Part shown: positions 1 to 64,000 of the stretch, one piece after another
Layout: each line of letters begins with the position of its first letter
Position numbering within the stretch: the first letter of the stretch is position 1
DNA from: Candidatus Cloacimonadota bacterium
GTDB taxonomy: Bacteria > Cloacimonadota > Cloacimonadia > Cloacimonadales > JAJBBL01
Assembly: GCA_019429305.1 (NCBI GenBank)
Contig: JAHYIR010000004.1
Location: forward strand, 1 to 64,000
DNA: 64,000 nucleotides
Direction of reading: 5' to 3'
Made by a program: the position numbers and the translations under genes
Notes under the pieces: model-generated
Seen by the model: the letters and a program-made list of their open reading frames with translations, nothing else
What the model was told of the DNA's origin: nothing
The model's database searches: none

Positions 1-2
1 AT

Positions 3-698
3 GGTGACAGGACTCTGCAAGGGTATAATGTATATCGTAATGGCATTAAGATAAATCAGCAAGTAGTAATATATACTAACTATTACGACTACAATTTGGG
101 AACTCTGGAAGAGTATTATTATTATGTTACTGCTGTTTATGATTCCGAAGAGTCGATACCATCTAACATTGTCTATGTTGAATTAGAGAACCGTGTTGCT
201 ACACCGAACTTTGACCCTATCGGTGGGTATTATAGCGAGCCACAACAGGTGATTCTATCTTCATTAATGGACAATGTAACGATTCGATATACTCTGGATG
301 GTGATGAACCGAATGAGAGTTCTCCGGTTTTTGTTGATCCGATCTCGATAACAGAGACAACTAGGGTCAAAGCAAAAGGATACAAGGATGGTTGGTTACC
401 GAGTCAGACAGGCGAAGAGTATTATGTTATAATGAAAGCTCCTGAGAATGTCACAATCAGTATATCAGGCAATCAGATAAATCTTCAATGGGAGATTTCT
501 GAGGGTGCTACAAGTTATGCTATTTATACTTCAAATAACATCGAAGAAGATAATTGGGAGTTATTAGATATTACCGATAATACAAGCTATCTTCACGAGA
601 TAACTCCGCCATTGACTATGGGCTTTTATAGGATCAGGGCAATTTATGGAGAACCGGTTAGGATAGATAGAGCAATACCGAGTCAACTAAATCGGTAA
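3..698 (+). CDS. Secreted multidomain protein, C-terminal part (5' end outside window)
   Basis: The reading frame is open from the first bases of the window, so the N-terminus and any catalytic domain are missing. What remains is 231 residues. Residues 1-60 are an Fn3 domain with the motifs GYNVYRNG and YYYYVTAVYD. Residues 65-141 look like a chitobiase/beta-hexosaminidase C-terminal domain (VATPNF...GGYYSEPQ...IRYTLDGDEP). Residues 146-231 are a final Fn3-like domain ending FYRIRAIYG and a basic tail. The same Fn3 subtype occurs in the S8 protease and the RCC1 protein further along, and the last domain resembles the ends of the S8 and both M6 proteases. It is probably extracellular. A stop TAA lies at 696-698 and a bidirectional terminator follows. 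The enzymatic role cannot be told from this part. Confidence 0.8.
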   Translation, partial: GDRTLQGYNVYRNGIKINQQVVIYTNYYDYNLGTLEEYYYYVTAVYDSEESIPSNIVYVELENRVATPNFDPIGGYYSEPQQVILSSLMDNVTIRYTLDGDEPNESSPVFVDPISITETTRVKAKGYKDGWLPSQTGEEYYVIMKAPENVTISISGNQINLQWEISEGATSYAIYTSNNIEEDNWELLDITDNTSYLHEITPPLTMGFYRIRAIYGEPVRIDRAIPSQLNR

Positions 699-736
699 TG
701 TTCTGATATTGGTTCGAAAATGCATCCTTCGATACA

Positions 737-791
737 TTCTGCACCAAATTGATCAGCCACATTAAATGTAACAATTCAATTTGGTGCAGAA
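737..791. repeat. 16-bp inverted repeat (dispersed palindrome type)
   Basis: TTCTGCACCAAATTGA at 737-752 is repeated exactly inverted at 776-791, with a 23-nt spacer. The flanks contain fragments such as CTCAGGATGACAG that resemble the short dispersed repeats elsewhere in the window. No T-tract follows, so it is not a standard terminator. Confidence 0.7.
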
Positions 792-902
792 CACTCAGGA
801 TGACAGATACGAGTATAAGTTAAGCAATGATGGCACGGTAACTTATTAGAAAGGTAGTTTCTCCTTTTTAGAAATCGAAAACATAACTGAGACAATAAAT
901 AG

Positions 903-940
903 AAAAGCAGATAGGGTTTTCTATCCTATCTGCTTTTTTT
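903..940. terminator. Bidirectional intrinsic terminator
   Basis: A stem of GCAGATAGG (907-915) and CCTATCTGC (925-933) is flanked by A4 on the left and T7 on the right. It lies between two convergent genes, so it can end transcription from both strands. The T-tract is better on the plus strand. Confidence 0.85.
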
Positions 941-963
941 ATATGTGCTAATAAATTGCTTTG

Positions 964-1386
964 TTACGGTAACCAGTTGGGGTTGATATGACTGCGGGAG
1001 ACGTTGTCGTCTTTAACCATCCAAGGTCCGGCAGGCAAATAGAAATAGATCTCAGCTCCTTCAACACCAAAGTTTTGATTAGATACAGCTACAATTGTCG
1101 TATCGGTCAAAACGTAGTTAAAATAGTTCATCTCAATTAGTTCTTCAACATTTAATTGTCCCAAATCAAAGGCATAGTAACCATTTGCCGGGTCATTTTT
1201 AAAAGCGATATTAGCTCTGGTTATAATCCTCATATCTCTAATAGCCTCTCGCACATATTCGTGATTTTTTCTATCTTCTCTGATTGGTATAATTAGGGTA
1301 AAAATAATTCCCACTAAAATCAAGATCATTAACAACTCTATAAGTGAAAATTTTTTCTTTACTTCAGGACTCTTCTGGTCACTCAT
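964..1386 (-). CDS. Type IV pilin / type II pseudopilin-like protein
   Basis: This is a 140-residue protein with a short basic leader followed by the class III signal motif FSLIELL at 13-19 and a hydrophobic helix to about residue 35. Glu17 would be the conserved +5 glutamate. The residue before the predicted cleavage site is Lys12, where the prepilin peptidase normally requires Gly (rarely Ala). Processing is therefore uncertain. The C-terminal part (36-140) is a small globular domain I do not recognise. It ends GPWMVKDDNVSRSHINPNWL, a pattern similar to minor pseudopilins of the GspG/H kind. The start ATG at 1386 is preceded by a clear GGAGGAAT ribosome-binding site. It is convergent with the upstream partial gene and divergent from the helix-hairpin-helix operon at 2051. 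Confidence 0.65.
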   Translation of the reverse strand: MSDQKSPEVKKKFSLIELLMILILVGIIFTLIIPIREDRKNHEYVREAIRDMRIITRANIAFKNDPANGYYAFDLGQLNVEELIEMNYFNYVLTDTTIVAVSNQNFGVEGAEIYFYLPAGPWMVKDDNVSRSHINPNWLP

Positions 1387-1492
1387 TATTCCTCCACGGA
1401 GTGTTTTGATTCTAATGTTGAAAAGAGAGGTGTTCTGTCAAAGTTTTTTTGAAATCTAATTTCACATCCCCCCTTTTTTACAGCAACTAAGT

Positions 1493-1651
1493 ATTGTCAT
1501 CTCGACTGAACACCCTTCCTTTGTCATCTCGACTGAAGCGAAGCGAAATGGAGAGATCTCAACACCGACTCAAATTATTAAAGCAAAATCATGTATGCTT
1601 AGCTAAAATCAGTGATGAGATGCCTCGACTTCGCTCGGCATGACAAAGAGA
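1493..1651. repeat. Dispersed GTCATCTCGACTGAA repeats in direct and inverted orientation
   Basis: TTGTCATCTCGACTGAA occurs at about 1494 and again at 1521. The second copy continues into GCGAAGCGAAATGG and ends GAGATCTC near 1560. An inverted, diverged copy (GAGATGCCTCGACTTCGCTC...GCATGACAAAG) lies at 1617-1648. The pair could fold into a long imperfect hairpin. Such GAAGCGAAG-bearing palindromes are common between genes in environmental FCB-group genomes. They look like decayed non-autonomous elements. Confidence 0.65.
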
Positions 1652-1883
1652 GGAGGAAGTTTCTCTGGGAGAGAATGTACTATTGCTACTCAAAAAGGAA
1701 ACTAGTTTTCTGCATGGGATGTCTTCTTAAGAGTTTCACATCAATAAATCGTTATAAACATTAACGGTAAAGCCATTCCTACATTATGTAAATGAATTTT
1801 GGGGAGATGTTTGCTTTTTGAAATCTAATTGAGTATGCTACACATCTTAAGCTTAAACATTGGTTAATAAAAAAAAGAATACA

Positions 1884-1915
1884 TTGACCTGCGGTCAAAC
1901 AGTGTGACATATAAT
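1884..1915 (+). promoter_or_regulatory. Palindrome and -10-like box upstream of the surface operon
   Basis: TTGACC-TGC-GGTCAA (1884-1898) is a perfect 6-3-6 palindrome. Its left arm resembles a -35 box. TATAAT follows at 1910-1915, giving a 20-bp spacer, which is longer than usual. It could be an operator overlapping a promoter, and a specific regulator cannot be named. Confidence 0.35.
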
Positions 1916-2050
1916 CTTGATAAATAACTTAAAAACAACATGATAGATTTATTAGAGAAAAAGCTTTACAATATATAGTTCGCTAAAATAGTTTACTCGA
2001 AATGATACGTAAGGATTTAAAGGATAAATAACATATAAATCGGAGTTGAT

Positions 2051-4645
2051 ATGAAAAAAATTCTCCTCTTGAATCTACTGCTTATTAGTGCTGTAATGCT
2101 ATTGGGACAGTGGGATAAAGTTGACTTAAATACCGCTACTCTCGAAGAATTAAAGAGTTTACCGATCACTAATGAGCAGGCAGAAGACATTTATGATTAT
2201 CGTCATTATATCTCCTTTTTCCGGACGATTTACGACTTGCGCAACATTCCATCAATTGATCAGGAAACGATGCTGAAGTTACGTCCATTGGTCTCAATAT
2301 CCTATTATGATGATATGGATGAAGCAGCCCAAAGAAGGGAAGAGATAGCATATTTGATCGAACGTTACGGAAGTTATGAGGGAGAGCAAGAAGCATTGGC
2401 TGATATCTGGGAAGATTATTTAATGACCCCTCAGAATCTCAATCGTCTCTCCTATACCGATATTGCTAATATGCCTAATGTTTCTCCTTTAGATGCAGCA
2501 GCTATTATTCGCCGACGCAATTTAGGTGAAAAAATAGTCGATTATCGTGATCTGCGTAACACATCAGGTATTTCCTATTATGGAGCAAGTAACCTGCGAC
2601 ATTACATCTATTATGCTGAAGATGAAGAACGAGTAGGGAGACTATTTGTTGATTATCAGTTAAGATATAACGATCGAGAGTATTTCGAAGAACCTGAAGC
2701 TATGCTCAAAGAGCTTGTAGTTGAGCAAAATGGACCGAGGAGACGAGATCTCAGTTACTGGGGCTTTTTTGATTTGGGTAGGCATACTGCAGAAGTTACT
2801 AATAAGCTTCGTATTCGTTATGAAAACAGGTTTAAAGCAGGATTATCATATACAACAAGGAGAGGAGAACCGACTTTAATGGATGCCAATTTCCGAGATA
2901 TCTGGGATAATGGTAAGATGTATGTTGGTTGGGAAGATTATGTAGATCTATGGGGTGATAATTCCATGAAGCTATATTTCGGAAACTATCGGGCAGCTTT
3001 TGGAGAGGGGTTGGTCATGGAAAATACAGATTTTTATAGTGCCCGAAAAACCGGATATGGCTTCTCAAAACGCCTTACCGGAATCTATGGTGATGTTTCT
3101 ACTACCCAACAGTATTCTCTAAGAGGTTTAGCTTTCGAATGGAAAAGACCGATGCTGGAATTAGCTCTGTTTGGTTCGATTGATAAGAAGGATGCCCTTG
3201 TTCATCTCGATGCCGAGGGAAATCCCACAGATGAAGTATTCTCTCTGATCACAATGACTAACAGATTTGATGATGATGAATTAGCACAGTTTGAAGACCA
3301 TGTTTATAATAACAGCAACATGCTCCGTAGGATGTGGTTAGCACCGAGAAAAGATTTTGTTGAAGAGAAACTTTTTGGAGGCAACATTGCCTTTTCACCA
3401 TTCGTAGGAACGCATATCGGGTTTTCAGGTTATGAAGCTATATATGATAAGGACTTCGTGCTTATTCCGGAAGATCCTATATATTCCGATCTACCGAGTG
3501 TCTTGATTCGCGAAAGCCGCAATTATCCTAAATTTAAGCTTATAGATAGTGAAATAGCCAATCTATACTCTACAAAGACAGATGAATATGAGAGAGATTA
3601 TCGTCGTGTCTTGGGTTTGAACTGGCGTACTGTTATAGGGAATACATCTTTTCAAGGTGAGTATGCAGAACTTTCTGTTACTGGAAATGAACTACAGATC
3701 GGTGATGATCCTAAAGCTATGGTGGTTAGTTCTTATACCCAATTCGAGAATTTCAATTTCATAGTTCTCTACAGAAATTATGATCTTGCATTTGATAATC
3801 CCTATTCCAGAGGTTTCTCCGAACATCCAAAATTCAGGAATTCACTTTTAGATAGTAATGCTCACACTTTAGTTAATCCGTTGATAGCAGATATGTATCT
3901 TAATTCGGCACAAGCTCAAGCGGAAGAGGGTGTTTATTTCGAGACCAGATACCGTTTTCATGAAAAGTTTACTATCACCCGAGCTTATTTAGATCTCTGG
4001 GAAAGAAAAGCTGATTCCAGAAAGAGTGTCAGATTCCAGGGTGAACTGGAGTACCGACCGATCTTCAGGTTAGTTTCCAGATTAAGATATAAACATCAGA
4101 TCAATCGTTATGATGACGATGCCGACCGTGGAGTATCGAAAACTGATGAAACTACTGCCTTCATCAGAGCAAATCTTTCTAACAGGGACAGGATACATCT
4201 GGAATATCGCTATAATCGTGTTTGGATGTCACCATATACGTATTTAGCCAATAATCCGATACCCGATGGATTTGATATAGCTCAAGGTACTATGCTGATA
4301 CATGGAGACTATATCTGCGTTGATTATACACATAACTTTAATCAGAATATGAAGATTCAGGGTTCATTCATTTTCTGGGATGGACACGGGATCAGTCATT
4401 GGGATTGGGAAGATATGGAGATAGATTTTATGGGAATGCAGGGGATGAAGTACTGGTTAACTTTCTATGACAGGATTTCCAGTAACCTTTATCTCACCCT
4501 AAAATATAGAATAAAACGCTATAAGACACGCGATCTTGATATGCGTGCTTGGTGGAATTCGCCCGTAGATGGTATAAACGAAAACTATACTACTGTCTGG
4601 AAACAGGTTAACAGTATCAGATTACAACTAGATTGGAAATTTTAA
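2051..4645 (+). CDS. Helix-hairpin-helix protein with a probable C-terminal outer-membrane beta-barrel
   Basis: This is an 864-residue protein. Residues 1-20 are a signal peptide. Residues 22-85 are a ComEA-like helix-hairpin-helix unit (VDLNTATLEELKSLP). A second, diverged HhH unit lies at 128-185 (LNRLSYTDIANMPNVSPLDA). From about residue 195 to the end there are alternating polar and hydrophobic strands rich in Tyr, Trp and Arg. The last residue is Phe (LQLDWKF), as expected of barrel proteins inserted by BamA. ComEA-type HhH units bind DNA in competence systems, so DNA or nucleic-acid binding at the surface is possible, although HhH folds can also be purely structural. The start is supported by GGAG 6 nt upstream. 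The gene is first in an operon with the next two. The barrel assignment is inferred from sequence pattern only. Confidence 0.65.
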   Translation: MKKILLLNLLLISAVMLLGQWDKVDLNTATLEELKSLPITNEQAEDIYDYRHYISFFRTIYDLRNIPSIDQETMLKLRPLVSISYYDDMDEAAQRREEIAYLIERYGSYEGEQEALADIWEDYLMTPQNLNRLSYTDIANMPNVSPLDAAAIIRRRNLGEKIVDYRDLRNTSGISYYGASNLRHYIYYAEDEERVGRLFVDYQLRYNDREYFEEPEAMLKELVVEQNGPRRRDLSYWGFFDLGRHTAEVTNKLRIRYENRFKAGLSYTTRRGEPTLMDANFRDIWDNGKMYVGWEDYVDLWGDNSMKLYFGNYRAAFGEGLVMENTDFYSARKTGYGFSKRLTGIYGDVSTTQQYSLRGLAFEWKRPMLELALFGSIDKKDALVHLDAEGNPTDEVFSLITMTNRFDDDELAQFEDHVYNNSNMLRRMWLAPRKDFVEEKLFGGNIAFSPFVGTHIGFSGYEAIYDKDFVLIPEDPIYSDLPSVLIRESRNYPKFKLIDSEIANLYSTKTDEYERDYRRVLGLNWRTVIGNTSFQGEYAELSVTGNELQIGDDPKAMVVSSYTQFENFNFIVLYRNYDLAFDNPYSRGFSEHPKFRNSLLDSNAHTLVNPLIADMYLNSAQAQAEEGVYFETRYRFHEKFTITRAYLDLWERKADSRKSVRFQGELEYRPIFRLVSRLRYKHQINRYDDDADRGVSKTDETTAFIRANLSNRDRIHLEYRYNRVWMSPYTYLANNPIPDGFDIAQGTMLIHGDYICVDYTHNFNQNMKIQGSFIFWDGHGISHWDWEDMEIDFMGMQGMKYWLTFYDRISSNLYLTLKYRIKRYKTRDLDMRAWWNSPVDGINENYTTVWKQVNSIRLQLDWKF

Positions 4646-4670
4646 GAAATATATAATTACAGGGGGATAG

Positions 4671-5978
4671 ATGAAGAATATCTTTTTATGCATCATATTG
4701 ATCGCTTTAGTAGGGCATCTGTTTTCATATTCATTGTATGAGAATTATGAGCTGGGAATAGGAAAACGAATTACTCACCTTGATGCTCGTAGTGCAGCAA
4801 TGGGAGGAACAGGTACAGCCAGCGGGACAAATATCTTTGATGGGATGCTCAATCCTGCTAATATAGGTTTTCTCAACGACGGATTAGGTTTTCAGTTTGT
4901 CTTTGATGTAACCCAGCTGGAAGAGAACCGTTCTATGCCGATGTGGAACTTCTTCGATAGTTATGTAGATGATGCGACTTATGTCAGCAATACAAATTTC
5001 TTTACCGATTTTGGATTAGCAATGTCCTACAAGCATAGATTCGGTAATCTGTCAATTGCCGGAGCTTTGGATTATAAGCCATTTGTGAATTTCGATGCTT
5101 ATTATGAAGAGCAGGTAAGAAATAATGAAGGTTCTGATAATGATAATTACCCTCCGTTGTTAGCAACTAACTTCTTGGAAAATGACGGAAATATTTACTC
5201 TTACGGTGTTACTGCCGCTTTTACTTATCATCGTTATGACATACTCTTTAATGAAACATCTTTAGGTTTTAATCTTAATATGCTTTCCGGGAAATCTCGT
5301 TCGGAAAGAAAGATTATCTGGTCTGACTATTCTAAAGATGCTGCTGTTGTTGACGATTATGAAATACGATGGGGCTATGATTATAGTGGGTTGAATTTCA
5401 GTATTGGTTTAAAATCCGAGATTTCTCAGAGGATAAGTGCCGGGATCATGTACGCACCTAAATTCGAGATGACTGTGGAAGATGCCTTCAGTGATTTAGA
5501 TCATGATTTCGATTATCCTGCTTCACTCAGACTGGGTGTTCAATACAGACCGAGAAATGTTTTAAGAACGACTTTCCACTTTGACCTCGAGTTTGTTAAT
5601 TGGTCAGATATATCGGATTTCTATGATAATGTTATGAATTATTATCTTGGGGTAGAACATATATTCCCACATGCTGTACCTTTAAGATTGGGATTTAGTT
5701 ATGTTACCAGCCCCTCATCATCTGAAACAGATATTCCTTCTCCGATAATTAATCCCATAATATCGGCAGGAACTGGGTTTAGAATTTATGGAGATTTCTT
5801 CCTCGATCTGTCAGGCGAGTTTACTCATCGAAAGTATGACACTATGGATCTCTTCCCGGATGGATATTATAATTATTCCGAGTTATGGAATAATTACACG
5901 CCAGAAAACAGAACAGAGCCTGATACGGTTAGAGAATATTATGTTCGGGTAAAGAGCTCCTTAACATTTAAATGGTAG
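4671..5978 (+). CDS. Outer-membrane beta-barrel protein of the PorV/FadL-like type
   Basis: This is a 435-residue protein with an N-terminal signal peptide (1-19). The N-terminal segment ARSAAMGGTGTASG...NPANIGF matches the start typical of PorV/PorQ and OMPP1/FadL-related barrels (AMGG...NPA). The remainder is beta-rich with many aromatic residues, and the chain ends SSLTFKW, an aromatic terminus typical of outer-membrane barrels. PorV proteins act with type IX secretion in Bacteroidota, but this subgroup also includes proteins of unknown role. Assignment to secretion is therefore only a possibility, supported by the sorting-domain proteins in this window. GGGGG lies 6 nt before the ATG. The gap to the upstream HhH gene is 25 bp, and the stop overlaps the ribosome-binding region of the nucleotidase gene. 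Confidence 0.65.
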   Translation: MKNIFLCIILIALVGHLFSYSLYENYELGIGKRITHLDARSAAMGGTGTASGTNIFDGMLNPANIGFLNDGLGFQFVFDVTQLEENRSMPMWNFFDSYVDDATYVSNTNFFTDFGLAMSYKHRFGNLSIAGALDYKPFVNFDAYYEEQVRNNEGSDNDNYPPLLATNFLENDGNIYSYGVTAAFTYHRYDILFNETSLGFNLNMLSGKSRSERKIIWSDYSKDAAVVDDYEIRWGYDYSGLNFSIGLKSEISQRISAGIMYAPKFEMTVEDAFSDLDHDFDYPASLRLGVQYRPRNVLRTTFHFDLEFVNWSDISDFYDNVMNYYLGVEHIFPHAVPLRLGFSYVTSPSSSETDIPSPIINPIISAGTGFRIYGDFFLDLSGEFTHRKYDTMDLFPDGYYNYSELWNNYTPENRTEPDTVREYYVRVKSSLTFKW

Positions 5979-5983
5979 GAATT

Positions 5984-7666
5984 ATGAAACAACTTAAAAT
6001 ATTACTTATATTAGCCGGATTGCTGGTAATATTCAATCTGGCTGCTGAAGAGCTACTGCTCGATATTATGTTTACGAATGATATACATGGTGGAATGGAT
6101 AGGGTAGAGGCGACCTTTATCAATCCGGAGTTTCCACCCATTCTCGGTGGTGGTGGCTCCCATGCCCGCTATATCAAAATGGTCAGAGATAAAGCAGATG
6201 GGGTAACAAGAGACAACCTACTTATAGATAACGGCGATTTCTTTATGGGTCGCCCTTTAGGCACAAAAACCGAAGGTCAAGCAATCGTTGATTATTTCAA
6301 TATGGTCAGCTATGATTATGTGTTAATAGGTAATCATGAATACGATTTAGGCGAAGAACGGTTGATCGAATTGCTGGAAGATGCTGAATTTACTACTCTT
6401 GGCGCAAATATTGTATTTGAGGACACAAAAGAACTCGTTCCCTATGTCAAACCTTATGAGATTATCGATAAGATGGGAGTCAAGATTGCGATTATTGGTT
6501 TGACTACTTCAGATACGGCTTTGATGAGCTTTCCTGATCATATTCGGGGGTTGGAATTTTTACCCCCTGAAGAAATATTGGGAGATCTGATTGCAGAAGT
6601 CCGCGAAAAAGGTGCTGATATAGTTATCGTTGCCGGTCACATGGGTTTACCTTATGAACCATTAGAAGGTTTTGAAGAAAGATATGGTAAAAATGCCGAT
6701 CCGAACAGAGAAAGACGATGGGGCTATGATGCACAGGAATTGGCTCATGAAATACCAGGGATAGATGTCTTTATAGCCGGTCACATGCATCGCGGGTTTA
6801 ATGAACCTTGGGTTGATCCTCTGAATCATACATTAGTATTTCAAGGATGGGCTTACGGAAGTTCAATAGCTCATGTTACTCTTAAAATAGATCAAGCGAC
6901 TAAGACTATTTCCGGCTATGAACTACCATCACTGTATGGTGGAGCATTGATTTCAACTTTTGAAGAGGAATTTATCCCAGTTCCGGAAGTTGGTGCTGAA
7001 ATAGCCAGACAAACGGCAATTGCCGAAGAGGGTATGGATGATGTTATCGGGGTTACTGAAGTCTATTTATCCCGTGCGGGTGTAGATGCCCAGAACATTA
7101 TCGGTAACTTTGTCTGTGACGCTATTCTGGAATATGCCGAAGCTGATTTTGCCTTTATAAATCTTGGTGGTATTCGTGGAGAAATTGGGGTCGGTGCGAT
7201 TACCTATCGTGATATTTATAATGTAATGCCTTTTGATAATCAGCTGACTGTTTTAGAGATCGAAGGTACTATCTTAAAAGATATCTTAGAAACACGTGTT
7301 GCCGGAACAAGAGCAGGTTTGAGAGTTGCAGGGATAACAATGGTCTATAGCAGAAGAAGAGATGACTTTGATCGCGTAACCAAACTTCTTATTGGCGGAG
7401 AACCATGGCAAGCGGATAAGATATATCGGGTTGCTACAAGTGATTTCCTGGTTGAAGGTAATGCCGGTCTTACTCTGCTGACACGGATTCCCGAAGCACA
7501 GATCATCCGCTACGAAACCAATCTTCGGGATGCTTTAGTTGCTTATGTGCAAAATAATTCTCCAATCAGAACGAAAATGGATAACCGTTGGGCTCGAGAC
7601 GATAACTCAGTACCAACAAAAGAACTTTTACAAGAATTGCAGAAGATCTCTACTAGTTTAAGATAA
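5984..7666 (+). CDS. Secreted 5'-nucleotidase / 2',3'-cyclic phosphodiesterase family (UshA-like)
   Basis: A signal peptide (1-21) precedes a calcineurin-like metallophosphatase domain with metal ligands visible as FTNDIHGG (Asp33, His35), NGD (84-85), GNHEYD (116-121), AGHMG (217-221) and AGHMHRG (265-271). The C-terminal 5'-nucleotidase domain runs from about 345 to 560, with NLGGIRGE and MPFDNQL at the substrate pocket. It should release phosphate from extracellular or periplasmic nucleotides. An in-frame ATG at 5972 exists but lacks a ribosome-binding site. ATG 5984 has TAGGA just upstream and gives a better signal peptide, so it was chosen (560 residues). It is the last gene of the surface operon and is followed directly by a strong terminator. 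Exact substrate specificity cannot be read from the sequence. Confidence 0.88.
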   Translation: MKQLKILLILAGLLVIFNLAAEELLLDIMFTNDIHGGMDRVEATFINPEFPPILGGGGSHARYIKMVRDKADGVTRDNLLIDNGDFFMGRPLGTKTEGQAIVDYFNMVSYDYVLIGNHEYDLGEERLIELLEDAEFTTLGANIVFEDTKELVPYVKPYEIIDKMGVKIAIIGLTTSDTALMSFPDHIRGLEFLPPEEILGDLIAEVREKGADIVIVAGHMGLPYEPLEGFEERYGKNADPNRERRWGYDAQELAHEIPGIDVFIAGHMHRGFNEPWVDPLNHTLVFQGWAYGSSIAHVTLKIDQATKTISGYELPSLYGGALISTFEEEFIPVPEVGAEIARQTAIAEEGMDDVIGVTEVYLSRAGVDAQNIIGNFVCDAILEYAEADFAFINLGGIRGEIGVGAITYRDIYNVMPFDNQLTVLEIEGTILKDILETRVAGTRAGLRVAGITMVYSRRRDDFDRVTKLLIGGEPWQADKIYRVATSDFLVEGNAGLTLLTRIPEAQIIRYETNLRDALVAYVQNNSPIRTKMDNRWARDDNSVPTKELLQELQKISTSLR

Positions 7667-7673
7667 GTTAATC

Positions 7674-7700
7674 AAGGGCAGTTTATAACTGCCCTTTTTT
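7674..7700 (+). terminator. Intrinsic terminator of the 2051-7666 operon
   Basis: The stem AAGGGCAGTT / AACTGCCCTT (7674-7683 with 7687-7696) has a 3-nt loop and runs into T6. It begins 7 nt after the nucleotidase stop codon. Confidence 0.92.
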
Positions 7701-7744
7701 ATATACCTTAGATATCATAACAAGGAATTGAAGAGGGATCTAAT

Positions 7745-8299
7745 CTGGATTTAATTACCTTCTTTCTCATATCACTCGGTTTATCTATGGATACTTTTGC
7801 TGTATCTGTAGCGAGTGGTTCAGCAATAAAGCAACTCCATCTCCATTATGCATTTAGATTTGCACTCTTTTTTGGTTTCTTTCAAGCATTGATGCTCTTG
7901 GTTGGCTGGTTTACCGGTCTGACTATCATAAATTATGTGCAAAATTACTCTCATTGGATTGCTTTCGGTTTGTTGACGTTAATAGGTTTTAAAATGATCT
8001 ATGAATCAACGCTGCTCAAAGATAAGAATAATTCTCAACCGACCGGTTTCTTTATTCTTTTGGGTTTAGCTTTTGCCACTAGTATAGATGCTCTATCAGT
8101 TGGGATAAGTTTTTCTCTGCTCCATTATCGGATTCTTATACCTGTTCTTATATTAGGTATTGTAACCTTCTCTGCATCTTTAGCCGGCATTTTTATCGGA
8201 GAAAAATTTGGCTCTCTCTTTGAAAAAAGAATGGCTATTTTAGGCGGTATTATACTTATCTTGATCGGACTGATCAATATACTGAAGCATATGAGTTGA
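7745..8299 (+). CDS. mntP: Manganese efflux pump MntP (DUF204)
   Basis: This is a six-helix inner-membrane exporter of Mn2+ with two repeated DUF204 halves. The diagnostic motifs are GLSMDTFAVSV near the N-terminus and ATSIDALSVGISF in the second half, each with the conserved Asp. The first ATG (7787) lies inside helix 1 and would remove the family-typical leader LDLITFFLISLGLS, so it cannot be the true start. The frame is open upstream to a stop at 7718-7720 and contains no ATG, GTG or TTG. CTG at 7745 has AGAGGG 7 nt upstream and restores the family N-terminus (184 residues, the usual length). It is therefore the best start. A single-base sequencing or assembly error that destroyed an ATG is the alternative. 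The gene stands alone after a terminator. Confidence 0.87.
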   Translation: MDLITFFLISLGLSMDTFAVSVASGSAIKQLHLHYAFRFALFFGFFQALMLLVGWFTGLTIINYVQNYSHWIAFGLLTLIGFKMIYESTLLKDKNNSQPTGFFILLGLAFATSIDALSVGISFSLLHYRILIPVLILGIVTFSASLAGIFIGEKFGSLFEKRMAILGGIILILIGLINILKHMS

Positions 8300-8702
8300 G
8301 TTTATTAAACAAATAGTCTAATTTTGTTAAATCATACGGGAGCACACGAGTCGGCTCTAGCCCACTCGTGTGCTCCCTATTGATTAAAGAGATTTTTATT
8401 ATACAATCGATGTCTGTTTTATTGGTCGAGTTTATCAATTGCTGTAGGGGCGACCAAACAACCATCTATGATTCTTTTTTTTTAGTAGTTATATTCTCGA
8501 AGTTTCTACATTCACTGATAACTTCTCATAAATATTTAGGATTCTATAAGATCTTGGAGCCGGGATGTTGTAAGCCCATTTTTTCGTCTTCAGTTTACAA
8601 CGCTACCTGTTTAGTCGAGCTTAGTAGTAAAATGTAATTGTAGGGACGATACACGAATCGCCCTGTTTATTTTTCACTACAAATTCGAGTTCTGTTTATC
8701 TT
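8300..8702. other. 403-bp intergenic region made largely of palindromic repeats
   Basis: No gene is supported. The region holds a 14-bp-arm hairpin (8338-8377) and two GTAGGG(G/A)CGA-type repeat fragments, at 8443-8456 and 8639-8663. The second can form an imperfect GGGACGAT/ATCGCCC hairpin. These resemble repeats at 38052-38305. Confidence 0.6.
8338..8377. repeat. 14-bp perfect inverted repeat
   Basis: GGGAGCACACGAGT (8338-8351) and its exact inverse ACTCGTGTGCTCCC (8364-8377) flank a 12-nt loop. No T-tract follows on either strand. It lies 39 bp after mntP and could protect or end its transcript, or be a dispersed element. Confidence 0.75.
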
Positions 8703-9770
8703 CTAAGAGATTTCATCCTTCAGTTTTTCTATGTAATCGATCTTGGTGGGGTCGATGTTCTGCAAAATGGCTAAATAGTAACTGATCATGTCACTCAAAT
8801 AGATCAGAGAAAAAACTTTTTCGATATAGTTAGAGCCCTCTGCATAAAAATCGAGGTATTCTATATTTTCTTTTATGAAGAGATCCTGTAGGAATTTTAC
8901 CCTTTTTTTATAATCAACCTTTTCATCGATATATGAGATAAAGATCGGGATGAATATTTTATGAAAAACCTTATTTTCCCAGGCCTCGATCTCATTATGA
9001 TTCATTTCCGGTAGAGTGTGAAAGAAGGCAGGATATTTAGCATTCTCATTAATTTGGCACTTCAATCGGTAAGCAACCGGAGTTAAAGAGGGATTAGAAG
9101 AATATATTAGAGGGATCTTCTTATAAATCTTTAAAGCAGATTGTTTGGTGATATTGAATTCAGTCATAACATTACCCGATATAGCACCCGCTTTAAGCAT
9201 CAAAGTAGAAATTGTAGATCTGACATCCCCTTCACGGCGAGGTATTACACCAAATTTTTCCAATACAAGGATGATAGAAAAAAACAAAAACCCGATGGCA
9301 GCCCTTGGAGGATATCCATCGGGGAGCTGACACCAGACATGATTATCATCGATCAGTTCATGTAACTTTCCATTGGAGGTAATAGCAGCGAGATAAGCAG
9401 CTTTGTTAACACCTTGCTTAAAACAGCTTATTGTCTCTTCCGTATTCCCTGAATAAGAACATATTACGAGCAGATCGTCTTTTTTTATTAATGGTATCTG
9501 ATAGTCCTTGCAGACCTCGATAGGAATAAGATGAGAGTAGGCAGTTCGCATAATATCACCCGATATGGCTGATCCCCCCATTCCGGCAATAATGACTCTG
9601 TTGATCGGTTTACTAAGGTTTAAAACACCATTAGTTGTTGTGAAATGGGCAGGTATATGCATATTAGGGTTAAAATATGCCGTTCTGATTTGATCGGGGA
9701 GATGGATAATTTTGTAATACATTTCCTCCCGATCAACGCTATAGACATTATTATTATCGAGTTTACTCAT
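8703..9770 (-). CDS. Bifunctional phosphoglucose/phosphomannose isomerase
   Basis: This is a 355-residue SIS-fold isomerase of the archaeal/bacterial dual PGI-PMI family, interconverting fructose-6-P with glucose-6-P and mannose-6-P. The first SIS domain shows GMGGSAISGD (63-72) and CSYSGNTEE (104-112). PPRAAIGFLFF and the C-terminal MNHNEIEAWEN match the family. The length is usual. Its ATG overlaps the stop of the standard pgi gene upstream by 4 nt, so the two are translationally coupled. It would supply mannose-6-P for nucleotide sugars, a role the neighbouring pgi product cannot fill. It is the last gene of the long minus-strand cluster. Confidence 0.85.
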   Translation of the reverse strand: MSKLDNNNVYSVDREEMYYKIIHLPDQIRTAYFNPNMHIPAHFTTTNGVLNLSKPINRVIIAGMGGSAISGDIMRTAYSHLIPIEVCKDYQIPLIKKDDLLVICSYSGNTEETISCFKQGVNKAAYLAAITSNGKLHELIDDNHVWCQLPDGYPPRAAIGFLFFSIILVLEKFGVIPRREGDVRSTISTLMLKAGAISGNVMTEFNITKQSALKIYKKIPLIYSSNPSLTPVAYRLKCQINENAKYPAFFHTLPEMNHNEIEAWENKVFHKIFIPIFISYIDEKVDYKKRVKFLQDLFIKENIEYLDFYAEGSNYIEKVFSLIYLSDMISYYLAILQNIDPTKIDYIEKLKDEIS

Positions 9771-11137
9771 ATTTTTGCTCCAAATTTCTCCTTATCTTCT
9801 ATATGTCTTTCGATTTCTCTCTTTAGTTCTTGAAGGTTTTCTTTACCCATCATTGCCATCGTTGCTTGTTTTCCTGCTTCCACTCCCGGTTGGTCTAAAG
9901 GATTTATATTTAAGAGATATCCGGTAAATATAGTTTGTACCTCGAACATCATAATAAACTCACCGAGATGAAATTCTTTGAGAGCAGGGAAAATTATGGA
10001 ACAGTTAGGTCTTCCGGCATTATTTAAGGCAATTTCTGTTGCAATTTTTTCAGTGTTCAAGAGAGTACTTAGTTTCTTATTGTTTAGATACGAAAAGCTC
10101 TCTTCTTGAGGATATAGATCTGGGATTTCGTAATCATAGGCAAATTCTTTGACCTCTAAAAATGTTATTATCTTATCTTCTGGACCTTCAACATAAAGCT
10201 GGATCTGGGAATGTTGATCCGTAGTACCCAAAGCTTTTACAGGAGTCTGACCGACCATGATCTCACTTCCTGCTAGATTGTATCTTTTACCCAAACTTTC
10301 TGCCCAGAGCTGTCTATACCAATCTGCTAGATCGTAAAGATCATTTGAATAGGGCATCATCACAGAGATGTTTCTCCCTTTGCGATAAAAGATATGGTGT
10401 AATAATCCATTCAGATAAGCCGGATTGAGAAATATATTAGGTTCTTCACAATGTGCTCTCATGGCAGCTGCACCTTTGAGCAGTTCTTTAACATCGATGC
10501 CTGCAAAAGCTGAAGATAGCAAACCGACAGGAGTGAGGACCGAAAATCTTCCTCCGACATTATCCGGCACTGCAAAGCTCTTATAGCCCTCTTTTTTGAT
10601 CAGTTCTCTGAGAAAACCCTTCTCTGCATCTGTAGTAATAACGATATGATCTCTGTAACTATCCGGAAATTCTTTTTTCAGGATATCAAGGCAGATGAGA
10701 AATACTGCGATAGTCTCGGCAGTGGTACCGGATTTAGTAATCACATTGAAGACGGTTTTTTTAAGGTCCAGGGAATCTAATACCTGATGCAACATATGAG
10801 GATCGACATTATCAAGGACAATGACTTTCTTCTTTAGCTGCTTACTATTTGCCAATGCCGAATAGAGTGCTTTATTACCCAAAGCTGAGCCACCAATACC
10901 GAGTACTACGAAATTATCAAATCTTTCCTGGAGTTCTGTAGCAGTTTCTATCAGATCATGAATATCCTGATTAGGGAGGTCATAAAAGCCGAGTACTTTA
11001 TCTGCCCGTTCATTTAAGATTCGTTGATGAGTCTGATTAATGTCACTACAATACTCAGTAATATCGGCATTAGATATGCCGTGAGCCATTTTGTCTGAGC
11101 GAAGCAGGTTGCTGAAATCATATACTAATCTTTTCAT
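9767..11137 (-). CDS. pgi: Glucose-6-phosphate isomerase
   Basis: This is a 456-residue protein of the shorter PGI form found in Firmicutes and Thermotoga. VVLGIGGSALGNKAL (77-91) and TKSGTTAETIA (134-144) form the sugar-phosphate site, and ALGTTDQHSQIQLY carries the conserved C-terminal signature. It interconverts glucose-6-P and fructose-6-P in the cytoplasm. The gap to ptsI upstream is 19 bp, and the stop overlaps the start of a second, dual-specificity isomerase. The co-location of two isomerases with PTS proteins suggests linked control of carbon entry. Confidence 0.93.
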   Translation of the reverse strand: MKRLVYDFSNLLRSDKMAHGISNADITEYCSDINQTHQRILNERADKVLGFYDLPNQDIHDLIETATELQERFDNFVVLGIGGSALGNKALYSALANSKQLKKKVIVLDNVDPHMLHQVLDSLDLKKTVFNVITKSGTTAETIAVFLICLDILKKEFPDSYRDHIVITTDAEKGFLRELIKKEGYKSFAVPDNVGGRFSVLTPVGLLSSAFAGIDVKELLKGAAAMRAHCEEPNIFLNPAYLNGLLHHIFYRKGRNISVMMPYSNDLYDLADWYRQLWAESLGKRYNLAGSEIMVGQTPVKALGTTDQHSQIQLYVEGPEDKIITFLEVKEFAYDYEIPDLYPQEESFSYLNNKKLSTLLNTEKIATEIALNNAGRPNCSIIFPALKEFHLGEFIMMFEVQTIFTGYLLNINPLDQPGVEAGKQATMAMMGKENLQELKREIERHIEDKEKFGAKI

Positions 11138-11156
11138 AGTAAACCTCCGATTAGTC

Positions 11157-12884
11157 CTATTTGCTGAAGCTATTGATCAATTCTCTGACCTCTTCAGCAC
11201 GGTTCAATTTAAAAATCTTTCTGATTATTTTCTTAGTTTCAGCAAAATTACAGTTCATGATAGCTTTTTTCACAGCGAGAAGACTATTAGGGTTAACACT
11301 GAGTGAATCTACCTCCAAAGCGATCAGCAGGCAGATAAAATCGTATTCTGAAGCTAATTCACCACAAACCGATACATTCTTGCCAAAACGGTGGGCGATG
11401 TTCACTGTCATAGCGATGAGTTTGAATATGGCTGGATGATACGAGTCATAATATTTACTTACAATTTCACTGTTTCTATCAGCGGCAAGTGTGTATTGTA
11501 CCAAATCATTTGTGCCGATACTAAAAAAATCACACCTTTTTGCCAATTCTTCTGCACAGAGAACTGCTGAAGGAACTTCTATCATTATCCCGATTTTTAT
11601 TTCATTGTTATAGGGTATTTTGTTGATTTTGAGCTCGTTCTTGCATTGAGATACTATTTCTTGGGCAGCAATGAAATCATCTACTGAAGATATCATGGGG
11701 AACATCATAGCTACATTTCCATAAAATCCTGCACGTAGAATCGCCCTAACCTGTCTTTTGAACATATCAGGGTATTGAAGCGATAATCTAATCCCCCGGC
11801 AACCCAGATAAGGATTGTGTTCTTTTGGGGTATGGACTAGATTAGATATTTTATCTCCACCGAGATCAAATGTTCTTATAATTAGTTGTTTTTCCCCCAA
11901 TTTCTTGGCAAGAGTACTATATAATTGGAATTGTTCCTCTTCAGTGGGTTGATTATCTCTATTAACAAAAAGAAACTCAGTCCGGAAAAGACCAACACCA
12001 TCTGCGTTATTACTCAACACAACATCAATTTCTTGTTCTAACTCGATATTCGCCATCAGAGAGATTTTTTTCCCATCCTTGGTAAGACAGGGAAGATTTA
12101 CAATATCTTCTAATTCCTGTCTGATTTCTTCCTCTTTTCGATATTGAGACAGGTAATTTGATAGAGTTTGTCTATCAGAGTCGACTATAACTATTCCTTT
12201 ATTACCATCAATAATCAAAGGAGTATTATCAGTGATGTTTTGAAAAAGTGCTGAGATACCAACAATAACAGGTAACCCGAGTGCTCTGGCAATAATAGCA
12301 GAATGTGAAGTTTTACTACCCTTTTGCAGGCAAATACCCCTGACATTACTATGATATGATTTAGTAACATCAGATGGTGATATATTATCCATGACCAGAA
12401 TATAAGATTTATCTTGGTTTTTTAGGAATTCCTCTTCAAAGAGCTTATCCTTCTTTCCAGTAAGACGGTCGATCAGTTTAATGATCACATCTTCATAATC
12501 AGCAATTCTTTCGGCAAGATAATCGTTAGACATTTTATCGAAGATATTTGTTATTTCTAATAAGAAATTATAAAGAGCATTCTCTACGGTAAAGTTCTCT
12601 TTGTCAATCTGAGCAATAATTCTTTCTGAGAGAAGGGGATCAAGGAGAATGGCTTTATGAGTATTAAGTAGTTCTTTATCTTCTTTAGTTTTAGTATAAT
12701 TTTCAATGAATCTTTCTAATTCGCTTGTTTCGGCCATTACTGCATGATTAAATCTCTCTATCTCGGAATCTTTATCAGAATTTTCGATATACTTGTTCTC
12801 AATACTGATCTTCTTTTTCTGTTTGATGATCGCTTCACCAATAGCAATACCGGGAGAAACAGCAATACCTCTAAGAGTTTTCAT
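11157..12884 (-). CDS. ptsI: Phosphoenolpyruvate-protein phosphotransferase (PTS Enzyme I)
   Basis: This is a 575-residue protein with the usual EI order: N-terminal HPr-binding/phosphohistidine domain, then PEP-binding barrel. The active His is His194 in GSKTSHSAIIARALG. The barrel shows GVGLFRTEFLF, FDLGGDK, NPYLGCRGIRLSL, FFSIGTNDLVQYTLA and the catalytic cysteine motif VSVCGELAS. It transfers phosphate from PEP to HPr. Its ATG overlaps the HPr stop by one base (TAATG), the typical ptsHI coupling. No EII permease is present in the window. Confidence 0.95.
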   Translation of the reverse strand: MKTLRGIAVSPGIAIGEAIIKQKKKISIENKYIENSDKDSEIERFNHAVMAETSELERFIENYTKTKEDKELLNTHKAILLDPLLSERIIAQIDKENFTVENALYNFLLEITNIFDKMSNDYLAERIADYEDVIIKLIDRLTGKKDKLFEEEFLKNQDKSYILVMDNISPSDVTKSYHSNVRGICLQKGSKTSHSAIIARALGLPVIVGISALFQNITDNTPLIIDGNKGIVIVDSDRQTLSNYLSQYRKEEEIRQELEDIVNLPCLTKDGKKISLMANIELEQEIDVVLSNNADGVGLFRTEFLFVNRDNQPTEEEQFQLYSTLAKKLGEKQLIIRTFDLGGDKISNLVHTPKEHNPYLGCRGIRLSLQYPDMFKRQVRAILRAGFYGNVAMMFPMISSVDDFIAAQEIVSQCKNELKINKIPYNNEIKIGIMIEVPSAVLCAEELAKRCDFFSIGTNDLVQYTLAADRNSEIVSKYYDSYHPAIFKLIAMTVNIAHRFGKNVSVCGELASEYDFICLLIALEVDSLSVNPNSLLAVKKAIMNCNFAETKKIIRKIFKLNRAEEVRELINSFSK

Positions 12885-13150
12885 TATTCTTCATTAAATT
12901 TGGATTTGAAAAGTTCGCTTATCTCATCGACCATGAATTCTTCATCTACCCCGTTAGCAATAAGTTCCAACTCCGATTTGTATTCGGCAGCGAGCATCAT
13001 GACGCCCATTATACTCTTACCATTGACTTCAATATTGTCTTTTTTAATAAGCAGATCAGATCTATACTTGGATGCAGTTTTAACTAACATCGCACAGGGT
13101 CTGGCATGAAGCCCCAATTTGTTCTCAACAATTATCTTTTTCTTGATCAT
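12884..13150 (-). CDS. ptsH: HPr phosphocarrier protein with both His15 and Ser46 sites
   Basis: Starting at ATG 13150 gives 88 residues and places the active histidine at exactly His15 (GLHARPC) and the regulatory serine at exactly Ser46 (NGKSIMGVMML). This argues for that start over the TTG at 13159. EI phosphorylates His15, and HprK, encoded 27 bp upstream, would phosphorylate Ser46. The KSIMG context is close to that of Gram-positive HPr. The adjacent hprK makes Ser46 regulation likely. Confidence 0.95.
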   Translation of the reverse strand: MIKKKIIVENKLGLHARPCAMLVKTASKYRSDLLIKKDNIEVNGKSIMGVMMLAAEYKSELELIANGVDEEFMVDEISELFKSKFNEE

Positions 13151-13177
13151 ATTTACCAACTCATAATATTGAAGCCA

Positions 13178-14146
13178 TTAAGATTCTTCTTCTGTTTCAT
13201 TAATCTTTTTTAATCCCGATTTTCGCTGGATGCTCTCCTGAAGCTTTCTTTGATATACTTCTGCTGCCTCGTAACCATAGTTCTTCAAGATATGATTTAA
13301 GGCAATTACTTCCAGTATCACTGAGACATTCTTTCCGGGAGAAACGGGTAGATAGATAATGGGGATATTTACTCCTAAGATTTCAACATAGTTGTTAGTT
13401 AGCCCAATTCGCTCATAATCCAAATTATCCTGCCAAAGTAGTAATTCTACCTGAGTATCAATTACTGTCTTTTTACGCACTGCCTCGATACCAAACATCC
13501 TCTCGACATCAATCAGACCAACTCCACGAACTTCCATAAAATAACCGAAATCGTTGACCGATGTTCCAGTGAGAGTATCATCAGTTTGAATAATTTTTAC
13601 AATGTCATCGGCGATCATTCTGTGACCTCGCTCTACAAGATCTAGAGCACATTCACTCTTGCCAATACCACTCTTACCGGTGAGGAGCATGCCAACACCA
13701 AACGCCTCAACAAGAGTTCCATGCATGGACTTTTGCGGAGCAAAATATTCCCTGAGGAAACGTGTTAAACCGACAATTAACTTATCAGTAGATAATCGGC
13801 TGGTCATAATAGCGATATTCATATCATTAGCTAAAAATTCTACCTGCTGAGGGATGGATAAACCCTTAGTTGCTATGATTAGAGGAATGTTAAACTCAAA
13901 CATCTCTTTGACTCTATCATAGAGAGTTTTATCATCAATGGTTTGCATGTAGCTTATCTCAGTCTCTCCCAGAATCTGGATTCTCTTATAGGCAAATCGT
14001 TCTAAATATCCAGTTAAGGCGAGACCTGGTCTGTGTAACTGACTCTCTTGAATATTATTATCTAATGTGTGTGGTTCAGTTATGACCGATAAAGCAAATT
14101 CTCTGTTCTTGCTTTCAAAAAAATCTCTTACCGTTAATATCTTCAT
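13178..14146 (-). CDS. hprK: HPr kinase/phosphorylase
   Basis: This is a 322-residue protein. The C-terminal kinase domain has the Walker A motif TGKSGIGKSE (156-165), the catalytic His143 in MHGTLVEAFG, the acidic pair in MIADD, and the signature VRGVGLIDVE (about 208-217). The N-terminal domain (1-130) is the DRTGG-like module usual in this family. It phosphorylates and dephosphorylates HPr on Ser46 in response to energy state. It sits between hpf and ptsH, in the place where proteobacteria carry ptsN and rapZ. The 169-bp gap from hpf may hold an internal promoter. Confidence 0.95.
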   Translation of the reverse strand: MKILTVRDFFESKNREFALSVITEPHTLDNNIQESQLHRPGLALTGYLERFAYKRIQILGETEISYMQTIDDKTLYDRVKEMFEFNIPLIIATKGLSIPQQVEFLANDMNIAIMTSRLSTDKLIVGLTRFLREYFAPQKSMHGTLVEAFGVGMLLTGKSGIGKSECALDLVERGHRMIADDIVKIIQTDDTLTGTSVNDFGYFMEVRGVGLIDVERMFGIEAVRKKTVIDTQVELLLWQDNLDYERIGLTNNYVEILGVNIPIIYLPVSPGKNVSVILEVIALNHILKNYGYEAAEVYQRKLQESIQRKSGLKKINETEEES

Positions 14147-14315
14147 CTCTTAGTCCCCAACATTGGTCATTATAGGGAATACAAGTAACTCCCCTTCGGT
14201 CTATTATGCTTTTTAATATTTACTCTTACAATATATAGTCACCCTGAGTAGTTCTTGGAATGGCTTCCTGCCAGCTCTTACCAAGTATTGTATTGAAGGG
14301 CGACACTGATTACGA
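14147..14315. other. 169-bp gap between hprK and hpf
   Basis: The gap contains a degraded GTCACCCTGAG repeat fragment and small inverted repeats. No gene or confident promoter was found. It is the largest gap inside the minus-strand cluster, so a new transcript may begin here. Confidence 0.4.
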
Positions 14316-14849
14316 TCACGGCTCAATCAGTTTGTATAACAGGTCACTCTTCTTAACCAATACATTTATCTTGTCTGTTTCCAAGTTTCGAAAAATCATA
14401 TAGGGTTTATCCTTTTGTGCTAAAAGATCTATAGCATCCGAGACAGTCATTATCTCAGCATGAATTCTTTTTGTTTTAATCATTTTCTTGCCATTGGGAT
14501 TGGAAGTTCGTTCAAACACATTGGAATAGAAAAAGTTGGGATCTTTCATTACACTCCTCTTCTGATGATCAGTCACTTTATCTTTCAGCTTCTTGAGCTG
14601 AATCTCCATCTTATCAACAGCAGTATCGATCGCCAGATACATGTCCATCTCTTCGCTGACACTTTGCAGGTTGAATTTTGCAGCATGTAAGCTCATCTCA
14701 ACTATGTTTCTGGCATTTTCCAATGAAAGTGTCATATGAATATTAATGATATGGTCAAAATACTTGGTTAATTTGTCACAAGATTGTTCAACATAATCCC
14801 GGATTGGTTTAGTTAATTCAAAATGTCTTGCAGTTATTGTAATTTGCAT
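14316..14849 (-). CDS. hpf: Ribosome hibernation promoting factor, long form
   Basis: This is a 177-residue protein. Residues 1-100 form the S30AE fold that binds the decoding centre of the 30S subunit (ITARHFELTKPIRDYV...DKLTKYF). After a linker, residues 125-175 are the C-terminal dimerisation domain (KRIHAEIMTVSDAIDLL...FRNLETDKINVLVKK) that defines long HPF. It can form 100S ribosome dimers in stationary phase. The start has a GGGGG-containing ribosome-binding site. Its position downstream of rpoN is as in many bacteria, although lpd and lipA intervene here. Confidence 0.92.
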   Translation of the reverse strand: MQITITARHFELTKPIRDYVEQSCDKLTKYFDHIINIHMTLSLENARNIVEMSLHAAKFNLQSVSEEMDMYLAIDTAVDKMEIQLKKLKDKVTDHQKRSVMKDPNFFYSNVFERTSNPNGKKMIKTKRIHAEIMTVSDAIDLLAQKDKPYMIFRNLETDKINVLVKKSDLLYKLIEP

Positions 14850-14870
14850 GGTAGGACCCCCTTATGGTTA

Positions 14871-15749
14871 TTAACATTGATTTTTTTTGATGTATAAAGC
14901 ATTTCTTGCCTTATATGAACTTCTGACAAATGGTCCTGAAAAACACTCTTTGAAACCTAAATTGAGGGCAGTTTGACGATAGAAAGTGAATTTTTCAGGG
15001 GTGATATATTCAAAAACTGGATGATGATCTTTTGATGGTGCTAAATACTGCCCAATAGTTAACAGATCTACCTGAACAGAAAGAAGATCTCGCATCAGAG
15101 AGATCACTTCAGTCTCAGACTCACCAAGACCAACCATAAAACCACTTTTTGTTAACATGTTCTGATTGTATTCTTTGGCTGCTTTTAACAAATGCAAACT
15201 TCTTTGGTAATTAGCTTGTGGTCTCACCTGAGGGTAGAGGCGAGAGATGGTCTCTATATTATGATTAAATACGGTTGGATCAGTATCAATAATCTTTCTC
15301 AGATAAAACGCACTTCCCTGTAGATCGGAAATTAAGATTTCAATAGCAACATCCGTTTTGTAAAGAGAACGAATTGCTTGAATTACTTTAATTAAATGTT
15401 CAGCACCTCCATCCTCCAAATCATCTCTGGTTACCATCGTTAAGACTACGTAATCGAGTTGAAGTACTTTTACTGCTTCCGCTATTCTTTGTGGCTCTTG
15501 CTCGTCTGGTTTTAATAATAGATCTTTGTCTTTACTTACAGCGCAGAAAGTACAATTGCGGGTACAAACATCTCCGAGAATCATAAAAGTAGCGGTTTGG
15601 TTATTAAAACACTCTCCCTTATTGGGACATCTGGCGCTTTCGCAAACAGTGTGCAGGTTCAATTTTTGAATAAGTCTCTCTGTAGCAATATTTGCATCGT
15701 GGATTCCGGTTCTTTTAATGTGTAACCACTCAGGTTTTCTCATTGCCAC
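14871..15749 (-). CDS. lipA: Lipoyl synthase
   Basis: This is a 292-residue radical-SAM enzyme that inserts two sulfurs into octanoyl groups on lipoyl domains. The auxiliary cluster ligands are Cys36, Cys41 and Cys47 (CESARCPNKGEC). The radical-SAM ligands are Cys62, Cys66 and Cys69 (CTRNCTFC). The C-terminal RSSYKAR motif gives the serine ligand. GTG at 15749 has AGGA at a 7-nt spacing and is favoured over ATG at 15743. It lies 124 bp after lpd and 21 bp before hpf. No octanoyltransferase or 2-oxoacid dehydrogenase gene is in the window. Confidence 0.94.
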   Translation of the reverse strand: MAMRKPEWLHIKRTGIHDANIATERLIQKLNLHTVCESARCPNKGECFNNQTATFMILGDVCTRNCTFCAVSKDKDLLLKPDEQEPQRIAEAVKVLQLDYVVLTMVTRDDLEDGGAEHLIKVIQAIRSLYKTDVAIEILISDLQGSAFYLRKIIDTDPTVFNHNIETISRLYPQVRPQANYQRSLHLLKAAKEYNQNMLTKSGFMVGLGESETEVISLMRDLLSVQVDLLTIGQYLAPSKDHHPVFEYITPEKFTFYRQTALNLGFKECFSGPFVRSSYKARNALYIKKNQC

Positions 15750-15873
15750 TAAACTATCCTTTTTCGTCTTTACTCGTTTCCGTTATCATAGTCTCTGTAT
15801 ATAGATTCTAACGCAAAAAAGATCATATATATCGTTTAATTAAATAATAACTTGCTGCAGTAGAAAAGCAAAA

Positions 15874-17271
15874 TCAAATTTTATGGATTGCTACTTTGTC
15901 TAAATCTTCAACAGCTTCCATAATAATTTCGGAAAGAGTCGGGTGTGCATAAACCACTTTGTGCAGTTCGTTGATGGTCAGCCCAAGATTGATCATTATA
16001 CTGCCCGCTGTAATCAGTTCAGTTGCCTGTGCACCAACAATATGCATTCCCAATATCTTTCTGTTATTTTTATCGGCAATGACTTTTATCATACCATCAG
16101 TTGCTCCTAAACCGATGGCTTTTCCATTGCCCATATAGGTGAATTTACCAATCTCTATCTCTGATCCACTTTCTTCTGCCTGTTCTTGAGTCAGTCCGAC
16201 AGAAGCTACTTCCGGTTCAGTGAACGTACATCTGGGAATATTTTGATAGATCAACTTATACGATTCGGTATCTTTGTTTTGATTGATCCTCCTTTCAATA
16301 ATCTCTGCTACTAAAAGACCCTGCTTAGATGCTGTATGTGCCAACATTAACTTACCAGTTACATCACCAATAGCAAACATATTCTCAATTGTTGTTTCCA
16401 TCTCATCATTAATACTCATTGCTTGACGCTCTGTTTCCGGCTGACAATTCTCAAATTCAATATCACAATAAGGAATCCTGCCGGTGCTGATCAATACTTT
16501 TTCTGTTACAATCTCTTTACCGTCTGTGAGTTTAAGAAATACTTTTCCGGATTCAATTCTGTATTCATTTACTTTAGTGTTTAGATGAGTCTTAATGCCT
16601 TTTTTCTTGAATGCTAAGTGTAATTTTTTTCCGATCTCTCTGTCTTCATTATTTAAAAGATTGGGTAGTAGTTCGATTATTTCGATTTCTACGCCTAAAT
16701 TAGCACAAATGGAAGCAAATTCACAGCCGATAGTTCCACCTCCAATAATAGTCAGATGTTTCGGTAACTCTGTTAGAGTTAGAATGTGACGGGAAGAGAG
16801 AAAATTTTCTCCATCGAACTTCATATTGGGAAGTTCAGCAGGCCGTGAACCTGTTGCTATGACTATGTAATCAGCTTCATAGGATTGTTCGGCTGTCTTG
16901 ATTGTGAATTTTGATTCTCTCTTTTGTATTGATATAACCTTTTGTGATATGAGATTGATTTTTCTTTTCTTGATTATAAATTCTAAACCAGAAACCAGCT
17001 TTTCTACGACATCATTTTTCCGATCACCAATTTTTCTATAGTCAAAGCCAATATTCTCAATGTTGATACCAAATTTTTCTGCATGTTGGATTTCATTGTA
17101 TAGATCGCCAATTTTTACTAATGCTTTTGTAGGAATACAACCCCAATTAAGGCATTCTCCACCCAGTCGTTCTTTTTCAAATAGAAGTGCTTCAATTCCT
17201 TTCTGTTGAAAACGAATTGCTGTTACATATCCACCGGGACCACCACCAATTATTGCTACCCGAAAAGTCAT
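15874..17271 (-). CDS. lpdA: Dihydrolipoyl dehydrogenase (E3)
   Basis: This is a 465-residue flavoprotein that reoxidises dihydrolipoyl groups of 2-oxoacid dehydrogenase or glycine cleavage complexes. It has the N-terminal FAD motif IIGGGPGGYVTA, the redox disulfide Cys40/Cys45 in GGECLNWGCIPTK, the NAD-binding segment TIIGGGTIGCEFA, and the C-terminal active pair His443/Glu448 (HPTLSE). Its ATG overlaps the rpoN stop by 4 nt, so it is coupled to sigma-54 translation, an unusual partner. lipA follows after 124 bp. E1 and E2 components must be encoded elsewhere. Confidence 0.95.
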   Translation of the reverse strand: MTFRVAIIGGGPGGYVTAIRFQQKGIEALLFEKERLGGECLNWGCIPTKALVKIGDLYNEIQHAEKFGINIENIGFDYRKIGDRKNDVVEKLVSGLEFIIKKRKINLISQKVISIQKRESKFTIKTAEQSYEADYIVIATGSRPAELPNMKFDGENFLSSRHILTLTELPKHLTIIGGGTIGCEFASICANLGVEIEIIELLPNLLNNEDREIGKKLHLAFKKKGIKTHLNTKVNEYRIESGKVFLKLTDGKEIVTEKVLISTGRIPYCDIEFENCQPETERQAMSINDEMETTIENMFAIGDVTGKLMLAHTASKQGLLVAEIIERRINQNKDTESYKLIYQNIPRCTFTEPEVASVGLTQEQAEESGSEIEIGKFTYMGNGKAIGLGATDGMIKVIADKNNRKILGMHIVGAQATELITAGSIMINLGLTINELHKVVYAHPTLSEIIMEAVEDLDKVAIHKI

Positions 17272-18779
17272 CTCTCTAACCTCCTTAATCTGCTGTTTAA
17301 TATCCCTAAACTCTCACGATATTTTTGTACAACCCTACGGGAAACACTTATATTCATTTTTTTCAGCATTGCTGTGATCTCTAGATCAGAAAGTGGATGT
17401 GCCTTGTCTTCCGAATTGATTATTTGTTGAATCTGCTTCTGGACATTATCACGGGATATATCTTCATAATTCTCCGTCTTACCTGCTGATGTAGTAAAAA
17501 AGTCTCTCAGACAGATCATCCCCAATGGGGTATCAGCATACTTGTCTTTTACGACTCGAGAGATTGTAGATTCGCTAACATGTAGTTCCGTGGCTATAAC
17601 ATTATAGGTTAAGGGTTCCAGTATTCCGGAGTGATTGTAGAAGAAATTTCTTTGATGCTCAATAATAGCTTTAGTAACTTTGATGAGAGTCTGATTACGC
17701 ATATAGAGAGATTTGATCAGGAATTTAGCAGAATTGATTTTATCCCTTATATATCCAAGCATCTCTTTGTCTTTTACTCGTCCCGTCATTATCATATCTC
17801 TATAATAACGGCTGATAGTTAGATGGGGGATATTGAAGTCATTGACGATAATCACAAATTCATCTTCAATTTTCTTGATAATCACATCAGGACTGACATA
17901 ATCAATATTATCGGCTAATAACAATAACCCCGGTTTAGGATTGAGAAGTGAGATCGCATCACGACAGAGAAGAATTTTATCAAGATGAACTGATAATTTA
18001 GCCGCTATTTTCTGATATCTGCGGTGAATCAGATCATTAAAGTGATTTTTGATAATATATGAAAGTAACTCGTAATCGTTGTCTCTTTCATTGAGTTGGG
18101 CAACAAGACATTCGCTAATAGATCGAGCAGTGATGCCTCTTGGCTTTAATTTTAAGATAGTTTGATGGATTTCTTCAGCTCTTTTCTTAAGTTCTTCATC
18201 GTCAGTTACCGATAAGAGATTCTCTTTCGACAGTTCATAAATATCAAAGTCTGGTGTAAGATATCCGAATTCGTTAGTATTCTCTACTAATTCTCGAGCG
18301 AATTCCAATTCTTCCTCAGTTAGTGGCAAATCTTCCAGTTGATAATAAAAACTGTTCTTCTTATCTTTTATTGTGTCATCATATTGGGTATTATTATAGG
18401 TCTCAAAGATATCCTTATCTCGGATTTCCTCTTTTACTTCCCGGTGGTAATCATTCCATTCGTCTAAGATATCACTAAATTCTTTTATCTCATTGATACT
18501 CTCTTTCAGTAGCTGCTCATCCAATGATTCTTCATCAGGAGTTTCTTCAGATTTAACAGTTTCTTCTTGTTCATCAGGTGTCTTTTCCCTGTCTTCTTTT
18601 ATATTTTCTTCTTCTTCCTCTTGCAATTCGAGTATCGGGTTTAATTCAAGTTCTCGCTTGAGTTGCATCTCAAGCTCCATTTGCGGTAAAACCAACAATT
18701 GTAAAGATTGCAACATCTTTGGTTTTAGTGCCAGTTCCTGTACTTGCTTATGAGATAAAACCTGTTGGATCTTAGTCAT
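17268..18779 (-). CDS. rpoN: RNA polymerase sigma-54 factor
   Basis: This is a 503-residue protein. Region I (1-45) is Gln/Leu-rich (SHKQVQELALKPKMLQSLQL), the part that contacts activators. A strongly acidic region II spans about 50-110. Region III includes the core-binding part, the HTH segment (TYNVIATELHVSESTISRVV) and the RpoN box SRRVVQKYRESL (480-491), which reads the -24 element. It directs RNA polymerase to promoters that need AAA+ activators, and no such activator is in this window. The ATG overlaps lptB by 4 nt, the classic lptB-rpoN arrangement. Confidence 0.95.
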   Translation of the reverse strand: MTKIQQVLSHKQVQELALKPKMLQSLQLLVLPQMELEMQLKRELELNPILELQEEEEENIKEDREKTPDEQEETVKSEETPDEESLDEQLLKESINEIKEFSDILDEWNDYHREVKEEIRDKDIFETYNNTQYDDTIKDKKNSFYYQLEDLPLTEEELEFARELVENTNEFGYLTPDFDIYELSKENLLSVTDDEELKKRAEEIHQTILKLKPRGITARSISECLVAQLNERDNDYELLSYIIKNHFNDLIHRRYQKIAAKLSVHLDKILLCRDAISLLNPKPGLLLLADNIDYVSPDVIIKKIEDEFVIIVNDFNIPHLTISRYYRDMIMTGRVKDKEMLGYIRDKINSAKFLIKSLYMRNQTLIKVTKAIIEHQRNFFYNHSGILEPLTYNVIATELHVSESTISRVVKDKYADTPLGMICLRDFFTTSAGKTENYEDISRDNVQKQIQQIINSEDKAHPLSDLEITAMLKKMNISVSRRVVQKYRESLGILNSRLRRLER

Positions 18780-19528
18780 TTGTTTTCTACAAAAAACGGG
18801 TTGAGAAATTTATCGCCTAAATATAATTCTCTTGCCTTTTCATTATGGATCAATTCTTCAGAAGTTCCGGTTAAGAGAATTTGACCTTCAAATATAATAT
18901 ATGCTCGCTGAGTTATAGACAGTGTATCTAAAACATTGTGATCTGTGATCAAAACACCAATATTCTTCTCTTCTTGGAGTTTTTTGATAATGTTCTGAAT
19001 GTCATTAACGGCAAGAGGATCTACCCCGGCAAAAGGTTCATCCATAAGAAAGAACGATGGTGAGGTGACTAAAGTACGAGTTATCTCTAATTTTCTTCTT
19101 TCTCCACCCGATAAAGTATAAGCTTTCTGTTTTGCCAGCTTAGTCATTGATAACTCTTCCAAATGTTCTTCTAATCTTCTTTTACGTTCTTTTTTGCTGA
19201 TATGCAAGGTTTCCAGAATTGCCATTATATTCTGCTCAACTGTTAGCTTATGAAAAACCGAAGGGGCTTGAGCTAAATAACCAATCCCCAGACGTGCTCT
19301 TTTATACATCGGTTTATGGGTGATATCGATATCGTTATAAAAAACTATTCCTTTATTTGGTTTGGTCAATCCTAATATCATGTAAAAAGTAGTTGATTTT
19401 CCAGCTCCGTTGGGGCCTAATATGCCGACAATTTCACCCTGTTCTATATGAAGATCAACATTCTTTACAACGGTCTTATTCCCGTATTTTTTCACTAAAT
19501 TTTCGACTCTGATTTTATCTTGTTTCAT
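18776..19528 (-). CDS. lptB: LPS export ABC transporter ATP-binding protein
   Basis: This is a 250-residue ATPase that powers lipopolysaccharide extraction by LptFG. The Walker A is GPNGAGKST (38-46), the signature LSGGERRKLEITR, and the Walker B LMDEPFAGVDPLA with the family-specific FAGVDP. A TTG start at 19564 would add 12 basic residues and overlap lptA. ATG 19528 gives the normal LptB N-terminus and was chosen. It sits between the lptA-like gene and rpoN, as in many Gram-negative genomes. Confidence 0.93.
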   Translation of the reverse strand: MKQDKIRVENLVKKYGNKTVVKNVDLHIEQGEIVGILGPNGAGKSTTFYMILGLTKPNKGIVFYNDIDITHKPMYKRARLGIGYLAQAPSVFHKLTVEQNIMAILETLHISKKERKRRLEEHLEELSMTKLAKQKAYTLSGGERRKLEITRTLVTSPSFFLMDEPFAGVDPLAVNDIQNIIKKLQEEKNIGVLITDHNVLDTLSITQRAYIIFEGQILLTGTSEELIHNEKARELYLGDKFLNPFFVENK

Positions 19529-19547
19529 AATTCTTTTGATGAGCTTT

Positions 19548-20651
19548 TTATTCCGTTCTGTCAATTACTTTGTCACTGAACTTGTATCTTCCTGATACTT
19601 TACCAAGAAACTTGACCGATTCAATCTCATTTTCATCATTGAAAGTAACCACAAGCTCTTCACTTTCAGCATAATTAATGATCTGATCGCGATCAGATGA
19701 TTCACTGACGTAATTAGAGATCACATTATAAAATGCCTGCATTTCAGTTATCTTGCCTTCTGAAAATTGCAGCTCCATTAAATTACATTTTACGGAACTC
19801 TTTTTCTCTGCACCTTCTTTAGTAGCAAAAAAAGTCAGACAGTTATTTTCCAGAGTTGCACTTTTGATTTTTCTATCTTCGAAATATAGATAGAATTCCT
19901 CAGCTACTGCCTCGGCAATATCTGATGTGAATCTAGGTTCTCCAAGGAACACAGCATATTCATCATCAATGAAAAAGAGTAGAAAGTCACTGGTTACCAG
20001 ATAATCATCATAAATAGTATTAACATTAAATGTAGCTGCAAGGCGATTAAAATCTTTATAGAACTCTATTTTCTCTGCAGTAATTGTCAGCGATTCATCT
20101 CCTTCAACTTTGATCTCAGGATTATTAGTGATGAGACCGTAACCTGATTCTATATTGTAATCAAGATAATGACAGTACCCATATATACTCTCCCTTTGAT
20201 CGTAGAAAAGGATATTGTCATAGGCATAAATCTGACGTTCATTGCGTAAATACTCTCCTTTGTCCGACTGAAAAGTCCTTTCTGTGCCATCTTCATGCTC
20301 TTCAAGGATTAAAACATTGCCGGTGAGTATTAACTCTTCTTTCAAACGATAGTAATCAACTATGTCAGAATAGATAGTTAAAGAGTCATCGATTACTTTA
20401 ACATTACCAAACATCCGTGCTATCTTACTAACTTCGTATAGTTCTGCCTGATCAGAAAAAAATTCAGTATCACCATAAAAGAAATGTACGTTTCCAACCA
20501 AACGAGTCAAATATTCATCTTCTATTCGGTCAACATACAATCTGTCTGCATTGATCAATCTATAAGGGCGTAAATCCCTCTCTGCTGCATTAAGCGATAT
20601 GGAATGCAGAATTAGCATACTACCAAACAATATCAGCAAAATCTTCGTCAT
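19548..20651 (-). CDS. LptA/OstA-like periplasmic LPS transport protein
   Basis: This is a 367-residue protein with a signal peptide (1-22), followed by repeated beta-jellyroll strands typical of OstA/LptA domains. The pattern 'V-G-N-V...F...D-A-Y' is visible in LVGNVHFFYGDTEFFSDQAE, FGNVKVIDDSLTIYSDIV and LTGNVLILEE. It is about twice the length of E. coli LptA and resembles the longer OstA-like proteins of Bacteroidota, so it may make a longer periplasmic bridge. Its start overlaps lptC by 32 nt, and lptB follows after 19 bp. The role in LPS transit is supported by both sequence and neighbours, but the exact subfamily is uncertain. Confidence 0.8.
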   Translation of the reverse strand: MTKILLILFGSMLILHSISLNAAERDLRPYRLINADRLYVDRIEDEYLTRLVGNVHFFYGDTEFFSDQAELYEVSKIARMFGNVKVIDDSLTIYSDIVDYYRLKEELILTGNVLILEEHEDGTERTFQSDKGEYLRNERQIYAYDNILFYDQRESIYGYCHYLDYNIESGYGLITNNPEIKVEGDESLTITAEKIEFYKDFNRLAATFNVNTIYDDYLVTSDFLLFFIDDEYAVFLGEPRFTSDIAEAVAEEFYLYFEDRKIKSATLENNCLTFFATKEGAEKKSSVKCNLMELQFSEGKITEMQAFYNVISNYVSESSDRDQIINYAESEELVVTFNDENEIESVKFLGKVSGRYKFSDKVIDRTE

Positions 20652-21240
20652 CTAAATGACCTTCAGCAGTTACTCTGCTCAGTTCAATCCGAGTAAAATC
20701 GGCATCTGTTACCAACTCATATCCTTTCAGAACATTATCCCCTCTGACGATAATAACCTCATTAGGAGCAAATATTTCATCATTGTTCTGATCCCATGTC
20801 AGCAAGTCAGTATAGAGAATTGCATTTTCGTGATTGATGACTACATTATCTTTCGCTTCATAAGTATTATACGACTCATCAATGGTAAGAAAATCAGCAT
20901 AAAGAGTCATCCTTACGGTTTCATCTTCATTATAATCAGTTATGTTAACTACTTTGGCATCAATCCTGTTTTCTTCATAATAACGGTCTATTCTGCGAGC
21001 TGTGATCAATCGTTCTATCCGTTCTCCGTATATCTCATATATAGTGACAGAATCACTCTGTTCTTCTGCGTAATCTAGGTCGATGGTTTCATAAAATCTC
21101 TGTTCTGTCATATCACAAGCCATTAACTGAAGGATTATTAAGACGAAGCTCAAGCATATAAATCCAAGATAAATAAATCTCTGTTTTCTACCTACTTTCC
21201 TGAAATCAGAAGTAGTTCTGTAAAAACTAAAGCTATTCAT
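20620..21240 (-). CDS. lptC: LptC-like lipoprotein or membrane-anchored protein
   Basis: ATG at 21240 gives 206 residues, with a basic N-terminus and a hydrophobic segment (22-40) ending LQLMACD. This looks like a lipobox with Cys42. It could be a lipoprotein or, as in E. coli LptC, a membrane-anchored protein. The periplasmic part is beta-rich with LptC-type alternation (ARRIDRYYEENRIDAKVVNI, EAKDNVVINHENA). It would pass LPS from LptFG to the LptA-like protein. An upstream TTG at 21279 overlaps kdsC and is less likely. It lies between kdsC and the lptA-like gene. Confidence 0.8.
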   Translation of the reverse strand: MNSFSFYRTTSDFRKVGRKQRFIYLGFICLSFVLIILQLMACDMTEQRFYETIDLDYAEEQSDSVTIYEIYGERIERLITARRIDRYYEENRIDAKVVNITDYNEDETVRMTLYADFLTIDESYNTYEAKDNVVINHENAILYTDLLTWDQNNDEIFAPNEVIIVRGDNVLKGYELVTDADFTRIELSRVTAEGHLDDEDFADIVW

Positions 21241-21244
21241 ACCG

Positions 21245-21784
21245 CTAATTCTGATTTCCTTCTTCTTTGGTATAATCAAGAAACTTCTTGATCACATTGT
21301 CAAAGATCCCTTGCCCATGAAGGATATATTCAATAAATTCTCTAACTGCACCATCACCACCACGGTGTTGAGAGATGAAATCAACGATTTCTTTGATCTC
21401 TTTTGGTGCCTGTTGAGGTGTTCCAGATAGAGCAACTTTCTTGAGGAGATGAAAATCATTCCAATCATCTCCTATAAAGGCCGTATTCTGCCAGTCCAGA
21501 GAGAGAGATTCCAATATTTCGTTAACTACAGAAACCTTATCCTTAACACCCTGAAAGAGAAAATCAATATCAAGATCCTGACAACGCCTTTTTAAAGCAT
21601 GTGAATTTCTGCCTGTAATTACTGCTGTTTTAATATCTGTAAAGCGTAATAATGATAACCCCAAACCGTCTGATACAGCAAATGCTTTTGACTCCCATCC
21701 TTTCTCCGTATAAATAACTTTGCCATCAGATAGTACTCCGTCACAGTCCATGATCAATAACTTTATATTTTCGGTTTTATTCAT
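21245..21784 (-). CDS. kdsC: 3-deoxy-D-manno-octulosonate 8-phosphate phosphatase
   Basis: This is a 179-residue HAD-family phosphatase (C0 cap type) that releases Kdo from Kdo-8-P. The nucleophile motif is MDCDGVLSDG (Asp13, Asp15). Then come ITGRNS, the Lys of the KDKVSVVNE region, and the metal motif IGDDWNDF. The C-terminal HRGGDGAVREF tail is the KdsC signature. It starts immediately after the kdsA stop. Confidence 0.94.
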   Translation of the reverse strand: MNKTENIKLLIMDCDGVLSDGKVIYTEKGWESKAFAVSDGLGLSLLRFTDIKTAVITGRNSHALKRRCQDLDIDFLFQGVKDKVSVVNEILESLSLDWQNTAFIGDDWNDFHLLKKVALSGTPQQAPKEIKEIVDFISQHRGGDGAVREFIEYILHGQGIFDNVIKKFLDYTKEEGNQN

Positions 21785-22585
21785 CTAAGACCTCTCTACA
21801 AGTTCCAGCAGTCCATCAAGGATTTGAGATAAGAGTTCAAGCTTGATCATACTCATCCCGTCACTTAAAGCTTCTGCCGGCTCAGGATGGGTCTCTAAAA
21901 AAAGGCCATCCACCATCCCGGTTGCCAATCCTGCTTTTGCCATCATAGGTGCCAGTTCGGGAGTACCTCCGGATACTTTAGATATGGAAGGCATCTGTAA
22001 GCTATGGGTTATATCAAACACAACCGGATAACCAAGTTGTTTCATGATCGGAAAAGAGCGAAAATCTACTACCAGATTATGATACCCAAAAAAAGTTCCT
22101 CGTTCTGTGAGTAAAATCTGGGAGTTATTCTCAGCTAAGATTTTTTCTGTCACTGAACTCATGTCTTCTGGCGCCATAAATTGTCCCTTTTTAATATTAA
22201 CGATTCTGTTTGTTCTTGCTGCTGCTTTTAAGAGAAACGTCTGACGAGAAAGAAATGCTGGAATTTGTATAATATCTGCTACCTCAGCTGTGATATCTGC
22301 TTCTTCTGCTTCGTGAATATCAGTCAATATAGGAATATCAAGAGCATGTTTGATTCTTGATAGTATTTTTAGCCCCTCCTCTTGACCCAAACCACTGAAT
22401 GATGACTCTGATGTTCTGTTAGCTTTGAGATAAGAGGATTTATAAATAAACGTTAGTCCTCGCTGAGAAGTGAGTTCAGTCAGTTTCTCTGCGACCCGCA
22501 TAGTTATGTCATAATTCTCGATTACACAAGGACCGGCAATAAGAAAGAAAGGCCTACTGTGAAGAATCTTGTTGTATAATTTCAT
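21785..22585 (-). CDS. kdsA: 3-deoxy-8-phosphooctulonate synthase, metal-dependent class
   Basis: This is a 266-residue TIM-barrel enzyme that condenses PEP with arabinose-5-P to Kdo-8-P. IAGPCVIEN carries Cys20, the metal ligand of the metal-dependent class (Asn in the E. coli type). YKSSYLKANRTSESSF, DIHEAEE and FDITHSLQMPS are the substrate and metal motifs. It is the first gene of the long minus-strand cluster and has a good sigma-70-type promoter upstream. No arabinose-5-P isomerase (KdsD) gene is in the cluster. Confidence 0.94.
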   Translation of the reverse strand: MKLYNKILHSRPFFLIAGPCVIENYDITMRVAEKLTELTSQRGLTFIYKSSYLKANRTSESSFSGLGQEEGLKILSRIKHALDIPILTDIHEAEEADITAEVADIIQIPAFLSRQTFLLKAAARTNRIVNIKKGQFMAPEDMSSVTEKILAENNSQILLTERGTFFGYHNLVVDFRSFPIMKQLGYPVVFDITHSLQMPSISKVSGGTPELAPMMAKAGLATGMVDGLFLETHPEPAEALSDGMSMIKLELLSQILDGLLELVERS

Positions 22586-23227
22586 TTAATCCTCTCTTTG
22601 GCAATATTCTTGCATCAATATATACTAAGCAATATCCTTTTGTCAATCATTTATTTCAATTTCTTTGCTATCAATCTGACTGATCAGTTTATTACTGCAA
22701 CTTAGACAAGTATTGGCTTAAAACAAAATCTTTTCTCTGAACTTTGACAGGGAATGATAGAATAGTGTAGCATATTTATTACACTAATGTCACTATTATA
22801 TTAATGGTAAGGTTGTTATTCGTTTTCTGTACTTTATAGTCTACCTATCAAAGTATTCGACGAGACAGAATAATTCATCAATTTAGACTGTTTAGCAGCG
22901 ATGTACAGTTTTTTAAGGATCAAATAAAGCATGATTTGTGCATTAATTAATAGTTCGAGCAATAAAATACTTGACAAAGAGAAATGCAATGGTTTTGTTA
23001 CTATTAGATGGTTGATGTAATTTTTTTATTTTTTTCAGTGCTCTTGAATAGAGTTTTTACTTATGAAATGTTGATCTATATATTAACATCTGCACCGCTT
23101 CTTGCTTTATTCTCAATATATAGCAAACTGCTATTCAGAAAAACAACCGCATTTAAAAATATAAGAATTAGCAATAGAGTAGAGAGAATTTATAGTAAAT
23201 AGATAGAAAATTATTAAGGAGAGAGTT
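22586..23227. other. 642-bp divergent intergenic region
   Basis: It separates kdsA (-) and the S8 protease (+). It contains the kdsA promoter and a TTGACA at 22971 whose -10 partner is poor. A 64-codon frame at 23008-23202 lacks a ribosome-binding site and was not accepted. Otherwise it is AT-rich with no recognisable structure. Confidence 0.5.
22617..22646 (-). promoter_or_regulatory. Probable sigma-70-type promoter of kdsA
   Basis: Read on the minus strand, TTGACA (22646-22641) is followed after 18 bp by TATATT (22622-22617), or after 16 bp by TATATA. It lies about 30-60 bp before the kdsA ATG. It probably drives the whole kdsA-to-rpoN segment. Confidence 0.65.
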
Positions 23228-26200
23228 ATGAAAACTATCTTAAGAAGTATGTTTTTAGTTTCTGTCATTTTTCTGATCGTCACTGCTTCTTGGGCTTATG
23301 AAGTCCGTTTTGGTGAACGACCGGAGATTGATGTAACTAGAATCCCCGATGATGCGGTATATCACACCCATATTCGCATCAAATTTGAAAGAGATTTAAC
23401 CGAATATCTTGATAACAATCCTGTCGGTTATGACGATCAGGGTTATGTAATGTTTAAACTCCCTGAGATTGATGAATTGAACCATTATTATTCTGTCAAA
23501 GAAGTGAGTCTTCTTTTCGATAGTCCTGCCTTTGATGAAAAGCACCGTGATCGGCGTCGTGCCTGGGGTTTTCATCTTTGGTATGAATTACGCTTTCCTG
23601 ATTACCATGATATCAGAGAGATAGTCTTAGCTTATGATAAGCTCGATATTATTGCTGTATCAGAACCAGAATATATAAAAGTTCTATTCGATGATACGAT
23701 CCGAGAAGATTATCTTACTCGTTGGACTCCTGATGATCCTCGCTTTGACGAACAGTGGCATTATCATAACACCGGACAGCAGAATGGAACTCCGGGAGCA
23801 GATATTAGTCTGGTAGATGCCTGGGATATTGAGAAGGGAAACCCCGATGTAATAGTCGCCATCATTGATGATGGTATTCAATATACTCATCCAGATTTAG
23901 CAGGAAATATGTGGCCTGATTTGGGATACAACTTTGCTCAAGGAACTTCTACTATCAATCCCGGAAATCATGGTACACACGTAGCCGGAACTGTAGCAGC
24001 CGTTAACGATAATAATGTTGGAGTATCGGGTGTAGCTGGAGGGTCTGGTGCCAATGATGGTGTTCGTTTAATGTCTTGTCAGGTGTTTTCTTCAGGTGGT
24101 AATGGTGGTTTCCATCTTGCTCCGATCTATGCTGCCGACAATGGTGCTTCGATTTCTCAAAACAGTTGGGGATATACAAATGATGGTTATTATGATCAAA
24201 ATGTCCTTGATGCCATAGATTATTTTAATGCCAATGGTGGTGGCAATGCCCTAAATGGAGGGATAACAATCTTTTCTGCCGGTAATAGCAATTCTACGGG
24301 AATGCGTTATCCAGGTTGCTACGAAGGTGCTTTCTCAGTTGCCGCGACCAATAATCAAGACATTAGATCATGGTATTCGACTTATGATACTTGGGTAGAT
24401 ATTTCTGCTCCCGGTGGAGAAACAAATTCTGTTACTGAACGTGGAGTTTTGAGCACTCTTACCGGTAGTAGTTATGCGTTTTATCAAGGTACTTCCATGG
24501 CAAGCCCTCATGCTTCCGGAGTTGCTGCTCTAATGATTTCTCATGCCTATGGTCTTTTAACTGCAATGGATGTTGCATCTATTTTACGAGATACTACTGA
24601 TGAGATCTATCACTTAAATCCGAGTTATATCGGAATGCTGGGGACAGGTCGTCTCAACGCTCACTCGGCTTTGATACTGACAATGAACTATATGGAACTG
24701 GGGACTTTAGAGGGTTATGTTACCTTAACCGGTGGTACTAGCGATGTTACAGAAGCAATAGTTCAAGCGAGTTATTATTCTACCAATCCTGATAACACAG
24801 GTTTTTATCAACTGGTTTTGCCTGTCGGAAATTATGATGTAACAGCATCACACCCCTATTATGAACCGCAAACGGTAACCAATGTAGTTATATTGGAAGA
24901 TGAAACCACATCAGGGGTCAATTTTAATCTTATCTACGTTCCTCAACCCCAGATCGATGTAACACCTGATTATTTGGCGGTAACAATTAATCATGATCAA
25001 GTAATAACAGAACAACTATTAGTAACAAATGATGGCGAAGCCACTCTGACTTTTACAATCAATCCACAAGGAACAAGAATCTTAGCCGTTGTTAATGAAT
25101 TAGATAATGCTATCAATGAACCTATAAATATGGAAAAAGAGAGAAGAATAGATGAAGTAGAGTTTATCCAACCGATAGGAGCCATTCGCACCGATTGGCT
25201 TTCGATATCACCCCTTTCCGGCACTGTTCCAGCAGGAACCAGTCTCATCATTGATGTAACATTCACAGCGACTAATCTTTCTTCTGGCGAATATACAGCA
25301 AACCTTGTATTTGATAACAATAGCGTAGTAGAGGTCAGTGTTCCTGTTTCCATGACAGTAAATCCACCACCTGGTGAGGTAACTATTGGAACAGGAACTA
25401 GTGTAAATAGTACTACAACTGCCGCCCCAATTAATATCTGGTATAGAAGCTTAAGAGGGCAGATGGTCTATACAGCTGCAGAGATCAATGCTGCCGGCTT
25501 TGAAGGACCGGGTGACTTGATACGAGTAGGTTTTTACGTGCATCAAACACCAGCACATAGTTTGCCTGATTTTATCATCAGAATGAAGCATACAGCAGCT
25601 GATGATGTCTCAAGCCACGATGATGGTCCCTTTGAGTTGGTCTATTCTACTCCGAGCTATACCCCTGTAGCAGGAGGATGGGATATGTTACTTTTAGATG
25701 TTCCTTTTGCATGGAATGGAGTAGATAATATCTTAGTTGATACTGCCTTCAATAGGGTCCCTAATTATAGTTCCTCAGGACAACAACGAGTATTTACCCA
25801 TACTAATGGCTTCAGATATTCCTGGTCGGATAGTGCAGATCAAACAGACGCTACAACAAATAATACAAGCAGCAACAAACCTCAGATCAGAATGCTCTTT
25901 GCCGATAATGGTGCTCCTTATTTAGCTCCTCCCACAGATCTAATAGCAGATGCAGGTGATGGTTTTGTCAATTTGAACTGGACACCCCCTGTAAGCAGAA
26001 CTCTCTTAGGGTATAATATCTACAGAGATTCAGTGCAAATTAATAGCTCTTTGATACTAAACCCTGAATTCACTGATTCTAATGTTGTAAACGGTACAAC
26101 CTATAGTTACTATGTGAAAGCTCAATATGATGAAGGAGAATCCGGCAGGTCTAATATTGTTACTGCCAGACCAAGTGGAGTAATCTATCTAGAAGAGGAT

Positions 26201-26932
26201 TTTACAGGTGTTGCTGTTGGAGATATTCCACTTGATTGGACAAGAACTCATAATCATTGGGGAGTAACCAATTCCTCTATTTCTGGTGGTGAAGCACCTG
26301 AATTAAGATTTTATTGGAGTCCTTCCTTAACGGATGTATTCAGAGTAATGACACCTTTAGTAGCTCTACCGGGAGGATCAGATATGACACTCTCATTCAA
26401 ACATATGGTAGATCATTATTCAGGGAGTTATACTCTTAAGATTCAAACTTCAACCGATCAGACTAACTGGAATACTATCTGGGAGATAACACCGACAGGT
26501 AATGTCTCAGCTCAAACAGTCAACATTGAACTTGGTGAACAGTCAGTAGATCATCTCTATTTTGCTTGGGTATTTGATGGAAATAGTTATAATATAAACT
26601 ATTGGTATATTGATGATATCGAGTTAACCGGTTCAGGAACTCCAGAACTGCCTGCTCCGACTAACGTTAATGTTTCGATCATTGATGATCATGCTATTTT
26701 AAGTTGGGATCTTGTTGAAGGAGCTAATTCGTACAAGATTTATGCAACAGATGATCCTTATCTACCAGAAGATGAGTGGACTCTTGTAACAACAGTTGGA
26801 AATAATGAGTTTTCAGAAGCGGTCTCCGGTGAAAGAAGATTCTATATAGTCATTGCCTCGACGGAAACACTTCCAACGATGATAAGAATTGATCAAAATG
26901 ACTCTGAAAATAGAATAAGAATCAGAAGATGA
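23228..26932 (+). CDS. Secreted subtilisin-like (S8) serine protease with multidomain C-terminus
   Basis: This is a 1234-residue protein. Residues 1-23 are a signal peptide and about 25-170 a propeptide-like region. The S8 domain shows the catalytic triad as Asp214 (AIIDDGIQYTHPDL), His248 (NHGTHVAGT) and Ser423 (GTSMASPHASG), with Asn312 for the oxyanion hole. After it come a carboxypeptidase-regulatory-like beta domain (about 495-575), a BACON/ASPM-like domain (DWLSISPLSGTVPAG), an Fn3 domain (LLGYNIYRDSVQIN), a MAM/cleaved-adhesin-like domain (about 990-1140, ending YWYIDDIEL), and a final Fn3-like domain (1145-1225) before a basic tail. There is no YPNPFN sorting motif. Ribosome-binding site AAGGAGAG. 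It is monocistronic with its own terminator, and likely extracellular protein digestion is its role. Confidence 0.92.
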   Translation: MKTILRSMFLVSVIFLIVTASWAYEVRFGERPEIDVTRIPDDAVYHTHIRIKFERDLTEYLDNNPVGYDDQGYVMFKLPEIDELNHYYSVKEVSLLFDSPAFDEKHRDRRRAWGFHLWYELRFPDYHDIREIVLAYDKLDIIAVSEPEYIKVLFDDTIREDYLTRWTPDDPRFDEQWHYHNTGQQNGTPGADISLVDAWDIEKGNPDVIVAIIDDGIQYTHPDLAGNMWPDLGYNFAQGTSTINPGNHGTHVAGTVAAVNDNNVGVSGVAGGSGANDGVRLMSCQVFSSGGNGGFHLAPIYAADNGASISQNSWGYTNDGYYDQNVLDAIDYFNANGGGNALNGGITIFSAGNSNSTGMRYPGCYEGAFSVAATNNQDIRSWYSTYDTWVDISAPGGETNSVTERGVLSTLTGSSYAFYQGTSMASPHASGVAALMISHAYGLLTAMDVASILRDTTDEIYHLNPSYIGMLGTGRLNAHSALILTMNYMELGTLEGYVTLTGGTSDVTEAIVQASYYSTNPDNTGFYQLVLPVGNYDVTASHPYYEPQTVTNVVILEDETTSGVNFNLIYVPQPQIDVTPDYLAVTINHDQVITEQLLVTNDGEATLTFTINPQGTRILAVVNELDNAINEPINMEKERRIDEVEFIQPIGAIRTDWLSISPLSGTVPAGTSLIIDVTFTATNLSSGEYTANLVFDNNSVVEVSVPVSMTVNPPPGEVTIGTGTSVNSTTTAAPINIWYRSLRGQMVYTAAEINAAGFEGPGDLIRVGFYVHQTPAHSLPDFIIRMKHTAADDVSSHDDGPFELVYSTPSYTPVAGGWDMLLLDVPFAWNGVDNILVDTAFNRVPNYSSSGQQRVFTHTNGFRYSWSDSADQTDATTNNTSSNKPQIRMLFADNGAPYLAPPTDLIADAGDGFVNLNWTPPVSRTLLGYNIYRDSVQINSSLILNPEFTDSNVVNGTTYSYYVKAQYDEGESGRSNIVTARPSGVIYLEEDFTGVAVGDIPLDWTRTHNHWGVTNSSISGGEAPELRFYWSPSLTDVFRVMTPLVALPGGSDMTLSFKHMVDHYSGSYTLKIQTSTDQTNWNTIWEITPTGNVSAQTVNIELGEQSVDHLYFAWVFDGNSYNINYWYIDDIELTGSGTPELPAPTNVNVSIIDDHAILSWDLVEGANSYKIYATDDPYLPEDEWTLVTTVGNNEFSEAVSGERRFYIVIASTETLPTMIRIDQNDSENRIRIRR

Positions 26933-26980
26933 TCGGTCTAATTGTCATAGTATAATCAGACTAATACTAACAAAACTTCA

Positions 26981-27012
26981 AGAGAGGCAGCTTCATTGTT
27001 GCCTCTCTTTTG
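26981..27012 (+). terminator. Intrinsic terminator of the S8 protease gene
   Basis: The stem AGAGAGGCA / TGCCTCTCT (26981-26989 with 27000-27008) has a 10-nt loop and is followed by TTTTGTTTT. Confidence 0.85.
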
Positions 27013-27050
27013 TTTTAACAAGTAGTTTTCAACTTCAAAATATTTCTCTA

Positions 27051-27120
27051 TTCTTTCTTTAGGGAGGAGCGTAGTTAGCCCAAGCCGACTACGTTGCTTC
27101 CTAAAGGTATACGAAAGAAA
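27051..27120. repeat. Imperfect long inverted repeat
   Basis: TTCTTTC...TTTAGGGAGGAGCGTAGT (27051-27075) pairs imperfectly with ACTACGTTGCTTCCTAAAG...GAAAGAA (27088-27119). There are a few mismatches and a 9-nt insertion in the right arm. It lies between two convergent genes and might end the minus-strand transcript. It has no T-tract. Confidence 0.5.
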
Positions 27121-27329
27121 GAGACTATAAATAAGTTAGATACGAGATAAAATTAAAGTGATTTATTAGATAAGCAGCATAATTAACGATAAATTAATGA
27201 GATAAGGATATTATAGTATCTGTTACTTCACTAATATTGCTATGACAAGTTTCATGGTCTTTCGGTACAGAGTTCTATCTAATCTGTAAGATTAAAGATA
27301 ATGAAACCAGATTGTAAATATTGCTAATG

Positions 27330-30329
27330 CTACTTTAACAGCAGGCATTTTTTTATGGATATTGGTTTGTTATCAATGAGCAGTTGATAGAAATAGATAC
27401 CACTGGCTACATCTTTCCGGAAATCGTTTTTCCCATCCCAGATCAGAGTGATCTGAGAGTCACTATCAACATGAGCTTTGTATAGATTACGAACTCTTTG
27501 TCCTTTGATGTTATAGACGATCAGTTCTGCTTCACCTGGAGTGTTAACTGAGAAAGAAAAATGGGTAATGGCATTAAAGGGATTGGGGTAATTACTATGT
27601 AATTTGGCTGGCTGTATTGTTCTATTGGAAGATGAGTCAGCTGCCAACGATCTAATTTGTCCACTGCTATAAGTACGTTCGGTATAAGTCAGGGTAGCTA
27701 AATCTGTTTGACTTGGTGTTTGAAATTGCACATAATAGAAATCGTTAGGGTTTACCATTGGTTGGTTGTTATCATATTGTTGCCAGGGTGTCCATTCTAT
27801 GAGACCTACATTGTCAAACCAAACAGAACCAGCTCCTAAATCCTGCCCGTTACTCATCAGATAAATATCAAAATACCCGGCATTTCCAGGAACACTTAAC
27901 TCTTTGTGAAAGTAAGTCCAATCATTCGTACCCGATAATGAAACTACTAAATCTTCGCTACCAAGAGCATAAGAAATTGTCCGGGTAGTATAATAACGGA
28001 TCTGTATGTTGGCACTACCAATGCTCTCTGTTTTAATATAACCATTCAGTGTATAGCCGGTATTCTCGTATTTTTTTATCCTTAGCTTGAGATTGTTGGA
28101 GAGAGAGCCGGTACCGGGAGCTCTGTTATGTCTAAGAGAACGTTCTCCTTGATAGGCTGTTATGTTGTCATAAGAGACATTAGAATTGGACGTATTCCAT
28201 AAGGTGCACCCTTCATCTTCAAAATTACCAAACCAGATAAGTTCTCTTCCCAGTCGGTATTGGTAATTACCAGAAGGTTGTATATACATCAGATTTGCTG
28301 GATAGGCATTTCTTGTAAAACGCAAAGGTCGGGAATACCAGATGTTGTTCTGTTCTTGAAAGCTGAGTACTCCTTCATAATGGAAATCTGAGAAGTTCAT
28401 TGACAGAGTATCCATGATAACATAAGCCCTGATCTCGTCTCGGTCTATGTCGAGATAAGTGTCGAGTTCTTTGGAACGACGGGCGAGATAATCGAGAATA
28501 TGTAGTCCGAGCTGTCCTGTAGCCGGCTGTGGGATATAATCGTCTATATAGACCGGTGTAACGGAATAGCCGACAAAGCCGGTTTCATCGGCTTCGGCAT
28601 TGAGGATCATAGTCGGCATGGTTTCCGGATAATCGAGATCGAAGATATAATTACCGAGTGAATGAGCGATCAGTTTACCGTTATACACTTCCAAACCTTG
28701 AATAATATGCGGATGATGGGAAACAACAAGATCTGCACCCGAATCAATCATGTAGTGACGAATTTCTCTATCCCACATCTTTGGAATATCCAAACGACCA
28801 AGAAACTCTTCTCCGACATATAGCTCACCATATCTGAAATAGTCGTAATCACTGACCGGACCGAGAGAATATTCGCTTCCGGAATGAAGATACATAATCA
28901 CTAAATCTGAAATATCCCTTACAGAGTTGATCTGTTGCTGAACATAGTAGGGTGTCATATAGGCAAAACCTGGTCTGTTGTATCCGGCTTGCAAATAGGG
29001 CTGGAAGTTGTTATAATGTCCTGTGCGGTCACTAGAAGAGAGAAAAGCGACATTGATCCCTTTCTTAGTAAAAAAAGCCGGAAGATATGCTTCATATGAG
29101 TTAGCACCTGCACCGAGGTGTTTAATACCGGCAGTCTCTAAAACCTGCTGTGTTTGTTGTAAACCGGGTAACATATAGTCTAAGATATGGTTATTTGCCA
29201 AGCAGGCAAGATCAACTCCGGCATAAACGAGTCCAGCAACGTTATTAGGGTGTCCTTTAAAACAGATAGTTTTGGTGGGGTGGGTGGTTGTAGCAGTGGT
29301 CAGAGGGGATTCGAGATTGATAGCAGTGATGTCGGCTGCATTTCCGAGCAAATGGAGAGTCGGTTCAAAAATGGCCTGCACACCCTGAGTAGGAATGATC
29401 CCACCGGCTTGTTCATAACTACGTGCTAACATTACATCACCCACAAAATTGATCCTGAGAGGTAAATTAGAATCACCATCAGGTATATCTACCTGTGTCG
29501 AAGCAAAACCCCAATTACCGGCAGGATTGATAACAGCCAAAAACACTGTAAAGGGGTAATCAGCTACTATCAGATAAGTATGAGCCGGATTCTGTTCATT
29601 GCTTGTTCCTCCATCTCCAAAATCCCAATAATACTGATGTTCATCATAATCAGGGTCATCAACAATACTGTAAAACTGCACATCAAATTGGCGTTGATGT
29701 GAGCTTGTGTGGTAGATTCGATTAGAATTATAAGTGATCTGTACCTGTGGTTGCGAAGGGAGTATTTCTGTGATATCCAAGATCATATCGAAAAATAGGA
29801 CCCCCGGCTGAGGTAGATTGTCGTTGTCATTAACAAAGACGATACTCGTGATAGTTGGTTCATATTCGAACCAAGCCATCCAATCATTTCCGACAGGCAA
29901 TTGATAGAGATTCCATGTATTATTGGGAAAGTAGCCCTGATAAACAGAGAGCCACTCTTCAATATCGAGCATAGTTGTACCAGCAAAAGAATAAAAGAGG
30001 ACATTTTCATTGTCCATTAATCCAAAACCTTGATATCTACCGACAGATTGGATAAAAGAGGCAACTTGCCAGACAGAATCGGTGGTTAATGGTAAAGGGT
30101 CTATCTCCAATATCTTCCAGGTATTACCGAAAAGTTTTAAAGAGTATTGTGAATCACCATAGGTATTACTTGAATCTAAAGACCAAGCATCAGGTTGCAT
30201 ATCTTCACCGGGATAAGAGAGAAGATCAATAGTACCCAGATTAAAATCTTCTATTACATATTGAGCATATAAAAAAGATGAAAGTAGAAACAGAAAGCCC
30301 AATATCAAGAACCTGCTTGATTTATACAT
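27330..30329 (-). CDS. Secreted CapA-like metallophosphatase with PKD domain and C-terminal sorting domain
   Basis: ATG 30329 (ribosome-binding site GGGGGAA) gives 999 residues. A signal peptide (1-22) is followed by an N-terminal beta domain, then a PKD domain (about 205-290; YYWDFGDGGTSNEQNPAHTY). The CapA/PGA_cap metallophosphatase core (about 290-560) shows NFVGDVMLARSYE, NLESPLT, LANNHILDY, HSGSEYS and SHHPHIIQG...HSLGNYIFD. A carbohydrate-binding-like jellyroll covers about 700-850. The last 85 residues are a FlgD-like sorting domain (SNYPNPFNAITHF...GIYFYQLL...KKCLLLK). CapA relatives take part in poly-gamma-glutamate or capsule work, but an extracellular, sorted version suggests a surface phosphoesterase of unknown substrate. 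It is probably co-transcribed with the upstream RCC1 gene. Confidence 0.85.
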   Translation of the reverse strand: MYKSSRFLILGFLFLLSSFLYAQYVIEDFNLGTIDLLSYPGEDMQPDAWSLDSSNTYGDSQYSLKLFGNTWKILEIDPLPLTTDSVWQVASFIQSVGRYQGFGLMDNENVLFYSFAGTTMLDIEEWLSVYQGYFPNNTWNLYQLPVGNDWMAWFEYEPTITSIVFVNDNDNLPQPGVLFFDMILDITEILPSQPQVQITYNSNRIYHTSSHQRQFDVQFYSIVDDPDYDEHQYYWDFGDGGTSNEQNPAHTYLIVADYPFTVFLAVINPAGNWGFASTQVDIPDGDSNLPLRINFVGDVMLARSYEQAGGIIPTQGVQAIFEPTLHLLGNAADITAINLESPLTTATTTHPTKTICFKGHPNNVAGLVYAGVDLACLANNHILDYMLPGLQQTQQVLETAGIKHLGAGANSYEAYLPAFFTKKGINVAFLSSSDRTGHYNNFQPYLQAGYNRPGFAYMTPYYVQQQINSVRDISDLVIMYLHSGSEYSLGPVSDYDYFRYGELYVGEEFLGRLDIPKMWDREIRHYMIDSGADLVVSHHPHIIQGLEVYNGKLIAHSLGNYIFDLDYPETMPTMILNAEADETGFVGYSVTPVYIDDYIPQPATGQLGLHILDYLARRSKELDTYLDIDRDEIRAYVIMDTLSMNFSDFHYEGVLSFQEQNNIWYSRPLRFTRNAYPANLMYIQPSGNYQYRLGRELIWFGNFEDEGCTLWNTSNSNVSYDNITAYQGERSLRHNRAPGTGSLSNNLKLRIKKYENTGYTLNGYIKTESIGSANIQIRYYTTRTISYALGSEDLVVSLSGTNDWTYFHKELSVPGNAGYFDIYLMSNGQDLGAGSVWFDNVGLIEWTPWQQYDNNQPMVNPNDFYYVQFQTPSQTDLATLTYTERTYSSGQIRSLAADSSSNRTIQPAKLHSNYPNPFNAITHFSFSVNTPGEAELIVYNIKGQRVRNLYKAHVDSDSQITLIWDGKNDFRKDVASGIYFYQLLIDNKPISIKKCLLLK

Positions 30330-30396
30330 AGTTCCCCCAACGCAAGGTTTGATCAAACCAGAAAATTATTTTAAGTATTTTCATATACAGGTGATC

Positions 30397-33300
30397 CTAT
30401 TTCAGCAGAAGCATTTTTCTTACTTCTGAGTATTCATTTGCTTGCATACGATAGAAATATACTCCACTGCTTACCTGTTTATATCTCTCATCACGACCAT
30501 CCCAAATTATTCTATGTTCTCCGGTCGGCAAGAAGTCGTCTATAACACTTTTCACCAGCTGACCGCGATTATTATAGATAGAAATAGTAACTTTGCTCGG
30601 TTCCGATAAACTGAAACAGATCGTAGTCTCCGGATTAAAGGGATTGGGATAATTGCCTTTGAGAGTGGTTATCAAAGGAGTTATTAAATCTTGATCTACT
30701 GAAGTTACTGTTACTTCGACAGTGTTAGACGGTTCTGATTCTGCTTCATCATACAGTGCTGTGACATAGTAAGAATATGAAGTTCCAACAGTGACTTCAT
30801 AATCATGATATAAAGTTGATGTAATTGGTACTTGGTTAATCATTACATCGTCACGATATAAATTGTAACCTTCTAATACCCAACGGCTATCATGATTATA
30901 ACTACTTGGCCTTGTTCTGATTTGAGAATTTATTCTTTTTTTATCCTGTTCATAAGATTCTCTTAGAGCACCATAAGGAACTTCCCAACTGAGAAGCACT
31001 CCATTGTTTGTAACCTCTGCTGCAAGATTACGCGGTGGATTATAATAGATAATTGTAAAAAACCCTTCACTAACCCCATTGATCATGGGATTTTCAATTT
31101 CACTTACTTTTATTTTACCTGCCATAGTTCCGATTTGCGGTATCTCCCAGATATAGGGTGAACTGGTAGCAGATAGATTCTCAGCAATGATCAACCAGTT
31201 ATCTCCTCCATCATAGGAGTATGATATGTTAACTGTCTCCACATTGACGGTTTGCCAATAAATAGATTGCTGAGTGCCGGGGTACCAAACTTCTCCACCA
31301 GACGGTTGTGTTACTATTATTTCTCTATCACTGATAGTAAAGGGAGAAACACTGATACCAAAAGCGTTTACATTGATCACATTTATGACCTTGACGAGAC
31401 ATTGGGATGAAAAAGTGTCTGGTATTGTCCATTCAAAAAAGCCGATAGCTGCCGGATAGGGGATGTTTTGGACAGGTAACCAGTTAATCCCATTATCTAT
31501 TGAATAATCTATCAAGACATTAGATACTTCATTCGTTGCCGTCCATTCGATAAGATGAGTTGAACCGATAATTAAATTTTCCCCCCCGAGAGGGGAGAGG
31601 AGAGTAATCAAGGCCGAGATACTGAAAGGTTCCGATTCTGCAGCAATATCGCTATTATAATGATCTTCTAATCGGAGTAATGCTTCATTTGAGTTGTGAT
31701 TAGGGATAAGCCAATTATAATTGGTTTGTTGAAGGTCTTCTATGATTATTTGCCAATTATCTCCATTATCAAGTGAATAATAGAGATTAAACTGATGACT
31801 ATTAAAAGCCGTGATATTGATCTCGTAATAATTACCACCGATCAACTCTAAGCCAACTATAGGGTAAGCAAAATCGAGTTTGACGATAGAGAAAAGGGAA
31901 GAGCTGATACTCTCTGTTTGAGGGTTACTGCTATCTTGTATCCTTATTCTTGCATAATTTGTCGGTAAATCAGGAACATTCCAGATATAGTAACCGGTAT
32001 GTGCATCAATTTGTGAAGCAATTTCAATCCAGCTATATCCATTATCAATACTCAATAAGATATCAACGTTACTAACTTCAGTACTGTTCCATAATATCTC
32101 ATAAGATTTTCCTACTTGCCATCTGATGTTTGAATCTGTGGGGGAGAGAAGAGATAAACTGGGTAGTATTTCGTCGGTAACAGAAAAAGTCGTATCGCTT
32201 TCAACAGTGTTCTCTGTATCATCAACGTAAAATTGTGCTCTGATCTTGTATTGATCAGAGATCAGAGTCGGAGTTAACCAAAGATATGCACAATCTGAAC
32301 CGTTAACTGTAGCGATATCGTTCCAGCTCGTACCATTATCAGTTGAGTATTGGAGATTAAAGGCAACATCAGGTCCTTTAAAATACCATCTGATGAGATG
32401 TTCTGTACTTGATTGCCATATTTCACCACCATTAGGTGTTATTATGCCGTATTGCAGTGAAGATATTGCCAGACTATGTTGATAACCTGCTGCTATCGAG
32501 GTAAAATGATTACCTGAGGGTACTTCACACTGCTCAGAACTGTTCATACCCCAAGCAAGAAGAGTCCCATCAGACTGAATAGCCAAACTATGCTCTCTAC
32601 CTGCTGAAATGGATTGGAATGAATATCCTGCCGGTATATTACATTGACCGGAAGTGTTTCTACCCCAAGCAGAGATCGAACCTTCCTCTCGAAGAGCCAG
32701 ATTATGGTAGCTTTTTGCTGAGATACTTATAAAATCATTGCCCACGGGAACAGTTATCTGACCATAGTTATTTCTACCCCAAGCTGAGAGAGAGCCGTCA
32801 TTTCTGAGTGCTATACTGTGAGTAGCTCCGGCAGCTATCATGACATAATCATTACCAGCAGGAACAATGCTCTGACCATAGTGAGGATATTCACCAGTAT
32901 TAGTCGTTCCAGCACCCCAAGCTGCTAAAGTTCCATCCTCTCTGAGAGCAAGATTATGTATTCCACCACAGGCGATAGCTATAAAATCATTCCCTGTGGG
33001 AGTGTTTATCTGACCATAATTGTTTCTACCCCAAGCAACGAGAGTTCCGTCTGAACGTAAAGCAAGACTGTGCAAATCTCCCGCTGCAATAGCTATGAAA
33101 TCATTACCTGTCGGTACTACACTCTGACCAAAATGTGGATAGATTCCTGTATTAGTAGTCCCTGCACCCCAACCTACTAAAGAACCGTCTGTCCTAAGTG
33201 CTACAGCATGAAAATCTCCGGTAGCTACTGCAATAAAATCATCACCAGCAGGGACATTTTCTAATCCATGACCAGAAGAACCCCAAAAACTTAAGGAACC

Positions 33301-33405
33301 GGGAAGCGGGTTCTCAAGAATTACAGTAGTAGATAGACATTTAGCAGAAGGTGATAAAAAAAATACAGACAGAATTAGTGTGGCAAAAATTCTTCTGTCT
33401 TTCAT
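30397..33405 (-). CDS. Secreted RCC1-type beta-propeller with Ig-like repeats and C-terminal sorting domain
   Basis: ATG 33405 with GGGAGG gives 1002 residues and a signal peptide (1-24). Residues 30-330 contain seven RCC1-type blades marked by the repeating H-(S/N/A)-(L/I/V)-A-(L/I)...DG(S/T)L.AWG pattern. The N-terminal SLSFWGSSGHG strand can close the ring with blade 7. Then five Ig-like repeats of 90-100 residues each carry the core (Y/L)S.DNG..W. These are followed by one Fn3 domain (LEGYNLYRDDVMIN) and a FlgD-like sorting domain (GNYPNPFNPETTICF...GVYFYRMQA...RKMLLLK). No catalytic residues were recognised. It is likely an adhesive or binding surface protein. Ribosome-binding and start choice remove 23 residues that overlap the promoter region. 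Confidence 0.85.
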   Translation of the reverse strand: MKDRRIFATLILSVFFLSPSAKCLSTTVILENPLPGSLSFWGSSGHGLENVPAGDDFIAVATGDFHAVALRTDGSLVGWGAGTTNTGIYPHFGQSVVPTGNDFIAIAAGDLHSLALRSDGTLVAWGRNNYGQINTPTGNDFIAIACGGIHNLALREDGTLAAWGAGTTNTGEYPHYGQSIVPAGNDYVMIAAGATHSIALRNDGSLSAWGRNNYGQITVPVGNDFISISAKSYHNLALREEGSISAWGRNTSGQCNIPAGYSFQSISAGREHSLAIQSDGTLLAWGMNSSEQCEVPSGNHFTSIAAGYQHSLAISSLQYGIITPNGGEIWQSSTEHLIRWYFKGPDVAFNLQYSTDNGTSWNDIATVNGSDCAYLWLTPTLISDQYKIRAQFYVDDTENTVESDTTFSVTDEILPSLSLLSPTDSNIRWQVGKSYEILWNSTEVSNVDILLSIDNGYSWIEIASQIDAHTGYYIWNVPDLPTNYARIRIQDSSNPQTESISSSLFSIVKLDFAYPIVGLELIGGNYYEINITAFNSHQFNLYYSLDNGDNWQIIIEDLQQTNYNWLIPNHNSNEALLRLEDHYNSDIAAESEPFSISALITLLSPLGGENLIIGSTHLIEWTATNEVSNVLIDYSIDNGINWLPVQNIPYPAAIGFFEWTIPDTFSSQCLVKVINVINVNAFGISVSPFTISDREIIVTQPSGGEVWYPGTQQSIYWQTVNVETVNISYSYDGGDNWLIIAENLSATSSPYIWEIPQIGTMAGKIKVSEIENPMINGVSEGFFTIIYYNPPRNLAAEVTNNGVLLSWEVPYGALRESYEQDKKRINSQIRTRPSSYNHDSRWVLEGYNLYRDDVMINQVPITSTLYHDYEVTVGTSYSYYVTALYDEAESEPSNTVEVTVTSVDQDLITPLITTLKGNYPNPFNPETTICFSLSEPSKVTISIYNNRGQLVKSVIDDFLPTGEHRIIWDGRDERYKQVSSGVYFYRMQANEYSEVRKMLLLK

Positions 33406-33616
33406 TGTGCCTCCCTGAATTTTTGAATCTCTATCAGTCACGGCAAATAGTTTAATAATAACTGAAATTATCAATTCTCTTTTCTTACTTCAACAAAGTT
33501 AGGTTAAGATTGTCAATATTTTTCTGAAAGACCAGTTTGCTTGCTTAAGTTAACCTGATATTCTATTGACAAATATAGTTACGGTTCGAATGTGACAAAA
33601 AAAATCAAGGAAGCTC

Positions 33617-34948
33617 ATGAGAAAGGGAATTGTCGCTATTGTAGGTCGTCCTAATGTTGGGAAATCGACTCTCTTTAATCGTCTCTGTCGTAAGCGGAGT
33701 GCCATTGTTGATGCGATGGAGGGGATTACTCGCGACAGGAAATATGAAATTGTCGAGTGGACTAATAAAACCTTTTATCTTGTTGATACCGGTGGTATTG
33801 TTTTTAATCCGGAAGACGATATTACGAAAGCAGTCAAGACACAGGCGGAGATAGCAATCTCCGAAGCTGATCTGATACTCTTTATAGTAGATGCTAAAGT
33901 TGATGTAACTGCTTTGGATATGGAGATCGGAAAATTACTAACCGCTCATCATCACAAGGTTCTCTTAGTTGCCAATAAAGCTGATACACAGGAAGAGGAG
34001 CTTGACGTTTTCGGCTTCATGAAACTCGGTTTTGGAGAACCGCAGGCAATTTCAGCTACCCACGGGAGACATATTGGTGATCTCTTGGATTCGATAATTG
34101 AGCGTCTCGAAACATCAGATTATGAAGAAACTGAGATTGATGAGATCAAGGTTTCGATTGTCGGGAAACCAAATGTCGGCAAGTCCTCTCTCCTGAATAG
34201 ATTAGTGGGAGAAAACACAGCTATTGTTGACAAAGTACCGGGTACTACTCGCGACGCTATAGATTCAAATCTTCGTTATCATGCAAAGAATATCCGATTG
34301 ATAGATACAGCCGGCTTAAGACGCAAAAAGAGCATTAAATATGGGGTTGAGTATTTCAGCGTGATGCGTACAATAGAGAGTATCGACCGGAGTGATATTG
34401 TCGTGCTGATGATAGCAGCCGATGATGGTGTTACCGAGCAGGATCAGAAGATTGCCTCTTATGCTGCCCGTAATTATAAAAGCATTATCATAACCGTTAA
34501 TAAATGGGATTTGATCACTAAAGATAACAAAACTATCGGAAATTTTGTTAAAGATATCCGGGAAGATCTCTCTTTTATCAATTATGCACCTATAGTCTTC
34601 ATCTCTGCCCTGACTAATCTCAGATTGAGAAAGATACTCGACCTGATACTGCAGATAGACGAAGAGAGCAAAAAGAGGATATCAACTTCCGAACTGAATG
34701 ATTTTATGGAAAAGGTTGTAGGGAAATTTCCTCCTGCTCATTCCAGTGGAAAACATACCAAGATCTATTACTGCACTCAGCCGAGTGTTCAGCCCCCGGT
34801 ATTCATCTTTTTCTGTAATAACGCCAAGTTTATAACAGAGAGTTATCGTAGATATCTACATAATCAATTACGGGAACGCTTCAAATTTGAAGGGGTAACG
34901 ATAAAAACGATATTTCGTAGCAAAGAGAGACAAAAGAATGCTAAGTAA
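33617..34948 (+). CDS. der: Ribosome biogenesis GTPase Der (EngA)
   Basis: This is a 443-residue protein with two tandem GTPase domains and a C-terminal KH-like domain, the unique architecture of Der. Domain 1 has GRPNVGKSTLFNRL, DTGG and NKAD. Domain 2 has GKPNVGKSSLLNRL, DTAGLRRK and NKWD. The KH-like part follows from about 350. It assists 50S subunit maturation. The start is supported by AAGGAAG. Its 3' end overlaps plsY by 11 nt. Confidence 0.96.
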   Translation: MRKGIVAIVGRPNVGKSTLFNRLCRKRSAIVDAMEGITRDRKYEIVEWTNKTFYLVDTGGIVFNPEDDITKAVKTQAEIAISEADLILFIVDAKVDVTALDMEIGKLLTAHHHKVLLVANKADTQEEELDVFGFMKLGFGEPQAISATHGRHIGDLLDSIIERLETSDYEETEIDEIKVSIVGKPNVGKSSLLNRLVGENTAIVDKVPGTTRDAIDSNLRYHAKNIRLIDTAGLRRKKSIKYGVEYFSVMRTIESIDRSDIVVLMIAADDGVTEQDQKIASYAARNYKSIIITVNKWDLITKDNKTIGNFVKDIREDLSFINYAPIVFISALTNLRLRKILDLILQIDEESKKRISTSELNDFMEKVVGKFPPAHSSGKHTKIYYCTQPSVQPPVFIFFCNNAKFITESYRRYLHNQLRERFKFEGVTIKTIFRSKERQKNAK

Positions 34949-35555
34949 TCTTGTTTTGATAATAGTAGTTTCTTATCTAATGGGTAGTGTACCATTCGGA
35001 TATCTGTTAGGGAAAATCATTAAAAGAATTGATATCAGAGAACACGGAAGCGGAAATGTCGGAGCTACTAATGTATTGCGTGTTTTAGGGTGGAAAATTG
35101 GGTTGATTGCCTTTTTATTGGATCTGCTCAAAGGATTTGGAGCTGTTTTATTTGCTAAGTTGATCATGCCTGAGAGTAGTCTGATATATATCTTCGCCGG
35201 TTTGACCGCAATTGTTGGGCATATGTTCACTATCTTTCTCCGATTCAAAGGGGGTAAAGGGGTAGCTACTTCAGCCGGTGTTTTTGCTGCTCTGATCCCG
35301 GTTTCTATTTTGATCGCTCTACTCTGCTTTATTGTTGTTACGATTATCAGCCGTTATGTCTCTCTTAGCTCAATAGTGGCAGCAATAGCATTAATTGTTG
35401 TACAAAGTGTATTCACATTCCGAAATGGAATGCAAAACATAGAATATCTGATATTAGTTATCATAGTGGCAGGATTTATCGTATTTAAACATAAAACCAA
35501 TATTAGCCGTTTAATAAACGGTACAGAGAATAAGATAAGTTTTAGGAGCAAATAA
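34938..35555 (+). CDS. plsY: Acyl-phosphate glycerol-3-phosphate acyltransferase
   Basis: This is a 205-residue integral membrane enzyme that makes lysophosphatidate from acyl-phosphate and glycerol-3-P. The family motifs are present: GSVPFGYLLGK, the glycine-rich EHGSGNVGATNVLRVLG, and RFKGGKGVATSAG. About five to seven hydrophobic helices are seen. It overlaps der and is followed after 1 bp by purF. Confidence 0.95.
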   Translation: MLSNLVLIIVVSYLMGSVPFGYLLGKIIKRIDIREHGSGNVGATNVLRVLGWKIGLIAFLLDLLKGFGAVLFAKLIMPESSLIYIFAGLTAIVGHMFTIFLRFKGGKGVATSAGVFAALIPVSILIALLCFIVVTIISRYVSLSSIVAAIALIVVQSVFTFRNGMQNIEYLILVIIVAGFIVFKHKTNISRLINGTENKISFRSK

Positions 35556-35556
35556 A

Positions 35557-36918
35557 GTGTGTGGGATAATTGGGGTCTTCAATAAAGAAAAAGCTGCTGA
35601 ACTAGCTATGTTGGGGCTTTTTGCCGAACAACACAGAGGACAGGAAAGCTGCGGGATGGCAGTCAGCAACGGAAAGGTTTTTAAATTAAAAAAGAAAATG
35701 GGTTTAGTTAAGCAGGTCTTTACCCCTGAGTTATTAACAGATCTGAATGGATATATAGCAGTGGGACATGTTCGTTACCCAACCTGTGGATCAGCAACAG
35801 AATTCAACTCCCAGCCCCATACTGTTGAGACTTTAGCAGGGCCCTCTTTTGCGTTGGCAAGTAACGGTGATATCGTCAATTATAAACAGCTCCGGCAAGA
35901 ATTAGAAGATAAAGGGGTCTATTTCAATAGTGATAATGATGGTGAGTTGCTGCTTAAATACATTGTCTATCAGGTTGAGAAAGAGAGGAAGACAATTCCT
36001 GAGAGTATCTCCCAGTTGATGACTAATGTTAAAGGGGCTTACTCAACTGTATTAGCAACGCGTGATGAACTCTATATGTTTAGAGACCCACATGCTATCA
36101 GACCAATGGTTTGGGGTAAACGGTCTGATGGGGTAGTTGTTGCTGCTTCGGAAAGTTGTGCTCTTGATATAATCGGGATCAGACAAGCAAATGAAGTCGG
36201 AGCTGGAGAGATTATCATTGTCAGCAAAGATAAGTTAGAAACTCAGTCGGGAATATCAGCCACATTAGGAGAGAAACAAAGTTCAACTCACTGTATCTTT
36301 GAACATATCTATTTCTCCAGACCGGATAGCTTTCATTTTGGTGAGAATGTCTTTCAAGTCAGGCAAGCTCTTGGCTATTATTTGGCTGAAAATGATGATT
36401 GTGAAGCAGATATGGTCATTCCTGTACCTGATTCGGCAAATTTTATAGCTCTCGGATATGCCAGAAGAAGAAACATTCCCTATGAAATGGGTCTGATCAG
36501 AAATCACTATGTTGGAAGAACTTTTATCAAACCGGAACAAACAATCCGTGATGAAAGCGTGCATCAAAAATTCAATACCCTTCCGAACTTTCTGGAAGGG
36601 AAAAGAATCGTTCTGGTTGATGATTCTATAGTGAGAGGTACAACGATCAGGAATTTGATCAAATTGATCAAACAATCGGGAGCAAAAGAGGTGCATCTTC
36701 GTATTGGTTCACCACAAGTAAAATTTTCTTGCTATTACGGCATTGATACACCTAATAGAGAAGAACTTATTGCCAATAAGTTACCTTTGGAGGAGATAAA
36801 AAACTATATAGGTGCTGATTCACTTTTGCATCTCTCGATTGATGCCTTAAAAAAGACAGTCAGGAAACCGGAAAACTACTGCTATGCTTGCTTTAATGGG
36901 AATTATCCGGTAAAATGA
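35557..36918 (+). CDS. purF: Amidophosphoribosyltransferase
   Basis: This is a 453-residue protein. GTG at 35557, with AGGAG 9 nt upstream, is the start, because it places the catalytic N-terminal cysteine directly after the initiator (M-CGIIGVF). The glutaminase domain shows HRGQESCGM and ASNGDIVN. The PRTase domain shows VLVDDSIVRGTT. Cysteines in STHCIFEH, FSCYYGID and NYCYACFNG match the Fe-S type of the B. subtilis enzyme. It catalyses the first step of purine synthesis. Confidence 0.95.
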   Translation: MCGIIGVFNKEKAAELAMLGLFAEQHRGQESCGMAVSNGKVFKLKKKMGLVKQVFTPELLTDLNGYIAVGHVRYPTCGSATEFNSQPHTVETLAGPSFALASNGDIVNYKQLRQELEDKGVYFNSDNDGELLLKYIVYQVEKERKTIPESISQLMTNVKGAYSTVLATRDELYMFRDPHAIRPMVWGKRSDGVVVAASESCALDIIGIRQANEVGAGEIIIVSKDKLETQSGISATLGEKQSSTHCIFEHIYFSRPDSFHFGENVFQVRQALGYYLAENDDCEADMVIPVPDSANFIALGYARRRNIPYEMGLIRNHYVGRTFIKPEQTIRDESVHQKFNTLPNFLEGKRIVLVDDSIVRGTTIRNLIKLIKQSGAKEVHLRIGSPQVKFSCYYGIDTPNREELIANKLPLEEIKNYIGADSLLHLSIDALKKTVRKPENYCYACFNGNYPVK

Positions 36919-36943
36919 TCATTAAGGAAGTGGAGGACGAACA

Positions 36944-37933
36944 ATGGATCTAAACCAAATTAATGAGATTATTGAAAGCTATAGAGACAAGAAAATTGCT
37001 GTTATTGGTGATATGATGCTCGATCATTATCTCTGGGGCAAAGTCGAAAGAATTTCTCCGGAAGCTCCTGTTCCTGTAATCGATGTAGAAAGAGAAGAAT
37101 ATCGGCTCGGAGGAGCTGCTAATGTAGTATTTAATCTAAAGGCACTTAATGCTATACCTTTCACTATAGGTACAACTGGGAATGATATGTTTGGTGACCA
37201 GATTTTCTCAATATTGGAAGAAAAAGGCATAGAAAAAAGTTTTTTATTGCGTGATAAAAGAAAACCAACGACTAGAAAAAGCAGGATAATTGGTCATCAT
37301 CAACAGGTAGTGAGAGTAGATTATGAGTCTCGAGACGATATTGACAAAGAGTTAGAAGATAAAATTATCAATGCCTTCCAAGAACTGATCTCTCAAATAG
37401 ATGGTGTGATTATTGAGGATTATAACAAAGGACTTCTAACTGCCAGAGTTATAGAAGAGATCATGAAAACAGCTACTATGGCAAATAAACCAATCACCGT
37501 AGATCCAAAATTCAAAAATTTCTTTCTCTATCGTAATGCTACCATATTTAAACCAAATTTTAATGAATTGCAGAGGAATACAGGGCTACCGATCGAGAGT
37601 GAAGAGGACTTTGATTATGCAGCAAGGGTTTTGATGCATAAACTTAGCCCGGAGTATCTAATTATCACAAGAGGGGAGAAGGGGTTGGTCATTTTTACTC
37701 AGAAAGGAGATCGTATCGATATCCCTACCTTTGCTCAGGAGGTTTATGATGTCTCTGGTGCCGGCGACACAGTGATCAGTACCCTGACTCTTGGACTTTG
37801 CAGTGGGGTAGATATAGAGAAAGCAGCTATCATAGCCAATCATGCTGCCGGAGCCGTTTGCGGGAAAATAGGAATTCAACCTGCCTATCCGGAAGATATT
37901 ATCAACTCTTTCAGGAGTTTTAATAAATCCTGA
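36944..37933 (+). CDS. D-glycero-beta-D-manno-heptose-7-phosphate kinase (RfaE1/HldE kinase domain)
   Basis: This is a 329-residue PfkB-family sugar kinase. IGDMMLDHYLWGKVERISPEAPVPV, the first segment, is diagnostic for the heptose kinase. RLGGAANVVFNL and the C-terminal anion-hole motif DVSGAGDTVIS, with its catalytic Asp, are present. The adenylyltransferase half of bifunctional HldE is missing, so it corresponds to HldA/RfaE1 and a separate HldC/RfaE2 is expected elsewhere. It supplies ADP-heptose for the LPS core, in line with the Kdo and Lpt genes at 18776-22585. A terminator lies 118 bp after the stop. Confidence 0.92.
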   Translation: MDLNQINEIIESYRDKKIAVIGDMMLDHYLWGKVERISPEAPVPVIDVEREEYRLGGAANVVFNLKALNAIPFTIGTTGNDMFGDQIFSILEEKGIEKSFLLRDKRKPTTRKSRIIGHHQQVVRVDYESRDDIDKELEDKIINAFQELISQIDGVIIEDYNKGLLTARVIEEIMKTATMANKPITVDPKFKNFFLYRNATIFKPNFNELQRNTGLPIESEEDFDYAARVLMHKLSPEYLIITRGEKGLVIFTQKGDRIDIPTFAQEVYDVSGAGDTVISTLTLGLCSGVDIEKAAIIANHAAGAVCGKIGIQPAYPEDIINSFRSFNKS

Positions 37934-38051
37934 GCATTGAGCACTAAATTGAATTTCTACAAAGAGTAGTTCTATCAATTTGATGTAGAGTTTATTGTGG
38001 GATAAAAATCCCTGAGCCACAGAAGACACGGTGAGAAAACACATTATAGGG

Positions 38052-38073
38052 GGCGACCAATGGTCGCCTTTTT
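38052..38073 (+). terminator. Hairpin terminator after the der-plsY-purF-heptose kinase operon
   Basis: GGCGACC (38052-38058) and GGTCGCC (38062-38068) have a 3-nt loop and T5 follows. The same GGGGCGACCA sequence occurs at 8447-8456, so the hairpin may derive from a dispersed repeat. Confidence 0.75.
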
Positions 38074-38170
38074 AGTAGCATAGAGTTTTGATTGTGTATT
38101 ATTTTTTTTATTCCCTACCACGTGTTATAATGATGATTAACACAGGCAAGATGACGGTTGAATAATCTGT

Positions 38171-38305
38171 GTAGGGGCGGTTCACGAACCGGCCGTTTTT
38201 TTAATAATTATCCGACAAATTAGCTGTTTCTTGATTCAAAGATGAAACGGTTCACGATAAAAAGATGAAAAATACTCTAATAGGCGGTTCGTGAACCGCC
38301 CCTAC
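38171..38305. mobile_element. MITE-like element with about 20-bp terminal inverted repeats
   Basis: The left end GTAGGGGCGGTTCACGAACC (38171-38190) is exactly inverted at 38286-38305, and the match continues a few bases inward with one mismatch. Each end is itself palindromic (CGGTTC..GAACCG). The interior of about 85 bp has no coding capacity and includes GAAACGGTTCACGAT, another partial copy. It may be a non-autonomous element or two adjacent palindromic repeats. Confidence 0.55.
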
Positions 38306-38499
38306 ACTGCATTATAAAGCTATTATGAGCTAAATATAATCCAGAGTACTTACCAAATCTTGCTAACCTAATCCCTGTCATCTGAGTGTTCTTCATCATA
38401 TTTGGTACAGACTACTCAGAGTAACAACGGTGTCGAACTGACAAGAATTCCAAAAATCACTCAAGGTGAAACGAGTAAAGTTTCCTTATATGAAATATT

Positions 38500-41400
38500 T
38501 TATCGAATCATATTCCTTCTTGGAGGTAAGCTCTCCCTGATTCTGGTGGGGAATCTTTCTACCGTTATGCGATAGAAAGATCTTGGTCCGGTAACGAGTT
38601 CATAATATGTAGTTAGCGTACTTACCGGTCGGACAATCAGGTTTTCAGGTCCGGCAGTAAAGTAGGGGTCTTCTTCTTTGTAGATATTAAAATTATCTAC
38701 ACTCAAAGGGTATGACCATTGTAACTGAATAGCATTGTTATTTGATGAATATAGTATAGTTAAGTCATCAATAGGGGGTAAAGGGAGCCACGTGATTTCT
38801 ATTGGTCCATAAGTATTATTTAACTCATCACTCTCATCAACCTCTTCATCGGTATCGATCTGAAACCATGAGTTCCAATTTTCTGCTACGTAGTACTCGA
38901 ACTCAAAAGGAACAACAATTGGACTACCCGGAGTAACAGAGGTAACATTAGCATAGAGATCTCCAACCATACGTGGTGTTGGAGCATCATCGAGATTAAA
39001 GTACAAGTCCAGATAAACTGGATTTGGAATATCCATTGTACCATTATTCGCTACTGTAGCCGAAAGAATGATCGTATCACCAACATAAGGATTCGATATT
39101 GACCAGTCGATATCTATAATTTCCAGATCAACGTAGCCTAATACTACCCAAGCAATTCGACTATATAGGTCATCTTCAAAACTATCACCACTAAAAGCAC
39201 CAGAGACATTATTAAAGGTTACCGATCCCTGATCCAGGGTTTTTCTTACATTATTAGTACCACTCCAGGTATTGGCAGGAAAAATGGCATTATTAACCTG
39301 TAATGTTTGATTATTATTTATCGTTAAGAGAGTACCTTCTGCTATACCATTTCTGAAAGTACAATTATGAAATGAGTGAACAGGATCTACAATAGCTCCA
39401 TCCATAATATTTATACCATTCGTACTCGTGTATTCAAAAATTGCTCTATTAGCTGAGATAGTTCCACCCGAATAAACATTAAGATTATAATGACCTTCTG
39501 TGTGGGTAATTAACGCATTTTGAGCAACAGTACCGGCTATAGTAAGAGTACCACCAAGATTAACATTGATAGATCCATTGTTACCAATCTCTACTTGGTT
39601 GTTTTGGACACTTAACTTAGCTCCGTTACTAATGTTGATATTTGATCCTACTCTAAGGATGTTTCCGTCCATTCTTAGTTCATTTCCGCTTAAGATGTTC
39701 AGATTACCCAGAACTTTCAATGGTTCGGTACTATCTGATGAATATACATAGAGTTCGTTCTGTCCATCAACACTAATTACTAATTGCCCAAAATGAGCTA
39801 ACGCACTTTGAATTCTTATCGCACCACCATAGTAACCTCTCATTACAGTCACAACGGACAATGGTAATTGTACTGTAGCACCATCGTAAGCGAACCAATT
39901 ACTATAGCATTGAATTTCACCATTTGATATTTGTGCTAAAGAACCAGGATACCAGTTGATATTCCATCCGGATCTTAACAATTCCATATTGCTATTCATC
40001 AGTATCTTATCATGAACCAGAATATGTTGACCCACATTGGCTTCGTATCCGTTTAGCTTGAATGTTCCGTTGTATACGATCAAACTTCCTGAGCAGTTAA
40101 AATTACCTAGTAAAACAACACTGTTTGACCTGGTATCAATGTTTATTGTGCTTAATGTTGACCTAATCACTCTTCCAGAATCCGCGATAGTTATACTTTC
40201 ATTTTCTCTAGCGATCTTATCAACAACTACATTGAATGGACTTCCTGATGAGGTAAGAACGTATGAATCATTTGCAGAATGTAGATAAAAAGTTCCTCCC
40301 ATTGGATTAAAATCAGCCCGATCGCAATAAAAATTGCCTACTGTACGGATAGTTCCACCTGTTATATTATCTGTTAGTGTAAATACGGTTTCAGAATTGA
40401 TAAATAGATGATGGTTGGACATTTCTATCACACCATCACTCATATTTATGATAGCACTTCCTTGTTCTGATGGCCAGTAGATAGTACCGTCTCCACCAGT
40501 AAGGTTCATTTCACCACCCGACATAGTTATACTACCCCATAGATCGAGGAAACCGGTCGGGGATTGATGCAAATTCATTATTCCATCTGAAACACTGAAA
40601 TCTCCTCGCATTACTACTTGAAATAAGTCATTTGCAGTGAAAGTACCACCTGATACGCTTAATGTTCCGGAAGTCCATTTATAAAAATCGCATTCTGTAA
40701 CACTTTCTGGGAAATCTAAATATGCACTACCTGATTTATTGACATTTAATAGATAAAAATGCTCACCATAACAAGAACTGTTTCCAGTCCCCGTAAAAAT
40801 TACTTCTCTATTACCCTCCTCAAATCCAGATGGACCGACCAAATTAGTCCAATCACCTGAAATTTGAATTATCGGAGGAGCGATAAGGACTCCATTTTCA
40901 ATCAGCATACTACCGGCAATGTTAAGGGTTGTTGTTGCAGTTACAGTATTATCAGTTCTTGCTGCTTCAATTGCATTACCAAATCTATCTATTTTAGATA
41001 CTGAACTAATATTATCGCTTCTATCAGTAACATTCTTATTTATGTGCAAATCATAGACATTGGCACCATTCACCATACTAATTATTGAATCAAAACTACT
41101 ATAGAGCTCTAAAGCGCCACCAGTAGGATTAAAATTGCTCCTATTACATACAAAATCCCCTACTGTTCTAATGACTCCACCTGTTATATTCTCTGAGAAT
41201 GTATAAGTTGTACTATTATATACTCTAATTCCCTGATCTTTGAAATCTAATATTCCCCCACTCATATTTATAAAAGCATCTCCACCCCAAGACCAATAGG
41301 ATAAATCAGAACCACCATAAACATTAAACTCTCCTCCCAGAATAGCAATATTTCCGTTTAGATCTATATAACCATCATTATGGACATTAATGATCCCTGT

Positions 41401-44400
41401 TGGGTAAACCAGCCAGTGTCCTGCAATTCCATTATCAGCTAAAGAAGTTGTGTTGAATACTCCAGTATCGGCTACTAATGTTCCCGATGTCCAGTTATAA
41501 GAATTACAGTAAGTTGGATTTGTTGATATACGTAAGCTGGCAGTCGGAGATTTGTTTAACTCCAAGTTATTGAATGTTTCTCCGTAGCAATAGCTGTTGT
41601 CAGTACCATAAAATACTACTAATCCTGACCCTTCTGTAAATCCCTCAGGACCAACACTATTGATCCAATCACCGGAAATATTTATCACCGGTGGAGCTAC
41701 CAGAATACCCTCTATGATCCATAGTTGACCGGTAATGTTTAGATTAGTTAAAGCAGTGACAATATTAGGGTCAGTTCTTTGACTTACTGATCCGGAAAGA
41801 AGTTGGTGATCATATCTTGAAATTTCCTTATTAATATACAAATTGCATAAACTAGAACCACTTACTTGAGATATTGTAGTGGAATTGCTTCCATAAAGTT
41901 CTATAATGCCAGCAGATGGATTAAAATCTGGTCTCTCAATCAATAAGTTACCCTTGATTTTTATTGTACCGCCTGTTATTGTTTCAGTAAAGGTATAGAT
42001 AGGGTTGTTGTGAATTCTCACCCCTTGATCCTTAAAATCAAGAACACCATTACTCATGGTAATTGTTGAATTATTAGTAGCTGGCCATAATGAGTAAGAA
42101 ATACCACCATAGACATTAAATTCACCACCATGAATATTTAGGTCTCCATTTAGATCGATAGACGAACCTACATTATGCAAATTGATTACACCAGAAGCAA
42201 TTGACCAGGACCCCACTATTCCGTCATCAAGCAGACTGTTTGCTGTAAAAGAACCAGTACCTACATAAACAGTACCTGCAGTCCATTTAAAAGCAGCACA
42301 TGTTATATGTCTAATATAACCTGAGATTTTAAATTCTTTACCTGGCTTGTCTATCTCCAGAATATGGAAATCTTCACTTTGATTACAGGTCTGATCATGA
42401 CTGCTACCGTAGAATACAACTCGCGAACTACTTTCAATAAAAGCATGAGGTCCAACAGTGTTATTCCAGTCTCTGCGGATTCTAATAGTATGACTATTGG
42501 CGTTGAAGAAACCGTTAACAAGATTAAAAGATCCTCTTATCTCAATATCACTGTTAAGATTTACAATAGAAGCTGGAGAGATAGTCAGATTTATTAAGTG
42601 GTCACTAGAATTATTAAAAGATATAGTTTGAGATTCACCATTCATCTTTAATTCACCGTCTGTAAAAGCAATACTACCTGTACTTGTTAGATTCCCCTTC
42701 AATTGCGTGATTTTATTATGATTCGAAGCATACGTACTGCCGGCTAAATTCCAGAGATTTCCGTTAATAGTGAACCCAAAAAATGATGTACTACTGATTA
42801 TCAATTTACCGGGTGCTGTCTTATTAGATATTAAATGATGAAATTGAGTGTTAGCGGAATTATTAATAATAGTAGAATCATTACTTCCAGTGAATTCCAC
42901 ATAACCTAATTCCATCTGTACATTTGATCCAATTTCGAAAACCATATTGCCATTGCAATATATATCAGCATTACTGTGTGTAATAGATACCGAGGAATTA
43001 GCTAACCATGTTACATCACCATTAACGATCAAATTTCCATAAGAATGGGTCATTATCAATTGCCCGTCAATGATCAATTCATCAGAAATGTTTAGATGAT
43101 TTGCATTGATCTCGACACTTGCTCCGGAGTTTATTTTCAGACGATAGATAAATACTTCAGCATCAGCAATAACTGGGTAACGAACTTGTCCTTCTGGTAT
43201 GATCACGTCATCGGTTATACCCGGAACCGTACTTTTTAGCCAGTTACCTGCTGTATGCCAATTAGTTGAAATGTCACCTGTCCAGACGTTTGGTGGACTG
43301 TCTCTTAACATGAAGGTGATCGTTGGATCCCCTGATGGTCCAACATCTGTTATGACAAGATCACCATCCGGAGTAGTAAAATTATCGATATACAACCAAG
43401 GTTTCGGGTCAGTATAGTTATGGATTTCAGTTCGTCCGACATTATTTGAATAATTCGCTTCATTAAGGATGCCATTTACATCGATTGTACCCCCGGGTCG
43501 ATAGATATAGATCTCGTCTGGTGGACCATTTATGTTTCCTCTTAAAGTTGTTCCGTCATAGCTTGTTTGTACCCGATAGATTATTAAACCAGTAGCTGGT
43601 AGATGATACTCATAACGACCGACTTTCCGTCTATATTCAACAATATAGAATTGATCAGGGTCACTTGATAGTATTTTGTAGGCAGCGAATGGTGACTGAT
43701 CAATAGCTTCAAGAGTGTAAGTTGTTGGAGTCACAGTGGGAGTTATCACAGGTATGGATGCAAACCAGGTTCCATATTTCAGTTTACTATAGACAAGAGA
43801 GTGTCCACGGCCATTAGACATCAGACACCAAGCACCAACAGGAGATATTCCAGACCAGGGTTCATTATCTACCGGTTTATGATAAAAATCCGGAAAGCCG
43901 ATCTCATGACCCATTTCATGGCACAAAACTCTTACTACCAATGATGTTTCAAACTGAAAAATCAAACTTCTAACATTAACACCATGAATAGTACCTACCG
44001 AACCAGAAAAACCCCACCGTGTTGGCCATAAAATATTTCCCCAATTGTCTTTTTCTCCACGAAAGATGAAAGTAAGACCATCTAGTCTTCCGTCATCATC
44101 ATTATCATAGTCTAGATAATCCGGTACATGCTCTTCAATTTTTTCTACCAGTTCAGTTGCTAACGCTACTAGTCTACTATTATATTCAGATTCTGTATAG
44201 CCAATAGGATTAGTTACTTCATTATAAGGTGAATAGTAGCCACGGGGATTATCTAATACGATTGAGACAACACTGCTTGAAGGACCGGCAGTTGGCCGCA
44301 GAATACTATTGATCGACAACTGACTATTGGAAACCTCATTGTAATAGTCTTTTAGAGACGATTGAGATGTTGAATTGAACATATTCTGATAGTAGGTATA

Positions 44401-44844
44401 GTTATTATCTGTAGGAAATTCAGTCTGATCGCTGAAACGCACAAAACCCACTATATTGTTAATCGTACCGATCGGTGAAGTTCGATATCCTTCTCCTCGA
44501 TAATGCTGTTGCTCTCGACGACGTTGATCAATGGCCGGATCTTTTTTCAACAAGCCAGGAGATATTCCTAATATAGAAGGATCATATTGACCAACAATAT
44601 ATTCGGAATGGGTAATTGAATCTCCATCAGGTATGGCATAAACTATATATCCTGTTCGGGGGTGAACAAGCATTGTATAATTGTTTTCATCGTGTACGCG
44701 CCGATAGTATTCATCACCAGTGATAAATGCTTCATAAGTAGAACCATCTGGCTGGGTGATAGTATATGGCATGTTTTCTACAAAATGAGCAAATAATGTG
44801 CAAATTATAAAAGCGAAACCTAAGATCACAAGTAACTTTTTCAT
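38500..44844 (-). CDS. Giant secreted M6-family metallopeptidase (paralogue 1)
   Basis: ATG 44844 with GGAGG gives 2114 residues. The signal peptide (1-20) is followed by a propeptide shared with paralogue 2 (FVENMP.TITQPDGST), then the M6/immune-inhibitor-A-like catalytic domain with the zinc motif HEMGHEIGFPDFY (His309, Glu310, His313) and an Asp-rich DNDDDGRLDG loop. From about 540 (WTGDISTNWHTAGNW) to about 1880 there are beta-rich low-complexity repeats, including three tandem units of about 270 residues. A CARDB domain (about 1900-2015; IDIDWSISNPYVGDT) and a final Fn3-like domain (ending FYRITVERF and a basic tail) close the chain. It is likely a cell-surface or extracellular protease. 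It shares promoter and leader sequence with paralogue 2. Confidence 0.9.
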   Translation of the reverse strand: MKKLLVILGFAFIICTLFAHFVENMPYTITQPDGSTYEAFITGDEYYRRVHDENNYTMLVHPRTGYIVYAIPDGDSITHSEYIVGQYDPSILGISPGLLKKDPAIDQRRREQQHYRGEGYRTSPIGTINNIVGFVRFSDQTEFPTDNNYTYYQNMFNSTSQSSLKDYYNEVSNSQLSINSILRPTAGPSSSVVSIVLDNPRGYYSPYNEVTNPIGYTESEYNSRLVALATELVEKIEEHVPDYLDYDNDDDGRLDGLTFIFRGEKDNWGNILWPTRWGFSGSVGTIHGVNVRSLIFQFETSLVVRVLCHEMGHEIGFPDFYHKPVDNEPWSGISPVGAWCLMSNGRGHSLVYSKLKYGTWFASIPVITPTVTPTTYTLEAIDQSPFAAYKILSSDPDQFYIVEYRRKVGRYEYHLPATGLIIYRVQTSYDGTTLRGNINGPPDEIYIYRPGGTIDVNGILNEANYSNNVGRTEIHNYTDPKPWLYIDNFTTPDGDLVITDVGPSGDPTITFMLRDSPPNVWTGDISTNWHTAGNWLKSTVPGITDDVIIPEGQVRYPVIADAEVFIYRLKINSGASVEINANHLNISDELIIDGQLIMTHSYGNLIVNGDVTWLANSSVSITHSNADIYCNGNMVFEIGSNVQMELGYVEFTGSNDSTIINNSANTQFHHLISNKTAPGKLIISSTSFFGFTINGNLWNLAGSTYASNHNKITQLKGNLTSTGSIAFTDGELKMNGESQTISFNNSSDHLINLTISPASIVNLNSDIEIRGSFNLVNGFFNANSHTIRIRRDWNNTVGPHAFIESSSRVVFYGSSHDQTCNQSEDFHILEIDKPGKEFKISGYIRHITCAAFKWTAGTVYVGTGSFTANSLLDDGIVGSWSIASGVINLHNVGSSIDLNGDLNIHGGEFNVYGGISYSLWPATNNSTITMSNGVLDFKDQGVRIHNNPIYTFTETITGGTIKIKGNLLIERPDFNPSAGIIELYGSNSTTISQVSGSSLCNLYINKEISRYDHQLLSGSVSQRTDPNIVTALTNLNITGQLWIIEGILVAPPVINISGDWINSVGPEGFTEGSGLVVFYGTDNSYCYGETFNNLELNKSPTASLRISTNPTYCNSYNWTSGTLVADTGVFNTTSLADNGIAGHWLVYPTGIINVHNDGYIDLNGNIAILGGEFNVYGGSDLSYWSWGGDAFINMSGGILDFKDQGIRVYNSTTYTFSENITGGVIRTVGDFVCNRSNFNPTGGALELYSSFDSIISMVNGANVYDLHINKNVTDRSDNISSVSKIDRFGNAIEAARTDNTVTATTTLNIAGSMLIENGVLIAPPIIQISGDWTNLVGPSGFEEGNREVIFTGTGNSSCYGEHFYLLNVNKSGSAYLDFPESVTECDFYKWTSGTLSVSGGTFTANDLFQVVMRGDFSVSDGIMNLHQSPTGFLDLWGSITMSGGEMNLTGGDGTIYWPSEQGSAIINMSDGVIEMSNHHLFINSETVFTLTDNITGGTIRTVGNFYCDRADFNPMGGTFYLHSANDSYVLTSSGSPFNVVVDKIARENESITIADSGRVIRSTLSTINIDTRSNSVVLLGNFNCSGSLIVYNGTFKLNGYEANVGQHILVHDKILMNSNMELLRSGWNINWYPGSLAQISNGEIQCYSNWFAYDGATVQLPLSVVTVMRGYYGGAIRIQSALAHFGQLVISVDGQNELYVYSSDSTEPLKVLGNLNILSGNELRMDGNILRVGSNINISNGAKLSVQNNQVEIGNNGSINVNLGGTLTIAGTVAQNALITHTEGHYNLNVYSGGTISANRAIFEYTSTNGINIMDGAIVDPVHSFHNCTFRNGIAEGTLLTINNNQTLQVNNAIFPANTWSGTNNVRKTLDQGSVTFNNVSGAFSGDSFEDDLYSRIAWVVLGYVDLEIIDIDWSISNPYVGDTIILSATVANNGTMDIPNPVYLDLYFNLDDAPTPRMVGDLYANVTSVTPGSPIVVPFEFEYYVAENWNSWFQIDTDEEVDESDELNNTYGPIEITWLPLPPIDDLTILYSSNNNAIQLQWSYPLSVDNFNIYKEEDPYFTAGPENLIVRPVSTLTTYYELVTGPRSFYRITVERFPTRIRESLPPRRNMIR
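40250..42420 (-). repeat. Three tandem protein repeats of about 270 residues inside M6 paralogue 1
   Basis: Units begin at about 42415, 41612 and 40800 on the minus strand, a period of about 800-815 bp. Each starts with an F(Y/T)G(S/T)..(N/Q)..C segment followed 26-28 residues later by a second Cys in C..(F/Y).W(T)(S/A)GT. Later landmarks recur: GGE(F/M)N(V/L), ITGG.I, and R.(D/N)FNP. The third copy is shorter at its end. One related copy is in paralogue 2 (about 48480-49070), where the second Cys is lost. Divergence is too high for a recent duplication at the DNA level. Confidence 0.75.
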
Positions 44845-45021
44845 AGCAACCTCCAAAATTTTATCTCGAAAAATTGGTTTTGAATCGGAATCTTATTATT
44901 AACTACAAAGAATATGGAATCTGACTCTAACTATATATAGCAGTAAAAATCTTATGATGAGTTGATTATTATTATATCAAAAAACAGCACCAATTGTAAC
45001 ATAATAACCTTCATTAATATC

Positions 45022-45134
45022 TCCTCATTTGAGGATTAAAAGGTTCTGTTAGCAAATCTCGTATCAGCAAATAATTACAATAAAATGATATCACTATCAA
45101 TTTATCTATTAAGAAATTGGAGATATTTTGTCAA
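45022..45134 (-). promoter_or_regulatory. Promoter and conserved leader of M6 paralogue 1
   Basis: On the minus strand, TTGACA (45134-45129) is followed 17 bp later by TAATAG. Then come TTATTTGCTGA (45074-45064) and the hairpin TCCTC-AAAT-GAGGA (45035-45022), about 180 nt before the ATG. The same elements occur at nearly the same spacing before paralogue 2. Confidence 0.6.
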
Positions 45135-45409
45135 GAACAATTTTGGTACTAAGCAAATTTAATTGTTTTGTTTGATTGCTTTTGGCTAATGATAAAGTAC
45201 AAACTACTCATATCTGAAAAGATCATGACTAATTAATCGATTATAAAATTACCTAAAGCAACCATAAGGTGTCTCTATAGTCGGATACCATCCGACTATA
45301 GAGACACCTTATGGCATATCATTTCTTCAACTGTGGTTAAGAAGTCATAATTATGACCATATAAACTCTGTTTTATTTACAGGTTAATCTTAACAAATAA
45401 TTACTTCAT
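45135..45409. other. Spacer between M6 paralogue 2 and the promoter of paralogue 1
   Basis: With the leader, this makes the 565-bp gap between the two M6 genes. The only strong structure is the 53-nt perfect palindrome at 45262-45314. Confidence 0.6.
45262..45314. repeat. Perfect palindrome with 25-bp arms and a 3-nt loop
   Basis: The left arm 45262-45286 (CCATAAGGTGTCTCTATAGT...) is exactly inverted at 45290-45314, with ACC between. There is no mismatch and no T-tract. It is 95 bp downstream of the stop of M6 paralogue 2 and about 130 bp upstream of the promoter of paralogue 1. Confidence 0.95.
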
Positions 45410-48400
45410 TTATTCGCCCATTATAAAGTTGCCATTGGCTGGTCTATCCAAATATCGTTCTGCACTAACCCTATAAAAAAAGAAAGGTCCGCTTACTGTT
45501 TCAGTATATTCGGTTTGGTTGCTGGGTGGACGGATGATCAAGTTATCTTCACTCGGAGTAAAATATGGATCAGTACTGCGATAGATCTTGAAATTGTCAG
45601 CTGAGGTTGGATATGTCCAGCTAAGATGAATTGAATTTGTAGCAGATAGATATTCGATATTAAGGTCTGTTATCATTGGTAATCCTAACCACGTGATGGG
45701 TACAGGGCCAAATATATTGTTTGATGTGTCTATATCGTCCACGAGCTGATCAGGGTCAAGATACAGCCATGTATTCCATTCTTCGGGAATTCCATGTTCT
45801 ATCGTGAAATTATGGGTTATCAATTCCCCGGGAGCCATAGCCCGGATCATTCTATTTTCGTCTCCGTTACTAAAGGGAGCCGGCGGATCATCAAGATCAT
45901 AATACAAATGAAGGTAAATGATTGCTGAAATATTGGATGATCCGGAATTCAGGATCGTCACAGTAAGAGTAGAACTATCCCCAAAATAGGGAATAGGATT
46001 TGACCACTCTGCACTGACGATCTGGATATCTATAAATCCGGCATCAGACCAAATAATACGATTATATGTATCATTATCGAATGCTTCTCCACTGAAATCA
46101 CCATATGATTGAATAAAAGAGACACTTCCCTGATTAACTGTTTTTGAGACGTTACTCAAGCCACCCCAGGTATTTGTCGGGAAATGAGCCAGAGGAATTG
46201 TTACTACATCACTGTTGTTTATAGTTAATAAAGTCCCATCTATACTACCATTTCTGAAAGAAGAGTTTCCTAAAGAAAAAACTGGATCTATTGTTGCTCC
46301 GCTTTTAACGTGGAGACCATTAGATGTCATATATTCAAATAATCCTTGAGTAGCTGCAATTGTACCGTTTAGTTCCACATTAAAATCATAATAGCCAAAA
46401 AAACTCGTAACTGTTGCTGGTATTCCGGAGCTTCCATAGACTTCCAAGCGGCCACCACCGTTGACATTCAAACTCTTAAAATTCCCCATATAGAGAGTTG
46501 AACCGGCATCGAGCTGTAAAATTGCCCCATTGTTGATGTTTAAATTCCCTGTACAAATTATGTTATGACCGTTAGAATCGAGAAAACCTGTTTCAATTGT
46601 GAGATTTCCTTCATTCATCAGAGGTAATGAAGAACCGAGACTGACCCTTTGATAGCGTAAAGTCCCATCATCAGTGTCTGTTCGGCTAACTGATTTGTCT
46701 ATAATAACATCATAGAAATTACCTGAAGTGCCATTATAGGTAATAACCTGATCCTCGGCACCATTAAAATGCACACTGTTTTGTGTATTGGAATTGAATC
46801 CGCCATTAGGATTAACAGTAAAATTATTATAGAAATGATGATTGAAGTAATTACCCGTATCATGCCAGAGTCCTCCATTTAGTTCGAAGGAACCATGAAC
46901 CTCCACTGGATTATTGATAAAGCAATAGCTACTGGCTGGTTTTTCGATGATCAAATTGTAGAATTCTAAAGGAGCTCCAGTACGAATAACACTCTGATTA
47001 CTTGTACCATTGAAAATTACCGTAGATTGATCATAGAAAAAACCGGTTTCATTACTACTGGTGGAATTATTATCGATCCAATTGCCATTGACAACGATAT
47101 ACGACTCATTGGAGTAATATGTGTTCAGTCCTGCCATAGAAGATATTGTTAGATGATAGGTAATTAGATAATTGTCTTCTGCCAATACCAGTGTTCCATT
47201 ATCTATAAGGAGATGATTGTGGATGTGCATTACGACACTATCAGACATTATAAAATAAGGAAAAGAAGTCTTATTCAGAGTCAGATTATAAAATTCTTCA
47301 TTACTGTTAATAGATTGGAGCGAACTGCCATTGAAAACTACCAAACCATTTCTCTCATTAAAAGCTGTAGAGCCGATATTATTAGTCCAGTTGCCTCCAA
47401 TAACTATACTGTAATTGGAAGGAGATACGTCAAGATTTCCTGATGCAATGGTTAGAGAACCTTTAATAATAAGATCATTAGCTAAGAAAAATCCTGTCGG
47501 ATCAGAATCGATAATCAGATTCGGTAACCAGTTACCGTTTGATATGTTCAGAGCATAGTTCCCACCGGAAAGATTTGTATTGAAGATTACTGTTCCTCCG
47601 GCAGGTTGGAAAGTATTCGGATGAACCGCATTAATACCGTTACATTTCAAGGTACCGCTATTTATCGTAGTTAAGGAACCGGCTTCTACTTCCAGGGTGT
47701 TATACCAGGCTTCAAAATTACCGGAGTTGATATTAAGAGTACCACGTAAGTAATTTGTTCTTGGTAGAGTAGAGTCAAAATAGTAGAAATTTCCACTGTT
47801 AATAGCTAAAAGACTGGTAGGGGCGAAATCAGGTTTACCCTGGATCATAGCTGTCGTAGTATGGATATCGAGTTTGCCGTCCAGATCGAGATTACCCAGA
47901 ACATAGAGGTCTTTGTTGCCAAGATCAAGTTCATTGTTTGCTGCGATGGTAAGATTACCCGTAACCCATAGATCGGTTGTACTCGAGTTATGTGTTGTAT
48001 AAGTACCCCCCGTAGTTCCATCTCCGATGATCAAATTACCAAACTGGGTACTGGTATCTCCCAAGAGGATAGATCTTGACCAAGGTGATTTCAGGTGAGT
48101 TGTCACTATAGCTGGGAGCACTACATTAGCTCCATTATAAACACTCCAGTAAGAATTGCATTCTATCGTACCCGCTGTAATTTGTGCTTCCGAACCATCA
48201 TACCAGAAGAAATTTCCACCTGATATGATCTTATCGAGAGGATCCCACATTCTGAGTTGATCATAGATAAAAATGTCGTTTGTAATATTGGCTTCGCGTC
48301 CCCAGAGCCAGAGTGTTCCATCTTCCAGGGTAAGATTATTATTAGCGGTAAGATTAGACATCAATCTTACTGTATTTGCCCGGGTTTCACGGATAATATT

Positions 48401-51400
48401 TCCCTCTCTGTCACGTCTGATGATATCCGATCTTGTGACAGGTCCGTTGTCAATGCTACGATCAGTTTTATTGATCTTCAGATTATAAAGAGTTCCGACT
48501 GTCATATTTAATTGGGCATCTATCGAGGAATACAGCTCTATTGTACCACCGGAAGGGTTAAAATCGTTTCTATGACAGGAAAAGTTTCTTGATGTCCTGA
48601 TCGTACCACCGGTAATATTGGTATTGAAAGTTTCAGCTGAGGCAATAAAGATGCCATTGTCGTGAACATCGATCAGACCATCCTGCATATTCAGGGCGGC
48701 ATATCCATCATAAGGCCACCAAGAGTCACCATTACCACCATAGAGATGCAATTCTCCCCCTGTGATGTTCAGTGTAGCTCGTAGATCAAGATATTGGGAA
48801 CTCTCTTGATGTAGATGGATAAATCCTGAGTTGAGATTAATTATTCCTCTGATCCAGGGGTCTGCCATATCCAGAGCAGTGAAAGTGCCACCATTGACAG
48901 TAAGAACTCCTCCAGACCATTTATAGGAATTACTGGTAACCGTGTTTCCGTAGGGTATTATAAGCTGACCATAACCTGCTTTACCGAGCTCGAGTTCATT
49001 AAAAACTTCATTGTAACAATAACTGTCGGTAGTGCCTGTGAAAATTACTTTAGAATTAGCTTCATTAAAAGCGGCTGAACCAATAGTATTATCCCAATGA
49101 CCAGATAGCTTGATAGTATATGAAACCGGATAGAGTACTCCACTCCAAATAATTAAATTTCCTGTTATAGTAAGATTACTGTTCAGAATAACGCTGTCAG
49201 AAGGATTGATCTCAAGATGATGAAAATGAGCATTTGTACCTGCTAAATAAATTGTCTGATTATCACCACTCATCTTGAGAGTTCCTGTATTCCATTGAAT
49301 ACCTGAGTTGTTATTTAGATCGGATAAATTACCTAAAAGTGTAACAGTACCACCAAAGTTATTATTGGTAACACTCGTACTACTATTAACTAAATTACCA
49401 TTAATGTTAAAAGGATGTAAAGTTTCTGATGAGATAGTTAAGGTACCGGGTGATGATTTACTGGAATGCAAATTGTTGATTATTCTTCCGGGGCTTTTTA
49501 TGATCAGTTGAGAGGGGTCAGAACCATAAAATTGCAGGGTTCCGTTGTGCATGTGGAATAATGAACCGGGTTGAACTATAAGATCTCTATAACAGTTAAT
49601 GGCAGCACCAGGATTAAAGATATATACTGATGAGCCGTCTTCCCAGACCAAATCACCATGAACAAAGATATCACTATCGGCATTTACCAAGTTGATCTGA
49701 TTCTTCACTGTCATATCACCAGAAGCAGAAAGATAGTAATTCTGGATCGTTAAAACGGCATCATCCATAATCGTAATATCTTTACAATAGGCATTACCTT
49801 CAGATATAATAGGGTCGTACCATGGACTGCCATGAATAATGATGTTATCATTTCCTGTAGGAACAGTTTCAGGCTTCCAGTTGTTAGGATTATGCCAATC
49901 TGATGAGTAAAAACCTATCCAATAATGAGGGATAACATCCCTTAAAACAAAAGAAATAGTTTCACCTCCAGCAGGTCCTATATCCGTAATAATAAGTGAA
50001 CCATCAGGAGTAGAATTATTATCATAATATAACCACGGTTTTGGATTCATATAGTTATGGATAGCTGTGCGTCCCTGTGGGGTTGGATAAGCTGCCGCAT
50101 CAGGTGTTCCATTAGTATGTATAGTTCCATCAACACGGTAAACATATACCTCATCCGGAGGACCATTTTTATTACCATTTATCGGTTGTCCGCCGTAACT
50201 TGAGATAATGCGATAGACTATCAAGCCGCTATTGGGATTACCTATCTCATAGCGACCGGTTTGTCGACGGTATTCTACTACATAGTACTGATCGGGATTT
50301 GTACTCTCTATCTTATAAGCAGCATAGGGAGAAATATCTACTGCAGGAAGTGTATAAGTGGTTGGAGTGCTTGTTGGAGCAATAACAGGTATTTCCGTAA
50401 ACCAGGTTCCATATTTCCATTTGTTATATACCAGACTATGATTGTTATTACCGGAAGCCATTAAACACCAACCGGCAACTGGTGCTATGGTATTCCAGGG
50501 CCATTCATTACTGTAATGATAAAAATCGGGAAAACCGATCATATGCCCCATTTCATGACAGACTACTCGAACTCCGATACGTTCTTCGAAATTATAGACA
50601 CAGTGAGTTACATCTATACCATTTATAGTACCAACAATGTTACCAAAACTCCAGTGAGTTGGCCAGAGAATATTTCCCCAACCATCTACATCACCACGAA
50701 AGACAAAGGTCAACGCATCCAAAATACCATCATTATCATTATCTAAGTCCATCGTAGGTATATATGGTTCAATTTTCTCGATCAACTCACCGGTTAAATC
50801 ATATAGTCTTGACCACATTTCGTTTTCATCATTATAACCCGTTGGATTAGTCGTTGCATTATAGGGAGAATAGTAATTTCTCGGGTTATCTGCTTGGATG
50901 GATAATACAAAGCCACCCGTTTGTGGAGGAGGATACAAATGAGAATTTACAGTCAGTTGACCACTGGAAACCTCAGTATAATAATCTTTTAATGATCTGT
51001 CTGAAGTAGAATTGAACATATCATTATAAAAGTTAAACGAGGTCGTGTTAGGAAATTCAGTCTGGTCACTAAAACGTACAAAACCAATGATGTTATTAAG
51101 TGTACCTACTGGAGAACCGCGATTCCCGGCATCACGATTTGCCTGCTGCTCTTCTCGCAAACGATCTATTGCCGGATCTTTTTTAAATAGATGAGGGACT
51201 ATACCCAAAGTTGCCGGGTCAAACCTTCCTGCTATATAATCGGATTCTTTTATTGAGTCACCTTCAGGAATAGCATAGACTGCATAACCCGTTTTCGGAT
51301 GAAGGACAAGAGTATAACCATTATCGTCGTGTACTCGACGATAATACTCATCACCTGTTACGAAAGCTTCCAAAGTCGAACCATCTGGTTGAGTGATAGT

Positions 51401-51487
51401 AGTAGGCATATTTTCAACAAAACCTGCATAAAGAAAAAAAGGCACTAAAGCGATAGTCAAAATCATAAGTAATATGAACTTATACAT
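45410..51487 (-). CDS. Giant secreted M6-family metallopeptidase (paralogue 2)
   Basis: This is a 2025-residue protein. The start ATG 51487 has TAGGAG. A signal peptide (1-21) precedes a propeptide closely similar to paralogue 1, then the M6 catalytic domain with HEMGHMIGFPDFY (His311, Glu312, His315) and a calcium-loop-like DNDNDGILDA. A W.G..S.DWHNPNNW junction (about 525) leads into a long beta-rich region rich in Asn, Gly, Ser and Thr, including one copy of the 270-residue repeat found three times in paralogue 1. CARDB (IQIVSAEWSNPIPYFGDS) and a terminal Fn3-like domain (ending FFYRVSAERYL) follow. The two genes are in tandem and clearly arose by duplication, with the middle regions diverging most. 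Likely an extracellular protease or adhesin. Confidence 0.9.
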   Translation of the reverse strand: MYKFILLMILTIALVPFFLYAGFVENMPTTITQPDGSTLEAFVTGDEYYRRVHDDNGYTLVLHPKTGYAVYAIPEGDSIKESDYIAGRFDPATLGIVPHLFKKDPAIDRLREEQQANRDAGNRGSPVGTLNNIIGFVRFSDQTEFPNTTSFNFYNDMFNSTSDRSLKDYYTEVSSGQLTVNSHLYPPPQTGGFVLSIQADNPRNYYSPYNATTNPTGYNDENEMWSRLYDLTGELIEKIEPYIPTMDLDNDNDGILDALTFVFRGDVDGWGNILWPTHWSFGNIVGTINGIDVTHCVYNFEERIGVRVVCHEMGHMIGFPDFYHYSNEWPWNTIAPVAGWCLMASGNNNHSLVYNKWKYGTWFTEIPVIAPTSTPTTYTLPAVDISPYAAYKIESTNPDQYYVVEYRRQTGRYEIGNPNSGLIVYRIISSYGGQPINGNKNGPPDEVYVYRVDGTIHTNGTPDAAAYPTPQGRTAIHNYMNPKPWLYYDNNSTPDGSLIITDIGPAGGETISFVLRDVIPHYWIGFYSSDWHNPNNWKPETVPTGNDNIIIHGSPWYDPIISEGNAYCKDITIMDDAVLTIQNYYLSASGDMTVKNQINLVNADSDIFVHGDLVWEDGSSVYIFNPGAAINCYRDLIVQPGSLFHMHNGTLQFYGSDPSQLIIKSPGRIINNLHSSKSSPGTLTISSETLHPFNINGNLVNSSTSVTNNNFGGTVTLLGNLSDLNNNSGIQWNTGTLKMSGDNQTIYLAGTNAHFHHLEINPSDSVILNSNLTITGNLIIWSGVLYPVSYTIKLSGHWDNTIGSAAFNEANSKVIFTGTTDSYCYNEVFNELELGKAGYGQLIIPYGNTVTSNSYKWSGGVLTVNGGTFTALDMADPWIRGIINLNSGFIHLHQESSQYLDLRATLNITGGELHLYGGNGDSWWPYDGYAALNMQDGLIDVHDNGIFIASAETFNTNITGGTIRTSRNFSCHRNDFNPSGGTIELYSSIDAQLNMTVGTLYNLKINKTDRSIDNGPVTRSDIIRRDREGNIIRETRANTVRLMSNLTANNNLTLEDGTLWLWGREANITNDIFIYDQLRMWDPLDKIISGGNFFWYDGSEAQITAGTIECNSYWSVYNGANVVLPAIVTTHLKSPWSRSILLGDTSTQFGNLIIGDGTTGGTYTTHNSSTTDLWVTGNLTIAANNELDLGNKDLYVLGNLDLDGKLDIHTTTAMIQGKPDFAPTSLLAINSGNFYYFDSTLPRTNYLRGTLNINSGNFEAWYNTLEVEAGSLTTINSGTLKCNGINAVHPNTFQPAGGTVIFNTNLSGGNYALNISNGNWLPNLIIDSDPTGFFLANDLIIKGSLTIASGNLDVSPSNYSIVIGGNWTNNIGSTAFNERNGLVVFNGSSLQSINSNEEFYNLTLNKTSFPYFIMSDSVVMHIHNHLLIDNGTLVLAEDNYLITYHLTISSMAGLNTYYSNESYIVVNGNWIDNNSTSSNETGFFYDQSTVIFNGTSNQSVIRTGAPLEFYNLIIEKPASSYCFINNPVEVHGSFELNGGLWHDTGNYFNHHFYNNFTVNPNGGFNSNTQNSVHFNGAEDQVITYNGTSGNFYDVIIDKSVSRTDTDDGTLRYQRVSLGSSLPLMNEGNLTIETGFLDSNGHNIICTGNLNINNGAILQLDAGSTLYMGNFKSLNVNGGGRLEVYGSSGIPATVTSFFGYYDFNVELNGTIAATQGLFEYMTSNGLHVKSGATIDPVFSLGNSSFRNGSIDGTLLTINNSDVVTIPLAHFPTNTWGGLSNVSKTVNQGSVSFIQSYGDFSGEAFDNDTYNRIIWSDAGFIDIQIVSAEWSNPIPYFGDSSTLTVTILNSGSSNISAIIYLHLYYDLDDPPAPFSNGDENRMIRAMAPGELITHNFTIEHGIPEEWNTWLYLDPDQLVDDIDTSNNIFGPVPITWLGLPMITDLNIEYLSATNSIHLSWTYPTSADNFKIYRSTDPYFTPSEDNLIIRPPSNQTEYTETVSGPFFFYRVSAERYLDRPANGNFIMGE

Positions 51488-51907
51488 GTAAAACTCCTAT
51501 TTCGTTTTGTTAGGGAAATTCTTATTTTTTTTCTTGTTGTTCCTTCAGAAAAAAGCAATTATAAGGTAGATAATAAAATGAGATTTTTGTTGTTTCTCTG
51601 TAAGGAATTATAAAACAAAATCAATAAAAATCAAACTTGATGAACAATTCCATCATTCCTCCATGTAAGAGGAAAAAGTACTTTCAGAAAAATACGCCTC
51701 AGCAAATAACTAATATAAAATGTTATCTCTAACAGGTTAGATTGTAGAAAATAGTTAATATCTTGTCAAGAATTAATTAAATCTATAATAATATTGTGCT
51801 TTAAACTATTTTAGATAATCCTTTGTAGCAATGAGTTTCAACTTTTTTGGAAGGTTGGTAAGCTAATAGTAGTTCTGTAAATAAAAGAGAAAAAGAATTA
51901 TACTGCT
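51488..51907. other. 420-bp intergenic region upstream of M6 paralogue 2
   Basis: It contains the conserved leader described separately and AT-rich sequence. No gene is seen. Confidence 0.6.
51656..51769 (-). promoter_or_regulatory. Promoter and conserved leader of M6 paralogue 2
   Basis: On the minus strand, TTGACA (51769-51764) and TACAAT (51746-51741) are 17 bp apart, a good sigma-70-type promoter. TTATTTGCTGA (51709-51699) lies at exactly the same distance from the -35 box as in paralogue 1. The hairpin TTCCTC..GAGGAA (51674-51656) follows, about 170 nt before the ATG. Confidence 0.7.
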
Positions 51908-53569
51908 TTAGTACTTAAAGATACTACCTCCAATAAACTCACGTAAGATGGAATTAGAGGGAACCATATCATCGGGGATATCGAGCATGTGTTCCACAAG
52001 GAAAATGATTTTCTGAGCTTCCGTATAAACAGGAGAGTATTTAGAAATTCTATAAAGAAGGGGGAGGAGGTGTTTTTTCAGAACATTGATTTCATAGGTT
52101 AAGCCGCTATTAAACATAATATCGGCATTTTCCTGATAGGGGAAGATATTCCTATTCTCACCGTCGCTGATCTCAGTCCAACGTTCTAAAGTAGCTTCAG
52201 CCGAATAGCCTCGGAAAAAATTATCTCGCACTATACGACGGATCTTACGAAAATAAGTTGTAGCAATACGATTATGATTATCTATATTTAGTTGATTCAG
52301 ACAGCTAATATATACTTTGATACTCTGTTCGTTTTTCAGAGAAGCGGATAAATGTTCATTGAGTCCATGAATCCCTTCAATCATAATGATATTATTTTTA
52401 TCTAACTTTATGCGGTGATTGCCTTTTTCTCTTTTACCAGTCAAAAAATTATATTTGGGAGGTTCAATAGCATTTCCTTTGAGTAGCTGTTTGATATGCT
52501 CATTAAACAGATCAAGATCAATAGCATGGATGTTTTCAAAATCATATTCTCCTGTTAACTTAACAGGTGTAATAGATCGAGGATGAAAATATTCGTCCAA
52601 ACCAAAGATTATTGGTTTGATCCCATTAACTTGCAATTGAATAGATAGTCTTTTAGCAAATGATGTTTTGCCTGATGATGAGGGTCCTGCAATAAAAACA
52701 GCTCTGACATCTTCTTTTTTACTAATAGTTTCTGCAAAGTTCACGATCTTTTTCTCGTGTAAAGCTTCTTCAATTTGGATCATATTAAGAATTTCGAAAT
52801 TCTCTATCTTGGCATTAAGATCGCTGACATTATGAACATTAAAGATGTTCAACCATTTATCTGATTCTTGATGCACTAGAAAGAGTTTCTTAGGATAGTT
52901 AAAGTCGGGATGAACTTTCCTGGTACTTTTTATTGGAAAACGAAGGGCAAAGCCGGGAGAATTCATATTCAGTTCGAATTCAGTAATGATTCCCGTGTTA
53001 TCACAGAGCTGTCTGATATAGTAATCGTGATAATCTCCACACTTGAAGACGGGAACATACCCTTTATGATTATACTTCAGGTTTTTAACAACATCCATTC
53101 GATTCTGATCTGTAAAGATCTTTCTGGCTTCATTGATACTGATCTCGATATTTTCTATATAGAGCTCTTTCTCAACTATATTAAGCATTTCTTGTTTTAT
53201 TTGAGAAAGGTGCTCTTCTGTAAATTCATCAGTACCAAAGACCTCACAGTAGATACCATCACCGATCGAATGTTCGACCACCAAACTCCAATTCTTCGGG
53301 AATAATCGATAAAAAGCTTTTGCCATGATGAATATTGCTGAGTCTTGGTATATACGGAATCCCTCTTCAGATTCGAAACCTACACAAACTAAAGTCGAAT
53401 CTTCAACGATAATTTTATTACTGTTCGCAAACTCATTGTTAAGTTTGAAGCTTATAGTATCAAAATTTGTCAGATTTCGCTTAGATATTACTTGTTTTAT
53501 AGTTACCGGTTCTTCATATGTATAACTCTCTAAAAACTCTTTATCCTGGTATAGATCAACTTTGAACAC
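51908..53569 (-). CDS. Nucleoside (uridine-type) kinase fused to a ThrRS-like editing domain
   Basis: This is a 553-residue protein. Residues 1-60 are a TGS-like segment, and 60-250 resemble the second additional domain of threonyl-tRNA synthetase (IFIMAKAFYRLFP...EHSIGDGIYCE). Residues 285-553 are a phosphoribulokinase/uridine-kinase domain with Walker A GPSSSGKTSFAKRL, the LDEYFHPR substrate motif and IIMIEGIHGLN. This fusion is a known family of bacterial nucleoside kinases (Udk-related). Phosphorylation of uridine or a related nucleoside is likely, but specificity is not certain. It is divergent from the yitT gene. Confidence 0.8.
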   Translation of the reverse strand: MFKVDLYQDKEFLESYTYEEPVTIKQVISKRNLTNFDTISFKLNNEFANSNKIIVEDSTLVCVGFESEEGFRIYQDSAIFIMAKAFYRLFPKNWSLVVEHSIGDGIYCEVFGTDEFTEEHLSQIKQEMLNIVEKELYIENIEISINEARKIFTDQNRMDVVKNLKYNHKGYVPVFKCGDYHDYYIRQLCDNTGIITEFELNMNSPGFALRFPIKSTRKVHPDFNYPKKLFLVHQESDKWLNIFNVHNVSDLNAKIENFEILNMIQIEEALHEKKIVNFAETISKKEDVRAVFIAGPSSSGKTSFAKRLSIQLQVNGIKPIIFGLDEYFHPRSITPVKLTGEYDFENIHAIDLDLFNEHIKQLLKGNAIEPPKYNFLTGKREKGNHRIKLDKNNIIMIEGIHGLNEHLSASLKNEQSIKVYISCLNQLNIDNHNRIATTYFRKIRRIVRDNFFRGYSAEATLERWTEISDGENRNIFPYQENADIMFNSGLTYEINVLKKHLLPLLYRISKYSPVYTEAQKIIFLVEHMLDIPDDMVPSNSILREFIGGSIFKY

Positions 53570-53739
53570 TTCTTTTCCTCTTAGTCATTTTTTTTCTAAC
53601 AACAAGACAGAAATTGGGAAACAATTATAAGTCAAGTGAATACTACTTAACTCATGGCGAAATATCTGTGCACTTATTTTATAGATTTCAATTGACCTTT
53701 AAACAGCCAAGATAAGTTTGGTACTGACAAGAGGTTGAG

Positions 53740-54684
53740 ATGAACAGAAAGAAATTAAGAGTAGTAAATCAGTATATCGGGATAGTGTTTGGATCACTAT
53801 TTTTGGCTATTGCCTATTCATGGTTTTTAGTGCCTTATAAGATAGCTCCGGGTGGTATTGGTGGATTAGCACAAATATTCTATCACTTCTTTGGTTTTCC
53901 TGTGGGATTGAGCATGATCATGATGAACATTCCATTGTTTGTCATCAGCTTCATCTTTCTTGGGAAGACTTTCGGGATAAGATCATTTTACGGTATGATT
54001 GTATCGGCAATTCTAACAGACTTAGTAAGTATAGAATCTTTATTTCGTTTTGGGATCATTAAAGACCTGCTACCTTATACTTTTCAGATCAATGATAAAG
54101 TTATCTACGCTATGTTAGGTCCTGATGATATTTATCTATCAGCACTAGCCGGTTCAGTTTTATTAGGTTTAGGACTCGGTATTATTTTCCGCTTTAGGGG
54201 CTCTACTGCAGGTACTGATATTCCGGCAGCCATCATTAAACAAAAGACAGGATTATCATTAGGAACCGGTTTCTGGATCGTTGAGACGTTTATAATTTTC
54301 TTGATTGGATTGGTCTTTGCAGATCTAAAATTGATCATTTGGGGATATGTAAACCTCTTTATCAGTTCCAAAATAACCGATATAGCGAGTGAAGGGCTGC
54401 CTTATTTAAAGGGTATATATATCATATCGGATTTCACGGTTGATATCAGAGCAGAGATCTACAATCAACTTGATAGAGGAGTAACCTTTATAAAGGGTGA
54501 AGGTAGCTATACAGGCAAAGAATTCAATATCCTTTTTACTGTAGTTCATCGTCGCCAGATTGCAACCGTTCGAGATATAGTAAAAGATATAGATCCTAAG
54601 GCATTTATGATCGTTACTGATGTTAGTGATGTGATGGGTTATGGTTTTAGAAGTCGGAATATTGATTTAAGCTCTTCCAGTTAG
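53740..54684 (+). CDS. YitT family membrane protein (DUF161 plus DUF2179)
   Basis: This is a 314-residue protein with about five to six transmembrane helices in the YitT/DUF161 region, including PYKIAPGGIGGLAQIFYH and GSTAGTDIPAAI. It has a soluble C-terminal DUF2179 domain from about 225 (FIKGEGSYTGKE...VVHRRQIATVRDIV...DVSDVMGYGF). The family is probably a transporter, and its substrate is unknown. The ATG has GAGGTTGAG upstream. Confidence 0.88.
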   Translation: MNRKKLRVVNQYIGIVFGSLFLAIAYSWFLVPYKIAPGGIGGLAQIFYHFFGFPVGLSMIMMNIPLFVISFIFLGKTFGIRSFYGMIVSAILTDLVSIESLFRFGIIKDLLPYTFQINDKVIYAMLGPDDIYLSALAGSVLLGLGLGIIFRFRGSTAGTDIPAAIIKQKTGLSLGTGFWIVETFIIFLIGLVFADLKLIIWGYVNLFISSKITDIASEGLPYLKGIYIISDFTVDIRAEIYNQLDRGVTFIKGEGSYTGKEFNILFTVVHRRQIATVRDIVKDIDPKAFMIVTDVSDVMGYGFRSRNIDLSSSS

Positions 54685-54803
54685 CTATAACAAATATATA
54701 GATCCCTTTTCCATCATTATTTTATCAAACTGTTAATGATTATTATTGACAGAATATCTTGAGATTTTCGATTTATCTCAAAAAATTGCCGAGGAGGAAA
54801 GAG

Positions 54804-55589
54804 ATGGCAAATTTCAATGCACCGGAGAATATAGCAGAAACTGTAATTGAAAAAGTAGGAACGAAGAAGTGTCAATTAGGAATGATGCAAGTCATTATTT
54901 TAGGTATTTTAGCAGGTGCTTTTATCGCTTTTGGAGCACAGTTAGCAACGAGAGTGATGACCGGGATTGATAGCTTTGGATTACGTGTTTTTATGGGTGG
55001 GGCAGTATTTAGCGTTGGCCTTATGTTAGTTGTTATTGCAGGTGCCGAACTCTTTACGGGAAACAATCTCATAATGATGTCAGTCTTAGCTGGAAAGAAG
55101 AAATTCTCTACAATGCTGGGATATTGGGCAATAGTATATCTGGCAAATTTAGCCGGTTCATTACTGATCGTTTGGTTTATGCATATGAGTGGATTAGTTT
55201 CGGGTGCTGTTGAAGGCACAGCAGTTAGTATAGCCAGTACTAAAGCCAATTTACCATTTGTTCAAGTATTTTTTAGAGGTATTCTTTGTAACTGGCTGGT
55301 TTGCTTGGCTGTGTGGTTAGCACTTGCTTCTCACGATATACCCGGCAAAATACTCGGTATCTTCTTCCCGATCATGGCGTTCGTTGCTTCCGGATTTGAA
55401 CATAGTATCGCCAACATGTATTTCATTCCAATAGGTATGGTTCTAGACTCCAGTATTACTTTTGGTGGATTTATCAATAACTTAGCTGCTTCTACACTTG
55501 GAAATATAGTTGGTGGAGCCGGTTTTGTTGCTACAATCTATTATTTAGTTTTCCGCAAGTGTACAGTTAATATTAATCCCGGAAAATAA
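54804..55589 (+). CDS. Formate/nitrite transporter (FNT) family channel
   Basis: ATG 54804, with a GAGGAGGAAAG ribosome-binding site, gives 261 residues. An upstream start at 54759 lacks one. There are six transmembrane helices with FNT hallmarks: GAFIAFGAQLA, GAELFTGNNLIM, RGILCNWLVCLAVWLA and GFEHSIANMYFIP, which carries the pore histidine. Substrates of the family are formate, nitrite or hydrosulfide. The neighbouring mobA and fdhD genes favour formate. A TTGACA lies at 54746. Confidence 0.9.
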   Translation: MANFNAPENIAETVIEKVGTKKCQLGMMQVIILGILAGAFIAFGAQLATRVMTGIDSFGLRVFMGGAVFSVGLMLVVIAGAELFTGNNLIMMSVLAGKKKFSTMLGYWAIVYLANLAGSLLIVWFMHMSGLVSGAVEGTAVSIASTKANLPFVQVFFRGILCNWLVCLAVWLALASHDIPGKILGIFFPIMAFVASGFEHSIANMYFIPIGMVLDSSITFGGFINNLAASTLGNIVGGAGFVATIYYLVFRKCTVNINPGK

Positions 55590-55605
55590 ATTATTTTTGC
55601 TTGAA

Positions 55606-56223
55606 ATGACCGGAATTAAGTTGATACCTCAAATAACAGCAGCTATATTAGCAGGTGGTAAAAACAAGAGAATTGCGACTGAAAAATCCCTATTACAGAT
55701 CAGCAATGTTGTTTTGATTGATAAGATCGTTGGTCTATTAGAAAATATTTTTCCGGAACTAATAATCATTACGGGAAAAGAGTCACTTAAAAAGCGGTTT
55801 CCTGAACATAAAACAGTAGATGATTATTACAAAAATTGTGGTCCTTTAGCAGGGATACATGCTGCTTTGAAAACGGCATCTTCTGATGCCGTTTTCGTTT
55901 TTGCTTGTGATATGCCGAACCTTAATAGTGGTCTTATCAGAAATATGTCCGATTACTATATCAACCAGAAAGATACTCCAAAACTTTTAGTACCCAGACA
56001 TAAAGAGGGTTATGAGCCACTCCACGCTTTGTATAACCTATCTCTCTTACCATTAATCGAAAAGCAATTATCTCAACAGAATAATAAGATTAGTTCTTTC
56101 TATTCTCTCATTGGAACAGAATATTATGATGTACCTGACAACTACATACCGATCTTTTATAACATCAATACGAAAGAGGATCTGCTAAAACTTAGTCAAA
56201 CTCAACAAGCAAGCTATTTATAG
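55606..56223 (+). CDS. mobA: Molybdenum cofactor guanylyltransferase
   Basis: This is a 205-residue nucleotidyltransferase. The N-terminal GTP motif ILAGGKNKRIATEKSLL follows the MobA pattern, although the usual R(M)G.(D/N)K is altered to RIATEK. DDYYKNCGPLAGIHAAL and FACDMPNLN are typical. It would attach GMP to molybdopterin to form the MGD cofactor used by formate dehydrogenases. A TTG at 55597 is an alternative start. No strong ribosome-binding site is seen for either, and the FNT stop is close. Its stop overlaps that of the convergent fdhD by 6 nt. Confidence 0.85.
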   Translation: MTGIKLIPQITAAILAGGKNKRIATEKSLLQISNVVLIDKIVGLLENIFPELIIITGKESLKKRFPEHKTVDDYYKNCGPLAGIHAALKTASSDAVFVFACDMPNLNSGLIRNMSDYYINQKDTPKLLVPRHKEGYEPLHALYNLSLLPLIEKQLSQQNNKISSFYSLIGTEYYDVPDNYIPIFYNINTKEDLLKLSQTQQASYL

Positions 56224-57003
56224 TCTTTGTTTTTTAATTTCATTTAATCCTGTATATACATTAAATCTCTTTCCCCGTGCAAAACCGATCAGATAGATAC
56301 CATTTTGCCACGCTAATGATATCGCTTTTGAAGTAGGAGCTGCTTGAGAGATAATTAGAGGGATTCTAAGGCGGATAACTTTGCGAACTATTTCTGATGA
56401 TATCCTGCCACTGATCAAAAGGTAATAGTCACTCATATTCTTATTGTTGAACATAGCTGCTCCAATTACTTTATCAACAGCATTGTGACGCCCAATATCT
56501 TCAGCAAAGAAGACAAGATTATCCTTGATTCCTAAAGCTGCACTATGTACTCCACCGGTCTCTTTGAATAATATCGATTGTTGTTGAAAATTGAACATCA
56601 GGTCAGGAATGAGGGAGAGGTCTAAGGATATTTTTTGAAATGGTCTCTTATCATTAGAAGATAGCTCTCCTGATATGCCACCTCCACAGCCCGTAGTCTG
56701 TTCCATTTTACTGAGATATTTTTCCAAGTCTCTGGTTTTGATGTTGGTATCTATCTCTAAACGGGTTCGTTTGTCACACAAGTTGACTTCTTTGATATCG
56801 GAAGCTTTAGTCAATAATCCTTCCGAGAATAAGAAACCAATACCAAGTTCTTTTAGTTGATTATCTAAACAGGCAAGAGTAGTAAATCTATACCCATTAA
56901 TTATTAGACTTAGAGAGAGCTCCTTGATCACTATATCTGTCTCAAGATGATATGCATTATCATAGTAACGGAGTATTTCAGTTAAATACCGTTGATTATC
57001 CAT
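56218..57003 (-). CDS. fdhD: FdhD: sulfurtransferase for formate dehydrogenase maturation
   Basis: This is a 261-residue protein. FdhD passes sulfur from a cysteine desulfurase to the molybdenum cofactor of formate dehydrogenase. The conserved loop is TTGCGGGIS with a single Cys106, so the second Cys of the CxxC motif known in E. coli is absent. GGVHSAALG, EDIGRHNAVDKVIGA and SGRISSEIVRK are strong family motifs. It is convergent with mobA. With the FNT channel it implies a molybdenum- or tungsten-dependent formate dehydrogenase elsewhere in the genome. Confidence 0.93.
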   Translation of the reverse strand: MDNQRYLTEILRYYDNAYHLETDIVIKELSLSLIINGYRFTTLACLDNQLKELGIGFLFSEGLLTKASDIKEVNLCDKRTRLEIDTNIKTRDLEKYLSKMEQTTGCGGGISGELSSNDKRPFQKISLDLSLIPDLMFNFQQQSILFKETGGVHSAALGIKDNLVFFAEDIGRHNAVDKVIGAAMFNNKNMSDYYLLISGRISSEIVRKVIRLRIPLIISQAAPTSKAISLAWQNGIYLIGFARGKRFNVYTGLNEIKKQRL

Positions 57004-57187
57004 TATTACCTCTGAAAGATAAACTATTTTCCTTCATACTAATGTCAACCTCAAAAATCAATGCTTGCTTATTGATATATATTAATGATTAGCTTAATAT
57101 TATTAAGTAAAGAGTAAATAATCTTAATTATTACTTGACATATATTGAGGTTAGATTTTTTTTGGTGCAGATGAGCAAGGAGGTTAT

Positions 57188-57550
57188 ATGATCAAGAGGT
57201 TAAAAAAATGTCCGGTATGTAATACTGACTTAGTTATTAGGGAGTTTCATTGTCCTGATTGTGATATAGTTATCAGGGGAAAATTCAATCAGAGCGAACT
57301 GGCTTCACTCAGCTTAAGTCAGCAAGAGTTCGTGAAAGTTTTTTTATTGAGTCAGGGGAATATTAAAGTGGTAGAAAAGAGGTTAGGGATATCCTATCCG
57401 ACAGTAAAGAATCGGCTTTCTGAGGTAATAAATGTACTAGGAGGTTCAAGCAGAGCTGATCAAGATTTATTGGGACTACTCGACGAAATCGAAGAGGGAA
57501 ACATCTCCGTAGAGGAAGCCATAAACAAAATCAAAAAGAAGAGGGATTAG
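57188..57550 (+). CDS. DUF2089 family zinc-ribbon/HTH protein
   Basis: This is a 120-residue protein. A zinc ribbon has Cys8, Cys11, Cys22 and Cys25 (CPVC...CPDC). A helix-turn-helix-like segment follows (VVEKRLGISYPTVKNRLSEVINVLG), and then a C-terminal helical LLDEIEEGNISVEEAINKIKK similar to the SHOCT-like ends of the next two proteins. It is probably a transcription regulator, possibly of its own operon. Ribosome-binding site AAGGAGG. It is first of three close genes. Confidence 0.85.
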   Translation: MIKRLKKCPVCNTDLVIREFHCPDCDIVIRGKFNQSELASLSLSQQEFVKVFLLSQGNIKVVEKRLGISYPTVKNRLSEVINVLGGSSRADQDLLGLLDEIEEGNISVEEAINKIKKKRD

Positions 57551-57553
57551 ATT

Positions 57554-58780
57554 ATGTTGAATTATGACAAAACACTACAAGTCAAAGAGGGTTTGAAAGT
57601 GAATATCGAAACTTCTCTTTTTGCAGTTAAGGCATTCAGAGGTGATGATAACACAGTTTCTATCAAGTATAATTGTGATTACAAGGGAGATACTCTACAA
57701 GCTGAAGACTTATTTGCTATCTATTATAATGAAAAGGATAATGTCCTAAAGATAGAAGAACGGAGTTTTAAAAGTGACCGATCTTTTTCTGAAGCACTTT
57801 TATTGATCGGACTTCCTGATTTACGCGAACTAAAGCTTGAAAATGAGAATGGATCGGTAGAGATCAAAGGACTTAATAGCAAGATCAAAATAGAGAACGA
57901 AAATGGAGCAATAAGTGTTTTAGAATGTAAAGGTTTATTAGATATCGAGAACGAAAATGGGCTAATAAAGATAAAAGGGTTTTCAGGAGAGCTTGATATC
58001 GAGAATGAAAATGGCTCAATAAACGTAATAGAAGGAAGTGGTTTATTGAAAGGAGAAACAGAGAATGGGCATTTTAAAGTATTGAAATCTCTTTTCAGTC
58101 AGGTAGAAATAGAATCTGAAAACGGAAGTATTTTCTATCATCTTCCTATGTTAGATAAGGGGAAATTCATTATGAAAAATGTTAATGGCAAGATCCATCT
58201 TATCATACCCAACAAACTATCCTTGAATTTGAAAGCAAAGAATGAAAACGGTAGATTTCATATCGGTTTACAGAATAATTATGAAACTGAACGAGATAAT
58301 GGTTCCAAAACCATCAAAATGGTAAGAGGAGTTGGAAAAGTTGATATCATACTGGAAAATGTAAACGGTTCGATCGATCTGTTAGATGATAAACCTGGTA
58401 ATTTCGGTTTCAAATTCCACCATTTTGGGCATAAGCATGGATTCGAGCATATGAAGCATGAGATGTCGGATATGTTTGAAAATATGGGAGACCTTATGGG
58501 TGATAAGATACGTCTGAAGATCATGAAAAAGATGAAAGACAAGGGTTGGAAGATGGAAGATATCCCGGATAAGTTTCGTCATAAATTTTACTCATTTTTC
58601 AATGATATGAAACTAGAGGAAGATGAAGATGAGAGCACTAACGAAAGTGAAGAAACGCATAGTGAATCAGCTCAAGAAAATTATCGTGAATTGGAAGAGA
58701 GAATCTTAAAAATGGTTGAGAAAGGTACAATAACAACAGAAGAAGCGGAAAAGCTATTAAATACACTTAAGGAGGAATAA
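57554..58780 (+). CDS. DUF4097-like beta-helix protein with His-rich linker and SHOCT-like C-terminus
   Basis: This is a 408-residue protein without a signal peptide. Residues 1-270 hold about ten short strand repeats, many centred on ENENG (five exact copies) or ENG/NVNG, consistent with a right-handed beta-solenoid of the DUF4097/adhesin type. Residues 285-345 are rich in His, Met, Phe and Lys, with six His within FHHFGHKHGFEHMKHEM. An acidic stretch follows, and the chain ends ILKMVEKGTITTEEAEKLL, a SHOCT-like helical pair also found in the next gene. It is 3 bp from DUF2089 and 2 bp from the next gene. Related YvlB-type proteins in Firmicutes are linked with envelope stress, but function here is unknown. 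Confidence 0.75.
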   Translation: MLNYDKTLQVKEGLKVNIETSLFAVKAFRGDDNTVSIKYNCDYKGDTLQAEDLFAIYYNEKDNVLKIEERSFKSDRSFSEALLLIGLPDLRELKLENENGSVEIKGLNSKIKIENENGAISVLECKGLLDIENENGLIKIKGFSGELDIENENGSINVIEGSGLLKGETENGHFKVLKSLFSQVEIESENGSIFYHLPMLDKGKFIMKNVNGKIHLIIPNKLSLNLKAKNENGRFHIGLQNNYETERDNGSKTIKMVRGVGKVDIILENVNGSIDLLDDKPGNFGFKFHHFGHKHGFEHMKHEMSDMFENMGDLMGDKIRLKIMKKMKDKGWKMEDIPDKFRHKFYSFFNDMKLEEDEDESTNESEETHSESAQENYRELEERILKMVEKGTITTEEAEKLLNTLKEE

Positions 58781-58782
58781 TA

Positions 58783-59178
58783 ATGGATGATAAGAGAAAA
58801 ATCTTGGAAATGTTAGCAGAAAAAAAGATAACTTCAGAAGAAGCGATGAATCTATTATCTGCGATCAACGAGAAACAGGTTGAAGAAAGCAAATCAGCAG
58901 GTCGGTTTCTGAAGATCCTTGTTTATAAGAACGATGAAACTAAGCCAAAGGTCAATGTTTCAATACCAATCATGCTGATCAAATTGGGTATTAAATTCAT
59001 ACCAAAAGATAAGCAGAATCTCAGTGCTAAGATCAACAATACTGATATTGATCTTTCCGGTCTTGATTGGGATGAACTTCTCAAACTTGCCAGCAAAGGT
59101 GAGATTGGAGATATTTTCAATGCCGACATAGAAGAAGATGACGGCGGAGTTACCAGAGTAAGGATCTATATTGAGTAA
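58783..59178 (+). CDS. Small SHOCT-like/YvlB-N-type protein
   Basis: This is a 131-residue protein. Residues 1-28 form the helical pair RKILEMLAEKKITSEEAMNLL, matching the C-terminus of the preceding protein. The rest (40-131) is a small alpha/beta domain (VSIPIMLIKLGIKFIP...GLDWDELLKLASKGEIGDIF). A ribosome-binding site AAGGAGG sits in the tail of the previous gene, so translation is coupled. No membrane segment or catalytic motif is evident. Its 3' end overlaps the convergent gene by 13 nt. Confidence 0.75.
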   Translation: MDDKRKILEMLAEKKITSEEAMNLLSAINEKQVEESKSAGRFLKILVYKNDETKPKVNVSIPIMLIKLGIKFIPKDKQNLSAKINNTDIDLSGLDWDELLKLASKGEIGDIFNADIEEDDGGVTRVRIYIE

Positions 59179-59864
59179 CGATTCTTAATTGGGGTAATAA
59201 ACTGATCACCGGGATAATTATCGATAAAAATCCTTATGATATTGTAGGGATATTCATTACTTTGGAGAATAACAAGGGTATATAGCTCATTATTTTCCAG
59301 AAATGCTGTGTAAATTGATTCTATTTCAGCTTTAACGATACTGATAGTGTAAAAACCTTCCGGGAGGGTCTGATAACTTGTGATATCTGCTTCTTCAGTT
59401 GAGAATGTAAAATGATAATCATCTTTGCTAAGAGAAACCTCTATGTCTTCTATCAAAGTCGGAACAGGTAAGTAACGTATAGCTGTTTGCTGTTTATTAG
59501 TGACTTTGGGTGAAGTTAAATATAAATAATCTAATTTCTCCTCATCATTGTAGAGAATAACAGTGTTGAAGCAATCGCCAGACAGTGTGATATCGGTATT
59601 GATCAGTTCGTTATCAGATCCTTCTTGCACAAAAAGATTTAATGATACCTCTCTATTACTGAGAGAAAAATACTCGCTACTCGTTCCATAAGCAATATCA
59701 TAAGGAACAGTAAAATCATTGATCGTGAAACTTAAGTTTTGCTTGTTCGAGATGAGATTGATTATTCTCACTTGTATCTCTTTACGGGAGTAATTTTTAT
59801 AGATTGATACAGCAGCTATGATCAGTATTATTAAAGATAATAGAAAAAGCATCACCCGTCTCAT
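59166..59864 (-). CDS. Membrane-anchored protein with DUF4397-like domain
   Basis: This is a 232-residue protein with one N-terminal membrane helix (4-22) and an extracytoplasmic beta-rich part. Features such as VRIINLISNKQNLSFTINDF, YGTSSEYFSLSNREVSL and LPEGFYTISIVK resemble DUF4397 domains, which are found in secreted proteins of unknown role. It lies 27 bp after rodA and is probably in the same operon, suggesting a part in envelope growth, but this is only context. Similarity is modest. Confidence 0.55.
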   Translation of the reverse strand: MRRVMLFLLSLIILIIAAVSIYKNYSRKEIQVRIINLISNKQNLSFTINDFTVPYDIAYGTSSEYFSLSNREVSLNLFVQEGSDNELINTDITLSGDCFNTVILYNDEEKLDYLYLTSPKVTNKQQTAIRYLPVPTLIEDIEVSLSKDDYHFTFSTEEADITSYQTLPEGFYTISIVKAEIESIYTAFLENNELYTLVILQSNEYPYNIIRIFIDNYPGDQFITPIKNRYSI

Positions 59865-59891
59865 TTTATCTCACTAATTCCTTTTCAATAA

Positions 59892-61130
59892 TCAACGCAC
59901 AAAACTCTTTTCTGTTAAGAATTTCATGATTATTGCCACTGCAATAGTATTAGCCAGCAGACTTGATCCACCGTAACTAATAAAGGGGAGAGGGAGACCT
60001 GTTGTAGGGAACACACCTAGATTAATCGCGATATTAACAACAGCTTGTGAGGTAAAAAGAGTAATGATTCCTACAATTGCTAATCTTTGTTCTTTATCGG
60101 TAATTGATTTAAGGCTTCTAATCAGTCGATAGATAAAGAAGTAAAAGATCATTATAATCAGCATAGAACCTACAAAACCAAATTCTTCAGCTATTACAGA
60201 GAAGATAAAATCAGTATGTCTTTCCGGCAGAAAATTAAGATTTTTTTGTGTTCCTTCTAAAAATCCTCTTCCCCAGAACATACCGTTACCTATAGCAATT
60301 CGAGATTGGATTGCTTGATAACCTGCACCTAAAGGGTCTCGAGTTGGATCGAGAAACGATAATATCCGATTTTGTTGATATTCTTTGAGACCATTCCACA
60401 AAAAAGGTACTAAAAAGAAGATAAAAGTATTTATAACAGCTGTAAAACCTAAGGCGATCCAAGAGAGGTTATATTTATAAAGGACAAAGAGCAATATTAA
60501 CATAAAGATAATAAATGCTGGAAAATAAAAAGATGTTACTATAGCAATGAAGGGGCTGACAGAGAGGATAAGCCAATAGTCAGATAAATCAGAAAAAGCG
60601 AGAATACCAAAGACTATAGCTCCAAAAATAACGGCAGAGCCCAAATCCGGTTGGAGTAAGAGTAGTAAAATTGGTGGTAATCCGATGATTACGACTTTTA
60701 TTAGAATCTGCATGTCTGTAATATATGGTTTTGACAATTCTTTTGCTAAGAGTAATATGGTGGTAATTTTAGTAAACTCTGCTGGTTGTAATTGGAAAGG
60801 TCCAAGCATGATCCATCTTGTAGCTCCTTTGATCTGGGGCATTGTCAAAACTAGTAAGAGGAGTGCTAGGCTAAAAAAATATGCCGGTAAGATCATCAGT
60901 TCAAAGACGGGATATGGGATCGCTATTACCAAAACGAAAATGATCAGAGCTACAACGATCCAGACAATCTGTCTGATGTATTCACTCTGTGTATGACTGT
61001 CTTCACCAATACGACTTGTCAGTGCTGAATAAATAGCAATAACACCGATAATCATGAGAACTATCATACAGGCAAAGAGCCACCAGTCAAAATGGCGGAG
61101 TCTTTTCTTTAATGTTTTCAACAATAACAT
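59892..61130 (-). CDS. rodA: Peptidoglycan glycosyltransferase RodA
   Basis: This is a 412-residue SEDS-family membrane protein that polymerises glycan strands for cell elongation. It has about ten transmembrane helices. FLPERHTDFIFSVIAEEFGF and the C-terminal FISYGGSSLLAN are SEDS signatures, and PDLGSAVIFGAIV is also typical. It works with the PBP2 transpeptidase encoded just upstream (13 bp). Confidence 0.94.
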   Translation of the reverse strand: MLLLKTLKKRLRHFDWWLFACMIVLMIIGVIAIYSALTSRIGEDSHTQSEYIRQIVWIVVALIIFVLVIAIPYPVFELMILPAYFFSLALLLLVLTMPQIKGATRWIMLGPFQLQPAEFTKITTILLLAKELSKPYITDMQILIKVVIIGLPPILLLLLQPDLGSAVIFGAIVFGILAFSDLSDYWLILSVSPFIAIVTSFYFPAFIIFMLILLFVLYKYNLSWIALGFTAVINTFIFFLVPFLWNGLKEYQQNRILSFLDPTRDPLGAGYQAIQSRIAIGNGMFWGRGFLEGTQKNLNFLPERHTDFIFSVIAEEFGFVGSMLIIMIFYFFIYRLIRSLKSITDKEQRLAIVGIITLFTSQAVVNIAINLGVFPTTGLPLPFISYGGSSLLANTIAVAIIMKFLTEKSFVR

Positions 61131-61143
61131 TTTCTTATTTATT

Positions 61144-62949
61144 TCAATAATTAGAAGCTATTGTTCCATTCAGTTGGCGCACATTATCTTGATAAAACTT
61201 AATGATCTGGCCAGCAAAGGGAGCAGCTACTCCACCACCTGTTCCAGGATAGTTTTCGAAGAGTACAACGATAGTAATTTCTGGTTTATCCCAGCCAGCA
61301 TAGCCGGCAAACCAAGTATGCGGATTTCTGCCTGCAGGATTTTGTGCTGTACCTGTTTTCCCATAAACTTTAGCTCCTTGTACTCGAGCACCCAATCCGG
61401 TACCACCAGTTTCATTTACTGCTCTGTAAAGACTGTTTTGAATGAAGGAGAGTGTTGAAGGAGTAATATCCAATCTTTTAGTGCTTTTGGGTTTATTATA
61501 CACTTCATTGTTCTTATCGGGGCTAATAAATCTTGAAAAGAGATGTGGTTGCGTCCATTCTCCATTATTAGCAATAGCGTTATAAAAAGCACCGATCTCT
61601 ATAGGTGTTAACAATACTTCACCTTGACCAATAGAGAGATTAATCTTATGCCCTGTGATCAGGACTTTACTGCCCAGCCTTTCAATATACCATTCCTCTG
61701 AGGGGAAAAAGCCGGTTCGTTCAGTTGGTAGATCAATACCAGTTCTATCCAGGAGATAGTTGTTTTTAACAAAGTTTTCTATAAGAGGAAGTTCGACTCT
61801 CATTGATAGGTCAAAGAAATAGACATTGCAGGAATGCTTAATAGCGTCAGAAAGGTTTAAACTACCATGTCCGTGTGGATTCCAGCAACGATAAACTCTA
61901 TTTCCATATTGATAACTTCCCGTACAATACGCCAGCTTTGTTTCCGGGCTTATAATATTGTTATCTAAAACGGTTCCTGTCATCATTATTTTAAAGAGTG
62001 ATGCGGGTGGATAGGTTGCCATAGTAACTCTATCCATTAGCGGAAAAGAAGGGTCAGTAACCAAGTTATCCCAATAATCTCTACTCAATGTTCTGGAAAA
62101 CATATTAAGGTCAAAAACAGGACGGCTAACGTAAGAAAGAATACCACCCGTTTCGGTATCGAGCACTAAAACAGCACCATTATAACCTTTTGGGAAAACT
62201 GACTCAATGTAATTCTGAAGTTGTAAATCGATTGTCAGTAGTATATCTTTACCATGTTGAACCTGATTTTTCTCTTCATCGGCAGGATTTTCTTTAAAAA
62301 GCTTTCCTGAGGAATCTACTTGGATCAATCTTCTTCCTGGTTTTCCTCTTAAAACCGTCTCATATTCTCTTTCAATACCGGTTTTTCCGATCTGGCAGTT
62401 TATGGTGTAACCTGAATAAGGAAATTGTGCCCTGTAATTTTCAAACTCTGTTCGATTAATTTTGCTTATATATCCTGAAAAATGATTATTGATCGAATAG
62501 TTTCTAACATGCTCGGTCTTGAAGAAAAGTGAGGGATAATTATTGAGTTGCTCTGACATTTCAACAACTTTTTGAAAATCAACATTCCGATAGATGATCA
62601 ATTCTTGATAAGCCCGAAAGCGGCTTTGAAATATCAACTCCTTGATCTCTTCTTCTGGTATTGGTAGGTGCTGGTTGATAAATTTTGCAGTCTCTGAAAG
62701 GTTTGTCAACTTTGCCGGTAGTATATAGAGATTATGGGAAGGTTCATTTATTGCGATTGGGCGGAAATGTCTATCATATATCTCTCCTCTGGTAGGGAAA
62801 ATAGTCTGTACACGGATAGAATTGTGTTCTGCATATTTCTGATAAGTTTCTCCCTCTACAAGTTGAAAGCGAAAGAGAAAGAAGACCAATATCAAGAATG
62901 GTGCTAAAAAAATGTAAGTTAGTGCTTGTATTCTATTACCATTAAACAT
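61144..62949 (-). CDS. mrdA: Penicillin-binding protein 2 (elongasome transpeptidase)
   Basis: This is a 601-residue protein. An N-terminal membrane anchor (8-30) and dimerisation region (TRGEIYDRHFRPIA) precede the transpeptidase domain. Its motifs are S317-L-F-K320 (PASLFKIM), S373-C-N375 and K531-T-G533 (YGKTGTAQNP), all with the expected spacing. It cross-links peptidoglycan during lateral growth. It overlaps mreD by 8 nt and precedes rodA, the standard order. Confidence 0.95.
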   Translation of the reverse strand: MFNGNRIQALTYIFLAPFLILVFFLFRFQLVEGETYQKYAEHNSIRVQTIFPTRGEIYDRHFRPIAINEPSHNLYILPAKLTNLSETAKFINQHLPIPEEEIKELIFQSRFRAYQELIIYRNVDFQKVVEMSEQLNNYPSLFFKTEHVRNYSINNHFSGYISKINRTEFENYRAQFPYSGYTINCQIGKTGIEREYETVLRGKPGRRLIQVDSSGKLFKENPADEEKNQVQHGKDILLTIDLQLQNYIESVFPKGYNGAVLVLDTETGGILSYVSRPVFDLNMFSRTLSRDYWDNLVTDPSFPLMDRVTMATYPPASLFKIMMTGTVLDNNIISPETKLAYCTGSYQYGNRVYRCWNPHGHGSLNLSDAIKHSCNVYFFDLSMRVELPLIENFVKNNYLLDRTGIDLPTERTGFFPSEEWYIERLGSKVLITGHKINLSIGQGEVLLTPIEIGAFYNAIANNGEWTQPHLFSRFISPDKNNEVYNKPKSTKRLDITPSTLSFIQNSLYRAVNETGGTGLGARVQGAKVYGKTGTAQNPAGRNPHTWFAGYAGWDKPEITIVVLFENYPGTGGGVAAPFAGQIIKFYQDNVRQLNGTIASNY

Positions 62950-63427
62950 CGATAACTACCCTTAATTTTTGTATTACATTGAAAATCATGATCGCCAAGA
63001 AAGTTATAATGCTATTATAAACTATTCCGATAAAAAAATCACGGAGAAGTTTTGTCTCATAGCCATATAGTTCAGCTTTCACTGGAAGTAAAGGAAGTAA
63101 ATATAATAGATTTATCAGCAAGAGACTAATTGCGACCGGTCCGAATTTATCTTTATTTACAGAAGCGTGATATTTGGTAACTAAAAAACAGATGATCAGC
63201 AAGATAAAAACATTTATACCTAACAAATGAGGAGTATAAAGGTCATTTGCTAAAGCTAAAATAAAGGTAATTGTAGAGGATTCAATCAGTTTAAGATTCA
63301 TGCTGATAAAGACAACAAAGGGAAGAAGAAAGAATGGTACGATACCCATGATCGATAAATTACTGGCAATCAGTAACTGGAAATAGAGAACAAAAAGAGC
63401 ACCCAAGGAATATTTAACTATTCTCAT
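62942..63427 (-). CDS. mreD: Rod shape-determining protein MreD
   Basis: This is a 161-residue protein with about five to six transmembrane helices. Sequence conservation in MreD is low, but size, topology, the central ALANDLYTPHLLGINVF (MreD has a D/G-rich loop here) and the position before mrdA-rodA support it. A ribosome-binding site GGAGAAT is seen. No mreC or mreB is adjacent. The upstream gene is an unrelated ligase-like gene overlapping by 14 nt. Confidence 0.82.
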   Translation of the reverse strand: MRIVKYSLGALFVLYFQLLIASNLSIMGIVPFFLLPFVVFISMNLKLIESSTITFILALANDLYTPHLLGINVFILLIICFLVTKYHASVNKDKFGPVAISLLLINLLYLLPLLPVKAELYGYETKLLRDFFIGIVYNSIITFLAIMIFNVIQKLRVVIDV

Positions 63428-64000
63428 TATTCTCCTTATTTATAACAGCCGGATCATCAATAAGACGAACCAGACATATAGGGGTAAGTTCAGCTCCTTG
63501 TCCCTGAGGATTGTCGAGCATGATAGTCTCTAAAGTCTTTTTTTCTATCCCCTCACTACAGCCAATAACCCAAGAACCACCAATATCATTGATATCCATG
63601 ATAGCTGTCTCGTAACCCAATTCATTCTTAATTCTTTTTGCTACTCCAGCAGGGTCTTTAGGTCCCTTGATCACACAAGAGTTATAAGGAGGGACAGGTG
63701 ATGTATGTGCTGCATCAACCAATGCTGCCTGCATGCCAGCAATACGATAAAAATCCCCTTTTCTGCCAATCAGTTTACCAAAGAAGGAGACAATTGCTGC
63801 CAAAAGGATTCTCAAATGTCCTGTCTCTTCGATAGCACATTGCATACTGGTAGGAGAACGGAGTCCAATTCCATATCTCACTTTTCCTACAAAACGCCAT
63901 AGAATTGATGCTAGCAATCCTACCTTGATCTCTTCAACTGGTATTGCTCTTCCCTGAGTTATTGCCAGAGGGCTTTCACTGATCACAATGATATCGTCCT
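63414..64000 (-). CDS. Coenzyme F420-0:L-glutamate ligase-like protein (5' end outside window)
   Basis: The frame continues past the GTG at 63986 to the window edge (DDIIVISES...), so the N-terminus is missing. The visible ~195 residues match the F420 gamma-glutamyl ligase fold: ISESPLAITQGRAIPVEEI, RSPTSMQCAIEE, IGRKGDFYRIAG, PPYNSCVIKGPKDPAG and the C-terminal DNPQGQGAELTPICLVR. In archaea CofE adds glutamate to F420-0. Many bacteria without F420 carry homologues of unknown substrate. It is the first visible gene of the mreD-mrdA-rodA transcript. Confidence 0.75.
   Translation of the reverse strand, partial: DDIIVISESPLAITQGRAIPVEEIKVGLLASILWRFVGKVRYGIGLRSPTSMQCAIEETGHLRILLAAIVSFFGKLIGRKGDFYRIAGMQAALVDAAHTSPVPPYNSCVIKGPKDPAGVAKRIKNELGYETAIMDINDIGGSWVIGCSEGIEKKTLETIMLDNPQGQGAELTPICLVRLIDDPAVINKENNENS

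Follow-up and report, generated by a model that had tools for sequence, protein, structure and literature searches.

A constrained promoter-leader block shared by two paralogous M6 metalloprotease genes in a Cloacimonadota genome

Introduction

Two genes for large M6 metalloproteases stand in tandem in a 64,000-nt stretch of a Candidatus Cloacimonadota genome (the window, analysed here at its full length), and the DNA upstream of one resembles that upstream of the other. Does this resemblance mark a control element, or was it left behind by gene duplication? The genome carrying the window comprises 2.39 Mb in 52 contigs and is 99.9% complete. Its closest named relatives in protein searches are Candidatus Cloacimonadota MAGs, and our literature search found no studies of promoters in Cloacimonadota. 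Our results indicate that the two neighbouring genes are old duplicates and that the block they share is probably a control element. The locus thereby offers a concrete case, in two genes of one genome, of non-coding constraint outliving synonymous sites between paralogues.

Results

Two tandem M6 metalloprotease genes

Both genes lie on the minus strand. Gene A (38500..44844, ATG at 44844, end at 38500) encodes a 2114-aa protein with a signal-like N-terminus and an M6 metalloprotease domain (TIGR03296), and gene B (45410..51487, ATG at 51487, end at 45410) encodes its 2025-aa M6 paralogue. Against the NCBIfam model TIGR03296 they score 122.1 and 132.5 bits, respectively, above the cut-off of 110.8, and the HExxH zinc site reads HEMGH in both, which identifies both as M6 metalloproteases. 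The proteins are 62% identical across the first 515 residues, the M6 region, and 43% overall. Between the end of gene B and the promoter of gene A lies a 25-bp perfect inverted repeat with a 3-nt spacer (45262..45314), which is terminator-like yet has no strong T tract. Judged from its sequence, this repeat is probably the terminator of the gene B transcript, and gene A would therefore need a promoter of its own and form a separate transcription unit.

Putative promoters and long leaders

Upstream of gene B, TTGACA (51769..51764, minus strand) is followed after 17 nt by TACAAT (51741..51769 as a whole), which matches the consensus at 11 of 12 positions and is the top minus-strand site of the scan. 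The promoter of gene A has the same TTGACA (45134..45129, minus strand) and the same 17-nt spacing, followed by TAATAG (45111..45106), a weak -10 box with a 3/6 match to TATAAT. Both thus have the layout of a sigma-70-type promoter (TTGACA, 16-18 nt, a TATAAT-like box), with the -35 box conserved and the -10 box of gene A matching at only three positions. The motif TTCTTGACAA(A/G)ATAT is conserved in both leaders, and the shared block begins at TTCTTGACAA. From TTGACA to the start codon there are 290 nt in gene A and 282 nt in gene B, with no such box nearer. In a sample of upstream intergenic DNA from this genome (the window and further loci), 16 of 48 TTGACA-type boxes lie 45-66 nt before the start codon, and by comparison with this cluster the two leaders look unusually long. 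Both leaders have another promoter-like TATAAT at matching offsets (44976..44971 in A, 51612..51607 in B), which was discarded as weak, such sites occurring near chance frequency.

A sharply bounded block with fixed spacing

The arrangement reported in the earlier note, in which TTGACA, an identical 11-mer and a hairpin stand at matching distances upstream of both M6 genes, is correct in every distance. The 11-mer TTATTTGCTGA (45074..45064 in A, 51709..51699 in B, minus strand) is found 60 nt after TTGACA in both, and GAGGA is found 48 nt after the 11-mer. On the minus strand, TCCTC occupies 45035..45031 and GAGGA 45026..45022 in gene A, and TTCCTC occupies 51674..51669 and GAGGA 51661..51657 in gene B. 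A further 177 nt (A) and 169 nt (B) are left between GAGGA and the ATG, in agreement with the 170-180 nt given earlier, and the leader measured from the 11-mer to the ATG is 222 and 230 nt long for the two genes.

Within the shared block, 79 of 120 positions are identical (66%). The best local alignment of the two leaders scores 44, against a mean of 14.6 (sd 2.0) and a maximum of 23 in 1,000 dinucleotide shuffles, which bears out the claim of a conserved promoter-leader module; a BLAST search of the block within the genome gives E 1.5e-7. In 20-nt bins from -60 to +60 relative to the 11-mer start, 15, 11, 15, 15, 13 and 10 of 20 positions are identical, and the bins on both sides of the block fall to the chance level of 4 to 10 of 20, so that its edges are sharp. 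Correspondingly, no alignment beyond chance was found for the upstream flanks (P 0.32) or for the final 160-170 nt of the leaders (P 0.25). The 11-mer itself did not hold up as a special or genome-wide motif. Shuffling the match pattern of a block with this much identity yields a run of 11 identical bases about 30% of the time (P about 0.3). The genome contains 7 exact copies of the 11-mer; the 5 outside the two leaders are unrelated and mostly within coding sequence.

Neutral sites between the paralogues are saturated

The earlier note had offered recent duplication alone as an alternative explanation of the similarity. At fourfold-degenerate sites in the M6 region (n=135), genes A and B are 34% identical where composition predicts 33%, and across the whole genes the values are 29% and 32%. 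Because neutral sites are saturated while the block retains 66% identity, the block is not a leftover of recent duplication, which is thereby ruled out as a full explanation. The block was either kept by selection or copied between the genes later. To judge from the sequences, selection is probably what keeps it, because the -35 box marks the exact start of the similarity and the leaders are of similar overall length. Constraint on the block is thus well supported at the sequence level.

Two predicted hairpins in the leader RNA

In gene A, TCCTC-AAAT-GAGGA (45022..45035, minus strand) is predicted to form a hairpin of -6.4 kcal/mol, and in gene B TTCCTCT-TACAT-GGAGGAA (51656..51674, minus strand) one of -8.7 kcal/mol. 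A Watson-Crick stem of at least 5 pairs covering GAGGA arises in 0.3-0.4% of shuffles per sequence (P 0.004 for A, 0.003 for B), so this predicted hairpin is better than chance in each sequence. The stem had been taken as a sign of selection for structure; however, both genes have the same stem sequence and a comparison of A with B reveals no compensatory change in it, and the claim is not supported. With the leaders aligned in register, GAGGA falls at +48 in both and the TCCTC arm is shifted by 3 nt from one gene to the other. Moreover, folding of the promoter-proximal leader RNA is not unusually stable (z -0.6 and -1.65).

The suggested likeness of GAGGA to a ribosome-binding site fared better. 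The 3' arm is Shine-Dalgarno-like in both genes (GAGGAG in A, GGAGG in B), matches the Shine-Dalgarno core and has a start codon 4-6 nt downstream. In gene A this would open a putative upstream ORF of 20 aa (MKVIMLQLVLFFDIIIINSS; 44952..45014, minus strand) 6 nt after AGGAG, and in gene B, with the second ATG 4 nt after GGAGG, one of 11 aa (MMELFIKFDFY; 51621..51656, minus strand). A site of any such kind, Shine-Dalgarno plus start, occurs in 6% (A) and 4% (B) of shuffled leaders, and the two peptides are unlike in sequence and length.

Better structural evidence, as far as the folding models go, is in a second predicted hairpin, which was absent from the earlier note and lies directly after the -10 box, at the predicted 5' end of the transcript. 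The RNAalifold consensus gives UAAA-U-UGAUA-GUGA-UAUCA-U-UUUA in gene A (45081..45104, core 45099..45086, minus strand; -3.9 kcal/mol) and UGUUA-GAGA-UAACA in gene B (51721..51734, minus strand; -2.4 kcal/mol with flanks). Both genes would thus have a stem-loop near the mRNA 5' end, as placed by the promoter position. In DNA form the cores read TGATA-GTGA-TATCA (A) and TGTTA-GAGA-TAACA (B), both with GNRA loops. Of the 14 columns 3 differ: two of these pair with each other and change together from A-U to U-A, and the third is the unpaired second base of the GNRA loop. When columns are shuffled, a shared hairpin of at least 5 pairs arises in 41% of cases, and in 18% there is one that also carries a compensatory change. 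A shared hairpin capped by GNRA appeared in 0 of 5,000 column shuffles, a criterion set after the hairpin had been seen. Because the loop criterion is post hoc and the stem weak (-2.4 to -3.9 kcal/mol), the shared GNRA hairpin is only suggestive of an RNA structure under selection.

Search for further copies and relatives

No third copy of the block was found in its own genome by BLAST, patterns or the profile model R1, which detects the pair at E 2e-32 and 2e-31 with the next match at 0.09. Nor did R1 find a copy in 124 other Cloacimonadota genomes, drawn from the order and the phylum. The best non-self matches (L097 and L098, one at E 4e-4) are antisense within coding ORFs and were set aside as chance. 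Since the comparison set contains one genome of the same family and none of the same genus, the absence elsewhere says little about the age of the block. Two outcomes had been named beforehand as counting against the module: the lack of further copies was borne out, with none in 125 genomes of the phylum, its own included, beyond the pair, whereas recent duplication was not. The earlier note recognised no known riboswitch class in the leaders, and the search agrees with it: 4227 Rfam models gave 0 matches in the window at gathering score, and at loose thresholds (E up to 10) there were chance matches only, the best (E 0.28) far below gathering score. The element is a real, constrained promoter-leader of two paralogues and, on present evidence, neither a known riboswitch nor a widespread family.

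A third M6 paralogue (L011), with TTATTTACTGA after a small hairpin, was rejected as a further member, since its alignment to the block is at chance level (P 0.09-0.16). Upstream of its M6 ATG, GCATC-ATTT-GATGT is followed by TTATTATTATTTACTGA, a layout similar to that of the block with an alignment at chance level. The closest M6 relatives are orthologues in two other genomes (G081 and G082), which are 55-56% identical and whose own leaders, also long, do not resemble the block. Their fourfold sites are 71-76% identical, so the similarity of their leaders is uninformative on constraint. Within the last 250 nt upstream of the ATG, these M6 genes (L091, L092 and L094) show a conserved leader with a hairpin of about 8 pairs (GGAATATC/GATATTCC), unrelated to the block in sequence, and a putative promoter lies 212-214 nt ahead of the ATG. 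To judge from these upstream regions, this M6 subclade may tend towards long leaders.

Discussion

Our preferred reading, to which we assign a probability of roughly 40%, is that a lineage-specific promoter of sigma-70 type and the first 80-90 nt of a leader of about 250 nt are kept by selection and act at the RNA level on mRNA lifetime or translation. The transcript would start at or just before the small GNRA-capped hairpin; the leader, the 11-mer included, would then be mostly single-stranded up to the hairpin that holds the Shine-Dalgarno-like GAGGA 170-180 nt ahead of the true start codon. The 5'-terminal hairpin would protect the mRNA from RNase E/G or RNase Y, endonucleases whose action depends on the 5' end. 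Binding of ribosomes to the remote Shine-Dalgarno, gated by its hairpin, would set the stability or translation of the protease mRNA and possibly drive translation of the short upstream ORF. From models built on the sequence we infer the transcription start, the hairpins in vivo, ribosome binding and any effect on the mRNA, with support from two sequences of one genome. The mechanism as a whole is thus an inferred one, placed on a block whose constraint has the firmer footing.

The nucleases of the genome bear on this mechanism. STAB-SD sequences block the 5'-3' exoribonuclease RNase J1, and no RNase J was found above the curated cut-off in this genome, which is 99.9% complete, so this RNase J-blocking route does not apply. 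In contrast, genes for RNase E/G and RNase Y are present, and protection against 5'-end-sensing endonucleases could apply. If the RNA-level reading is true, Cloacimonadota lacking RNase J would control the mRNAs of large exported proteases through 5'-end structure and a remote ribosome site.

Similar arrangements are known elsewhere. Leaders with a 5' stem-loop or a strong Shine-Dalgarno are known stabilisers, and 5' stem-loops protect mRNA in E. coli (PMC3997798). As in the ompA and papA leaders of E. coli, the M6 leaders have a predicted hairpin at, or close to, the presumed 5' end, an exported product and an RNase E/G homologue in the genome, although their stem is much weaker and AT-rich and their start is predicted from the promoter. 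In bacilli, a strong leader Shine-Dalgarno stabilises long mRNAs and can do so with no start codon attached to it (PMC3997798, PMC4113751). The STAB-SD of B. thuringiensis cry3A lies far from the gene start, close to where the major transcript begins (PMC4113751), and the B. subtilis aprE leader is reported to unite a 5' stem-loop and ribosome binding on the mRNA of a secreted protease (a study cited in PMC3997798). The M6 leaders likewise place GAGGAG or GGAGG 170-180 nt before the M6 ATG, remote from the gene start. They differ from cry3A and aprE in that the Shine-Dalgarno lies within a hairpin and an ATG follows 4-6 nt later in both, and also in having no RNase J above cut-off to be blocked.

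The main rival is a promoter with a DNA operator, in which the dyads TGATA-N4-TATCA and TGTTA-N4-TAACA, just downstream of the -10 box, and the conserved stretch through TTATTTGCTGA would bind a co-regulating transcription factor and the RNA hairpins would be incidental. Dyad symmetry fits an operator as well as it fits a hairpin, and two sequences cannot separate the two; conservation begins exactly at the -35 box, and the leaders as a whole are not unusually structured. An operator is nonetheless somewhat unlikely: both copies have GNRA as the dyad spacer, conservation extends 60 nt past the dyad to the Shine-Dalgarno hairpin, and a search allowing up to 3 mismatches in the operator region returned only the two known copies in the genome, so that the regulon would be the pair alone.

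It is rather improbable, in our view, that this is a new, lineage-specific Cloacimonadota RNA leader whose GNRA hairpin at the 5' end, together with a hairpin pairing Shine-Dalgarno with anti-Shine-Dalgarno, gates ribosome loading far upstream of giant secreted protease genes and thereby their mRNA lifetime. Like riboswitches and Rfam cis-regulatory elements the M6 leaders are long and structured-looking, but they have no gathering-score match or extended conserved fold.

Still less credence goes to a short regulatory peptide of the leader-peptide or attenuation type, for which ribosomes would start at GAGGA, read 11-20 codons and control the gene. A short ORF with a Shine-Dalgarno in a long leader is reminiscent of such systems, site and start codon stand at the same position in both genes, and 4-6% of shuffled leaders offer such a site, all of which speaks for this reading. 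Against it, the two peptides have neither sequence nor length in common, conservation is lacking in the leader 3' of the upstream ORF (P 0.25), and no terminator-like hairpin follows, nor any antiterminator pair. Ancestry without function, in which conversion or a local duplication carried the block from one gene to the other once the genes had duplicated and it is merely younger, is similarly improbable: a younger neutral copy would also show 66% identity above saturated neutral sites and only two copies exist, but copying would have had to start exactly at each -35 box with the register kept, and leader lengths of 222 and 230 nt suggest one inherited leader of which the rest decayed.

Other features of the window

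Downstream of gene A, a 23-nt perfect inverted repeat (GTGTAGGGGCGGTTCACGAACCG) has arms 93 nt apart (38169..38307) and looks, from its sequence, like the end of a dispersed or mobile element. Another repeat, intergenic and dispersed, has the core TTGTCATGC(T/C)GAGCGAAGTCGAGGCATCTCATCACTGATTTTAGCTAAGCATACAT and is found on the minus strand of the window, about 260 nt ahead of a start codon, and at locus L127, where it precedes a different gene. The gene at 51908..53569 encodes a protein in which a threonyl-tRNA-synthetase-like N-terminal stretch is joined to a uridine-kinase-like C-terminal domain. Finally, a type IX secretion sorting tail scores above cut-off (TIGR04183, 30.6 bits) in the large protein encoded at 27330..30356, whose gene adjoins another gene encoding a protein of about 1,000 aa.
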